A stretch of DNA of 51,602 nucleotides, taken from NCBI GenBank assembly GCA_001873215.1, contig MNYS01000006.1:120839-172440 (forward strand), in the 5' to 3' direction. Position numbers and translations under genes: made by a program. Numbering within the stretch: the stretch's first letter is position 1; each line of letters opens with the position of its first letter. Source of the DNA: Candidatus Levybacteria bacterium CG2_30_37_29 (GTDB lineage Bacteria; Patescibacteriota; Microgenomatia; Levybacterales; GWA1-39-11). The notes beneath the pieces are model-generated. The model saw nothing but the letters and a program-made list of their open reading frames with translations, did no database searches and was not told where the DNA came from. Below are positions 1-51,602 of the stretch, one piece after another.

Positions 1-1206
1 ATTATGCGCAATAGGTTTCACTTTATAATATGCATATGCATATGTCTCAACCCCTGTTCCAAAAATTGGATTTTGCCTAAAAATTTCCAGAGCTCCCTGC
101 CAGACAATAAGTCTAATTGTTCCGGAATCGCTTCCTCCAAGCTCTCCGGGCGCGGAAGGAGTTGGGGGTATTTTTGTTTGCGCGGATGATTTTTGCGCCT
201 CATTTTTTACAGAAGCATTTTTTGCAAGTTGAGCGGTAACAATGCCTTTTAAACCTTCAAATGTTGTATATTTATCAAATCTTTTTATCGGATTTCCAAG
301 AAAAAAACCTACCAGAAAAAAAATTATGTTTGCCACAAAAACATACTTAAAAAACTTGTCGCGCATAAGATTTTTTATTGAAAATTTATGCCGCCCTGTC
401 GTAAACATGAAAAGGAGAAAAAAATAAATTTGAATACCAACAAAAAATCCGCCGGATGAAGATTGTGAGTTTGCGTAAATCAGCCCAATATAAAAAAGAA
501 AAACCAGAATTAGATAAAAAGAAGATTTAAGTGAAATAAAATTATCTTTGCAGCGCACAGCAATTATTCCAAAACCAACCGCCAAAGGAATAAGTGTTGC
601 CATATATGTTCCCATCCAATTAGGTTGACCAAGAGTCGAGAAAATACGGATAGTCGGCTGAAATTGCGCGGTCCAACACGCGACGTCAAATGTTCCTCTG
701 AAAACAAGGCATGTCGGGTCATATCCAAAATGTGACGGGATTCCCCAAAGAGCAACAATAAGTCCTGAAATAAGACTTGTAAGCAATAATTTGTAACTTG
801 CAGGGTGTTTTTCTCCGTGTTCGTGGGTTACCATATTGCTTGCAAAAGCGTAGTACAAAAACACATAACTTAGAGTTGATGTAAGGCCTCCATTAAAACG
901 TGAGTAATAACCCCAGAAAGAAACGTGCTGATCAAGTGAAAATATTGTGGATATTACCTGACTTAAGGTAAAAAGTAAAAGCGGGATATCAAGCGGGGTT
1001 CGGCGGATTTTTATTTCTCCATTAATAATACATTTTGCGCTCCAAAGGAAAAAAATAAAAAGTGTAGCGCCAAAAACAAACCACATTTTATTAAATTCAA
1101 AAAGCTCAAAAGTCGCGGGATACATGAGGAGTGGAACGAGCGCGAAAATTGAATAAAAAGAAAAAGCAATAAGCCTATCGATAAGTTTGAGAAACTCGTT
1201 TTTCAT
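1..1206 (-). CDS. O-antigen ligase/polymerase-like multi-pass membrane protein, C-terminus truncated by window edge
   Basis: Reverse complement from ATG at 1206 reads MKNEFLKLIDRLIAFSFYSIFALVPLLMYPATFELFEFNKMWFVFGATLFIFFLWSAKCII... and stays open to the window edge; contains FSTLGQPNWMGTYMATLIPLAVGFGI, typical of Wzy/O-antigen ligase-like proteins. Absent from the ORF track because it has no stop in the window. Confidence 0.7.
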   Translation of the reverse strand, partial: MKNEFLKLIDRLIAFSFYSIFALVPLLMYPATFELFEFNKMWFVFGATLFIFFLWSAKCIINGEIKIRRTPLDIPLLLFTLSQVISTIFSLDQHVSFWGYYSRFNGGLTSTLSYVFLYYAFASNMVTHEHGEKHPASYKLLLTSLISGLIVALWGIPSHFGYDPTCLVFRGTFDVACWTAQFQPTIRIFSTLGQPNWMGTYMATLIPLAVGFGIIAVRCKDNFISLKSSFYLILVFLFYIGLIYANSQSSSGGFFVGIQIYFFLLFMFTTGRHKFSIKNLMRDKFFKYVFVANIIFFLVGFFLGNPIKRFDKYTTFEGLKGIVTAQLAKNASVKNEAQKSSAQTKIPPTPSAPGELGGSDSGTIRLIVWQGALEIFRQNPIFGTGVETYAYAYYKVKPIAHN

Positions 1207-1427
1207 TTATAGAATTTTTGTAGCGATTTTAAAAGTTTAGCACAGGTGAAAAGAAACGACAAGAGAGAGATGCAGTTTAGAAAATAGAAAATTGAAAATG
1301 GAAACTAGAAACTGGAAGGTTGAAGATGAAGGGCAGAAAACGGAAATTGGAAACTGGTTTTTTCGACGCTTTCTTTGATATAATGACTTATGTTTAGCCT
1401 TTGAAAATTGGTTTAAGCATGTAAAGT

Positions 1428-2609
1428 ATGTTTGATTCTTTCTTTTCATTATTTTCCCACGACCTCGGAATAGACTTGGGAACTGCGAACATTTTAGTTC
1501 ATGTAAGGGGTAAAGGAATTGCAATTCGCGAGCCCTCAATAGTTGCCCGCCACGTTAAAACAAAAAAAATAATTGCGGTAGGAATGGAAGCAAAAAAAAT
1601 GCTTGGTAAAACTCCAGGGACAATTTCTGCAATAAAACCTTTGGAGCACGGAGTAATTTCAGATTTTGACGCGGCGGAGTATATGCTTAAATACTACATT
1701 CAAAAAGTGCATGAATTCGGAAGTCCAATGGGGCGTTTTGCCAGACCCCGTGTCGTTGTAGGGATTCCAAGCGGAGTTACAGAAGTTGAAAGACGCGCTG
1801 TTTGGGAAGCGGCGCTTCAGGCGGGCGCGCGTGAATGCTATCTTATTGAGGAGCCGATGGCCGCGGCAATCGGATCAGGGGTTAGCGTTTTTGAGCCGAC
1901 CGGAGTTATGACAGTGGATGTAGGAGGAGGTACAACTGAAATTGCCGTAATTTCTTTGGGTGGAATTGTTGTCAACAGGTCTTTAAAAATTGCCGGAAAC
2001 GAGATGGACGCGGCAATTATTCACTATATTCGTCTGCGACACGGCCTTCTAATTGGTGAAAAAACCGCAGAGGAGGTAAAAATAAAAATAGGAAGCGCCT
2101 ACAATAAAAAACCCCGTCCCAAAACCACATCTATGGGCAGACAGGTCAAGATTAAAGAAGCAAAAGATGATATTTCTACAGCTCTTGATAATAAGGAAGA
2201 AGAAATACATACTGAGACAGATTTAATCGTGGAAGAAGGAAAAAAAGGAGAGAAAGTTGCAGTTATTCGCGGTCGGGATATTGAGTCCGGTCTACCAAAG
2301 AGTTTGCGAATCTCAGAAACAGAAATACGTGAGGCGATAGGACCGGTGATTTCTCAAATTGTTGATATGGTGATGGAGGTAATTGAGGAGACGCCGCCGG
2401 AGCTGACAAGTGATATTTTAGAACATGGAATTTTATTGACGGGCGGAGGCAGTCTTCTTCCCGGAGTTGACGATTTGATAATCGAGAGAACAAGAATTCC
2501 GGTGACAGTTGTTGATGATCCTCTTACAACAGTTGTTCGCGGAACCGCAAAACTTCTTGACGATGCCGCAATGCTTTCGCGTGTCAAAGTAACCGGCGGA
2601 CTTAGATAA
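1428..2609 (+). CDS. mreB: Rod shape-determining protein MreB (with internal charged insertion)
   Basis: DLGIDLGTANILVHVRGKGI, VVVGIPSGVTEVERRAV, MTVDVGGGTTEIAVISLGGIV, LTGGGSLLPGVDDLI; ends VKVTGGLR. Confidence 0.95.
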   Translation: MFDSFFSLFSHDLGIDLGTANILVHVRGKGIAIREPSIVARHVKTKKIIAVGMEAKKMLGKTPGTISAIKPLEHGVISDFDAAEYMLKYYIQKVHEFGSPMGRFARPRVVVGIPSGVTEVERRAVWEAALQAGARECYLIEEPMAAAIGSGVSVFEPTGVMTVDVGGGTTEIAVISLGGIVVNRSLKIAGNEMDAAIIHYIRLRHGLLIGEKTAEEVKIKIGSAYNKKPRPKTTSMGRQVKIKEAKDDISTALDNKEEEIHTETDLIVEEGKKGEKVAVIRGRDIESGLPKSLRISETEIREAIGPVISQIVDMVMEVIEETPPELTSDILEHGILLTGGGSLLPGVDDLIIERTRIPVTVVDDPLTTVVRGTAKLLDDAAMLSRVKVTGGLR

Positions 2610-2637
2610 AAATAAGTTTGGTATAATCGAATTATAT

Positions 2638-3333
2638 ATGGAAGACAACTATGACCATTTACAAATACCAGAGTCAAGAATCGAGGAAGTGGTTGTCTCT
2701 TCAGACGAATTTGCAGGAATAATAAATTCAGAAAAGTTTTCAAAAGCACTTGCTCTCGCTAGTAAAACAACTAAAAAAACGAGCCGCGAAACCGGGTTCA
2801 GCGTTAGAATTGATAACAACAATAAAGTGTTTATAGGAGAAATCACAGCAGGAGCATTTGATGAAATTTCAAATGAAGTCGATACTCAAATTATATCCAA
2901 GATGGATACAAATGAAATAGATATGGATTGGGAACAAAATATATGTTCGACTCCTTTATTAAATTTTCATTTTCATCCAGATTCGGAGGGTGCAGTAATA
3001 CCATCTAATGCCGATATAAGTAATTTTTTACGTGAAGAATCGCAAGCTTCTATAGGAGTAGGGCACGTGTTAAAAGACGGATCAGTAGACCTTCTTATAG
3101 TCAAACCTAAGAATTACCCTTTATATAGAGATCTACTCGAGGAATACGCTGATCAATTTGCCCACAGACCGACACAAGCAGAAATAATTCAGGGTCTTGA
3201 GAAAGCAGGGCTGTCCAGTATAGTTGTGCATTTTACTAATAAAAACGGGAAATTATCTCTCGACCCAGAGTCGGCAAAAAAAATTAATGAGTTGGGCAAG
3301 CTGAAGTTTAGTAAAGATAGTTTTTTATTTTAA
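2638..3333 (+). CDS. Hypothetical protein with JAMM/MPN-like HxH...S..D motif
   Basis: LLNFHFHPDSEGAVIPSNADISNFLREESQASIGVGHV resembles JAB/MPN+ metalloprotease core, but HxH-S spacing is 9 rather than 7. Confidence 0.5.
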   Translation: MEDNYDHLQIPESRIEEVVVSSDEFAGIINSEKFSKALALASKTTKKTSRETGFSVRIDNNNKVFIGEITAGAFDEISNEVDTQIISKMDTNEIDMDWEQNICSTPLLNFHFHPDSEGAVIPSNADISNFLREESQASIGVGHVLKDGSVDLLIVKPKNYPLYRDLLEEYADQFAHRPTQAEIIQGLEKAGLSSIVVHFTNKNGKLSLDPESAKKINELGKLKFSKDSFLF

Positions 3334-3375
3334 GAATAACTAAACAACTATCAATTCATTGATTTGTTGGTTGTT

Positions 3376-3423
3376 GACTCGGCATTCCTAAATCAGCTGA
3401 AAGTCACCGGTGGATTAAGATGA
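3376..3423 (+). pseudogene. Remnant of an mreB 3' end (DSAFLNQLKVTGGLR*)
   Basis: gactcggcattcctaaatcagctgaaagtcaccggtggattaagatga translates to DSAFLNQLKVTGGLR*, compared with MreB C-terminus DDAAMLSRVKVTGGLR*. Confidence 0.65.
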
Positions 3424-3430
3424 ATTTAAT

Positions 3431-4417
3431 ATGCGATATGAATATGTTTATGATACACACGCGTCTTCCCGTCGCCTAAGACAAAGGCGTCTTAAGAGAA
3501 TAAGGAAATTTTTTTTCTCCCTTTTTATACTTTTAATTTGTCTTGTAATTTTTTTATTTATTTTTAAAAAAGCTAGAAGTAACAATTTAAGCCAAGAAAT
3601 TATTTCTCCTCTTGCGCAATCTTTTAACGCATCAGTTGATACTGTCAAAAAAATTATTAATCCATCATCTCTGGATTCTGTTGTAAAAAAATCGCTTAAT
3701 AATACTAATGGAACATATGCTGTTGCTATAAAAAATCTAAAAACCGGCGAAGCGTATTATCTGTCTAAAAACAAAAAATTTGAATCGGCAAGTCTTTATA
3801 AGTTGTGGGTTATGGTAGTTGCTTTTCGGCTAATAGAAAAAGGTCAACTTGATCCTGATAAAGTTTTGGTCGAAGATATTACCGATTTAAATATCGAATT
3901 TAATATTGCAACCGATGATGCGGAATTAACAGAAGGAACGTTTGAGTTAAGCGTAGAAAGAGCAATTAAGCAAATGATAGTTGTCTCAAATAATTATGCG
4001 GCACTATCTTTGATAAACGAAATCAGATCTTCTAATATAGAAAAATTTTTGAAAGACGAAGGATTTATTAATTCCACGACTAACCCATTGCCTACAACTA
4101 CGGCTTCGGATATTGCGTCTTTTTTTGAAAAATTGTATGTTGGAAAACTTGCCGGTAAAGAGTCAACTGCAAAAATGATCGAAATTCTTAAAAATCAACA
4201 GATAAACGATAGGCTCCCAAAATATTTGCCTGAAAAAATTGAAGTAGCGCATAAAACAGGAGAGTTAGATAAAGTAAAACACGACGGCGGAATTGTATTT
4301 ACACAAAAAGGGGATTATGTAATTGTTGTATTGTCAGAAAGCGATTCTCCGAAAAAAGCAGCGGAACGCGAAGCCCAACTTTCAAAATCCGTATATGAAT
4401 ATTTTGAGAAGAGGTAA
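3431..4417 (+). CDS. Class A beta-lactamase-like serine hydrolase with N-terminal TM anchor
   Basis: N-terminal hydrophobic helix; SLYK (SxxK), SNN and HKTG motifs in beta-lactamase order. Confidence 0.8.
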   Translation: MRYEYVYDTHASSRRLRQRRLKRIRKFFFSLFILLICLVIFLFIFKKARSNNLSQEIISPLAQSFNASVDTVKKIINPSSLDSVVKKSLNNTNGTYAVAIKNLKTGEAYYLSKNKKFESASLYKLWVMVVAFRLIEKGQLDPDKVLVEDITDLNIEFNIATDDAELTEGTFELSVERAIKQMIVVSNNYAALSLINEIRSSNIEKFLKDEGFINSTTNPLPTTTASDIASFFEKLYVGKLAGKESTAKMIEILKNQQINDRLPKYLPEKIEVAHKTGELDKVKHDGGIVFTQKGDYVIVVLSESDSPKKAAEREAQLSKSVYEYFEKR

Positions 4418-4629
4418 GTTTAAAATACAGAAAATTTAACGGAGAATTCCGATAAATTAATACGCAAACCTCTAACTATCCGAACCATTAATTTCAAACA
4501 ACTAATAATTTGCATAACTAATCTTGTTATATTATATTTATATATACGTAATTACATTGTAATTACAAAAATACTAGGTTCTTAAAAGTTTGAATTCAGA
4601 GAATTGGGATAAAAAAATTACGAGGGGAT

Positions 4630-5457
4630 TTAGGAATAATCTGTTTTGTTTTGTGACCCCTTGAGAGTTTCATTATCGGGTACTTCGTTTCGAGTATCTT
4701 TCTCTACTTTTGTATTCTCTGCACTAGCAGTTCTTCCGTATTCTTGACCATGAAGTTTATATATGGCTTTTTTTACAGTTTCACTGTCCGCAGCTTTCGC
4801 TACGTCTTCTGCGCTTACCGAGAATTTGTCTCCAAGTCTAAAGATTGCTTCTTTTGTCGCTTCTTCGCTTTCTCCTATTTCTCTGCCTTCTTTCACTCTG
4901 GCAATAATAGCATCTTCTAAGGTTTGAGGAGTATCTTCTGTTGATCCTCCTTGATCGGAAGCGTCTTTTGTTCGCGGCAGCATTTTTTTCAACAGAGTAT
5001 TTATGTGATCAAGAGTGCCTTTTCCCGTAAATACATTTTTTTTATAAATTTCTTTTAATACATCAGGAAGTTTTTCCTCTTCTTCTTTTTCCATCATCCT
5101 TCTGTATTCAAAATCTTGTAATCGGGAACTAAGAAACATAAATCTTTCGAGAACAACTGGATCTGCATTTTTCAAGCCTTCACCCTGTGCGGCGGATTCG
5201 GCGGCAAGTTGGCGGATAAGATCAAGAGAGGCATTCATCATTTGGTCCCTTCTAATCTCAATGAGTTGATCCATTTCTTCATCTGTAAAAGGTGTGCCAT
5301 CAGGTTTGGATTGCGGAAACATTTCTTGCGCTTCAGCAAGCCATTGTTTTCTAATTTCAACCATCTCTTCAGGAGTTCGTGTTTTTGATAGTTCCGGCGC
5401 TCTGTCTGAAAGACTTGGATGTTCTGTGGGTGTTTGTTTTTCTCCTTCTTCTCCCAT
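4630..5457 (-). CDS. Hypothetical acidic, helix-rich protein
   Basis: 275-aa ORF; no recognised motif. Confidence 0.6.
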   Translation of the reverse strand: MGEEGEKQTPTEHPSLSDRAPELSKTRTPEEMVEIRKQWLAEAQEMFPQSKPDGTPFTDEEMDQLIEIRRDQMMNASLDLIRQLAAESAAQGEGLKNADPVVLERFMFLSSRLQDFEYRRMMEKEEEEKLPDVLKEIYKKNVFTGKGTLDHINTLLKKMLPRTKDASDQGGSTEDTPQTLEDAIIARVKEGREIGESEEATKEAIFRLGDKFSVSAEDVAKAADSETVKKAIYKLHGQEYGRTASAENTKVEKDTRNEVPDNETLKGSQNKTDYS

Positions 5458-5532
5458 ATAATTCTATTTAAGTATATCAGTAAACAGTTTGTCAATTAGT
5501 AAAAGGTTTATATTTATAAGTTTTGTTTGTTG

Positions 5533-5561
5533 TTGACAAAACTTCACTGGTGGGATATCAT
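5533..5561 (+). promoter_or_regulatory. Candidate sigma70-type promoter for 16S rRNA
   Basis: TTGACA (5533-5538), 17-nt spacer, TATCAT (5556-5561). Confidence 0.6.
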
Positions 5562-5760
5562 ATATAGGTAAAGTTGCGAGATTTAAATATTTCTTGATTT
5601 TTAAGAAATGATACGAGCTATAACTACACAGTTTTCTTCGTAAAAGCGCTAGAAGCTTTTTTGCTTCTGACGTAAATCTCCCAACTCTGATATTTGAAGT
5701 TCGGTAACCCTTCGATATACTCAGGGTCATCGGTGCTTCGCACCTTGACAAGCAAGAAAA

Positions 5761-5782
5761 GATGTTCAGACAGTGGTAGGAA
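5761..5782 (+). other. 5' strand of 16S pre-rRNA processing stem
   Basis: gatgttcagacagtggtaggaa pairs 20/22 with ttcctaccactatctgaacacc at 8738-8759. Confidence 0.8.
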
Positions 5783-5930
5783 CCTCCGCCTTTGGCGGAG
5801 AACCCTGCCTCGCTTCGCGAGGTAGGAATTTTTCCGATTAATTTCGGAGTTCTTTCCCTGTTTCTTAGAAACAGGATTTTAAATTTAGCGGAGTTGTCCG
5901 CCTCTTCGGCGAATTTAACTTCGTTAAATT
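5783..5930 (+). repeat. Tandem series of short hairpins in the 16S leader
   Basis: ctccgcctttggcggag, cctcgcttcgcgagg, tccgattaatttcgga, cctgtttcttagaaacagg, cgcctcttcggcg, aatttaacttcgttaaatt. Confidence 0.8.
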
Positions 5931-6009
5931 TTTTTGAGAATTTGATCCTGGTTCAGGATGAACGCTAGCGGCGTGCTTTAGGTATGCAAGTCGAACGGCT
6001 CACTCTTTT

Positions 6010-6301
6010 TGGTTAGTATTTGATACGATAGTTGTATGTACTACGTATATGTTTTAAAAAGCCAAAAATACAAAACTATTAAAATCTATATTGGATTTAC
6101 TTCAGATTTGAAAAGACGAGTTGAGCAGCATAATAGTTTAGAAACAAAATCAACAAGGTTTGGGATTCCCTGGAAGCTTGTTTATTATGAAGCGTTTTTA
6201 AACAAAATAGATGCTGTACAACGCGAATTACAATTAAAAACAGGAAGTGGTTCAATTGGCTTTTTAAAACGTAGAATTAAAAAGTCTTTGGATACTAGTT
6301 G
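6010..6301 (+). mobile_element. Intervening sequence in 16S helix 6 / V1 loop, filled by GIY-YIG ORF
   Basis: Lies between perfect 12-bp stem arms GCTCACTCTTTT (5998-6009) and AAAAGAGTGAGC (6302-6313); flanks continue normal 16S (tcgaacgg / cagtggcagacgggtgag). Confidence 0.88.
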
Positions 6302-6302
6302 A
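6036..6302 (+). CDS. GIY-YIG domain nuclease (YhbQ/UPF0213-like)
   Basis: MYYVYVLKSQKYKTIKIYIGFTSDLKRRVEQHN...KSTRFGIPWKLVYYEAF...DAVQRELQLKTGSG. Confidence 0.9.
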   Translation: MYYVYVLKSQKYKTIKIYIGFTSDLKRRVEQHNSLETKSTRFGIPWKLVYYEAFLNKIDAVQRELQLKTGSGSIGFLKRRIKKSLDTS

Positions 6303-7014
6303 AAAGAGTGAGCAGTGGCAGACGGGTGAGTAACGCGTAAGAATCTACCTTTCAGTGGGGCACAACAGTCCGAAAGGATTGCTAATTCCCCATAATATCT
6401 CCGGATTAAAGGACTTAACTGTCCGCTGAAAGAGGAGCTTGCGCCCTATCAGCTTGTTGGTGAGGTAAAGGCTCACCAAGGCTATGACGGGTAGCTGGAC
6501 TGAGAGGTCGGCCAGCCACAGGGGCACTGAGACACGGGCTCCACACCTACGGGTGGCAGCAACCAGGAATATTGGGCAATGGACGGAAGTCTGACCCAGC
6601 GACGCCGCGTGGAGGATGAAGGTTTTCGGATCGTAAACTCCTTTTGCCAAGCCTTTCACAGCTTGGAGAATAAGCATCTACTAACTACGTGCCAGAAGTC
6701 TCGGTAATACGTAGGATGCAAGCGTTATCCGGATTTATTGGGCGTAAAGAGTGTGTAGGCGGTTTTTTAAGTCGCGATTTAAAGCCTGTGGCTTAACCAC
6801 AGTGTTGGTCGCGATACTGAAAAACTAGAGGGATGTTTGGGGTACAGGAACAGTTGGTGTAGCGGTGAAATGCGTTGATATCAACTGGAACACCGAAGGC
6901 GAAGGCATGTACCTGTAACTCTCCTGACGCTGAGACACGAAAGCTAGGGTAGCGAAACAGATTAGAGACCTGTGTAGTCCTAGCCGTAAACTATGGATGC
7001 TAGATACCCCGGAA

Positions 7015-7145
7015 CCAAGTGCATAAACTTGGAATTTTCAATTTTAAATTTTTAATTTACAATAAATGTTTCAATGTTTGAAAACTTCAAATTCACTGAA
7101 AATTGTAAATTGAGAATTGGAAATTTCCAAAAGCTGTGCTTTTGG
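7015..7145 (+). repeat. AT-rich hairpin expansion in 16S V5 (helix 26)
   Basis: CCAAGT...ACTTGG, an AT-rich long inverted repeat (aatttttaatttacaat / attgtaaattgagaatt) and CCAAAAGC tgt GCTTTTGG, between tagataccccggaa and ggggtgtcgtaagctaacgcg. Confidence 0.85.
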
Positions 7146-7179
7146 TTTTGGGGTGTCGTAAGCTAACGCGTTAAGCATC

Positions 7180-7239
<60 letters not shown>

Positions 7240-7363
7240 CCAGTGGAGCGTGTGGTTCAATTTGAGACGAAACAAAAAACCTCACCAAGGTTTGACATGC
7301 TATCGTTTTATACTTTATGAAAGTTTAGTAGATCTATAGAAATATAGATGATAGCACAGGTGT

Positions 7364-7398
<35 letters not shown>

Positions 7399-7695
7399 CC
7401 CTTAAGTGGGGAAACGAGTGCAACCCCTATCCTGTGTTACATATCACAGGAGACTGCCCCGACTTTGTCGGGGAGGAAGGCGGGGCGGACGTCAAGTCAG
7501 CATGACCCTTATACCTTGGGCTACACACACACTACAATGGCGAAAAACAATGGGTTGCAAGCTCGCAAGAGCAAGCTAATCCCTCAAATTTCGCCTCAGT
7601 TCAGATTGGGGTCTGAAACCCGACCCCATGAAGTCGGAATTGGTAGTAATCGCGGATCAGCGTGCCGCGGTGAATACGTTCTCGGGTCTTGTACA

Positions 7696-8550
7696 AATTA
7701 AATGCGCCTGGCAGTTTAATAAGTCTCGCTGATAGTTTTCAGTCGGGATCCCGCACGAATATGAAATTCGTCGGGGCAAGATGGTGGAAATCCATCTTAA
7801 TAGTTGAAGAACAGTCCCGATGGGTAACCAATCGGGATGAAGGGTTCGATGTATCGAAAAGCAGCCTAAAATAAAAAAAGCATTTCGACCTTTAAGTGTA
7901 CTAAGGGGAAGAAATATACAAAAAGCTTTTTAGGATGTTTGAAACTGTTTATTAAATGACCCAGGGAGATCCTATGTGCATCAGAACTATAATAGGCCAT
8001 AGGAAGTCAGCTGATTCCATAGTACCTTCAGATTATGTATAATTTTAATGTGGAGGGAAGGGATGAACTCTAAATTAAACCCTTATTATTTAGTAGGTTT
8101 AGTTGATGGCGAAGGTTGCTTTAGCGTAACCTTTAATAATCACAAAAGCAACCGCTTAATAGAAGTGAGATTGATTTTTGAGATTGAGCTAAGAGAGGAT
8201 GATAAAGAAATTTTAGAGAGAGTAAAAGAAACTTTTGAATGTGGGAATTTATACAATCTTCAATATGAGAGATACAAAAAATGGAGACCACATTATAAAT
8301 ACAAGGTTTCAAACTTGAGTGATATTACTAAAAAAGTAATATCTTTCTTTAAAAAATATCCTCTTCAGGCAAAGAAGAAAAAGAGTTTTGAGTTGTTTGC
8401 TCAAGTAGCAAAACTTATTACTCAGAAACGCCACTTAACCCGCGAAGGGGTAGAAGAAATTAGATTACTAAAAGAGGATTTAGCAAGAGACTCGCTGGAT
8501 GCGGGAAACCCGCACGTCCAGTGGGGAGCGGAATAGTTCTTAACCGCGAT
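7696..8550 (+). mobile_element. Putative group II intron in 16S rRNA with LAGLIDADG ORF
   Basis: Removal restores CTTGTACA|CACCGCCCGTC exactly; 3' end is AT (AY); domain V-like CGCTGGATGCGGGAAACCCGCACGTCCAGTG (8493-8523); domain VI-like GCGG...CCGC stem; atgcg (7702-7706) after a 6-nt 5' extension; EBS1-like TGTAC in a CCTT/AAGG hairpin loop at 7889-7906; ggaagtcagctgattccatagtacc in the ribozyme region. Confidence 0.8.
8048..8536 (+). CDS. LAGLIDADG homing endonuclease (single motif), intron-encoded
   Basis: NPYYLVGLVDGEGCFSVTF; C-terminal codons overlap the domain V/VI-like region. Confidence 0.88.
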   Translation: MWREGMNSKLNPYYLVGLVDGEGCFSVTFNNHKSNRLIEVRLIFEIELREDDKEILERVKETFECGNLYNLQYERYKKWRPHYKYKVSNLSDITKKVISFFKKYPLQAKKKKSFELFAQVAKLITQKRHLTREGVEEIRLLKEDLARDSLDAGNPHVQWGAE

Positions 8551-8737
8551 CACCGCCCGTCAAGGCAGCAAAGTCGGTAGCTATTGAACCCCGATTATTC
8601 GGGGGAGATAGAGATCGGTGATGAAGCTTAAGTCGTAACAAGGTATCCCTAGCCGAAGCTGGGGATGGATCACCTCCTTTCTAAAAAAACTTTTCTTCCC
8701 GATTTATTTGGAAAGAAGTTTAAATTTTTAGATTTCT

Positions 8738-8759
8738 TTCCTACCACTATCTGAACACC
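8738..8759 (+). other. 3' strand of 16S pre-rRNA processing stem
   Basis: ttcctaccactatctgaacacc, complementary to 5761-5782; degenerate second copy ctaccactatctaagcatc near 8796-8815. Confidence 0.8.
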
Positions 8760-8826
8760 TTTGAAATTTAATGCGATGATAAGGGCAGCCTTTGGCTACC
8801 ACTATCTAAGCATCTTTTTATTAAAA

Positions 8827-8853
8827 AAACCCGATTAACTCGGGTTTTTTTGT
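8827..8853 (+). terminator. Rho-independent terminator after 16S
   Basis: acccgattaactcgggttttttt. Confidence 0.85.
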
Positions 8854-8954
8854 AGAAAAATAAGCGTTTAAAAATAGCTTAGTTAAAACTCCTAACTACG
8901 CATTTCGTTGAATTTGTATTGCTTCTATGAGACACTAAGTAAGTATTTATTTTT

Positions 8955-9794
8955 ATGGATGTTCTTTTTTTAGTTTTCTCTGTATTAGCTTTTTGGATTA
9001 TTATAGGGTCTTTATATATTAGATTCATCATTTATCCTTTTCGGTTACTGAAACCTTTCCGTTTATCGAAAATGTTCTTAATATCTGTAATAATTTCTAC
9101 AAGTCTTTTTCTTTTGAATTTTTTCCGTCTAACTTACCTATTGAGCCGAATTAGTGGGGGATACGGACAAGATTGGGTTGGTCTTGGTCTTGGTATCGAG
9201 CTTTTAGTTTCAACACCCTTATTAATACCCCTAATTTTATTAGCGAATCTCGCTGGTAAAATGGCTCGCGATACAAAAGAGAGTAGTAAAGTTAGGTCTA
9301 CAAGTTTACTAATTAAAAGGGTCGCTACTAAATTCATTATTTTTATATTAATTATGTTAATCATCACGCCTTATTTAGTTGGATTTTATGAAAGTCTGGC
9401 AAAATACAAATCTCTATTTTCTTCAAATAAACAATCAACACCAATAGAACGTTTTGATGACACAACTGGATATAAATACGTTGGAGAAATGTTATGGATG
9501 AAAATAGAATCATTTAAAATTGAAGAAGGAGGGGCAGCAAAGATTAGAGTTGATACTATTCTCAAGGGGAGCTTTGAAAAAGATATAGATTTATCATATA
9601 TCCATATGGATTTTACACCCCCTGGTGGAAAGCCGGTTTCCAATGCTCCCATACCAACAGTTACAAAATATCATATGAAACCGCCGCAAAAATTAACAAT
9701 GGATTTAGAGTATAATGCGATTGGAAAAGGTCCAAATTATACATTTAATTACAATAATTTTGGTTCTACTGTTTCGTTGGGAACGTTTCGTTAA
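8955..9794 (+). CDS. Hypothetical membrane protein
   Basis: N-terminal half with several predicted TM helices; no recognised motif. Confidence 0.65.
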   Translation: MDVLFLVFSVLAFWIIIGSLYIRFIIYPFRLLKPFRLSKMFLISVIISTSLFLLNFFRLTYLLSRISGGYGQDWVGLGLGIELLVSTPLLIPLILLANLAGKMARDTKESSKVRSTSLLIKRVATKFIIFILIMLIITPYLVGFYESLAKYKSLFSSNKQSTPIERFDDTTGYKYVGEMLWMKIESFKIEEGGAAKIRVDTILKGSFEKDIDLSYIHMDFTPPGGKPVSNAPIPTVTKYHMKPPQKLTMDLEYNAIGKGPNYTFNYNNFGSTVSLGTFR

Positions 9795-9855
9795 AAAACC
9801 TATTAGTTTTTCCTGACACTTTTCAAGCATCCAAATACTTAGTTAAAAACACGAC

Positions 9856-9883
9856 CCCCGATTCTATTGGGTTTTTTTGTGGC
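9856..9883 (+). terminator. Terminator-like 28-bp repeat, copy 1
   Basis: ccccgattctattgggtttttttgtggc; identical copy at 13442-13469. Confidence 0.65.
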
Positions 9884-9952
9884 CTGCCCGCTAATGCCTG
9901 AACATAGCGATTGCAGGCGGGGGAAAAACTTGTATCTACTACTTTTCAAACA

Positions 9953-12900
9953 TTAAAGATGAAAGCTTATATCCCTTAACTTATTAAAGTCAAAAATATC
10001 AATTATATTATCTTGTTTGCAATCTGAGTCTTTACTAGTTTTTGTTGTTCCCAAGAATTCATCTTTCCACCAATCAAAGTCAAGATTGTCGACTTTTCCT
10101 GACGATTCACCCTTGGCAGGGTCACAGGTGGGGATTAATGTTGGTGTTGCGACAGAAGGGGTAGCTGTAGGTGTTGCGATGGGACCGGTTGTGGGTGTAG
10201 CGGTAGGTACAGGAGTGTTTGTTGGGAATGAAGTCGGGGTAGGAGTTGGAGTGGCTGTGGGGTTTATAGATGAAAAATTGCGCCCAAAATACCAAACAGA
10301 TTTACCAGAAGTAAAAGGACTTCTTGTTATATGAACCGTTTCAAACCAATTTTTTCCAGGTGCAGGTTGTGTTGTTAGCCATGGTGTAAAGCGAATTTCA
10401 GCTATAATTTCATCTTGGTCACCAAGCGGGGCTTCAACGGATTGGTACTGTGCGACTTCGCTATCTCCCCAGAACGTTACTTTGTTATCAAGTGGATGTT
10501 CAAGACCAATAAATCTTCCTAAAGTTAGGTATCCATCAGGATTGGGTTTTGGATAGGTAAGAGCATCGTATGTCATATTGTTTATTTTAATATATCTGAC
10601 CAAGTCAACAAGTCCGTAATAATTTCCTAGAGCTAACGCCTCAACCGGACTGGAATCATCGTTAAGGACGACCTGAAATTTAACTTTTTGTTCGCCGTTG
10701 TTAATTGTCATCAATAGATAAAAATGTGCTCCGTTTGGAAAACGAGAAAATTGATATTTAGCAACGGTTTGCGTAGAAGTTTGAGAAACAATGCTTTGGA
10801 TTATGGTTGCTCCATCAATTTCGGCATTTCCCCATACTCCTCCAACTCGGGCAATTGGGACTATATTATTATATTGTTGCCAGCTTCCGCTTGAAGTCTT
10901 GTAGAAAAGATCAATGATTCCGGTAATAGATGGAGAAGGTATAATGCGGATATATTCATTTTCATAATATGGTGGAGGTGTGGGTGTAGGACTTGCGACA
11001 TTTACTCCAAAAAGCTTCTTTGCGAGATTAAAATTTTCTTCTCCATCCTCAGTTGTTGGAGCAAAGGCATATCCCTCTGTGAACCCGTTCCAAATATCAA
11101 GAGTAATTCCTGCAGTTTCATATTTTTTGGCAAGATTTTCGACCGAACTTCTCCATGCAGAATTATCTCCATAAACAGTGCCTGGTGGACGAACTAGATG
11201 ATCATCATAACCGGGTAGGACATTTGCCATTAAAGGAATGTTTGAAGATTTCCACCTTTCAAGGATTTCTTCCGCTTTAGTTAATCTTTCATTCTCGGTA
11301 TTACCGTCGGAAGTAATATTAAAAGGATTTATTGCAAGAAGCGATTGGGTATTTTGCAATGCATTTACATCGGGACCTTCATATGACCCGTTTGCGGGAA
11401 GCGGGGTAGGGTCGATAATAAAACCGATTTTCTGTCCTGTTTCAGACTCAATTTTGTTTGCTACTGTATCAAATGCTTGGGCAAATTCTTGTGTATTTAC
11501 AGAACCGGCATGGATTGTTTCGATTAGCCAAATTACTTTCCTCTCCTGTCCATTTTTATCATATATTTTTAACCAATTTAAGTATGTTCCGTAAGTTGAG
11601 AGCAGCGATTTAATTCTTGCTTCCAGTTTTGATGTATCTTGCGGAAAGTCTTTCCAGAACTCAAAACTTTGCATTGGATTGTCTGTATTTGTAACTACTT
11701 CAATGAGAGGTGCAACCATGAGTTGTCTTGCAGCAGCTTTTTCAAAGGTTTTTTTGTTAGCGTCGATTGTGCTTTGGGTCGGAGCATACTGCAAATTTTC
11801 ATTGTTTGGCCCCCACCATGAAAGTTTTATTGTATTTGCGCCTGCGTTTTTTATCTGGTCAAAAGTTTGGTTAAGATACGATTCTTCTGTCGTGTAAGGA
11901 GGATAATATTGGAGTAGAGGATGTCTGGTATAAAATTGTTTAACATTGTTATTTGGTAATCCGCCAAAAAAGAAAACGCCTTTAACTTTTTGCCCTGAAA
12001 ATTCTGTGTTTGCAATTCTCCCCCAGTTATTTGTCGGTGATGGAGTAGGAGCAGCCTCACATCTATTTGTTGCTGGATTACAAAAAGTACAATTATTTTG
12101 AGCTACATTGCAATCAGTCGGGCAACTCGCTAAAGTTTCGCCAGCATCACAAATTCCATTGCCGCAGTAAGATGCAAATAACAAGGTATTCATAACAGTT
12201 GAATATGATGCTTTAGGAGTTCCATCCTTTTTCATAATGCCAAACGTATTTTCACAATTGTATAGAGGATCAGCAAAAGCAGGGTTATCTCTATATTCAA
12301 AAATGAGCACTGAATCCGCGCCACCTTGCCTTGCTCGTTCAATGTATTGCGGTAGTAATCTTTTCTGATCTTCCTCAGTCCATGTAGAGCTTCCAGTGCA
12401 TAAACCTGTCTCAGTAACTATTACAGGTTTGCCATATGTGGCTTTTAGGTCTGCAGTATTCGCAGTTATAGCTTGTATTTCTGCTGAATCATTGTCAGGG
12501 TAAATATCAACAGAAATAACATCTAGATTAGAACCGATGGAATTAAAGTACAATTTCCAGCGGTCACGAAGAGCGGAATTGTAAGGCCAGCCTCCGCTAG
12601 TTGTTGTGATTTGAGCATTCGGATCTATGCTTCGAAGAGTAGTTCTTGCCTGGCCTAATACTGCATTTAGCTGGGAAAGATACGCATCACTTAGGGGAGA
12701 TTTGCTGACATCATTGCTGAATTTATCAAATGCATGCAAATCAGATTCGCCTAATACTAGCCAAAGTCTCAATTTAGCTGTAAATCGAATGCCAAGCTCG
12801 CGATAATATGCGTCAGTTATTGTAAGATATTGAGATTGCGTATATTTGGTTTCATGCGAGCCAGACGCGTCAGAATAAAGTTTTGCCCACTGCGGAACGT

Positions 12901-13393
12901 TAGTTACAAGTTCAACCTGGAATCCTTTGCCGCGAGCATAATCGATTGCCTGGCTATATTGATCAAGACGACTAGGATTGCAGTTTATTGGTGAAGCGAC
13001 TGAACAATCGATGGTTGCAGATGACGGGTCTGTTCTTGGGAAAGCCTCCCAGTCCCAGATGGGGAACCGTATTAGAATCGGTTTTAATCCGGCTGCAGCT
13101 TTTATGGCGTCGATATCCTGCTTAAAAACCTCATAAGTGAGAGGATTAGGATCATTGATAAAAGAAGTATCGAAATTAATGTGAGTGTTGAAACCAGCTG
13201 ATGCCAGTGGAGGCAAAGCACAATCCGCCTGCTTATTGCATAGTGCATTGCATGCATTAAATTCTTGTGCTGCTCTTTGCCTGATGTCTTGTGATTTTCG
13301 ATTAAGTAACAATGTAACCGGTATTGAGATGATAAGTAAGACAGTAAGCAGTGTGCCAATTACCTTCTTTTTGGATAATAAATTCATATACAA
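9953..13393 (-). CDS. Large secreted/anchored protein with two TIM-barrel glycoside-hydrolase-like regions, PT linkers and C-terminal dockerin-like module
   Basis: N-terminal TM + QDIRQRAAQ; VISVDIYPDN...PVIVTETGLCTG; IKNAGANTIKLSWWGPN; C-terminus KVDNLDFDWWKDEFLG...DSDCKQDNIIDIFDFNKLRDI. Confidence 0.75.
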   Translation of the reverse strand: MYMNLLSKKKVIGTLLTVLLIISIPVTLLLNRKSQDIRQRAAQEFNACNALCNKQADCALPPLASAGFNTHINFDTSFINDPNPLTYEVFKQDIDAIKAAAGLKPILIRFPIWDWEAFPRTDPSSATIDCSVASPINCNPSRLDQYSQAIDYARGKGFQVELVTNVPQWAKLYSDASGSHETKYTQSQYLTITDAYYRELGIRFTAKLRLWLVLGESDLHAFDKFSNDVSKSPLSDAYLSQLNAVLGQARTTLRSIDPNAQITTTSGGWPYNSALRDRWKLYFNSIGSNLDVISVDIYPDNDSAEIQAITANTADLKATYGKPVIVTETGLCTGSSTWTEEDQKRLLPQYIERARQGGADSVLIFEYRDNPAFADPLYNCENTFGIMKKDGTPKASYSTVMNTLLFASYCGNGICDAGETLASCPTDCNVAQNNCTFCNPATNRCEAAPTPSPTNNWGRIANTEFSGQKVKGVFFFGGLPNNNVKQFYTRHPLLQYYPPYTTEESYLNQTFDQIKNAGANTIKLSWWGPNNENLQYAPTQSTIDANKKTFEKAAARQLMVAPLIEVVTNTDNPMQSFEFWKDFPQDTSKLEARIKSLLSTYGTYLNWLKIYDKNGQERKVIWLIETIHAGSVNTQEFAQAFDTVANKIESETGQKIGFIIDPTPLPANGSYEGPDVNALQNTQSLLAINPFNITSDGNTENERLTKAEEILERWKSSNIPLMANVLPGYDDHLVRPPGTVYGDNSAWRSSVENLAKKYETAGITLDIWNGFTEGYAFAPTTEDGEENFNLAKKLFGVNVASPTPTPPPYYENEYIRIIPSPSITGIIDLFYKTSSGSWQQYNNIVPIARVGGVWGNAEIDGATIIQSIVSQTSTQTVAKYQFSRFPNGAHFYLLMTINNGEQKVKFQVVLNDDSSPVEALALGNYYGLVDLVRYIKINNMTYDALTYPKPNPDGYLTLGRFIGLEHPLDNKVTFWGDSEVAQYQSVEAPLGDQDEIIAEIRFTPWLTTQPAPGKNWFETVHITRSPFTSGKSVWYFGRNFSSINPTATPTPTPTSFPTNTPVPTATPTTGPIATPTATPSVATPTLIPTCDPAKGESSGKVDNLDFDWWKDEFLGTTKTSKDSDCKQDNIIDIFDFNKLRDISFHL

Positions 13394-13441
13394 AGATAAT
13401 TAATAATACCACTTTTAAACATATGCAGGCTTAGATCAAAA

Positions 13442-13469
13442 CCCCGATTCTATTGGGTTTTTTTGTGGC
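13442..13469 (+). repeat. Terminator-like 28-bp repeat, copy 2
   Basis: exact copy of 9856-9883. Confidence 0.8.
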
Positions 13470-13527
13470 TAAAAAATGTAGTTTAAAACTTTTAATCAGC
13501 CACGTTTTATGCTAAACTTCTATTCAT

Positions 13528-13775
13528 GGCGCGGTGGCCTACCTGCCGGCAGGCAGGCGAAGTTCCGCCAAGGGCGGACAGGGTTCATGCGAGAGTTGGG
13601 AATTTTCTAAACTTGGTGCGATGGCGAAGTGGTAACGCGGCGGTCTGCAAAACCGCTATGCACGGGTTCGAATCCCGTTCGCACCTCATTAAGAAAAGTG
13701 CGGGACAAAACTTTTACTCCGATAAAATCGGAGGTAGCTGAAAGCGTTAGCGAGGGTTCAATTCCCTTCCGCGCC
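13528..13775 (+). pseudogene. Possible disrupted tRNA: 5' half GGCGCGGTGGCC and 3' half GGGTTCAATTCCCTTCCGCGCC flanking tRNA-Cys
   Basis: Complementary acceptor strands 13528-13534 and 13769-13775; T-arm-like gagggttcaattccctt precedes the 3' strand. Confidence 0.4.
13615..13685 (+). tRNA. tRNA-Cys (GCA)
   Basis: GGTGCGA/TCGCACC acceptor; anticodon loop CTGCAAA in gcggt/accgc stem; T-arm cgggttcgaatcccg. Confidence 0.92.
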
Positions 13776-13847
13776 TCAAAACTGTTACATATTTATGAGT
13801 CTTTTGTAAAGAAGAATTTCCTCTTCGTGCTATAATAAACCTCAGAT

Positions 13848-14021
13848 ATGCCAAACGCAGAAAGACAGCTCGGATATTTCAGAAAAGTTGAAGCAGATGT
13901 AGAAAAAGCAGGAGGACTTGTATTGGCAGTTTTTGGTATTTTTACACATGAGCTTCAGCCCGTTGCAATGGGATTGCTAATACATTTAATAGGTAAATGG
14001 CGGACTCCTAAAACTGCATGA
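13848..14021 (+). CDS. Small hypothetical protein (57 aa)
   Basis: MPNAERQLGYFRKVEADVEKAGGLVLAVFGIFTHELQPVAMGLLIHLIGKWRTPKTA*; overlaps next ORF by ATGA. Confidence 0.5.
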   Translation: MPNAERQLGYFRKVEADVEKAGGLVLAVFGIFTHELQPVAMGLLIHLIGKWRTPKTA

Positions 14022-14389
14022 TGGAAGAAAATCAAAAAAATTCAGAGCAGCAAAATTCCGGTCAAGAAAATAGAAAAGCAGAATCCCGTCTTCAAGAAGA
14101 AATACAAGCCGGTGAATGGCAGCGTTTGAGTAACTTTGAAATCTACAGAACCCGAAGCCGTCAAGGGAAAATTATCGCAACGCATCAGGCGCTTGCAAAT
14201 AGAATAAAGCAACTCGAAACATTATTCTATCAGTTGGTAAAAAATCATCCGCAAAAATCAGTAAAACTACTCGCGGAAATAAAACGTTTGAGAATTTTGC
14301 TTGAATATCTTCTCCAAGCACTTATTTGGGAAGAAAAAGGAGAGCTTGAAGAACACCGGAGCCCTGAAGAATTGGAAGGGATGATTTAA
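14018..14389 (+). CDS. Hypothetical helical protein
   Basis: ORF with ATGA coupling to the preceding small ORF. Confidence 0.6.
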   Translation: MMEENQKNSEQQNSGQENRKAESRLQEEIQAGEWQRLSNFEIYRTRSRQGKIIATHQALANRIKQLETLFYQLVKNHPQKSVKLLAEIKRLRILLEYLLQALIWEEKGELEEHRSPEELEGMI

Positions 14390-14436
14390 TCCTTATTATT
14401 GTTTTCAAGCTTACATCTCTGGTAAAATATAATGTC

Positions 14437-14510
14437 TGGGCATCTAGTTCATCGGTTAGAACGCTTTCCTGATAAGAAAGAGGTGCATGGTTCGATTCCA
14501 TGGATGCCCA
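14437..14510 (+). tRNA. tRNA-Ile (GAT)
   Basis: TGGGCAT/ATGCCCA acceptor; anticodon loop CTGATAA in ctttc/gaaag stem; T-arm catggttcgattccatg. Confidence 0.92.
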
Positions 14511-14569
14511 CAATTTTTTTCTAAACCCCGTTTAAACTTTTCTCAGAAACCTTTTGTTCGTTCAAGATG

Positions 14570-15160
14570 TTATTTCGCTGGCTGTTGGAGTGTAATTTCC
14601 AGAGGAGTTGTTTGTTTTAATACCGATTCTGAGACTCCAAATTTTGTAACCATTGTTTTATTAACAAAGCTGATAAACGTTTGGGCGGGAAGGAGAGCAG
14701 TTGTTGCTTTTTGAAATGTCACTGTTGCAATTTTTCCGGCACCCTTTATTCCTTTTTGATTGGAGTTGGTAAAAAAGAAATATGATACTCTTCCAAGCGT
14801 AGGGTCAACTTCAGACAAAAGAACTTTGCCAAGCCCAAAAAACGAGGCGTCAAGTGGGGCGGCAATCTTAACGTTTGTTATAACTTTTGGATCGTAAGTC
14901 AATTCTACTTGAATACCTGAAATCTCATCATTTGACGTATCGGCAAGGATATCTACGCTTACCGGAGTTGAGCCGGAAGCATCAATAAGCGCGGGCGCAA
15001 AAGACAGTGTTGTTGATTTTACAACGGCGGCGATTGTTGGTGCAATAGAAGGTTTCTGAACAACCGGTTTTATTGATTGATCTGATGTTATTGCAAGAAT
15101 TACCAAAACTGTTGTAGTAATTGCAAGAATAATTATAAGAAGTGTAGTTTTTTTGGGCAT
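14570..15160 (-). CDS. Membrane-anchored cohesin-like domain protein
   Basis: N-terminal TM; TTLSFAPALIDASGSTPVSVDILADTSNDEISGIQVELTYDPKVITNVKI...GKIATVTF. Confidence 0.75.
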   Translation of the reverse strand: MPKKTTLLIIILAITTTVLVILAITSDQSIKPVVQKPSIAPTIAAVVKSTTLSFAPALIDASGSTPVSVDILADTSNDEISGIQVELTYDPKVITNVKIAAPLDASFFGLGKVLLSEVDPTLGRVSYFFFTNSNQKGIKGAGKIATVTFQKATTALLPAQTFISFVNKTMVTKFGVSESVLKQTTPLEITLQQPAK

Positions 15161-15212
15161 ATACTATCAATTATCAATTATCAATTTTAAATTTTCAAGT
15201 ACTCAATTTAGT

Positions 15213-16496
15213 TTAGTCGCCTTTTCTTCTCGAAAATCCTGTATAGAGAATACTCAAGTCAATTGAATCAACAAGCCCATCGTCATTAATATCAGCTCTT
15301 GATTTTATGGCAGCTGTACAGTTGTCGCGGGAATTTGTACAATCAAGCATCGCGTTGTAGTCTGCCAAATTAAGCTCGTTATCGTGGGCAGAATCAATAT
15401 CTCCCGTTATAAGTTCTACTGTTGAGGTTGGTGTATAAACGGCCTTAGCAAGATTTACGATTACAGGAAGTACTTTTCGCAAAGAATTTGTAGTTCGAAT
15501 TTTTACAAGATAAGGCTTTGCTGGTATTGGACCAAGATTTACCGACGCTTCGTATTTGCCGTTAATGTAAAACGCGACTGTTTCTTTGGCTAAAATTGCG
15601 TCTCCGTCAATTACCTCAATTTCAGTATTCCGTCCAAAAGCTTGCGGATTATTATTTTGTCCCCCACTTGTATTTGTACCAATTCCGGGAAGTGTGTATT
15701 CAATCTTAATTCCGACATCATTCTGGCCAAGCACTGGAGTTGGAGTAGGAGTTTTTGGCGTCGTCGGTGTGACGCTGGGACCTGATGTTGGTGTTGGAGT
15801 CGCGGTCGGTGTTGGAGTTAGTGTTGGTGTTGGTGTTGGGCAATTGCCGTTGAAGTCTCCAGGTGTACATGTTGGTGTTGGATTACCAGTTACCGTAGGT
15901 GTTAGGGTTGGTGTTGGGGTGGTGTTTGTGTCAACGACAGTAATATTTGCAACGCCGGGGAGACCCGTGACCGGTATATTTCCTGAAATTCCTGAAGCTG
16001 CAATTTTCACAGCCACTTGATGGCTAAAGGCGATAGCCATACTTCCTGTATCCAGAGCCTTAAATTTAAAAATTACGACATTAACATTTTCACCGGAGAT
16101 AGGGGTGGAAGTTTGATTGATAAGAATTATTCTTTGCAATCTGGTAGTACTTTGTTGAGAATTTGCTCCATCAATTAATGTATAACTTTCGTGGGCCTTT
16201 GTGCCAATAAGTTCAAACTTTGTTGAATTATATTCCAGTACACCATCTATTGCAGAAATATCATTTCCTTTAGTATCCATGGTAAGCGTAAGTTCAAAAT
16301 CTTCCCCCTTATTTACTGTTTTTGAACTTGGTGAAAAAGATAAAGTTACCGGAGCTCCGGTTGATGCTCTTTGGCGGATATCTTGTTGTTTTAGAACTTG
16401 GGAAACAATAATGGGAATTGATAATACTAAAATTCCCAAAGCCGCGAGAGTAATTGGCCTTTTATGTGTTTTGTAAAATTCAATTATTTTTTCCAT
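15213..16496 (-). CDS. Anchored protein with cohesin-like domain, PT linker and dockerin-like C-terminus
   Basis: TM + QQDIRQRAS; VTLSFSPSSKTVNKGEDFELTLTMDTKGNDISAIDGVLEYN; PTPTPTLTPTPTATPTPT; LNLADYNAMLDC...RADINDDGLVDSIDLSILYTGF. Confidence 0.8.
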   Translation of the reverse strand: MEKIIEFYKTHKRPITLAALGILVLSIPIIVSQVLKQQDIRQRASTGAPVTLSFSPSSKTVNKGEDFELTLTMDTKGNDISAIDGVLEYNSTKFELIGTKAHESYTLIDGANSQQSTTRLQRIILINQTSTPISGENVNVVIFKFKALDTGSMAIAFSHQVAVKIAASGISGNIPVTGLPGVANITVVDTNTTPTPTLTPTVTGNPTPTCTPGDFNGNCPTPTPTLTPTPTATPTPTSGPSVTPTTPKTPTPTPVLGQNDVGIKIEYTLPGIGTNTSGGQNNNPQAFGRNTEIEVIDGDAILAKETVAFYINGKYEASVNLGPIPAKPYLVKIRTTNSLRKVLPVIVNLAKAVYTPTSTVELITGDIDSAHDNELNLADYNAMLDCTNSRDNCTAAIKSRADINDDGLVDSIDLSILYTGFSRRKGD

Positions 16497-16498
16497 AC

Positions 16499-17650
16499 TT
16501 AATACAAAAGCCCCGGCCAGCGCAAATCCCTCATTTTATTAAAGTCAAAAATATCAATTATATTATCTTGTTTGCAGTCTGAAAGTTTGTTGGTATATGT
16601 GGAAACACCTAGTAATTCATTTTTCCACCATGCAAAGTCAAGATCATTAATTATATGATTCGAGGCATCACTTTTATCAGGATCACAGGTAGAAGGTAGT
16701 GGTGCAGTTGTTGGTGTTGGTGTTGTGGTGGACACCCTCATCCTGTAAAGATATCCATTATTAGGCCATGCCGTCCAGGGAATAGTTGCATCAACTAAGT
16801 TGTAAGTTGTTGTGCCGGAAGGCGGAGGTGAGGTTGTTATAATATATCCAAAACCGTCATCCTGTGTTTCTGTAGGTCCGGGCTGATAAGAGCTTTTCAT
16901 GCAAAGACCAACATTAGTACCCATAGGCGCGCTGGCGCATAGGAGGTCATTAGTTTCGATAAAGACTAAGTCTGATGTCATGTTCGATGGTCTATACCAA
17001 CTTTTCCAAGTTCCCGCTGGGAAATTTCCCCTTGAAAGTGCTGAAACGCCAGAGGCAAGTGTTGTTGCAAAGTTGGATACAGGGATGGTCTGGCCGCTGT
17101 ATGCAAAACAATATTTACCGTTATTTGTGGCGGTTACAACTACGGGCACGCTTCCAGTGGTACAGTTTAAGGGGGCTAAAGTGGGGGTTGGGGTTATTGT
17201 AGGGGTGGGTGTGGTGGTAGGCGTTGAAGTAGGGGGAGGGGGGTTTGCGCATATATGCGAATCATTACAGTACATACTTGAACAATTGCTGTTGGCATCG
17301 CATTGACATCCAATCGCCCGCCCCCACTGACTAGTGATGCAGTAGTTGGGTGGTGGATCATAAACAACTCCGGGATTGCAAAACTGACAAGTAGATGTGG
17401 CGATGTTGCATTCTCCTCCCATTGGAGACCAGGATCCCGTTCCTCCCTGTACCGTGGTACATGTTTCTCCTAAGCTACCGGGGCGGCATGATACGAAAAC
17501 CTCACCAACAGCGGAATTGTACTTGATTTGTCTTTCGTCTGGATTCGGGCACGTAGCTGCATAAACCTTAGAAGAATAGATATTGCTAAAGATAAATAAA
17601 GTAAAAATAAATGAACTTAACAATAACAACCTCAATAATTTATTTCCCAT
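16499..17650 (-). CDS. Secreted protein with PT linkers and C-terminal dockerin-like module
   Basis: Signal peptide MGNKLLRLLLLSSFIFTLFIFSNIYSSKVYA; C-terminus INDLDFAWWKNELLG...LSDCKQDNIIDIFDFNKMRDL. Confidence 0.75.
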   Translation of the reverse strand: MGNKLLRLLLLSSFIFTLFIFSNIYSSKVYAATCPNPDERQIKYNSAVGEVFVSCRPGSLGETCTTVQGGTGSWSPMGGECNIATSTCQFCNPGVVYDPPPNYCITSQWGRAIGCQCDANSNCSSMYCNDSHICANPPPPTSTPTTTPTPTITPTPTLAPLNCTTGSVPVVVTATNNGKYCFAYSGQTIPVSNFATTLASGVSALSRGNFPAGTWKSWYRPSNMTSDLVFIETNDLLCASAPMGTNVGLCMKSSYQPGPTETQDDGFGYIITTSPPPSGTTTYNLVDATIPWTAWPNNGYLYRMRVSTTTPTPTTAPLPSTCDPDKSDASNHIINDLDFAWWKNELLGVSTYTNKLSDCKQDNIIDIFDFNKMRDLRWPGLLY

Positions 17651-17773
17651 AATAAATACAGCAATTATTCTAATAATAGAAGTATTTAATGTGGTTGTCA
17701 ATCCTTATTTCAAGCAATTTAATAACAAGATTTTTTTCCGGTCTGGTAGTTATGTCTTCAATTCTGCAGTTCT

Positions 17774-17790
17774 GCAGGGTCGGACCCTGC
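17774..17790 (+). repeat. REP-like palindrome, copy 1
   Basis: gcagggtcggaccctgc. Confidence 0.85.
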
Positions 17791-17824
17791 AAGAACTATT
17801 TGGAACTTGTCGATTACAAAAAAG

Positions 17825-18487
17825 TTAATCGATAATTAGTTCTTTGGGTAAGATTTTTAAATTATCTTTAAGATCCATAAAATCTTTATAAAGAGGTATT
17901 CTTCTCAAGCGCTTATCGCTTAAAAGTTCAAGAACGAAACTTGGTTTTACCCATACTGCTTTTTTACTACCAATATAATATTGATAGCTGGAATACGGAT
18001 ATTCTACAGGGTCCGACCCTGCAAACAGATGTTGCGGATTTAAGTGAATATATTTAGAAAGATAAAGAAGATAATTGTCGTCTAGCACTAGCGATGCTTT
18101 GTAATTTCCCTGAAATAAAGAACCTACCCTTTCGTATTTTTTGTTAAAGTACATAGTATATGAAGTTGAAGCCGCCCTCATAAACTCCGTAATTGAGTTT
18201 TTATTTTTTTGGTGAACGAGAAGATGAAAATGATTTGGCATAAGACAAAAAGCCAAAAGATCAACTTCTTCATGAAATGTTTTTTTTATTCTAAAATTGA
18301 AATCAACACCGTTTTTTGCCAAAGGGTGGGGTAAGTTAAATAAGGGGGAAAGATAGAATTTTAAAAGACCGAGGAATACAATGTAATCTTGTGTATCGAC
18401 ATAAATAATTCTTTTTTCTACACCTCTGTTGTAAATATGATAATAGCCATTTTCAATATATGTTTTTATTCGATTTTTTGCCGGCAT
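17825..18487 (-). CDS. REP-associated tyrosine transposase (Y1/HUH, IS200-like)
   Basis: YYHIYNRGVEKR, FCLMPNHFHLLVHQ, YTMYFNKKYERVGSLFQGNYKA, YIHLNP; start placed at MPAKNRIKTY because the longer ORF start runs through the palindromes. Confidence 0.9.
   Translation of the reverse strand: MPAKNRIKTYIENGYYHIYNRGVEKRIIYVDTQDYIVFLGLLKFYLSPLFNLPHPLAKNGVDFNFRIKKTFHEEVDLLAFCLMPNHFHLLVHQKNKNSITEFMRAASTSYTMYFNKKYERVGSLFQGNYKASLVLDDNYLLYLSKYIHLNPQHLFAGSDPVEYPYSSYQYYIGSKKAVWVKPSFVLELLSDKRLRRIPLYKDFMDLKDNLKILPKELIID
18007..18022 (+). repeat. REP-like palindrome, copy 2, inside the transposase ORF
   Basis: cagggtccgaccctgc; read on the - strand it encodes FAGSDPVE. Confidence 0.85.
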
Positions 18488-18526
18488 ACCTAGAAAGAGT
18501 GTAGTACTTCTTTTTTCTCTTGTCAA

Positions 18527-18558
18527 CAGGGTCCGACCCTGGCAGGGTCGGACCCTGC
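18527..18558 (+). repeat. Inverted pair of REP-like palindromes, copies 3 and 4
   Basis: cagggtccgaccctg immediately followed by gcagggtcggaccctgc. Confidence 0.88.
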
Positions 18559-18605
18559 AAGCAAGCATTTACAAATGTGAAAGTTTTGGGTATCATCTTT
18601 GTTGC

Positions 18606-19154
18606 ATGTTATTGTCTGACCGCGATATTAAAAAAGCCCTTGCCGAAAAGAAAATTATCATAAAACCCGCACCGGATATTGAAACTGCGCTTGGGTCGTG
18701 TTCTATTGATTTATGCTTAGGCAACAAATTTCGAATATTTGATTATAGCAAGCATTCTTTAGTAGACCCAAATAAAAAATCTATCGGCGTAGAAATTACA
18801 AGAAAGGTAAAAATAAAAAAGGGAGACGCATTTATTATGCAGCCGGGAGATTTTGTTTTGGCAGCAACTTTGGAAAGCGTTACTATTTCAGATGATCTTC
18901 TTGGAAGACTTGAGGGAAGGTCATCTCTTGGACGACTTGGAATCGTAGTGCATTCTACAGCGTCAATTTTTGATCCGGGATGGAGTGGAAATTGCGTTTT
19001 GGAATTGGGAAATTTAGGAAGAATTCCCGTTGCATTATATCCCGGAATGAGAATTTGCGCGATGACTTTTGAAGAGCTTTCGAGCAGAGCAGAAAGACCT
19101 TATAACAAAAAAAGGGGGGCAAAGTATCTTCTCCAAACAGGTCCCAAAATTTAA
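18606..19154 (+). CDS. dcd: dCTP deaminase
   Basis: LSDRDIKKAL, GSCSIDLCLGNKF, LEGRSSLGRLGIVVHSTASIFDPGWSG, LYPGMRICAMTFEEL. Confidence 0.93.
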   Translation: MLLSDRDIKKALAEKKIIIKPAPDIETALGSCSIDLCLGNKFRIFDYSKHSLVDPNKKSIGVEITRKVKIKKGDAFIMQPGDFVLAATLESVTISDDLLGRLEGRSSLGRLGIVVHSTASIFDPGWSGNCVLELGNLGRIPVALYPGMRICAMTFEELSSRAERPYNKKRGAKYLLQTGPKI

Positions 19155-19179
19155 GTAACTATTAGTCCTTCAAGAAAGA

Positions 19180-19863
19180 TTATTTCTTTTTTAAGGCAAC
19201 CTTTTTTCCAGCTTTTTTTGCAACAGATTCTGTTGAAGATTTTTTTTCTCCCAATTTTCTATATACATAAACTTCTGCCATCATGCCCAAAGGAATAGTT
19301 ATAAAAAGTCCTACAATAAAAGCAATTGCTCCAAGAATATTTATTCCTCCAATAAAAAGACGAAGAAAAAATAAATTCCATTTTACTCCGTTTGTGATTT
19401 TTGCGGAGGATTTTAGCGCTTCTATTGGTCCTAGCTCTTTATCAACAATGAAGTAAGAAAAATATTGAAATTTTATAGCCCAAACAATTCCCGGAATAAT
19501 AAGAAGTATAAGTCCTACCACAACAATTAGGCCATACAAAAAACTTGACGCTATATATTTTAAAAGGAGATGAGCGCCATAAAAAAGGTCGCTAAATTTT
19601 TTTCTTTTGTTGTCATGTATCTCAAGGGCAATTTTTATAACTCCCATTGCAACGATGAGTTCTAAAATCCAGCCCAAAATACTTATCACAAAAGAGAGAA
19701 TAGACGCGCCATTTTTCGAAGGGTCAAAAAGATTTTGTAGGATTCCCGGCAAGATTTGGACGAGAAATAAAAGTAGAAGCAGTGGGATAAAAAATCCCAA
19801 ATGTTTTTTTGACTCACCAAAACCATACGACAGTGCAGCTTTTTTTGAAAATGATTTCTTCAC
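19180..19863 (-). CDS. Multi-pass membrane protein, hypothetical
   Basis: Several hydrophobic segments; GLIVVVGLILLIIPGIVWAIKFQYFSYFIVD. Confidence 0.7.
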   Translation of the reverse strand: MKKSFSKKAALSYGFGESKKHLGFFIPLLLLLFLVQILPGILQNLFDPSKNGASILSFVISILGWILELIVAMGVIKIALEIHDNKRKKFSDLFYGAHLLLKYIASSFLYGLIVVVGLILLIIPGIVWAIKFQYFSYFIVDKELGPIEALKSSAKITNGVKWNLFFLRLFIGGINILGAIAFIVGLFITIPLGMMAEVYVYRKLGEKKSSTESVAKKAGKKVALKKK

Positions 19864-19909
19864 TAATTCTATTATTATTTATCAAAATAAAAATTTCAAG
19901 AGGTTAGTG

Positions 19910-21172
19910 CTAACTGCGGGTCGCGATGACATTGAGCCAGTCACTTTCAATGGGATTGAAAGGATTTTTAAAAAGTGTGCCGCCAAATTGTCCACCATAA
20001 AACTCAATTTTGTTAAATCCGTGTTGTTTTAATAATTTCTCAATTTTTTCTTGTGTTATGTGTGCAATGCTTGTTGAATTTAAAGCTCTATGTTTCCATT
20101 TTTTTCCGTCAAAATCCAAAATTTCCATATTAAGAGTAAGCATTTCTTTTGAGTTATCCGGGCTGTAGAATTCCAAAAATGCGTGGTCAAATTTCATGCC
20201 AGCTTTTGATGTGCCGTAATTTACTTCAAGAAACCCTTTTTTTTCTCTAAAAACTTTTTCATAATTTATTATTTGAAATACCAATACGGGATTTTTTGGA
20301 TCAAGTGCACCAACAACAGAAGAGAGAATTTTTATGTAGTTTTCTGCTGTATGCGCAAATGCATTTCCCAAAAAAATTGCGGCTTGAAATTCTCCCTTTT
20401 TATTTTTTAAAATTTCGTCATATTTACCGTGGACAAATTCTAATTTTTCAGATATATTTTTTGGTAATTTTTCAAGTTTTTGTTTTGCGGCATTAAGCAT
20501 CAGACGGCTTGCTTCAACCCCCAAAACGCTAAAGCCATTTTTTACCAAAGCTATATCATGTTCTCCGGTTCCAAAACCTATGTCAAGAATATTTGTCACT
20601 TTCTCTTTTTTAAATAACGAAACCAAGTCAGGTATTTCGTTTCCAAGACGTTTTTCCCAATCAACAAAGACATCATAATGTCTTGAAAGCCAGTCGTGAT
20701 ATTCTTCTTCGGAGTTTACGGGTATTTGATCTCCGACGGCAGCTCTAAAAATATCGCTGGTTGTGATAATTCCTTTTAAATTTCCATCTTCGTCAACGAC
20801 GGAAAGTCTTCTGACAGCATTAATCAGCATCAAAGATTGAGCTTTCATAAGAGGTGTATCAGCGGTTACCGTGACAGGTTTACTCATTATCTTTTTTGCA
20901 GGAAAATTTAGAATATCTTTTATCTTTTTCTCCATCTCTTCGAAGTCTCCGGAGATAAGAGGTTCTTCTACGAACTCTTTAATGCTGGGGAAAAATTGCC
21001 TGAGGATATCGCTTTCTGAAATAAAACCAACGACTTTTTTATTTTCACAAACAGGAACACCATTTATTCCAGCTCCAAAAATAAGTTTGGCAGCGTCCTT
21101 GAGTTTTACGTTGACAGATACGTAGCTTACCTTATGTGACATCGCGTCTGCTACTTTCATAATTCGAAGCAA
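19910..21172 (-). CDS. Tandem CBS domains fused to a class I SAM-dependent methyltransferase
   Basis: [23 protein letters not shown] and [22 protein letters not shown]; MTase motif [29 protein letters not shown]. Confidence 0.85.
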
Positions 21173-21220
21173 AATCTATGCTACTTTAACATCAAAAAGA
21201 AGAAATAGCAAGAGAATTAG

Positions 21221-21979
21221 TTAATTTGTGTCTGTTATTGTTCCCTGGAGCATATTAAGTTGCTGTCTCATTTCCCATTGCTTTCTTCTTAAATAATATC
21301 TTTCGACCGGTTTATCGAAATCCTTTCCTTTAATTTTTATAACTGCTTGCTCTGGGAGTCTCATTTTCCCATCGAAGTCTGAGTTTTCTAATAAGTGAAT
21401 CATTCTTTCATGATTTGGAACTTCCATAATTACCGCTGCGTGAAGGCTTTTTCTTTGCCGCCCGTCGTACATTGGCGTTGTGAAGGCCCACCTGACAACT
21501 TTATCAAGAGCTTGTTTTCCAACATGTTTTGGTCCGTCTTCTTGTTTTCTGTTTTGCAAACTATTGACTATAACAAATTTATTAAGCCAGCTGTCATTTT
21601 GGTCTCTTTCAGCATCGCCTATAATCGCAAATCCGGCAATCTGACCGAGTTTATTAAATACTGCGAGCCCATGATTTCCGTCTATTTTAAGATAAGTTTT
21701 AAATTCCTCAACGTTTTCCGGAATTCCAGTAAAGTGATGTTTGTTTGATTCTGTGTTAAGAACTGCCAGATATAATTTTGCATATTCAGAAAGTGCCTCG
21801 TCATTATCTGTATCAATTTCATCAACTCTATCTATGATTGCTCTTTGTCTTTCTTGCACGGGATCCTGCACCGGTTCGCTTAATTGAAAATAGGGAATTC
21901 CTAGCATAGATTTTAATTCACCTGTTGAAAAAAATTCTTCAGGAAACCTATTTTGTACTGGAAATTCAGGTGTTGCCAT
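21221..21979 (-). CDS. Hypothetical protein, possibly GNAT-like
   Basis: GLAVFNKLGQIAGFAIIGDAER...GPKHVGKQALDKVVRWAFTT; start moved to MATPEF. Confidence 0.5.
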   Translation of the reverse strand: MATPEFPVQNRFPEEFFSTGELKSMLGIPYFQLSEPVQDPVQERQRAIIDRVDEIDTDNDEALSEYAKLYLAVLNTESNKHHFTGIPENVEEFKTYLKIDGNHGLAVFNKLGQIAGFAIIGDAERDQNDSWLNKFVIVNSLQNRKQEDGPKHVGKQALDKVVRWAFTTPMYDGRQRKSLHAAVIMEVPNHERMIHLLENSDFDGKMRLPEQAVIKIKGKDFDKPVERYYLRRKQWEMRQQLNMLQGTITDTN

Positions 21980-22057
21980 GTTTTTTTTAAATACAAATGT
22001 TGCGAGCCTTATTATATAGGATGTATTATGAGTTGTCAAAGAATGGGGAGGATTAAG

Positions 22058-23380
22058 TCAGGGTAAAGGAAACTTTGAAGTGAAAGATTTTACCTCATTA
22101 CAAATTTTTAAAAGTTCTTGGTTTTTCAAAGCCCGTTTTTTAAAGTCTTTCATGAATACCGAACGTTCTTCTTTGTTTTCCGGAAGTCTCTCATTCTTTA
22201 CTTGCTCAATCGCGCGATTTATCCAAGCAGCAACCCTTATCATGTCTTTTTCCTTCATACCTCGGGTTGTAATCGCGGGCGTTCCAAGCCTTATTCCGCC
22301 CGGATAGAACGGGGGATTGGTATCAAAGGGAATACCGTTTTTATTAACAACAATGCCTGCAACTTCAAGCGCAAAGGCGGCTATCGCACCGTTGACGCCT
22401 TTGTTTGATAAATCTATAAGAATAAGGTGGTTATCGGTTCCGTTTGAAACAAGTTTAAACTTAAATTTTATTAATTCATCCGAAAGAGCTTTTGCATTTT
22501 TTACAATTTGTTTTGCATATTGTTTAAACTTAAGACTTGACGCTTCAAGAAGCGCAACAGCAATTGCTGCTGTTTGATTATCATGAGGTCCGCCCTGAAG
22601 TCCCGGAATAATTGCAGTGTCAATTTTTTTTGAAAGCTCGGGATCTTTTTCCAAACCCTTTTTTGTTACCATAATAAGCGCGCCGCGGGGCCCGCGAAGT
22701 GTTTTATGTGTTGTTGTTGTGACAATATGAGCATAGGGAACAGGGCTTGGGTGAGCGCCTCCTACAATAAGTCCTGCAATATGAGATATGTCAGCAAGGA
22801 GAATTGCCCCCGCCTTATCCGCTATTTGAGCGAATTGTTTGAAATCAACAATCCGTGGATATGCTGTAAAACCACAAACTATAATGTCTGGTTTTTCGGC
22901 TATTGCTTGCTGTTCGATTTTCTCATAATCCAATTTTCCGTCTTCTCCAAGCGTATACAAAACAGATTTAAAAAATTTTCCGCTTGCTGACATCTTTTGT
23001 CCGTGAGTAAGATGTCCTCCGAAGGCAAGCGATAGTCCCATTATTTTCCCCTTCAATGGTTCAAGTGTTGCAAAATAAACAGCAAGATTCATAACAGATC
23101 CTGACAGTGCTTGAACATTTACATAAGGAACGCCAAACAATTTTTTTGCGCGGTCCTGCGCAAGAAGTTCAACTGAGTCCGCAACCGCATTTCCCTGGTA
23201 ATATCTTTTTTTGGGATAACCTTCGGAATATTTATTGTTTAGTACCGTTCCAAGCGCTTCCAAGACAGCAGAGGAAGCATAATTTTCAGACGGAATCATT
23301 TCCAAAACCTCTTTTTGCCGCTTCTCTTCAAGTTTTATTAGATTATAAATTTGTGGATCAATCTTCCTAAGCGTTTTCAT
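22058..23380 (-). CDS. glyA: Serine hydroxymethyltransferase
   Basis: EMIPSENYAS, NKYSEGYPKKRYYQG, DISHIAGLIVGG, VTTTTHKTLRGPRGALI. Confidence 0.97.
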   Translation of the reverse strand: MKTLRKIDPQIYNLIKLEEKRQKEVLEMIPSENYASSAVLEALGTVLNNKYSEGYPKKRYYQGNAVADSVELLAQDRAKKLFGVPYVNVQALSGSVMNLAVYFATLEPLKGKIMGLSLAFGGHLTHGQKMSASGKFFKSVLYTLGEDGKLDYEKIEQQAIAEKPDIIVCGFTAYPRIVDFKQFAQIADKAGAILLADISHIAGLIVGGAHPSPVPYAHIVTTTTHKTLRGPRGALIMVTKKGLEKDPELSKKIDTAIIPGLQGGPHDNQTAAIAVALLEASSLKFKQYAKQIVKNAKALSDELIKFKFKLVSNGTDNHLILIDLSNKGVNGAIAAFALEVAGIVVNKNGIPFDTNPPFYPGGIRLGTPAITTRGMKEKDMIRVAAWINRAIEQVKNERLPENKEERSVFMKDFKKRALKNQELLKICNEVKSFTSKFPLP

Positions 23381-23512
23381 TACGACCTATTATATATAGG
23401 TAGGTTTCAAATTCCAAGAGGAAGTTTGCGAATAAGTTTGGGAAGCTGTTATTTGCTTTCACAATGTTTGTGTTTTAAAATATAACAATTCGGGCAAACT
23501 AAGCCCAATTAT

Positions 23513-24271
23513 ATGGATAAGCAAAGCTTTCCGTTGGATAAGAAAATCTTTCTGTTAGATAAGAAAATCTTTCCGATGGATAAATCAGAAATACCCGCGC
23601 ATGTCGCAATTATTCCTGATGGGAATAGGCGATGGGCAAAAGCGCATAAGCTTTCATCTCTTCAAGGCCACAAAAAGGGATTTGATATTGCCGTAATTTT
23701 ATGCAGAAAACTTAGGGAGCTTGGAGTCTCTACTGTAACCCTCTGGGCTTTTTCGACTGAAAATTGGAGCAGGACGCCCCGGGAAGTTTCTTACCTTATG
23801 CGTTTGTACGGATTTCTTGCGGATAAATATCTGTCAGAGGCAATGAAAGACAAAATAAAAATAACACATCTTGGAAGAAAAGATAGATTGCCAAAAAACC
23901 TTCTTAACAAAATTATTAACATGGAAGAAAAAACAAAAAATTTCACCAATTACTTTATAAATATTGCGCTTGATTACGGAGGGCGGGATGAGATAATTCG
24001 AGGCATAAAAAAAGCGGGCGAAAAAGGAGTGGCGCAAGAAATATCGGTTGAAAATTTCAACAACTTTTTAGATACTTCAGGCCAGCCTTATCCTGACCCC
24101 GATTTAATAATAAGGACAAGCGGTGAATTTAGGACTTCAGGATTTATGCCATGGCAGGGAGCATACTCCGAATATTTATATTTGGATAAATATTTTCCCG
24201 CGCTTTTGCCACGCGACATGGAAGATGCCCTGCAAGAATATGCAAGCCGGAAAAGAAGATTTGGAAAGTAA
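23513..24271 (+). CDS. uppS: Isoprenyl (undecaprenyl) diphosphate synthase
   Basis: PAHVAIIPDGNRRWAKAHKL...GHKKG; LWAFSTENW; PDPDLIIRTSGEFRTSGFMPWQGAYSE; start could be at MDKSEIP. Confidence 0.93.
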   Translation: MDKQSFPLDKKIFLLDKKIFPMDKSEIPAHVAIIPDGNRRWAKAHKLSSLQGHKKGFDIAVILCRKLRELGVSTVTLWAFSTENWSRTPREVSYLMRLYGFLADKYLSEAMKDKIKITHLGRKDRLPKNLLNKIINMEEKTKNFTNYFINIALDYGGRDEIIRGIKKAGEKGVAQEISVENFNNFLDTSGQPYPDPDLIIRTSGEFRTSGFMPWQGAYSEYLYLDKYFPALLPRDMEDALQEYASRKRRFGK

Positions 24272-24329
24272 CACCTTCCAGTTAAAACGCCTTGACGAAT
24301 AATAACCGCTGTGAAATACTTATTTTAGA

Positions 24330-24533
24330 ATGGAAAAAATAATTGAGAGGTTTGGATGGTTAAAAACCTCAATAATTCTTATAATAATAGGTGTTATCTT
24401 TTTGGTTTATTCAATATATTCTACAATGCAGATAGCAAGAATTTATACTGCAAAAAAACCACCGCAGTCCCCGGCGCAAAAAACACCCGAAATTAAGCAA
24501 AATATTAATATTTTTCCGAGTATCACAAAGTAA
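24330..24533 (+). CDS. Small single-TM protein
   Basis: 67-aa ORF with hydrophobic segment SIILIIIGVIFLVYSIYS. Confidence 0.55.
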   Translation: MEKIIERFGWLKTSIILIIIGVIFLVYSIYSTMQIARIYTAKKPPQSPAQKTPEIKQNINIFPSITK

Positions 24534-24542
24534 ATTAAGGAC

Positions 24543-24752
24543 TTAAATTATTGGAGTTGGTGTAGGAGTGGGCGTTGCGCCTCCGGGTAAAAGAATAGGT
24601 ACAGGAGTGATAGTTGGTGTTGCATCAGAGCCTACCCGTTTTAGTTCTGTAATTTTAAAAAGAGATTTGCCGGAAACAAAAAAAACGGCAAAAACAAGGA
24701 CAACAAGAAGTAAATAAATTTCCGTATCTCCGCGGGTACTATTTTTTTTCAT
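24543..24752 (-). CDS. Small anchored protein with PT tail
   Basis: TRGDTEIYLLLVVLVFAVFFVSGKSLFKITELKR...ATPTPTPTPII. Confidence 0.6.
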   Translation of the reverse strand: MKKNSTRGDTEIYLLLVVLVFAVFFVSGKSLFKITELKRVGSDATPTITPVPILLPGGATPTPTPTPII

Positions 24753-24758
24753 AATCTT

Positions 24759-26186
24759 TTACATGAAGCAGGAGAAAGGATGATTTTTGTCTTTTTTAAA
24801 TATTCCTCCCCATTCAACGACCGTGAATCCACTTCTTTTAATTGGCGTAATTACCGGCTGGGTAATATCAATTTTATTTTCCAGCGCTTCAAAATAAAGA
24901 GTAACGCGGATAACAGTATTTGGGGTGGGGGAGATAGAAAGTGGAGCAATTGAATTTAGGTTTGATTGTGAGACAATACCTATAAAATAATAAGGAGAAT
25001 CGGGCAAAGCTTTTATCCAGTAATTTTTAAATTCATCAGCTTCTTTTTTATTCAATGAAAGCTTGGGAAGAATTTCCGTCAAAAAGCTGGCAAGATCATT
25101 TTTTGCAACAACAAATCCTTTATCCGGTTTTTCTATATTACTATCAGGAATTTCCGCCTCGTAGTAAAGATAGTCATAACTCTTGTTTTGGTATGAAAGA
25201 ATTCCATTTGGCTGGGCTTGTACGTCCCAGCCGCTTTGTGGATATTGTGGGTCCGTATACAACATTTTTCCAACCGGCGCAACTTTTACATTTACATTTG
25301 TTGTGGTTGTGGGATACAGGTAGATTGCGGGCTTGCAAAGAGGCGAAAGCCATGGAATCGAAATGCCCTCCTGTTCTACTGTAAAAGTCCGTAATTGGAG
25401 GTTCGTTTTCCCGGGATAATCCGTAGGTAGTATTATTTTCTGGCCCGACCCTTTTGCAGGAGTATCGGGCCCAAAATTTTTATCGCAGTTTTTAATAAAA
25501 TCCGGCATTCCGGAAGAATCATATTCTGATATTTTATAATAAGCATCATAAACTGTTTTATCTGTTCCATAGCAAGATATATCAGCCGCAGGATTGGGCC
25601 ACGTGCATGCAGCGGCAGTACAATTTTGCTTGCAGATAAAAATAAGGTTGTCGTTTGGAATTGCGTCGCAGTATTTTTGTATATCAGCATTTGTATAGTT
25701 TCGTTTCATAAACATATATGGATCAGGCGGATTTTTTTTAAAGTACAAATCTTTTGGATGACCGATAGGATCTGGTCTGTTACAAAAGCTTTTTACAGCA
25801 GGATTATCAACGGCATGTGTATCTGAAGAGTTAAGGATAATTGGTTTTCCGTCAGGTGTTGTTATTCCGCTGTCTTTTAAGTGAAGATTCCCTTCGGTAA
25901 GAACACTGTTTGTTCTAAGAAGTCCGTATCTTTCTCCATTGAACGTTATTACCTGGTTTTTGCTCTCGTCTCTTTGTGGTTGGCAGGCGTCTCCGTCTCC
26001 GGTATCACAGCATGTTGTTGAAGTGCTAAATCCAATCGGAGAATTTCCACGATTTTGACCGAAAAGTCCGCCTCCAATAATAAATCCGAAAATAACCGCG
26101 AAAATCAGGATAATAATTTCAACCCCGCCTCTCGTGGTTAAGCGCTTCTTTTGAATTTTCTTTCTTTTTTTTATTTTTGGCATCAC
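24759..26186 (-). CDS. Anchored surface protein, hypothetical
   Basis: TRGGVEIIILIFAVIFGFIIGGGLFGQ; TNLQLRTFTVEQ; CKPAIYLYPTTTTNVNVKV. Confidence 0.7.
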   Translation of the reverse strand: MMPKIKKRKKIQKKRLTTRGGVEIIILIFAVIFGFIIGGGLFGQNRGNSPIGFSTSTTCCDTGDGDACQPQRDESKNQVITFNGERYGLLRTNSVLTEGNLHLKDSGITTPDGKPIILNSSDTHAVDNPAVKSFCNRPDPIGHPKDLYFKKNPPDPYMFMKRNYTNADIQKYCDAIPNDNLIFICKQNCTAAACTWPNPAADISCYGTDKTVYDAYYKISEYDSSGMPDFIKNCDKNFGPDTPAKGSGQKIILPTDYPGKTNLQLRTFTVEQEGISIPWLSPLCKPAIYLYPTTTTNVNVKVAPVGKMLYTDPQYPQSGWDVQAQPNGILSYQNKSYDYLYYEAEIPDSNIEKPDKGFVVAKNDLASFLTEILPKLSLNKKEADEFKNYWIKALPDSPYYFIGIVSQSNLNSIAPLSISPTPNTVIRVTLYFEALENKIDITQPVITPIKRSGFTVVEWGGIFKKDKNHPFSCFM

Positions 26187-26216
26187 TAATTATAGTATGG
26201 CTAACTAATCGTTGTG

Positions 26217-26603
26217 TCAACTGCCATAATCAGGTGTTGGTGTGGGTGGAGGAGGGGTAGGAGTATGGGTTGGTCCACTTCCAGGCGGAGGAGTCGGAGT
26301 TGGAGTCGGTGTAGGGCCGGGAGGATTTGTGGGGGTAGGTGTTGTCGGCGGCAAAGTAGGTGGGATAGGAGTCGGAGTGGGGGAAATAAATTTCAGGGTT
26401 CCGATTTGGAGATTTTTTTTAGGACCAATAATCCCTGAGTCAACAGGAATACCGGCCGGTTCAGTTGAATTAGGGGTAATTTTTCGGGTATAAACGCCGC
26501 CGACTAAAAATATGCTTCCTACAACAACTGCCGCAACAATTAAATAAATAATCCCCTGACCTTGTGTTTTTAAAAAAAATTGTTGCCTCTTCTTTCTTAG
26601 CAT
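26217..26603 (-). CDS. Anchored PT-rich protein
   Basis: GIIYLIVAAVVVGSIFLVGGVYTRK; KKNLQIGTLKFISPTPTP. Confidence 0.65.
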   Translation of the reverse strand: MLRKKRQQFFLKTQGQGIIYLIVAAVVVGSIFLVGGVYTRKITPNSTEPAGIPVDSGIIGPKKNLQIGTLKFISPTPTPIPPTLPPTTPTPTNPPGPTPTPTPTPPPGSGPTHTPTPPPPTPTPDYGS

Positions 26604-26612
26604 GAGAAATTA

Positions 26613-27584
26613 TCAGGTGCAAATTTTCTGGGAAATACTTTTGAAAATAGCTTTAAAATCGGTAGCGTCGTTTGCTAAGAAATAGTCGGTAGCGGGATCT
26701 GTGGTAATAGTTTTCATCATATTTTCGATTTTGCTTCTGAAATGTTCATCTGCAGCACTAATAATAACTATTGAGAATATTCTGACATTTTTACCGCCAC
26801 CGCTTACTAAGCTTTTTATTTCCGCTGATATATTGCTACCGGCTGTTGGGTCTTCATTTGGATCAAAACACCTGCATTTTCCGGTGGTCGGACTTGCGGT
26901 GCATGACGGTCCTCCTATGCTCCCCGGACAAATTTTGTTATTTTCTCCTGTTTCCGGTATTCCGTCAGTAAAGAAAATAAGATTGAAATTGTAGGTATTA
27001 AATTTAGTATTTGCCACAGCTGCCCTAAGGTCATCAAGCTCAGCGCTAAAAGCTGTTCTTGTCATCGTACCGAAATTGGCTGAAAGTGAATTTACTGTTT
27101 GGTTATATGCGCTTCTATTTTTTGAATAAAAATCAATTGGGACAAGACGGGACGTAGGAGGCAATCCAGAATCATTCGTGCTGCTGAAACGCCTTATGCC
27201 TACAGCTGTTTTGTCGTTAAAATTGGCGGCAAAATTTTGCATAGCTTGTTTTAGATTTGCAAGCTTTACTCCTCCATCAAAAGCCATGGATCCGGATGTG
27301 TCTATAAGAAAATCGATTGCCGCTTGATCGCTGCATTTTTTAAATTTGAATGTTTCAATTTTAAGGGATTTGCCATTTTGATTTGTCGGGACAGAGGTTA
27401 AGTCTACTTCCCCGACATCATCCATATTTACTTTTGAGTCGTCAAGTTCCGGAAAAATGCCCCCTGCCAAAATAATCGCGCCGAGAACAACGACACCCAA
27501 GATAAGCGTAATTGCGATATCCCCACGCCTCAAAAAACTAAAAAAAGATTTTTTCCTTTGACGTACAACCCGTTTTTTCCTCAT
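26613..27584 (-). CDS. Anchored von Willebrand factor A domain protein
   Basis: RRGDIAITLILGVVVLGAIILAGGIF; KSLKIETFKF; IDFLIDTSGSMAFDGGVKLANLKQAM (MIDAS DxSxS). Confidence 0.88.
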   Translation of the reverse strand: MRKKRVVRQRKKSFFSFLRRGDIAITLILGVVVLGAIILAGGIFPELDDSKVNMDDVGEVDLTSVPTNQNGKSLKIETFKFKKCSDQAAIDFLIDTSGSMAFDGGVKLANLKQAMQNFAANFNDKTAVGIRRFSSTNDSGLPPTSRLVPIDFYSKNRSAYNQTVNSLSANFGTMTRTAFSAELDDLRAAVANTKFNTYNFNLIFFTDGIPETGENNKICPGSIGGPSCTASPTTGKCRCFDPNEDPTAGSNISAEIKSLVSGGGKNVRIFSIVIISAADEHFRSKIENMMKTITTDPATDYFLANDATDFKAIFKSISQKICT

Positions 27585-27638
27585 ATACTCTAAGTGTAAT
27601 ACATATTTTTTTCGCGTGTCAAGGAAAAAAATAGCTTA

Positions 27639-27654
27639 CAGGGTCCGACCCTGC
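27639..27654 (+). repeat. REP-like palindrome, copy 5 (remote)
   Basis: cagggtccgaccctgc. Confidence 0.85.
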
Positions 27655-27700
27655 TATTCCAAATGTAAATTATGAGTCAATGCACGGTTTCGTATTATGT

Positions 27701-28351
27701 TTATCGTGGAATAGAGGTGCTGTCTTGGAGAAAGGTGATTTCAAGGTCTGTTTTCTCAAATTTTACTTGTTTACCCAAATTAATAAGGGCGGTTAATGAA
27801 GTTATCTGGATTCCAAACTTTTCTTTATTTGATAAATTTACAACATCATATTTTATTGTCGCCAATTTCCCTTTTCCTGTTTTTGGCGTATCAGTATTAG
27901 TATTATTTAAGGCAAGAGTGATGAAAGCTTTTCCTTTTTCCTGATTTACGATTGTCTGGTCAACCCTGAATTCTGAAAATGGAGAAGTTAGATCATCTGT
28001 TTTATTTACGCTTACATTTGAAATCATACTTGGGTCAAATGACAATTCCATTTGTACTATCGCAACACCTTTTCCTTGTGTGTCAAGAACAATATCAGAC
28101 GAGATCCCATTCTGTTTTTTCTGAAGTAGCTTTATTGACGGAGGAGAGAAGTAGAGAAATGCAGGGTTTTTTCTAATCACAGTTTCCGAAGTTTTATTTG
28201 GTTTCGTAAAATCATTTTTATCCGTTTTTAATTGTGAAAGCACAACAACAATTACGGTTAGCAAAACCAAAATTCCCACACAAACAAGAGCAATAATTAT
28301 ATTTTTTTTACTCAAAATCTGTTTTTCTTCTATTTCTATATCATTTTCCAT
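27701..28351 (-). CDS. Membrane-anchored cohesin-like domain protein
   Basis: TM; LYFSPPSIKLLQKKQNGISSDIVLDTQGKGVAIVQMELSFDPSMISNVSV...GKGKLATIKYDVV. Confidence 0.7.
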   Translation of the reverse strand: MENDIEIEEKQILSKKNIIIALVCVGILVLLTVIVVVLSQLKTDKNDFTKPNKTSETVIRKNPAFLYFSPPSIKLLQKKQNGISSDIVLDTQGKGVAIVQMELSFDPSMISNVSVNKTDDLTSPFSEFRVDQTIVNQEKGKAFITLALNNTNTDTPKTGKGKLATIKYDVVNLSNKEKFGIQITSLTALINLGKQVKFEKTDLEITFLQDSTSIPR

Positions 28352-28354
28352 AAT

Positions 28355-30607
28355 TTAGTTACACTTCCAATCATGTGCAAAGTCAGTACATGTTCCGTTT
28401 GGACACCATCTTGAAGATGCTCCGTCACAGCAGCCGCTACCCGAACCTGGTGGTACTTGAATTACACATGCAAGATTATTATTACAATTACCCATCTTAC
28501 ATGGACCTCCAAGAACAGATGAATATGGTTCCGTAGTCGGTGTTGGGGTAGGAGTTGGTGTTTTGGTCGGCGTGGCAGTAGCACTAGGAACTGTTGTTGG
28601 GGTAGGAGTTGGTGTTCCCGTTGTGTGCGGTGCGGGGGTTAATGTTGTATTTGGTCTTAGACAACAGGCTTTATATTTATTACCCGTAAACGGATTTGTT
28701 GTATCTTTGCATGCTTGGTCAGCAGCGTTATTCTTTGCATTTTCTGCAGGAGGATAAGGCTTGCCTCTTTGTGGTGAAAATTCCGTGCAGAGTTTTTCTT
28801 CACAAGAACTTGAAGAAGGTGGGCAGTATCTGTAATCCGGCGTTGGTGTCGGGGTTCCCGGACCAGGAGTAGGTCCAAGGCACCAAGGAGACTTCCAGCA
28901 GGGATTTTGATCCTTATCATTATCATCCCAGCCGTATTCTCTAGGATCTGTTCCGCTAACGCATTGGTATACGTCAGTGTAATGCTTACCACAGTATTTT
29001 CCGGCGTAGGCATCTGCCATATCGTAAGGCTGGCCGTCGCATTTTGGAATTAGCGGATGGGGGTTATCTTCAGGTTTGGGAAGTCCCCCAGCGTTTTTAC
29101 ATACCTGTGAATCTTCAAGAATTATTGTTAGATCTTTGCAAACCCAACATACGCTGTTAGCCCCATTCTTTGCTTTACAATCTGCGCTACCTTTATCATC
29201 TGTATATCTATGCCATGTTTTTGGGTAAGTGGGGCATGCATCGTTTTCGTTGTGGGCTGTTAGAGGTTCACAAGAGCCAGAACAAGGCTTAGGAGTTGGA
29301 GTTGGGGTAGGGGATGACGTCGGCGTTGCCGTCGCACCACCAGGCGTCGTACTCACAGGTGTTGGTGTTGGTGTTGGAGATGAGGAGATTGCGCAAACAA
29401 CTTTATATTTGCACGTACCAGTGTTGTCAGAGTAGTTATTAGGATCAAAATCTGAAGAGAATGATAATTTGTCAGCAGAAATTATAATAGGCTGGAGTCC
29501 TCCTCCTGGATCATTGACCTGAGGACATTCTAGAGGACATCTACTTGAATTTGTATTGTCGGCGCTCCAAGCGCACCATCCTCCGGAGTCTTTAGTTGCT
29601 GAGCTAATAGGGCCATTTGTTGTAGCATTAATAGGTTTCTTCATGTCGAAACTTACAAAAGCCCCAACATCTCCATTACATGTTATGGGTATATTATTTC
29701 CAGATGTCGGGGTTGGCGTCGGTGTTCCGGTCGTATTAGGCGTGGGGGTTGGTGTTTTGCTCGGGGCTGGAGTTGTGTTGGAATCCGTAACATCAACGCT
29801 TGCATCTTTTTCTATGATTTGACCATCAGCATCAACAGTGACTTTTGTATGAATAGTAATCTTTGGTTTATCTGAATCTTCGACTTTATATGAAGGAGTG
29901 CAGTCACCTCCGCCTACACCGTTATTAGATTCGTTAAAAAACGGTGTTGTTTGTGGTGGCGCTGGAGCTGTTTGTGTCATTTTTATATGAAACGGAGTAT
30001 TTGCAGGAGTTAGATTGTAGCAGATCATTATATCATCACCGACCTTATAAGATGCTTCTTTATCAAAGGATACAACTAAGGTGTAATTTCCTGCGGCGCT
30101 TTGCGTTACTTTCGCTCCCTCCCCCAAGTTGTGGCGTTGGAACCAACCTTGGTTTACCTCAAGTGCGCGTCGGTAGGGAGCCTTTGGTGTAATGGGCGTT
30201 AAATCATTTGGTATTCCATCTTTTAGCTCGAGGATTTTTCCCGAAGCGTCAAGGAAGGCAATTGTCAGCGGAATTTTGGTATTTTTCATGTGGAACGCGA
30301 AGCTTACATCATCGGGAAAGACAAAAAGCATTCCGTGATCTTCAGGCATGCTGGTACGGTTCATAAGCCCATTCTCCCATTCAGCCTGTGTTGTAGCTAG
30401 CTCAACATAGATTTTTTCCGAAACGCCCGCATCAGTAATAGTTAGCGTACTACTACCGGCTGCTTGTTGGCGGGTGTCCTGCTGTTGACCCACCAGTTTT
30501 AGTGTTATCGGTATTGCCAGAAGTGTTATTGCGGCAATAATAATTGGAATCGGCGCAAACCCTCGGTTGGAGTTAAATTTGTTAAAATATTTAAACACAC
30601 CACTCAT
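28355..30607 (-). CDS. Anchored multidomain protein: DUF192-like N-terminus plus Cys-rich and PT-linker regions
   Basis: TM + QQQDTRQQAAG; VELATTQAEWENGLMNRTSMPEDHGMLFVFPDDVSFAFHMKNTKIPLTIAFLD. Confidence 0.8.
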   Translation of the reverse strand: MSGVFKYFNKFNSNRGFAPIPIIIAAITLLAIPITLKLVGQQQDTRQQAAGSSTLTITDAGVSEKIYVELATTQAEWENGLMNRTSMPEDHGMLFVFPDDVSFAFHMKNTKIPLTIAFLDASGKILELKDGIPNDLTPITPKAPYRRALEVNQGWFQRHNLGEGAKVTQSAAGNYTLVVSFDKEASYKVGDDIMICYNLTPANTPFHIKMTQTAPAPPQTTPFFNESNNGVGGGDCTPSYKVEDSDKPKITIHTKVTVDADGQIIEKDASVDVTDSNTTPAPSKTPTPTPNTTGTPTPTPTSGNNIPITCNGDVGAFVSFDMKKPINATTNGPISSATKDSGGWCAWSADNTNSSRCPLECPQVNDPGGGLQPIIISADKLSFSSDFDPNNYSDNTGTCKYKVVCAISSSPTPTPTPVSTTPGGATATPTSSPTPTPTPKPCSGSCEPLTAHNENDACPTYPKTWHRYTDDKGSADCKAKNGANSVCWVCKDLTIILEDSQVCKNAGGLPKPEDNPHPLIPKCDGQPYDMADAYAGKYCGKHYTDVYQCVSGTDPREYGWDDNDKDQNPCWKSPWCLGPTPGPGTPTPTPDYRYCPPSSSSCEEKLCTEFSPQRGKPYPPAENAKNNAADQACKDTTNPFTGNKYKACCLRPNTTLTPAPHTTGTPTPTPTTVPSATATPTKTPTPTPTPTTEPYSSVLGGPCKMGNCNNNLACVIQVPPGSGSGCCDGASSRWCPNGTCTDFAHDWKCN

Positions 30608-30733
30608 ATACGATAAGTTCGCAATTAAGTAAATAATATATCTTAAGACAGGCCAGTGTCAATTAGGGGTTTGAACCAGAGCTCCGAGGATGAAAATCAA
30701 CTATTAACTAATCCCTATTCACTATTGACTAAT

Positions 30734-31204
30734 TTACGGGCAGGGGTGTGATGTATTATCGGTTTTAGCTTTTTCGTCTCCGTCCGGTCTTTGTCCTCCG
30801 CTGTTTGCTCCCTGAAAAAGCCTCACTCTCCAAGGTTTTGTATTAAATTCAGAACTCTTTGGTAGGGTCATAGCCGCCCAAACAGAAGGGTTGTGTGTAA
30901 ATTCATCAGATGACATTGTTTGAAATCCGCTTCCTTTATTAATCTCGAGAGTAATGTATCCCGTATCCGGTCCTTTTGCAGTAATTTCTATTTGTTCGCC
31001 AAGAGGTGCGCAGCCTTTTGTAACATAACTAATGTCCCATGTGGCGGTTCCACCGCCCGGAGTTGGAGTAGGGGTCGAAGAACTGCCGCCTGGTGTCGAA
31101 GATGAGGGAAGGACGTAATCGTTTCCTTGATAAGTTGCGCCGCCAATCAAGAAAGCCCCCAGAATAATAATTATAAGAATAACAATCTCACCGCCGACCT
31201 TCAT
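30734..31204 (-). CDS. Small anchored surface protein
   Basis: MKVGGEIVILIIIILGAFLIGGATYQGN; PTPTPGGG linker. Confidence 0.65.
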   Translation of the reverse strand: MKVGGEIVILIIIILGAFLIGGATYQGNDYVLPSSSTPGGSSSTPTPTPGGGTATWDISYVTKGCAPLGEQIEITAKGPDTGYITLEINKGSGFQTMSSDEFTHNPSVWAAMTLPKSSEFNTKPWRVRLFQGANSGGQRPDGDEKAKTDNTSHPCP

Positions 31205-31271
31205 ATATATAAAGTATATCTCAATTAATTGAAAATTGAAAACCCGTTAATACATACCGTTAATAATTAAT

Positions 31272-31287
31272 ACACCCCGAAGGTGTT
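31272..31287 (+). repeat. Hairpin repeat flanking second RAYT, copy 1
   Basis: acaccccgaaggtgtt. Confidence 0.8.
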
Positions 31288-31327
31288 TATTGTTGACACA
31301 TGACGAAATATTTGCTTTATTGAATAT

Positions 31328-31972
31328 ATGGCTTCAAGAAAAGTACCTTTAGCAACCGGAGAACACTATCATGTCTTTAACCGCGGCGTTGCCAAAATGC
31401 GTATTTTCAATAATGTTTATGATTGCAACAGATTTTTAAGATGTGTTCTCTATTACCAAATCGATGGATCTAAGCCAAGATTCTCTGTATTTACACCCGA
31501 AACTCATGAGTTAAATTCGGCCAAAAAGATCGTCGATATAATTTCTTATTGCTTTATGCCGAATCATTTTCATTTCTTGCTGAAACAAGTAAGAGACGGT
31601 GGGATTTCTGAATTTATTAGCAAAATAAGTAATAGCTACACCAAATATTTCAATATCAAAAATGATCGAATTGGCCCACTTTTACAAGGGGATTTCAAAG
31701 CCGTACACATTGAATCAAACGAGCAATTGCTCCATGTTGGACGGTATATTCATCTTAATCCCGTGATTGGTTTTGTGACAAAAGATTTAGAATTATATAA
31801 GTGGTCTTCGTATCCAGAATATATTGATCTTATTAAAGATAGCATCTGTGAAAAAGAAATCATTCTTAGCCAGTTCGAAACCAAAAACGACTATAAACAA
31901 TTTGTTTTAAACCACGTTGACTATGCACAGAAACACGACCAGGTAAAACATCTTTTGTTAGACTTTGAATAA
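31328..31972 (+). CDS. REP-associated tyrosine transposase (Y1/HUH), second type
   Basis: EHYHVFNRGVAKMRIF, YCFMPNHFHFLLKQ, YTKYFNIKNDRIGPLLQGDFKA, RYIHLNP. Confidence 0.9.
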   Translation: MASRKVPLATGEHYHVFNRGVAKMRIFNNVYDCNRFLRCVLYYQIDGSKPRFSVFTPETHELNSAKKIVDIISYCFMPNHFHFLLKQVRDGGISEFISKISNSYTKYFNIKNDRIGPLLQGDFKAVHIESNEQLLHVGRYIHLNPVIGFVTKDLELYKWSSYPEYIDLIKDSICEKEIILSQFETKNDYKQFVLNHVDYAQKHDQVKHLLLDFE

Positions 31973-32011
31973 GAGAGGGTTTGACTATTAATCCCCGCGT
32001 GCAATCGTAAG

Positions 32012-32027
32012 ACACCCCGAAGGTGTT
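32012..32027 (+). repeat. Hairpin repeat flanking second RAYT, copy 2
   Basis: acaccccgaaggtgtt, same orientation as copy 1. Confidence 0.8.
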
Positions 32028-32084
32028 GTTATGTATTAATCAGTTTCGTTAGAAACAAATTGGAAGCTAGCTACGAAGTGGGGG

Positions 32085-32393
32085 TTAGTGGATTTCAAGC
32101 GCAGCAATTCTTTTCTCGTGGTTGTCAGTTGTAACTGTTAATCTTCTCATCTGAAGTGTTCCGGCGGCATTCTCCGCATCAAGATCATCAAGACGTTTCA
32201 TAATTTTATCTGCAGATGTAAGAATCTTGTCGTTTATTTCATTAAACCTTTCATCAACACGTTCAATAATTGTTTCGCTCATGTCAAAAATGTTATCCTT
32301 AGTAGCAAATTTCTTTTCAAGTTTTTTTTCGAATTCGTCAAACTCTTTCTTTAGTTCATTATTGGATACTGGTTTGTCGGTTTGTTTTTTCAT
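32085..32393 (-). CDS. Small coiled-coil protein
   Basis: Helix-forming 102-aa ORF KKEFDEFEKKLEKKFATKDNI. Confidence 0.65.
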   Translation of the reverse strand: MKKQTDKPVSNNELKKEFDEFEKKLEKKFATKDNIFDMSETIIERVDERFNEINDKILTSADKIMKRLDDLDAENAAGTLQMRRLTVTTDNHEKRIAALEIH

Positions 32394-32546
32394 ATTAAAA
32401 CATATTAAAAATAGAATAACATTTCACTTGCGGTTTGACAATATGACAAACTATTTATATAATAGTCAGATCAGACACACTTGGGGCATTTGTCCTGAAT
32501 CTTACGGCTCAAGTGGGTGGTTAAGGACAATTAAATCTTTAAATAT

Positions 32547-33398
32547 ATGAGAGATATTACACTTGAAGAATTGCTCGAAGCAGGTTGCCATTTTGGCCAC
32601 CAAGTAAATAGACGAAATCCCAAAGCGGATGAGTATATTTTTGAGGAACGATCCGGAGTTCATATCATTGATCTTGATAAAACTCGCGACGGAATCGTAT
32701 CCGCAGGAAAATATATGAAAGACCTTTCCCGTTCAGGCGGATATGTTGTTTTGGTCGGGACCAAAAGGCAGGCAAAGCAAATTGTAAAAGACGAAGTTGA
32801 GCGCGCAAGAAATGCTGGAACAAAAGGAATTTTTTACGTTATAACTCGTTGGGTCGGTGGAACTCTCACCAATTTTTCAGAAGTTTCAAAAAACTTCAAA
32901 AAGCTCCGTGACCTAAATGATTTTCTTTCAGGTGATAAAAAAAGCGAATACACAAAAAGAGAAATTCTTCTTATGGAAAGAGAAAGGGATAAGCTAAGAC
33001 ATTTATATGAGGGAATTATTGATATGGATAGAATTCCCGATGCTCTTTGTATTATCGGAACACAACTTGAGAAAACTGCTGTTTCTGAAGCAAAAAGCAA
33101 TGGAATAGAGGTTGTGGGAATTGTTGATACAAATTCAGATCCGACGCAAATTCAATATCCGATTCCGGCAAATGACGATGCTGTCGGTTCTATAAAACTA
33201 ATTACAGCATATTTGACAGATGCTTGGATAGAAGGAGCTTCTCAAAAGCAAGAACAAGAGGAAAAGGATGCAAAAACAGAAGCGGAAAAAGCAGCAAAAC
33301 CGGCAGTTGAAAAAAAAGAGGTAAAACCAAAAAAAGAAGTCGTGAAAGTAAAAAAGCAAAAGCCTCCAAAGAAAAAAGCAAAGAAAGCGTCTAGTTAG
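32547..33398 (+). CDS. rpsB: 30S ribosomal protein S2
   Basis: LEELLEAGCHFGHQVNRRNPKADEYIF, VGTKRQAKQIV, RWVGGTLTNF, VVGIVDTNSDP. Confidence 0.96.
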   Translation: MRDITLEELLEAGCHFGHQVNRRNPKADEYIFEERSGVHIIDLDKTRDGIVSAGKYMKDLSRSGGYVVLVGTKRQAKQIVKDEVERARNAGTKGIFYVITRWVGGTLTNFSEVSKNFKKLRDLNDFLSGDKKSEYTKREILLMERERDKLRHLYEGIIDMDRIPDALCIIGTQLEKTAVSEAKSNGIEVVGIVDTNSDPTQIQYPIPANDDAVGSIKLITAYLTDAWIEGASQKQEQEEKDAKTEAEKAAKPAVEKKEVKPKKEVVKVKKQKPPKKKAKKASS

Positions 33399-33468
33399 GA
33401 AGCGTTTAGGGTTTAGTTAATTTAAGGTAAACTAAACGCTAAGTCCTAAACCCTAATAACTTTTGAAT

Positions 33469-33924
33469 ATGGTTAATACTAATTTAATTAAGGAATTGCG
33501 GGATAAAACCAGCGCAGGAATTGCGGATTGCCGTGTTGCTCTGGAAGAGGCAAATGGTGATATTAAAAAAGCAACAGAAATTTTGCAAAAAAAGGGATTT
33601 GAAAAAGCGGCAAAAAAATCCGACAGGCAAACAGGAGAAGGATTGGTTGAAAGTTATATTCATCAAACAGGAAAAGTCGGCGTTTTAATTTCATTATTGT
33701 GCGAAACGGATTTCGTAGCAAGAACTGACGAATTCAAAACTTTGGCTCATGAAATAGCGATGCAAATTGCCGCAATGAATCCAAAAGATTCTAAGAGTTT
33801 ACTTTCACAAGAATATATAAGAGACGGATCAAAAACAATCAATGATTTGATTCAGGAAACAATAGCAAAACTGGGTGAGAATATTAAGATTGGAACGTTC
33901 TCCCGGATACAAATTTCCAAATAG
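33469..33924 (+). CDS. tsf: Elongation factor Ts (short form)
   Basis: LIKELRDKTSAGIADCRVALEEANGDIKKATEILQKKGFEKAAKKSDRQTGEGLVESYIH...LCETDFVART. Confidence 0.93.
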   Translation: MVNTNLIKELRDKTSAGIADCRVALEEANGDIKKATEILQKKGFEKAAKKSDRQTGEGLVESYIHQTGKVGVLISLLCETDFVARTDEFKTLAHEIAMQIAAMNPKDSKSLLSQEYIRDGSKTINDLIQETIAKLGENIKIGTFSRIQISK

Positions 33925-33981
33925 CAGGAATAATTAAGGGTAATTTTGATTTTTTCCATCACTTCTGTATAATAACTTGAT

Positions 33982-35091
33982 ATGCTTATAACAACCATTT
34001 TAGCTTTTATTGCTATCCTCTCGGTTTTGGTCATTATCCATGAATTAGGACATTTTATTCTCGCAAAAAAATTCGGTGTAAAAGTTGAAGAGTTTGGTTT
34101 TGGATTTCCCCCGCGTATTTTTGGAATTAAAAAAGGTGAAACTCTTTATTCGATAAATCTTTTGCCGGTTGGCGGTTTTGTAAAACTTTATGGGGAAGAT
34201 GCCGCAGGAGGAGGGCAAGTTAAAAGTTCAAAGTTAAAAGTTAAAAGTCATGATTTGAAGCGCGCTTTTTTTGCGCGCAGCGCAGGGCAGCGCGCCGCAA
34301 TTGTTCTGGCAGGGGTTGTTATGAATTTTTTGCTTGCTGTTGTTTTGATATCTTTTCTTTTTGCAACTCAAGGCGTTTCTATTCCGACAAAAAATATTCG
34401 CGTTGTCGAAGTCCTTTCTGACGGACCGTCATTTGTCTCGGGTATTAAGATAGACGACATAATTCTATCGCTAAATTCTAAACCAATTCAAAAGACAGAA
34501 GATTTTATTTCTCAAACCAAATCACATCTGGGAGAGCAAGTTATTCTTAAAATCAAACGTGGTGAAAAAATCATGACTATAATGCTTATTCCCCGTAAAG
34601 TATTTCCAAAAGGTGAGGGGCCTTTGGGTATTGCGATTACTAATATCGAGATTAAAAAATATTCTATTATAGAGGCGCCTTTTTTTGGAACGCTGGAAGC
34701 ATTCAAATTTTCTTATCTTATAGGGAATGGTCTTTTGGATATGGTTGTTAATCTTGTTTTGCATGGACAAAAACCAACGGGAATTGCAGGACCCATTGGA
34801 GTTGCCCAGCTTACAGGTCAAGCAGTATCTTACGGTATTGGTGCAACGCTGTGGTTTGCAGCGCTTCTTTCTCTTAATTTAGCCGTATTAAATGTTTTGC
34901 CTATTCCGGCTCTTGACGGTGGTAGACTCTTTTTTATTTTAATAGAACTTGTAACGGGTAAAAAAGTTAACCAAAAATATGAAACCTATGCACACGCAAT
35001 AGGTCTTATTGCCCTCTTGGGTTTGATTGTATTAGTTACTGTTCTTGACGTATTGCGTATTTTTTCAGGAAAAAGTATACTACAGCCGTAA
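33982..35091 (+). CDS. rseP: RIP metalloprotease (site-2 protease)
   Basis: VIIHELGHFILAKKFGVKVEEFGFGFPP, LPVGGFVKLYGED, PDZ region, NVLPIPALDGGRL. Confidence 0.94.
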   Translation: MLITTILAFIAILSVLVIIHELGHFILAKKFGVKVEEFGFGFPPRIFGIKKGETLYSINLLPVGGFVKLYGEDAAGGGQVKSSKLKVKSHDLKRAFFARSAGQRAAIVLAGVVMNFLLAVVLISFLFATQGVSIPTKNIRVVEVLSDGPSFVSGIKIDDIILSLNSKPIQKTEDFISQTKSHLGEQVILKIKRGEKIMTIMLIPRKVFPKGEGPLGIAITNIEIKKYSIIEAPFFGTLEAFKFSYLIGNGLLDMVVNLVLHGQKPTGIAGPIGVAQLTGQAVSYGIGATLWFAALLSLNLAVLNVLPIPALDGGRLFFILIELVTGKKVNQKYETYAHAIGLIALLGLIVLVTVLDVLRIFSGKSILQP

Positions 35092-35529
35092 ATGCGAAAC
35101 GAAGCTCCTCCTTATACTTCTTCCATCCGTCCGCATGAAGACTCAAAAGACTGGAATCCCATACTTGAAATTTTTGAAACCGCTCATGCCCTGGCGCGTC
35201 ACATGAAGGATAAAACAAGAGATTCTAAGCACGAAAAGGAAGACGCAGAAAGCGCAAATAAGAAATTCAGAGACCATCATATAGACGAAATAATTGATGT
35301 TGTAATTAATGATGTTTTGTATTTAATTCAGGGGAAAGAAGACGAGGGATTGCAGAGACACGAGTTGCCGCACAAGGGAGAATATGAAGGATTTAGGGAG
35401 ATCGAAATTAATGGAGCAGCTGGTTGGTTTGTGGGGTTAAAAGGTGATACTGGAATATTGATTCCTGTCGGAGAGTTAAAAAGCACCGCACAAATTGTAT
35501 CTTTTAAGCCTACCCCAAAGGACAAATAA
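35092..35529 (+). CDS. Hypothetical protein
   Basis: 145-aa ORF directly following rseP. Confidence 0.6.
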   Translation: MRNEAPPYTSSIRPHEDSKDWNPILEIFETAHALARHMKDKTRDSKHEKEDAESANKKFRDHHIDEIIDVVINDVLYLIQGKEDEGLQRHELPHKGEYEGFREIEINGAAGWFVGLKGDTGILIPVGELKSTAQIVSFKPTPKDK

Positions 35530-35575
35530 AACACTTGCCAAATGACCTAATTTTTGATACTCTTGTTAACAACAG

Positions 35576-36136
35576 ATGGATCCTCAAATAAAAATTGTCC
35601 ACGATAAAATGCAGAGAGCATTTGAAGTTTTGCATCAGGATTTTGCGACTGTTAGAACCGGAAAAGCCTCGCCGTCTCTTATTGAAAATATAACCATAAA
35701 CGCTTACGGCGGGACAACTCCTCTAAAAGTTTTGGAGTTGGCAACTATTCATGCATCAGATCCGCAAACGCTTGTTATAACCCCTTTTGATAGCAGTATT
35801 ATTTCTGAAATTGAAAGAGGAATTGCCAATGCGGACGTAGGCCTTAATCCGATTGTTGACGGAAATATATTAAGAATAAATCTTCCACCTCTTACCGAAG
35901 AGAGAAGACTTGAATTTACAAAAGTTATAGCTCAAAAAGCCGAAAACGGAAAAGTAATGATAAGGCAAATTCGGCATGAAGCAATGGAAACAATTAAAAA
36001 AAATGCAGAGGTTAGTGGTCTATCGGAAGATTCGGTTACGCGCCTTGAAAAAGAAGTTCAAAAAACAACAGATGACTATATGGAAAAAATAGATACTTTA
36101 CGAAGTGAAAAAGAAAAAGAATTGATGAAATTATAG
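35576..36136 (+). CDS. frr: Ribosome recycling factor
   Basis: LHQDFATVRTGKASPSLIENI, LEGxxLRINLPPLTEERR-type core (GNILRINLPPLTEERRLEFTKVI). Confidence 0.95.
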   Translation: MDPQIKIVHDKMQRAFEVLHQDFATVRTGKASPSLIENITINAYGGTTPLKVLELATIHASDPQTLVITPFDSSIISEIERGIANADVGLNPIVDGNILRINLPPLTEERRLEFTKVIAQKAENGKVMIRQIRHEAMETIKKNAEVSGLSEDSVTRLEKEVQKTTDDYMEKIDTLRSEKEKELMKL

Positions 36137-36203
36137 TTTTGGTTTAGGAAATTAGGAAAGCAAACATAGGTCAACCTTCCTATATATAATATATCTTTGC
36201 ATC

Positions 36204-36806
36204 ATGAGACTTCCCAAAGCCATTGAAAAAGTTATTGAAAGTTTTGAAAGACTCCCCGGAGTGGGACCAAAAACAGCACAGCGCCTGACTTTTTATCTGC
36301 TTCACGTTCCGCAAAGCGATTTGGAAGACATGGCAGAAGCGCTAACAATGCTTAAAAAAGAAACAGTTATGTGTTCTGTATGCGCAAATATCGGAGAGAA
36401 TGATCCATGCTGGATTTGTACAGATAGCAGCCGGGATAGGGATACGATATGTATTGTTGAAGACCCACTTGATGTTTTGGCTATCGAAAAAGGGGGAAAG
36501 TATAAAGGCGTATATCATGTTCTTCATGGAGTGATAGATCCGCTGAATAGCATGGGGCCTGATGACATTTATATTCCCCAACTCATAGTGCGTCTTAAAA
36601 AAGATAAAGCGAGCGAGCTTATTCTGGCGACAAATCCTACAGTTGAGGGAGAGGCAACAGCTCTTTATATTGTGCGGGAAGTTGGAAAAATGTTTGATGG
36701 TATAAAGATTACTCGCATAGGCCGGGGGCTCCCCATTGGCGCAGATTTAGAGTATGCGGATGAAACAACAATCGAGCGGGCGCTTGAAGGGAGAAGAGAG
36801 TATTAG
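36204..36806 (+). CDS. recR: Recombination protein RecR
   Basis: FERLPGVGPKTAQRLTFYLL, CSVCANIGENDPCWIC, ATNPTVEGEATALYI, GRGLPIGADLEYADETT. Confidence 0.96.
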   Translation: MRLPKAIEKVIESFERLPGVGPKTAQRLTFYLLHVPQSDLEDMAEALTMLKKETVMCSVCANIGENDPCWICTDSSRDRDTICIVEDPLDVLAIEKGGKYKGVYHVLHGVIDPLNSMGPDDIYIPQLIVRLKKDKASELILATNPTVEGEATALYIVREVGKMFDGIKITRIGRGLPIGADLEYADETTIERALEGRREY

Positions 36807-36930
36807 GTTTTAGGTAATAGGTTATAGGGGAATAGTGAATAGTGAATAGGTTTAGTTTATATGGCATAGATATGTGGGTTTAGTAGGCTGTTGCTTTACT
36901 TCGGGATATATTTTGATATAATACCGGTTA

Positions 36931-37398
36931 ATGAAACAGATTTTCCTTATTACTGCGGGTATACTTGCTTTTGTTATTATAGTTTTTGTTATTTCAAGCG
37001 CTTTGCGTCCGGTTTTATCACCAATTTTTAGAATAGGGCGTTCTAGTATTACTCCAACTCCAACAATTCAAAAGTTACCTTCAACAGAAGAAAAACAAAA
37101 ATCACCTCAGATATCCGGACTTGAAGGGCAAACTGTTTTTCTGACCCAGACAAAAATACAGAGTATTATATCAGGAGTTGCATTTTGGACAGGACCGATA
37201 AGCAGTAAGGAAAAGTCGCTTTTGGTAATAACAAGTAACGGAGGCGCAAAGAATTTTCGGCCGGGACAAATCGTAAAAGTTACGGGAACACTTCGAAAAT
37301 ATAGCGAAAATAGCGTTTGGGGTCTTTCCGGCGAAGATATTAAAAAAGTTAAAACACAAGGAATGTATCTTGACGCGACCTTAATCCAAAACCCCTAA
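36931..37398 (+). CDS. Hypothetical protein with N-terminal TM
   Basis: 155-aa ORF; possible OB-fold segment FRPGQIVKVTGTLRKYSEN. Confidence 0.55.
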   Translation: MKQIFLITAGILAFVIIVFVISSALRPVLSPIFRIGRSSITPTPTIQKLPSTEEKQKSPQISGLEGQTVFLTQTKIQSIISGVAFWTGPISSKEKSLLVITSNGGAKNFRPGQIVKVTGTLRKYSENSVWGLSGEDIKKVKTQGMYLDATLIQNP

Positions 37399-37500
37399 AC
37401 AATAACTCATTTGTTTTAATCTCTTTTATCTCTTGATAAGACAATCTTTTTTGTGTTACATTAAATATATATTAACTAGTTTGAAAGGAGGTGAAAAATA

Positions 37501-37746
37501 ATGCAAGACGATAACAATTCAAATCAGCCAACAATGCCGGGTGCGGGTGGACAACCTGTAACTCCGGTAACACCGGTGAATCCGGTAACACCAGTGACGC
37601 CAGTTGTACCGCCAACCCCAGAACCAGCAATGCCGGCGCCGGAAGTGCCAACAGTAGAGGCTCCAGTAGTGGGTGTGTCAACGCCGCCATCTACACAACC
37701 AACAGCTCCAACAGGTATCACAACGCCTGAAGAGCCAAAAATGTAA
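37501..37746 (+). CDS. Small Pro/Val/Thr-rich repetitive protein
   Basis: GGQPVTPVTPVNPVTPVTPVVPPTPEPAMPAPEVPTVEAPV; strong RBS gaaaggaggtgaaaaata. Confidence 0.65.
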   Translation: MQDDNNSNQPTMPGAGGQPVTPVTPVNPVTPVTPVVPPTPEPAMPAPEVPTVEAPVVGVSTPPSTQPTAPTGITTPEEPKM

Positions 37747-37761
37747 AACTTGAAATTTTGC

Positions 37762-37793
37762 AATATATCCCCGTTTTAAACGGGGATATATTT
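37762..37793 (+). terminator. Hairpin terminator
   Basis: aatatatccccg ttttaaa cggggatatatt. Confidence 0.75.
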
Positions 37794-37846
37794 GTTGTGT
37801 GACGTGAATCACTGCACGAAGAAAAAAAACAAATTACAGTAAAGTA

Positions 37847-38218
37847 GTGGTTAGACTTATTTTAAAGGGTGATTATAAACTAATTGAAACCAAAAGAGGG
37901 ACAAATATTTTGATTTTGGATAAAAGGAGAAAATTTGTTTGGATTAATGCGGCGCGAATAGGGGAAATTCTTGTTGCAGCTCACGAAGCCCATAAAACAG
38001 ATCATCAGCTCGCAAACGGACAGTATAGATTGTATTCAGTCGAGGATGAGCCAGATCTTTCTGACCTTATTCATTTAGAATTGCATACAGGAAAAGGACA
38101 ATGGCAGGGATATATTTTACCTCTCGGTTTTCCGTCTAGAAAAAAAATACGCAGAAAAATTATTCCAACCGAGGAAACGATAACGTATTCTTCAAATAAT
38201 ATAAAAATTGTTATATAG
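37847..38218 (+). CDS. Hypothetical protein (GTG start)
   Basis: 123-aa ORF MVRLILKGDYKLIETKRGTNILILDKRRKFVWINA. Confidence 0.6.
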   Translation: MVRLILKGDYKLIETKRGTNILILDKRRKFVWINAARIGEILVAAHEAHKTDHQLANGQYRLYSVEDEPDLSDLIHLELHTGKGQWQGYILPLGFPSRKKIRRKIIPTEETITYSSNNIKIVI

Positions 38219-38918
38219 GAATACGTTCGTAATTTTTGTAAAGTTCACGCTCTAATTTTTTTAAATCATTTATTACTATTTTCCTATCCTCGTAGCCCGC
38301 AAGTCCCTTATTCTTCAGTTTTTCAAACTCTCTGCTTGCGGTTTCTCTTGTCATATTTATTGAGTTTGCAATGTCTTTATGCGTGATTGGAATATTAATA
38401 ATTGTTTTCCCATATTTTTTTATTCCAAAACGTTCTGCTAAAAATAAAAGCATTGAGACAAACCTTGGGTAAGCTTTAGTTATCTCAAGACTGTTGACTC
38501 TTTCAACAAAAATGTTAACCACGCCTGCCAGGTAAGTAGTAATAAAAATAAGCGTATCGGGATCGGATTTTAAGAAATCCAGAAATTCATCTTTTTTAGC
38601 ACACCTTAAAATTGAAGATTCAAGAGCTTCATAATAAACGTTTTTCAAAGTACCTTTAAATATCCATGTTAATGGAAAAAATTCTCCAACTGCATAAATA
38701 ATATGTAATTTTTCTTCTCCGTCTTCAGTAATATAATAGACTTTTATGCTTCCTTTTTGTATATAAAAAACTCCTGGGGGGCTCTGGTCCGGACGAAGGA
38801 TTATTTCATTTTTTTTTAAGAAAATAGGTTTTTTTTCTTCAAAGAATTTCTCAATCTTTTTAAGAGAATTTTGCGTCATGTTGTTGATATATATCCAGTT
38901 TAAGAAATGGTAATACAT
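38211..38918 (-). CDS. Crp/Fnr family transcriptional regulator
   Basis: cNMP-binding-like PPGVFYIQKGSIKVYYITEDGEEKLHIIYAVGEFFP; HTH ITHKDIANSINMTRETASREFEKLKNKGL. Confidence 0.9.
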   Translation of the reverse strand: MYYHFLNWIYINNMTQNSLKKIEKFFEEKKPIFLKKNEIILRPDQSPPGVFYIQKGSIKVYYITEDGEEKLHIIYAVGEFFPLTWIFKGTLKNVYYEALESSILRCAKKDEFLDFLKSDPDTLIFITTYLAGVVNIFVERVNSLEITKAYPRFVSMLLFLAERFGIKKYGKTIINIPITHKDIANSINMTRETASREFEKLKNKGLAGYEDRKIVINDLKKLERELYKNYERIPI

Positions 38919-38932
38919 TATATCAAATTTTA

Positions 38933-38974
38933 GTGATTATACTCACACACATTTTGTATTTTTTGTCACTGACA
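38933..38974. promoter_or_regulatory. Two palindromic operator candidates in the divergent Crp/Fnr promoter region
   Basis: GTGA-N6-TCAC (38933-38946) and TGTCA-C-TGACA (38964-38974). Confidence 0.55.
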
Positions 38975-39023
38975 TAAATTATTTATTTTAATAAACTCTT
39001 ACAAGAAAGATGGGAGGTGAAAA

Positions 39024-39116
39024 ATGAAAATTTTATTAATACTCTTGGAAGAAATAAAAGAGGAAATAAAAATGATATTAGATCCTTGGAAAAAAATTTT
39101 AAATGCCAATCTTTAA
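39024..39116 (+). CDS. Micro-ORF (30 aa)
   Basis: RBS gggaggtgaaaa then MKILLILLEEIKEEIKMILDPWKKILNANL*. Confidence 0.5.
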   Translation: MKILLILLEEIKEEIKMILDPWKKILNANL

Positions 39117-39134
39117 AAAAAGGAGGTGAAAAGC

Positions 39135-39284
39135 GTGAAGATAAAAGAGGAGGCGGGATATAGTAGGGGAAGAGATTTGGAAAAAGTAGAAAAGAAAAAT
39201 GAAATATTGGAAGATGAATTATGGAAAGAAAAAGTGGTTATGGATTCAATAATGCTTCCCCGAAGAATGTATAGGTGGGTTTAA
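39135..39284 (+). CDS. Small ORF (49 aa, GTG start)
   Basis: RBS aaaggaggtgaaaagc then MKIKEEAGYSRGRDLEKVEKKNEILEDELWKEKVVMDSIMLPRRMYRWV*. Confidence 0.5.
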   Translation: MKIKEEAGYSRGRDLEKVEKKNEILEDELWKEKVVMDSIMLPRRMYRWV

Positions 39285-39303
39285 CAAAAAAAACAATGAT
39301 GAA

Positions 39304-39642
39304 TTATTGTTGTATTTTGAGAAGTTCTACTTCAAAGACCAGAGTTGCGTCCGGAGGAATTATGTTTCCTGCTCCAGATGAGCCATATCCAAATATAGGT
39401 GGAATAGTAAGTTTTCGGATGCCTCCGACTTTTATTCCGCAAACACCCATGTCCCAACCCTTTATTACATGTCCTACTCCGATTATTGTTTCAAAAGGTT
39501 CTTTTCTGTCACGTGATGAGTCAAATTTTGTTCCGTCCAGAAGCCATCCGGTATAGTGCATGATAACCGTATTTCCGGAAACAACTTCTTGGCCTGTTCC
39601 AACTTTTATATCTTCTATTTTAAAACCTGATGCATCCTGCAT
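39304..39642 (-). CDS. FKBP-type peptidyl-prolyl isomerase
   Basis: [42 protein letters not shown]...[14 protein letters not shown]. Confidence 0.94.
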
Positions 39643-39713
39643 TGTTAAGAGTATAGCAGATTTTGTTAATAAGATTATTGACTAACCGCTTATCAAAGTT
39701 TAGAATTACAAAC

Positions 39714-40283
39714 ATGTTAGAAAGAAGAATAGATATATTTACGGAGGATGATAGAAAAGCATTAAGGCAATTTCTCGGTTTGCCTCCTTTTGATATTACT
39801 TCTGACGCGGCCGATGATTTTGTCCGATGTCTACCAATACCGGAAATTAAAGATTCTCCCGATGTTACTCCTTCTGAAGATTTAAATTTTATTTTGAACG
39901 GTGAAATCTTTATGAAACATTTTTTGGAAGACTATTTTTCCTTTGAGAGCAATCATAGCTTAAAAAAAGAAGCACAGTTGATGTATGGGAGTTTTTATAT
40001 TTGGCAGGAAAGTTGCGTTCAAGACTTTATTAATAAAGGTGATCCTATTTCTATGGAAGCGGCGGATATTATTTTTTCGCTGACTCTTCAAAAAATTTAT
40101 GAGTTTACAAATAACCAAGAAGCAAAATACAGGGAAGTAAGCGGGAATGTGTCATATGGAACAACGGAACACACAGAATTAAAAAATAAAACACATAGAT
40201 GGGCTAAATATAGGCGCATAAGTATGGGAGCTGCAAATATAGAAAAGCACCAATTTGAAAAAGACAATGGATTATCTCTCTGA
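39714..40283 (+). CDS. Hypothetical protein
   Basis: ORF from MLERRIDIF; no recognised motif. Confidence 0.6.
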   Translation: MLERRIDIFTEDDRKALRQFLGLPPFDITSDAADDFVRCLPIPEIKDSPDVTPSEDLNFILNGEIFMKHFLEDYFSFESNHSLKKEAQLMYGSFYIWQESCVQDFINKGDPISMEAADIIFSLTLQKIYEFTNNQEAKYREVSGNVSYGTTEHTELKNKTHRWAKYRRISMGAANIEKHQFEKDNGLSL

Positions 40284-40986
40284 TCTACATCATGAAGTGC
40301 GATCAATCGCAAATCCCGGAAAAGCTAAAATTCTTTCCGGGTTTTTTAAAACAGGAAAAGGTGAATATGGAGAAGGAGATATTTTTTTAGGACTTACTGT
40401 TCCACAGTCGCGGAAAATAGTATTTAAGTATAAAAATTTATCTATTAACGAAGTTAAAATTCTTTTAAGTTCGAAAATTCACGAAGAACGGCTAATTGCA
40501 CTTTTAATTTTGGTTCATAATTTTGAAAAAGGATCGGATAAAGAAAAAGAAGCAGCATATAAGATTTATCTTCAAAATACACAATACATAAACAATTGGG
40601 ATCTGGTAGATTTGACGGCACCAAAAATCGTTGGTGAATGGTTAATAAATAAAAATCGTTCAATTCTTACAAAGCTTGCTCGCTCAAAAAACCTTTGGGA
40701 GAGGCGTATTGCAATGATCGCAACACACCAGTTTATTTGTAAAAATAAAACAGAAAAGGACACGTTTGAAATTGCAGAAATTTTGATTGACGACAAACAT
40801 GATCTTATACAAAAAGCAGTAGGATGGATGCTTCGCGAAGTTGGTAAGCGCATTGGTCAAGGAGTAGAGGAAGAGTTTTTAAAAAAACATTACAAGAAAA
40901 TGGGTAGAACATCTCTTCGGTACGCAATAGAGCGTTTCCCCGAAAAGATCCGCAAACAATACCTTCTCTCAAAAATTCAAGCTTGA
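40267..40986 (+). CDS. DNA alkylation repair protein (AlkD-like HEAT repeat)
   Basis: FFKTGKGEYGEGDIFLGLTVPQSRKIVFKYK; INNWDLVDLTAPKIVGEWL; KAVGWMLREVGKR. Confidence 0.88.
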   Translation: MDYLSDLHHEVRSIANPGKAKILSGFFKTGKGEYGEGDIFLGLTVPQSRKIVFKYKNLSINEVKILLSSKIHEERLIALLILVHNFEKGSDKEKEAAYKIYLQNTQYINNWDLVDLTAPKIVGEWLINKNRSILTKLARSKNLWERRIAMIATHQFICKNKTEKDTFEIAEILIDDKHDLIQKAVGWMLREVGKRIGQGVEEEFLKKHYKKMGRTSLRYAIERFPEKIRKQYLLSKIQA

Positions 40987-41192
40987 CAAGCATTTACTTT
41001 TTCTGCATTAATTTACCTATGGCAAGAAAATGGGAAGGTAGAAAATTTAGCAAAAATAAACTTGTTACTTTTTATTGGATAATTGCGGCGCTTACCGTTT
41101 TTTTTATTCAAGGAGCCAATGCTAGGGGTGTTATGTGGGTTTTTTTGGTTTTTGCTTTTTTTACTTATTACACCCTCAAAAACTACAAGTAA
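40983..41192 (+). CDS. Small membrane protein
   Basis: 69-aa ORF with two hydrophobic segments. Confidence 0.5.
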   Translation: MTSIYFFCINLPMARKWEGRKFSKNKLVTFYWIIAALTVFFIQGANARGVMWVFLVFAFFTYYTLKNYK

Positions 41193-41194
41193 TT

Positions 41195-42352
41195 TTATAT
41201 CTGTTTTTTTGATCGCATCTTTTGGTAATAATCTTTTTCAGAAACCAAAAATGCGCCCATTGCCATAAGTCCTAATACTGTATTAACAATCCATCCTACA
41301 ACTGGGACATATGACAGAAGCGAAAAAATTACTACGCCAAGCACATACATCCAAGCAAGAGAAATTTTCTTTCCCAAATATGGAGCAACTCTTTTACCAA
41401 TAGCCATTGCAGCAAGAATTTTGGAGTAGGAAAGAAGCAGAAAAAAGAAAATAAGAGTAAGAAATGCAAGCGGTATTCCAAGAATTGTTGCAAAAAATAA
41501 CACAAAAAGTATTGGTGTAATAATTATTGCAACAAGTCCTACGATAAATGTTCTGCCCGGAGATCCCCAGACAAGCGCCGCTGTTTTTTCAGTATACACT
41601 GGCATAAAATAAATAAGAAGAAGCCCCACAATTAAAAGTGCTAAAAATCCTACTATTTTTGACCAAAGTAAAAATGCGGTAAGCGATTTGTTTATTGAAA
41701 TTTTAGCTTTTTCTATTTCCGGCGGGGGAGAGTGCTTTTCTATTTTCCCCGTGATAGCAGCGTCTTTTGAAATAGTTGCTTTGTTGTTGCTCCAGTAAAT
41801 AACACTGCCTCCTACTTTTGCATTTTTTCCAAAAGAAAGTGTGCCAACTGCGCCTCTTATGTCTTGTGAAACAGAGTTTTCAAATGTTGCATTCGCTACT
41901 ACAAGATGTACTCCCTTACCGATTGGCGATTTTACTTCAAGTTTTTCTGCTATGGCCACAAGGCTTCCGGTAATATCTGCGGGATCTGTAATTTTTACGT
42001 TTTGGGCGACAAGAGTTATATTTCCTCCGACTTTTGACGTAATGATAACATTACCACCAATTGCTCTAATATTTCCCTTGACGTCTCCTTTTACGGTTAT
42101 TGTTGCGCCGGTTGCAAGGAGATCACCATTTACAGCACCGTTTACAACTACTGTTTTTCCAGCAAGATATGCGTCGCCATTTACACTACCGTTAAGAGTT
42201 ACAGAATTTCCTGCTGCAAAATAGTCCTTTTCAATAGTTAACTCGCTTGGTAATAAAATTGGTTTGGTTGGTGAATATTGAGCAAAAGCAGGAAAAGAGA
42301 ATTGTGTTAGTAGGGCAAGAGTAAAAATAAAAACATAAAGAATTTTTTTCAT
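41195..42352 (-). CDS. Bactofilin-like (polymer-forming) domain plus C-terminal TM helices
   Basis: Repeats AGNSVTLNGSVNGDAYLAGKTVVVNGAVNGDLLATGATITVKGDVKGNIRAIGGNV; signal peptide MKKILYVFIFTLALL. Confidence 0.75.
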   Translation of the reverse strand: MKKILYVFIFTLALLTQFSFPAFAQYSPTKPILLPSELTIEKDYFAAGNSVTLNGSVNGDAYLAGKTVVVNGAVNGDLLATGATITVKGDVKGNIRAIGGNVIITSKVGGNITLVAQNVKITDPADITGSLVAIAEKLEVKSPIGKGVHLVVANATFENSVSQDIRGAVGTLSFGKNAKVGGSVIYWSNNKATISKDAAITGKIEKHSPPPEIEKAKISINKSLTAFLLWSKIVGFLALLIVGLLLIYFMPVYTEKTAALVWGSPGRTFIVGLVAIIITPILFVLFFATILGIPLAFLTLIFFFLLLSYSKILAAMAIGKRVAPYLGKKISLAWMYVLGVVIFSLLSYVPVVGWIVNTVLGLMAMGAFLVSEKDYYQKMRSKKQI

Positions 42353-42524
42353 CCGAAATCTTTCAGTCTTTGTATACCAAATAAAAAATTCCTTGTCAAG
42401 ACAGAACTTTTTGAAATGTTTAAATAAACGGTGAGGAACTGGTTTATTTGTTCCTATTTGAGGTGCCACCTCAATTACGCACGAATTTTAAAAGTGTTGC
42501 AAAAAGTGCTTGTTAATCGTTGAA

Positions 42525-43067
42525 TTATTCTTCCTTTTCTTCCGGGGGTAAAAATTCTTCGCCTGTTTTTTCGTATTCTCCAGGGCGCAACCACTGTACA
42601 TAATCGCATCCTGTTGCGTGTTTATTTTCTCTATCCCATCCTGAAGTGCTGCATTTTTTCATTCGTTTTCCTGAAGCCGTTGTATAAAGTACTAGCTTTT
42701 TTCCGCATTGAGGACAATCTTCATCAAGTTCTTCGGTTGTTCCGTTTATCCATTCTACAAAATCACATCCTGTTGCGGTTTTGGTTGCCGCATCCCATCC
42801 CCCCGTCGTACATTTTTTCATCTTTTTACCAAACCTTGTCATTGCCATGACCAAAGGAGAACCGCATTTTGGACATTTTTCATCCAATGTTTGAGGTTCA
42901 AAAGGCAGCCATTTTACATAATCGCAGCCTTCTGTTTTTCTGGTTGTCGGGTTCCATGATCCTGCGGTGCATCTTTGTAATTTTCTTCCGTTTGCGGTTG
43001 TTGTGACATCCGAAAGTGCGCTTCCGCATTTTGGACAAACTTCTTTTTCGACTTTTTCTTCTGGCAT
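42525..43067 (-). CDS. Triple-repeat zinc-ribbon protein (topoisomerase C4 zinc-finger-like)
   Basis: Three modules CPKCG..L...T..GKKMKKC(T/S)..GWD..TK.ATGCDYV.W. Confidence 0.75.
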   Translation of the reverse strand: MPEEKVEKEVCPKCGSALSDVTTTANGRKLQRCTAGSWNPTTRKTEGCDYVKWLPFEPQTLDEKCPKCGSPLVMAMTRFGKKMKKCTTGGWDAATKTATGCDFVEWINGTTEELDEDCPQCGKKLVLYTTASGKRMKKCSTSGWDRENKHATGCDYVQWLRPGEYEKTGEEFLPPEEKEE

Positions 43068-43179
43068 AGACTTTATACTAACTTAAATAATAAAGGGTTG
43101 TCAATACATAATTTTCCATCAAAAGTTTCAAGAGTTTTGCCAAGTTGCATTTTCTGTCTTATTCTTCTATATTCATCAT

Positions 43180-43914
43180 GTGAAAGTACGCGCTATCAAA
43201 ACCGAAAAAGTTACATCAAAAAGTATAAGCTTAGAACTTCTTTTAAATAAATATCTTCCCAAAATTTTTGAGAACTCCATTGTTGTTATAACTTCAAAAA
43301 TTGTATCGCTTTGCGAGGGTAGAGTTGTCGCGATCGAAGATGTTGACAAAAATGAATTAATAAAAAAAGAAGCAAACTTTTTTATTCCTCCTGAAAAAAA
43401 TCAGTACGGAATTACTCTTACTTTAAAAAACGGAATGCTTGTTGCAACAGCAGGAATTGACGAGTCAAATGGTAACGGGTATTACATCTTGTGGCCGGAA
43501 AGCGCGCAGAAAACGGCAAACAATATACGTTCTTATTTATGCAAAAGATTTGGGCTAACAAATATCGGCGTTATAATTTCCGACAGTAGAACTACGCCTC
43601 TCCGGTGGGGGACAACAGGTTTTGGGCTCGCGTATAGCGGTTTTAACCCCATTAAAAATTATATTGGAACGCCGGATTTATTTGGGAAAATTCTAAAAAT
43701 TACTAAAAGCAATGTTTTGGATGCGCTTTCAGTTGCAGCAGTAATGGAAATGGGGGAAGGGCTGGAGCAAACCCCAATTGCCCTTATAACAAATATCCCT
43801 TATGTTGAATTTTTGTCACGCAATCCTACAAAAAAAGAGCTTGACCAGATGCGAGTTAAGCTCGACGAGGATTTATATTCTATTTTTTTTGAAAACGCTC
43901 CGTGGGAAACTTGA
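43180..43914 (+). CDS. F420-0:gamma-glutamyl ligase (CofE)-like protein (GTG start)
   Basis: IVVITSKIVSLCEGRVV, GIDESNGNGYYILWP, VIISDSRTTPLRWGTTGFGLAYSGF. Confidence 0.85.
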   Translation: MKVRAIKTEKVTSKSISLELLLNKYLPKIFENSIVVITSKIVSLCEGRVVAIEDVDKNELIKKEANFFIPPEKNQYGITLTLKNGMLVATAGIDESNGNGYYILWPESAQKTANNIRSYLCKRFGLTNIGVIISDSRTTPLRWGTTGFGLAYSGFNPIKNYIGTPDLFGKILKITKSNVLDALSVAAVMEMGEGLEQTPIALITNIPYVEFLSRNPTKKELDQMRVKLDEDLYSIFFENAPWET

Positions 43915-44027
43915 TATAATATTTCAATGGAGCAAAAAGATAAAAATGGATCAAGCAATAAGATTGTTTTTATAGTTCAGATAAAATTTGAAATGTCTTC
44001 GAAATAATTTATCTAATTTGCTGCGGT

Positions 44028-44582
44028 GTGGTAAACTATAATTCTGACATGAATGCTTTTCTTAAAGAACTTAAATTTCCTTCGACAAAACACACATACA
44101 TAAAAGATATTACCGGTGTGGTAAACAAGAGCATAAAAAAAGTTGGTGCAAAACAAGGTTTTGTAATTATAAATAGTAAGCATACGACATTGGGAGTAAT
44201 TGTTAATGAAATCGCAGAGCCAAATCTTTTACAGGATATGATAGAGCATACTCTAAAACATATACCTGAAGATAGGCGTTCAACAAAAGTCCACAAAAAC
44301 TACGTACACCCCACAGTTGACTACAAACACCGTTGTCAGGATAATCCATATTGCAATGAAATAGATGAAGATTATAATGCGGCGGCTCACATCCGCGCGT
44401 TAACATTCTCTCACGCGAGTGTTACGCTTCCTGTTCGGAATGGGAAACTTGAATTAGGAAAATACCAGCAGGTTGCGATTTTTGAACACGATGGGCGAGA
44501 CGGAAAAGGGAAAAATCCAATCAGACAAAGAACAGTCCAAATATGGATTTATCCAGCTAATGATTTTTCCGTCTTATCTTAA
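44028..44582 (+). CDS. YjbQ/UPF0047 family protein
   Basis: HTTLGVIVNEIAEPNLLQDM, NAAAHIRALTFSHASVTLPVRNGKLELGKYQQVAIFEHDG. Confidence 0.88.
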   Translation: MVNYNSDMNAFLKELKFPSTKHTYIKDITGVVNKSIKKVGAKQGFVIINSKHTTLGVIVNEIAEPNLLQDMIEHTLKHIPEDRRSTKVHKNYVHPTVDYKHRCQDNPYCNEIDEDYNAAAHIRALTFSHASVTLPVRNGKLELGKYQQVAIFEHDGRDGKGKNPIRQRTVQIWIYPANDFSVLS

Positions 44583-44598
44583 GAGGTAAGGAAATGTT

Positions 44599-45153
44599 AT
44601 GGTAATGAACAAGATCACATTGACACATTTAAATATTAGACAAAGTGTTTCTATACTTATAGCAAAACTTTTTTTGACCGATTTATTATCAGTAATAATT
44701 ATTATTTCTTTTTATTTTGCGCTTGTACGGGGTGAACAAATTATTAATTTTGCCTTTTCAAGCGCCCCAATTTTTTTGACAGTTTTTATACTTCTTGGAT
44801 TTTTTAAAGTTTTAACCGGTATATATATAATTCTTTCGTGGCTTAACGAATACTATGAAATAACTTCTGAGTGCATTTTTCATAAAAAAGGGATAATCTT
44901 TAAAAAAACAGAACAGTATAGATTGGATCATTTAAGAGTGATGCATGTTCAAGATAGTTTGATTGGGGAACTACTTAATTTTGGAACCATATCGCTTTTT
45001 GACATAAGATTAAATAAATATCTTGATATGTACCTGATTCATAATCCGAAAAGATATGCTCGCATAATTAAAGAATTAAGACCGGAGCTTGAAACAAAAC
45101 AAGAACGTACAAACCTACCATTTGTTCCCAAAGAGGACGAAGAGGAATGGTAA
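44599..45153 (+). CDS. Bacterial PH domain-like membrane protein
   Basis: Two TM segments then YEITSECIFHKKGIIFKKTEQYRLDHLRVMHVQDSLIGELLNFGTISLFD. Confidence 0.75.
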   Translation: MVMNKITLTHLNIRQSVSILIAKLFLTDLLSVIIIISFYFALVRGEQIINFAFSSAPIFLTVFILLGFFKVLTGIYIILSWLNEYYEITSECIFHKKGIIFKKTEQYRLDHLRVMHVQDSLIGELLNFGTISLFDIRLNKYLDMYLIHNPKRYARIIKELRPELETKQERTNLPFVPKEDEEEW

Positions 45154-45209
45154 TCATTAAGATTAGTATTTTTTTATTTTTAAAGTTGAGAAAACCTTAG
45201 GCGTAAAAA

Positions 45210-45878
45210 TTATTTAACAAATACAAATATTGCACTTTTATTATCATGTTCCCATCTGCGATTAAATTCCGCGTTTGGAAGAATTCTTTTTTCTCCAATT
45301 TTTGGATCGTAAATTGTTGTTTCTGTTGAATTTATTTCTTGTAGGGTAACCATGTGTCCGCCGTCAGCCCTGGTCCAGGAAGAAAAAGGAAGAAACACAA
45401 ATAATTTATAAGAAGGATTTGTTTTATTTTTTGTCGTTTTAATTATGTCTGACATTTCAGCAAGAGAAAGAGTTCTTCTATATGCTACTGTGATATCAGA
45501 AGAAGGAAATTTTTGCTTAAATTCAGGCGTGGAAAATACATTTAAAACAAAAGGTAAAACCTTTATTCCCTCGCTATCTCTTTCTGTAAGCCTGTGTTTT
45601 AAAGCGGTTTGCAAAAATCCTTCATATAGTTCCGGTGTGATAGAGGCTCCTGTTATTTCACTGAAAACACTCATAACTGCTGCGCCGACACAATCAGAAC
45701 CATTTCTCTGCATAACTTCATTTATAGGACCAAGAGTAACAGGAATAACGTTCTGATCAGAAGATTTGTGAGATAATTTTTGAACCAATTTTCTTCCCGT
45801 ACCCAATTTCCATGGGGGCATACCGAAAGGAAAGTTTCCTTCAAATCTGTTGTCCATTCCTCCATACATTTTTGGCAA
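45210..45878 (-). CDS. C39-like cysteine peptidase-like protein
   Basis: EVMQRNGSDCVGAAVMSVFSEITG ... GGHMVTLQEINSTETTIYDPKIGEKRIL. Confidence 0.6.
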   Translation of the reverse strand: MPKMYGGMDNRFEGNFPFGMPPWKLGTGRKLVQKLSHKSSDQNVIPVTLGPINEVMQRNGSDCVGAAVMSVFSEITGASITPELYEGFLQTALKHRLTERDSEGIKVLPFVLNVFSTPEFKQKFPSSDITVAYRRTLSLAEMSDIIKTTKNKTNPSYKLFVFLPFSSWTRADGGHMVTLQEINSTETTIYDPKIGEKRILPNAEFNRRWEHDNKSAIFVFVK

Positions 45879-46039
45879 TCTTATGAATCCTTTATTAAAT
45901 AGATTAAGCAGGGAAGTAACATCATTAGGATCTGAATTTTCCTAATTTTTTTCAGCCGTAAAATTTGTAGATAAATTGCCGAGGGTTATTTCTGAAGATT
46001 CACCTGTTATTGTTTTATAATAACATAAAGCATGGTTTG

Positions 46040-46270
46040 TTAATTTTCAATAATCTCAAAAAGCTTGTTCTTCGATTTTCGTCCTGATATGAAGTTTATA
46101 TTCCTCTTTTTTACTTTAAAATGTTTTGCCAGTGCTTCAATGACCGCGATGTTGGCCCGATTTTCAAGCGGCGGTTCACTGACATAGACATGCAAAGTCC
46201 CCAGCAAATCCGGTTCGACTCTTGGCTTTTTACTATTCACATGCGCGATAACGGAAATTTTCACATACAT
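46040..46270 (-). CDS. DUF167/YggU family protein
   Basis: VYVSEPPLENRANIAVIEALAKHFKVKKRNINFISGRKSKNKLFEI. Confidence 0.85.
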   Translation of the reverse strand: MYVKISVIAHVNSKKPRVEPDLLGTLHVYVSEPPLENRANIAVIEALAKHFKVKKRNINFISGRKSKNKLFEIIEN

Positions 46271-46321
46271 ATTATAACTAATATATTGATATGAAAAAGC
46301 AGTTGTGATAGTTTATCGGTA

Positions 46322-46612
46322 ATGAGCGTAGAAATTGAAGGAACGGAAAGTTCAGAAAAACCAAACATAATAAACTCCACCGTTTTGATAGATGAAAAGG
46401 AAGTTGTAATTCCAACGCTTAATGGTAGAGCATATAGAGAAAAAGTAGTGGCTCAATTGGGAAAAAGATTTGTCTGCAAGCAGACAATAGAAACTACTTC
46501 AACCCGCGAAGAGACCGACCCTCAAACAGGAAAGACTAGAGTAGCAACATCAAAAACAGTAAATTATTTTGGTGGGTTAATGGAAGACGTGAACGGAATG
46601 GTGTTTATTTAG
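46322..46612 (+). CDS. Hypothetical protein; possible frameshifted continuation to about 46721
   Basis: 96-aa ORF; another frame continues GVYLGCGTEVLTIKPSSEAKLLCCGIAMSLLQPQTLPTAD*. Confidence 0.5.
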   Translation: MSVEIEGTESSEKPNIINSTVLIDEKEVVIPTLNGRAYREKVVAQLGKRFVCKQTIETTSTREETDPQTGKTRVATSKTVNYFGGLMEDVNGMVFI

Positions 46613-46854
46613 GATGCGGCACGGAAGTTTTAACAATAAAACCTTCTTCTGAAGCAAAATTACTTTGTTGCGGTATCGCCATGTCTTTATTGCAGCCGCA
46701 AACTCTCCCCACCGCGGATTAAAATTTTAAAAACTATTCATAGATTTTGAATTGCTTCTGGTTCTGTTCAGTCTATTTAAAAAACGGTGATTATGATCAC
46801 TGTTGTTTAATATATATAATAATCTTATTAAGAAGAACGAAGTGAGATGAGATA

Positions 46855-47121
46855 ATGAAAGAGCTTGATATACAAAAGACTGCATTAACTTTCGGCGTAT
46901 TTATCGGCGCATGGCATCTTGTTTGGAGTATTCTCATCCTTACAGGTTTTGCACAACAACTCTTAAATTTTGTTTTTTGGATGCATATGATTATATCGCC
47001 ATACCAAGTCACTGCATTTACCCTGACCCAATCACTTATTCTTATCGTTGTGACATTTGTGATGGGTTATGTTGGAGGATGGGTATTTGCTACGATTTGG
47101 AACAGAATGCACCATAAGTAA
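46855..47121 (+). CDS. Small membrane protein
   Basis: 88-aa ORF with two or three hydrophobic segments. Confidence 0.6.
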   Translation: MKELDIQKTALTFGVFIGAWHLVWSILILTGFAQQLLNFVFWMHMIISPYQVTAFTLTQSLILIVVTFVMGYVGGWVFATIWNRMHHK

Positions 47122-47216
47122 ATAAAGAAATCTAATGCCTAATAAAGTTTGGGTTAAGATGTTCGATAGTTTTTAGATTGATTATTTAAAAAACCGAGAG
47201 TATAATTCTTGCAAAT

Positions 47217-47504
47217 ATGTTAAAAGAACAACTGTTGCCAATTGCTATCGAATTTACACCTTTAGAATACTTTAGGGAAATGAGAGTTGTTGCAGCTGCA
47301 AATGAACAGCAGGCGGAGAACCTACAAGCGCGTTTGCAAAGTGGAGTTATAAAACGCTTTGGAAAAGATTTTCCGTTAACCCCAAGACAAAGATTAAGAA
47401 GAGAAAGACATTTGTGGGATCTAAAAGTCAGGGTTGAAGAAGACGTAATATCTATAAATATAGCGTTTGGTGTACCTCACAGGAAAAAATTGAGAAATAG
47501 TTGA
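47217..47504 (+). CDS. Hypothetical protein
   Basis: 95-aa ORF. Confidence 0.5.
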   Translation: MLKEQLLPIAIEFTPLEYFREMRVVAAANEQQAENLQARLQSGVIKRFGKDFPLTPRQRLRRERHLWDLKVRVEEDVISINIAFGVPHRKKLRNS

Positions 47505-47633
47505 AAGATAAGATCGGAATAATAATATCCTCAAGACCATTATAAATCCAACTTGTAACAACCATAAGTAAATAGTTCAAGGCTTATATTTTCAGTATGA
47601 TTTTTGATACACTGGTATATAGGTAAAGAGAAT

Positions 47634-50603
47634 ATGGATGAAGAACCGCAACCATCATCACCATCAAAATTTAGTGGATTAAAAAGAGTGTTTGGTAGGG
47701 CAGAACCTACCAAACCAAATTCTGGCGGTGAAATAAAAGCACCCGCAGTAGAAAATGGCAAGAAGATTGAGGGAGTTGCAACAGACCAGAAATTACTGCA
47801 GTTTTTCTATGAGCTGAAAGGCGTTGATGCTCATGCTATTGCTACTGATAGTTTTCTAGATAAATCCCGTGACGAGTATAATGCAGCATGGTTAACACGG
47901 GAGTTGGTGCAAAATTTTGTTGACCATAACCCTCAATATCCAGGAACACTTGACGGAGTTAGTTTTACTAGCGAGCCTCTGAAAAGTGGTGGAAGAAGAT
48001 TTCGTATTGAAGGTGGTTGGCCTTTTGAAGATCCTACAGGCGTTTTAAGTCCGCATTCGGATAAGCCAGAAGATAGAAATACTGCAGGGGGAAATGGTAT
48101 TGGTCTCAAGCAAACCGCTATTCGTCTGATAAGAGATTTTGGTGTACAAAGATTTGAAATTGATGGTGAAGGCTGGGTTGCTAATTATCGTTTGGCCAAA
48201 GCAGCTGACGTAAATGATGATTGGGCAAATATGCCCGGACAAGTCCCTTTGCATAAAGTTAAACACGACTGGTTATTAGCAGACATTAAAAAGAGCAAAC
48301 CTACGGGTAGAAACGCATATATTATTGAAACAGCTAACCCTGATGTAATCAAAGCACTTGAACAATTACCTACGCTTGGAGTATCTAACGAGAACCCCTA
48401 TCTACAGAATATGGATTTCCAAAATAAGTTTGGAGGTATTAAGTGGCTTCCTAAATCTGAAGGAATTGAGCCAGATAAAGGACGCCTTTTTATTAATGGG
48501 CAGGTCATGAATTATAAAGAAAAAGGCGCTACTGCAGAAGATTATTGGGTAGGTCCTGAATCCGCTACGATTCAGCTTAACAACTTAAAATACAAAATGA
48601 GTATCGATAGACCTCCAGTTAATCCATTTGAACTAAGTCGCTATCTGGATGATATGGTTCAAGCTATGTCAAAAGATGAAATGGTAGAGCAGTTAAAACG
48701 CTCCGAACATTTGTGGGCAGGACATGTAGATTCTAAATATGGAACCGATAGGCAAGGAGCCTTTGTGGTTGTTGAGAAATTAGCAAGGACTCTTCCTTAT
48801 AAAGGTTACGACCGTGGAGAGTGGCAGAAACATTTTGCTGGTAAAAATTATATAGCGCGGGATAGAGGTGTAAGCGACAGCCAGGTAAGAGAATTAGAAG
48901 AGCAGGGATTTATTGTTTGCCCTGGATATTTGGAACAAGTAGGAATGCCGTCAGCTAGCAGTAAGTTAAGCAATGAAGAAACAGCCAGTAATGAAACCCC
49001 ACAAGTTCCTCAACACAAACGAGAACAATTTGTTCAAGAGTATGGTATGGAAGTAGCTTGTGAGGAATTTCCTGATATTAAAGACCCCTCTCAATTCATT
49101 AGCGTGATTAGTAAAAAGTTGGGTGGCCAAGTCACTGCAATAGAAGGAAATGGTAGCAATCCTAATGTTGTTCGTTTGATGTTAAAAGGAGACATACCGA
49201 GAGAATTACTATTTCATGCATTACCAAAGCCAAAAGAAGATAACCAGAAATTAGTATACCTATTAAGAGGAATGGCAGCTTACGGATTAGAGAAAGGTAT
49301 ATTTAAAAAAATATTCACATCACAAGGAGATTTTTTAACAACATTTGGTTTGAATTATGATTTTGTTACTAAAGAAAATAATCTGCTCGTGCGCAATATA
49401 CCAAACGGAAGCGACAAAGGTGTATTCGTAGAAATAGAGTTAAATGATAAATATTTGCAGAAGTTTCAAAATGCTTTTACGCAAGATGAGGCCGCAAGAG
49501 CAAGTGGAAAAACAAAGGAAATGGTATCTAGGGAAGCTCCGTTACCAACCGGAGAACTAAATATCTCCTCAACAGGCAGTGATAGCAAACAATCAGTAGA
49601 AGTAGATATCACTAGAGCGATTGAAGTTAAAGCATGGACTAATGAGCAAGAACAAATTTATCAAGCAGCTGTAAGAAAAAACCCTACAGAATTGTCAGAC
49701 CAAGAAAAACTTATTATTCAGAAACGAGAACAATTAAAACAAGAATTTGGTCGTGTGCCGGTGGCGCAACCTGAAATTCCCGATATTGAAAAGAAAGGAA
49801 ATATTATTCAAAAGGAAGCAACTATGTCTAACTCTGAAAAAACACGAGTATCACAAATGGAAGCTCAATTACCAGGAATACTTGAAGCAGTAAACAAGCT
49901 GGAGGAAATGGTACCAGAGCCAACTGTAGCAGAACTTACTGGACAAAGTCCTGTTGAAAAATACCTACAGTGGCGACAATCTGACCAATTTTATGGTCAA
50001 TTAGGAGATAATGCTGGATACTTAACAGGGAAACATTTAATCGAATTGATTGAAGAACAAAACCAAGCAGATATTTCAAGCGTAGAATCTATCCGTGAAG
50101 AATCACCAGAGGATATAATTCTTGGTGCTCTGCGAAGTAAGCTAAAGAAAATAGTAGAGAGAATGAATCCAGCTGAAGACGAAGTTGATGATTTTGAAAT
50201 TGTTCTTGAGCCAACAGAAAAGCAGCTGGCACAACTTGGGTTATTAAGATTATATTCACAGTTAACTACAAATGTTGCATTACCTAATGACCTTTTCGTT
50301 TATAAGGGAACTGGTAGTAAAGGAATAAATCTTGGTCAAAAGGCGATTGGTATACACGAATCTCTCTTTGGCGTTAAATTCACTGAAGCTATGAGAACAT
50401 TCACACATGAGGTAGCACATAATTATCCTGAAGCTGAAGATCATGGGAACATGTTCCGTCATGCTATGGAATCTTTGTTTGCAGCTACAATTGATAGAGT
50501 CACCAATATAGCCATAAAGTTAGATTCTGGTCAGGCTACGACATCCGAAGAAAGAGTAATTTTGGATATGCAAAGAGAATGGGATAGCATCCTTGCTACA
50601 TAA
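47634..50603 (+). CDS. Large protein with N-terminal GHKL-type ATPase motifs and C-terminal HExxH zincin-like motif
   Basis: WLTRELVQNFVDHNPQ (N-box-like), NTAGGNGIGLKQTAIRLIRDFG (G-box-like), MRTFTHEVAHNYPEAEDHGNMFRHAMESLF (HExxH). Confidence 0.75.
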   Translation: MDEEPQPSSPSKFSGLKRVFGRAEPTKPNSGGEIKAPAVENGKKIEGVATDQKLLQFFYELKGVDAHAIATDSFLDKSRDEYNAAWLTRELVQNFVDHNPQYPGTLDGVSFTSEPLKSGGRRFRIEGGWPFEDPTGVLSPHSDKPEDRNTAGGNGIGLKQTAIRLIRDFGVQRFEIDGEGWVANYRLAKAADVNDDWANMPGQVPLHKVKHDWLLADIKKSKPTGRNAYIIETANPDVIKALEQLPTLGVSNENPYLQNMDFQNKFGGIKWLPKSEGIEPDKGRLFINGQVMNYKEKGATAEDYWVGPESATIQLNNLKYKMSIDRPPVNPFELSRYLDDMVQAMSKDEMVEQLKRSEHLWAGHVDSKYGTDRQGAFVVVEKLARTLPYKGYDRGEWQKHFAGKNYIARDRGVSDSQVRELEEQGFIVCPGYLEQVGMPSASSKLSNEETASNETPQVPQHKREQFVQEYGMEVACEEFPDIKDPSQFISVISKKLGGQVTAIEGNGSNPNVVRLMLKGDIPRELLFHALPKPKEDNQKLVYLLRGMAAYGLEKGIFKKIFTSQGDFLTTFGLNYDFVTKENNLLVRNIPNGSDKGVFVEIELNDKYLQKFQNAFTQDEAARASGKTKEMVSREAPLPTGELNISSTGSDSKQSVEVDITRAIEVKAWTNEQEQIYQAAVRKNPTELSDQEKLIIQKREQLKQEFGRVPVAQPEIPDIEKKGNIIQKEATMSNSEKTRVSQMEAQLPGILEAVNKLEEMVPEPTVAELTGQSPVEKYLQWRQSDQFYGQLGDNAGYLTGKHLIELIEEQNQADISSVESIREESPEDIILGALRSKLKKIVERMNPAEDEVDDFEIVLEPTEKQLAQLGLLRLYSQLTTNVALPNDLFVYKGTGSKGINLGQKAIGIHESLFGVKFTEAMRTFTHEVAHNYPEAEDHGNMFRHAMESLFAATIDRVTNIAIKLDSGQATTSEERVILDMQREWDSILAT

Positions 50604-50694
50604 ACTTATTTATTACCGCTATAATTTTTACCCACTCTCAAGCTCACTATTTTTTTCTATTTAATATTTAGCTTCAATAAGGTACAATAGTCAA

Positions 50695-50802
50695 ATGAAT
50701 CTATCTGTTGGAATTGTCGGGTTGCCGAATGTGGGGAAATCCACTTTGTTTAACGCGCTTTTGAAAAAGCAGCATATTATTATCTATGCAAGTATATGTT
50801 AA
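50695..50802 (+). pseudogene. ychF: Truncated N-terminus of YchF/Obg-family GTPase
   Basis: MNLSVGIVGLPNVGKSTLFNALLKKQ then HIIIYASIC*; Walker A GLPNVGKST intact. Confidence 0.85.
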
Positions 50803-51302
50803 GTGAAGAAGAGTTAAAATATTTAAAAAAAATCCCGCAAAATAAAAAGGTAAATTTTTTTCCTTACGATTCTAAAACTACACAACTTGTAGATAATATT
50901 ATTAAAAAAATTAAAATCAAAATTCTTGACCTAGAGATAAAATTTATAGGTGCCAGTGCGCTAAAAATTTCAGGTCAAGGAGATTTTGACATTTATGTTC
51001 TTTGTCAAAGAGAAAAATTTAAACATTATGTTACTAAGCTAATAGATATTTTTGGAAAACCTATTTTTCAGGGTGATTATATTCAATGGGAGTTTAAAGT
51101 TGGCAGTCACGACGTAGAGCTATATTTAACTGATCCGTCTGATGAAACTGTAAAAGACCAATTTAAGATATTTGAAATGTTAACAAAAGACAAAAAACTT
51201 CTTCTTAAATATGAACATCTAAAGGAAGCGGCAAAAGATTTGCCTTACAAAGAATATCAAAGAAAAAAATATGAATTTTATAATAAGTTACTTGATAAAT
51301 AA
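50796..51302 (+). CDS. GrpB/UPF0157-like nucleotidyltransferase-fold protein
   Basis: FIGASALKISGQGDFDIYVLCQ (GS...D.D-like), LLLKYEHLKEAAKDLPYKEYQRKKYEFYNKLL. Confidence 0.65.
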   Translation: MLSEEELKYLKKIPQNKKVNFFPYDSKTTQLVDNIIKKIKIKILDLEIKFIGASALKISGQGDFDIYVLCQREKFKHYVTKLIDIFGKPIFQGDYIQWEFKVGSHDVELYLTDPSDETVKDQFKIFEMLTKDKKLLLKYEHLKEAAKDLPYKEYQRKKYEFYNKLLDK

Positions 51303-51398
51303 ACTTTAAAGTACAATGTTTAAAAATAATACGCTTTTAAATTAGCGTTCAAAAGTGGTAGTATACAAGTATAATATTTACCTTGGGTCTAGACAACT

Positions 51399-51602
51399 TT
51401 AGAGCGAATTTTCTCTAAAGTTTTTCAGTAACTCCTTATACATAATACCACCTCTGTTATTAAAACGGAACTCTGATTCTTTTAAGTGGAGAAGAAATTT
51501 GGTTTTATGGATACCATTAAGTTTATTCATCCGTCTTTTAGTATATGACCAAAATGATTCAATCCCATTGACATGGTTTTTTCCTCGGGCAAATTCATTC
51601 TC
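51399..51602 (-). mobile_element. IS1595 (ISXO2-like) transposase C-terminus, truncated by window edge
   Basis: Reverse complement encodes ENEFARGKNHVNGIESFWSYTKRRMNKLNGIHKTKFLLHLKESEFRFNNRGGIMYKELLKNFRENSL*. Confidence 0.85.

Follow-up and report, generated by a model that had tools for sequence, protein, structure and literature searches.

Gene organization and relatives

The window, that is, the whole stretch of DNA analysed (51,602 nucleotides), carries on its forward strand a gene at 47634..50603 that encodes 989 amino acids followed by a stop codon. Its likely start is the ATG at 47634, which stands behind aggtaaagagaat. A TTG at 47604 is an alternative start and would add 10 residues. 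The open reading frame described in the initial annotation is real, but the length of 999 residues given there requires this TTG; counted from 47634, the start coordinate used in the annotation itself, the protein has 989 residues. The observation that both motif-bearing ends lie in one open reading frame is confirmed, and the motifs quoted for them (RELVQNFVDH, TAGGNGIGLKQTA, HEVAH, and DHGNMF) are all present in the protein.

Sequence searches of Pfam, NCBIfam, and the PDB with the window protein alone give no useful match, and the phmmer/hmmsearch matches to HutP and a NUDIX enzyme were dismissed (E ~1). No membrane segment is found in the protein. The AlphaFold model of the full-length chain is poor overall (pLDDT 50.6), with better values for residues 50–250. 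Between the two ends lie an alpha/beta middle domain (49071..49493, + strand, residues ~480–620), where the AlphaFold confidence is mostly moderate to good, and a helix-containing linker (49494..49943, + strand, residues 621–770), which is the least conserved part of the protein and has low pLDDT.

A scan of GTDB species genomes reveals four relatives, so that the family is present in five species including that of the window. Two relatives come from Daviesbacteria (L003, 69% identity; L005, 77%), one from Levyibacteriota (L004, 81%), and one from Nomurabacteria (L006, 44%). The gene is intact in the window, and the Nomurabacteria copy (L006:9983-12883) is intact as well, with 966 amino acids, while the Levyibacteriota copy is cut by the end of its contig. 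A stop or a frameshift is found in the assemblies of two of the four relatives, namely one in-frame TAG in L003 and a frameshift in L005, which may be assembly errors or signs of decay.

The N-terminal half is a predicted GHKL-type ATPase

The GHKL (Bergerat-type) ATP-binding region is located at 47766..48533 (+ strand, residues ~45–300), as supported by hhalign comparison with the phage protein family phrog_6077 and by Foldseek. Its N-box RELVQNFVDH (47898..47927, + strand, residues 89–98) contains the ExxxN signature as E90..N94 and is aligned with REILQNAVD of the phage proteins. It is conserved in L003, L005, and L006, and the L004 copy is truncated before it. The G2 box or ATP lid TAGGNGIGLKQTA (48081..48119, + strand, residues 150–162) has the GxxGxG pattern with GGNGIGLK inside, and it is identical across the same three relatives save for one position at its end. 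In the G1 box, residues 124–137 read RIEGGWPFEDPTG, where a clear DxGxG with its Asp is not recognizable. The phrog_6077 family likewise has no G1-box Asp at the corresponding place. Canonical GHKL ATPases carry this Asp, so that the window protein may differ in how it binds or turns over ATP.

Scanned directly against Pfam, the window protein matches no GHKL domain, and the homology emerges from profile comparison. The hhalign alignment between the window family and eight diverse phage phrog_6077 proteins has a probability of 96% with an E-value of 3.6e-9 and runs co-linearly across residues 82–479. Two of the phage phrog_6077 proteins in turn match Pfam HATPase_c_3 (E 5e-6) and HATPase_c (E 1.3e-3). 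The phrog_6077 HMM matches residues 321–483 of the window protein at E 4.3e-4, and together with hhalign it supports an S5/transducer-like region with the segment that follows (48534..48953, + strand, residues ~301–440). The IDRPP sequence of this region falls beside the invariant Asp-Arg of the phage family in the hhalign alignment, which makes R326 a candidate for the catalytic basic residue, or basic finger, of the S5-like domain. Such a basic-finger role is known for S5 domains (PMC2292703).

The structural model points in the same direction. The pLDDT reaches about 75–85 through much of residues 110–240. In the Foldseek search with the model, GHKL proteins account for nearly all of the best PDB matches, among them Hsp90, TopoVI-B, MORC2, and MutL, with only the first at E < 0.001. 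The best viral matches, from BFVD, are small phage ATPases (E 1.4e-9), followed by RIIA. A Bergerat fold is moderately supported by these matches. The prediction that the N-terminal half is a GHKL-type ATPase module is well supported, and the GHKL assignment made in the initial annotation is strongly borne out by the phrog_6077 alignment, the GHKL proteins found by Foldseek, and the phage ATPases of BFVD.

The C-terminal domain is probably zincin-like

The C-terminal domain (50139..50600, + strand, residues ~836–989) is supported by hhalign to a YgjP-like set, shuffle controls, and the model. Its HExxH motif, HEVAH (50406..50420, + strand, residues 925–929), is followed by DHGNMF (50439..50456, + strand, residues 936–941), whose H937 may be the third zinc ligand. 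The five family members, whose identity over the domain falls to 46%, agree in the His, Glu, and His of HExxH and in H937 and F941, while the Asp preceding H937 varies. Given the length and composition of the protein, an HExxH motif is expected 0.024 times by chance. Two other open reading frames of at least 120 amino acids in the window also contain one, however, so that its presence says little on its own. Here it goes beyond chance because of the invariance of HExxH, H937, and F941 in five members, the low dN/dS of both ends, and profile support for both folds.

All Pfam matches of the C-terminal pieces are below cut-off, and most of them are to zincin families at the correct place, including SprT-like, YgjP-like, WLM, and Reprolysin_3. 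YgjP scores 15.7 bits and WLM 15.1 bits, each against a curated cut-off of 26, and the domain is therefore not filed as YgjP, WLM, or SprT. The HExxHx(5-7)HxxxF pattern of YgjP-like (PF01863), WLM (PF08325), and SprT-like (PF10263) proteins aligns in register with the window domain, which is without the WGSC-type motif that the compared YgjP proteins have in common ahead of HExxH. When aligned by hhalign to a YgjP-like set of 25 proteins from Patescibacteria genomes, the domain gives a probability of 61% with P 7.9e-5, compared with P 0.28 for the reversed control. In this alignment HEVAHN..DHGNMF is in register with HELVHI..NHSKKFW, and H937 is placed, with fitting spacing, on the third-ligand His of the YgjP-like NHSKxFW. 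The hhalign scores are 34.3 and 34.7 for the YgjP-like and SprT-like sets, of which the latter is not independent, most of its members being YgjP-like. The real score exceeds all 60 column shuffles and all 60 shuffles that keep HExxH; when both HExxH and H937 are kept, it exceeds 59 of 60, with one shuffle reaching it.

The AlphaFold model of the domain, built from an alignment of only five sequences, has a pLDDT of 69 and a pTM of 0.65 and places HExxH in a predicted helix. Foldseek with this model finds no significant match. The domain might be degenerate or merely structural and helical, with an HExxH that does not work as a peptidase behind a real GHKL end. The Foldseek search without a significant match, the five-sequence alignment, and the sub-threshold Pfam matches would all agree with such a C-terminus. 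Against it stand the five invariant residues (H, E, H, H, and F), the low dN/dS of the domain, and the in-register alignment to real peptidases relative to shuffled controls, and we consider it decidedly improbable. The C-terminal domain is taken, with moderate confidence, as zincin-like. The earlier proposal of a zincin fold with the His of DHG as third ligand is moderately supported by the invariance and the in-register alignment.

Distribution and selection

Within Patescibacteria, members of the family are few and scattered. In the class, four of 382 genomes contain the gene, the window's own included. The phylum sample contains it in one of 382 genomes, which is the window's own, and the order of the Nomurabacteria genome in one of 347, which is again that genome itself. 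A full-length homologue is absent from 50,697 phage records and 72,556 plasmid records. Of the two Daviesbacteria copies, L005 is more similar to those of Levybacteria (77–81%) than to its counterpart L003 (71%), and this placement suggests lateral movement of the gene.

Pairwise dN/dS against three relatives is 0.08–0.09 over the alignable length. By part, it is about 0.07 in the GHKL region, 0.06–0.07 in the zincin-like domain, and about 0.18 in the linker, values that are approximate as synonymous sites are near saturation. Both ends are clearly under strong purifying selection.

Genomic context

A search for co-occurring genes over the five loci, as suggested in the initial annotation, reveals no conserved neighbour or operon; they have no neighbour in common. 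The IS1595 element noted beside the gene is borne out by a transposase fragment at the window edge (51399..51602, − strand; PF12762, E 0.0011, below the curated cut-off). Where "gene debris" was described, the neighbours examined are, in addition to this piece, mostly small intact open reading frames. Directly downstream of the gene, a 168-residue GrpB-like protein (50796..51302, + strand; E 8.1e-5, just below cut-off) is encoded, which is not common to the other loci. A 222-residue protein at 45210..45878 (− strand) has weak similarity to C39 peptidases (E 0.0014, below cut-off).

PADLOC matches the window protein to no known defence family at meaningful E-values. Its matches to PDC-M26B and Cas4 are weak, and the one on the window protein was dismissed since it falls in the helical linker. 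Neither a described defence family nor a conserved defence neighbourhood was found for the protein at the five loci. Defence-like company is seen at only one or two of them. In L003 alone, the genes after the homologue encode an AriA/PtuA-like AAA ATPase and a large serine recombinase, and in L004 a Fic protein lies about 1 kb downstream. Judged from the open reading frame sequences, the L005 copy lies among polysaccharide genes and the L006 copy beside type IV pilus genes. The stretch after the homologue in Daviesbacteria (L003:13172-17060), which comprises a 158-residue protein, the AAA ATPase, and the recombinase, is a possible mobile defence island. Such surroundings suit an accessory gene acting on its own, and they argue only weakly for a role in conflict.

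The main rival to such a role is a cellular maintenance protease, in which an ATP clamp would hand misfolded or DNA-bound proteins over to a SprT/Wss1-like peptidase, as for example in DNA–protein crosslink repair or chaperone-linked quality control. Some SprT/YgjP/WLM-type domains act on DNA-bound proteins, and the GHKL-S5 modules of MutL and topoisomerases are DNA clamps. Both properties suit this explanation, as do the alignment of the zincin-like domain with SprT/YgjP/WLM-type domains, the strong purifying selection, and the absence of conserved defence neighbours. However, four genomes of 382 in the class and one of 382 in the phylum sample are too few and too scattered for housekeeping quality control, and the pattern of lateral transfer also speaks against it. 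We regard a maintenance protease as unlikely.

Comparison with known systems

The nearest relatives found for the ATPase are the phrog_6077 proteins, stand-alone phage GHKL ATPases of about 360–410 residues, such as QEQ95023.1 of Erwinia phage pEp_SNUABM_01. They share with residues 82–479 of the window protein the N-box, the G2 box, the S5-like segment with its invariant Asp-Arg, and the segment that follows. There the phage proteins stop, whereas the window protein continues with the middle domain, the linker, and the zincin-like domain. The family is widespread, with a member in MN184887.1 (125094-126242) and in 111 other phage records, and the examined members are without the canonical G1-box Asp while keeping the invariant Asp-Arg in the S5-like part. 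No annotated peptidase was found among the gene neighbours of phrog_6077 in eight phage regions, of which one (L076) is almost unannotated. A metallopeptidase of MN184887 and the adjoining 476-residue protein were considered as a split GHKL/peptidase pair and rejected, as the 476-residue protein is an HNH endonuclease.

T4 RIIA-like proteins likewise join a GHKL fold at the N-terminus to other parts at the C-terminus (PMC7824862). The BFVD structure matches link the model of the window protein to them. A full-length sequence match to RIIA-like proteins is absent, and a RIIB partner is found beside none of the copies examined. We know of no HExxH domain in RIIA.

These similarities raise the alternative of a domesticated or phage-borne counter-defence factor, a relative of phage GHKL proteins and RIIA with a variable C-terminal part that is here a peptidase. 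In its favour, the closest GHKL relatives identified are phage proteins that stand alone. The phage and plasmid records searched contain no full-length homologue, and the loci examined lie on chromosomal contigs close to cellular genes, which makes such an origin distinctly unlikely.

The window protein resembles MORC and paraMORC proteins in its GHKL and S5 module. paraMORC3 has a C-terminal effector domain, a RecB-like nuclease, and belongs to a sporadic, laterally mobile family (PMC2292703). In contrast, the putative effector of the window protein is peptidase-like rather than a nuclease, and restriction-modification genes are not found alongside.

Proposed function

Our tentative reading, to which we give somewhat less than an even chance, is a cytosolic, single-gene, ATP-gated metallopeptidase composed of a GHKL-S5 module and a YgjP/WLM/SprT-like zincin. 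For this enzyme we infer dimerization, ATP binding, zinc binding, proteolysis, and the coupling among them. H925, H929, and H937 would serve as zinc ligands and E926 as general base. ATP binding would close the N-terminal domains of the dimer, as in MutL, Hsp90, and MORC, and the movement would be transmitted via the middle domain and the variable linker. It would thereby grip a target and either admit it to the peptidase or activate the peptidase, which would then cut the protein target.

An ATP-driven clamp with a protease had been proposed in the initial annotation for a defence, conflict, or quality-control system. The architecture is supported, strongly for the GHKL end and moderately for the zincin end. 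The role can only be given conditionally, the PADLOC search being negative, no neighbour being conserved, and defence-like company occurring at one or two of five loci. Inter-element conflict, either defence or counter-defence, is plausible and ranks first, with protein quality control second. A conflict role fits the rarity, the patchiness, the lateral movement, and the phage kinship of the ATPase. The protein may even belong to a novel, ATP-gated class of patescibacterial conflict systems made of a single protein, in which a phage-type GHKL-S5 clamp is combined with a target-cleaving zincin effector, a possibility that we hold with low confidence.

Topoisomerases, Hsp90, mismatch repair, and several conflict systems are powered by GHKL-S5 modules, which mostly work alongside nucleases or partner proteins. 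If real, a single chain combining a GHKL module and a peptidase would tie ATP-driven clamp closure directly to proteolysis. It would further provide a testable function for phrog_6077, a large and unexplained phage GHKL family, and would add a candidate conflict or quality-control enzyme to uncultured bacteria with genomes of about 1 Mb. While the modules are known, we could not find their combination described: a search of the open-access literature gave no description of a GHKL–zincin/SprT fusion or of an Hsp90-like ATPase fused to an HExxH/metallopeptidase domain.

Other GHKL proteins of Patescibacteria

Among the HATPase_c_3 loci of Patescibacteria that were examined, HExxH within the GHKL-bearing open reading frame is found in only one protein, a partial control as many of these loci are short. 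This protein, of 1822 residues, is encoded in genome G209 (L016:3678-9146, − strand) and has two HATPase_c_3 domains (E 9e-13). It ends in THERQHN..THNDTFF, that is, HExxH followed by His and Phe. Its sequence shares no significant homology with the window protein outside the N-box region, and a scan of 191 genomes from the phylum sample finds no relative other than itself. The protein carries another HExxH close to its N-terminus, which shows that this motif can arise by chance. By its motif, the C-terminus of the 1822-residue protein may be a candidate zincin in the same domain order as in the window protein. This hints that the GHKL–HExxH architecture arose twice, and the combination proposed for a conflict system may have arisen more than once, as this unrelated double-GHKL protein also ends in HExxH..H. 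In genome G087, a 503-residue GHKL protein with weak similarity to phrog_6077 (L014:1390-2901, + strand) adjoins a Dcm-like DNA cytosine methylase, a pairing that resembles restriction-modification-linked GHKL systems.
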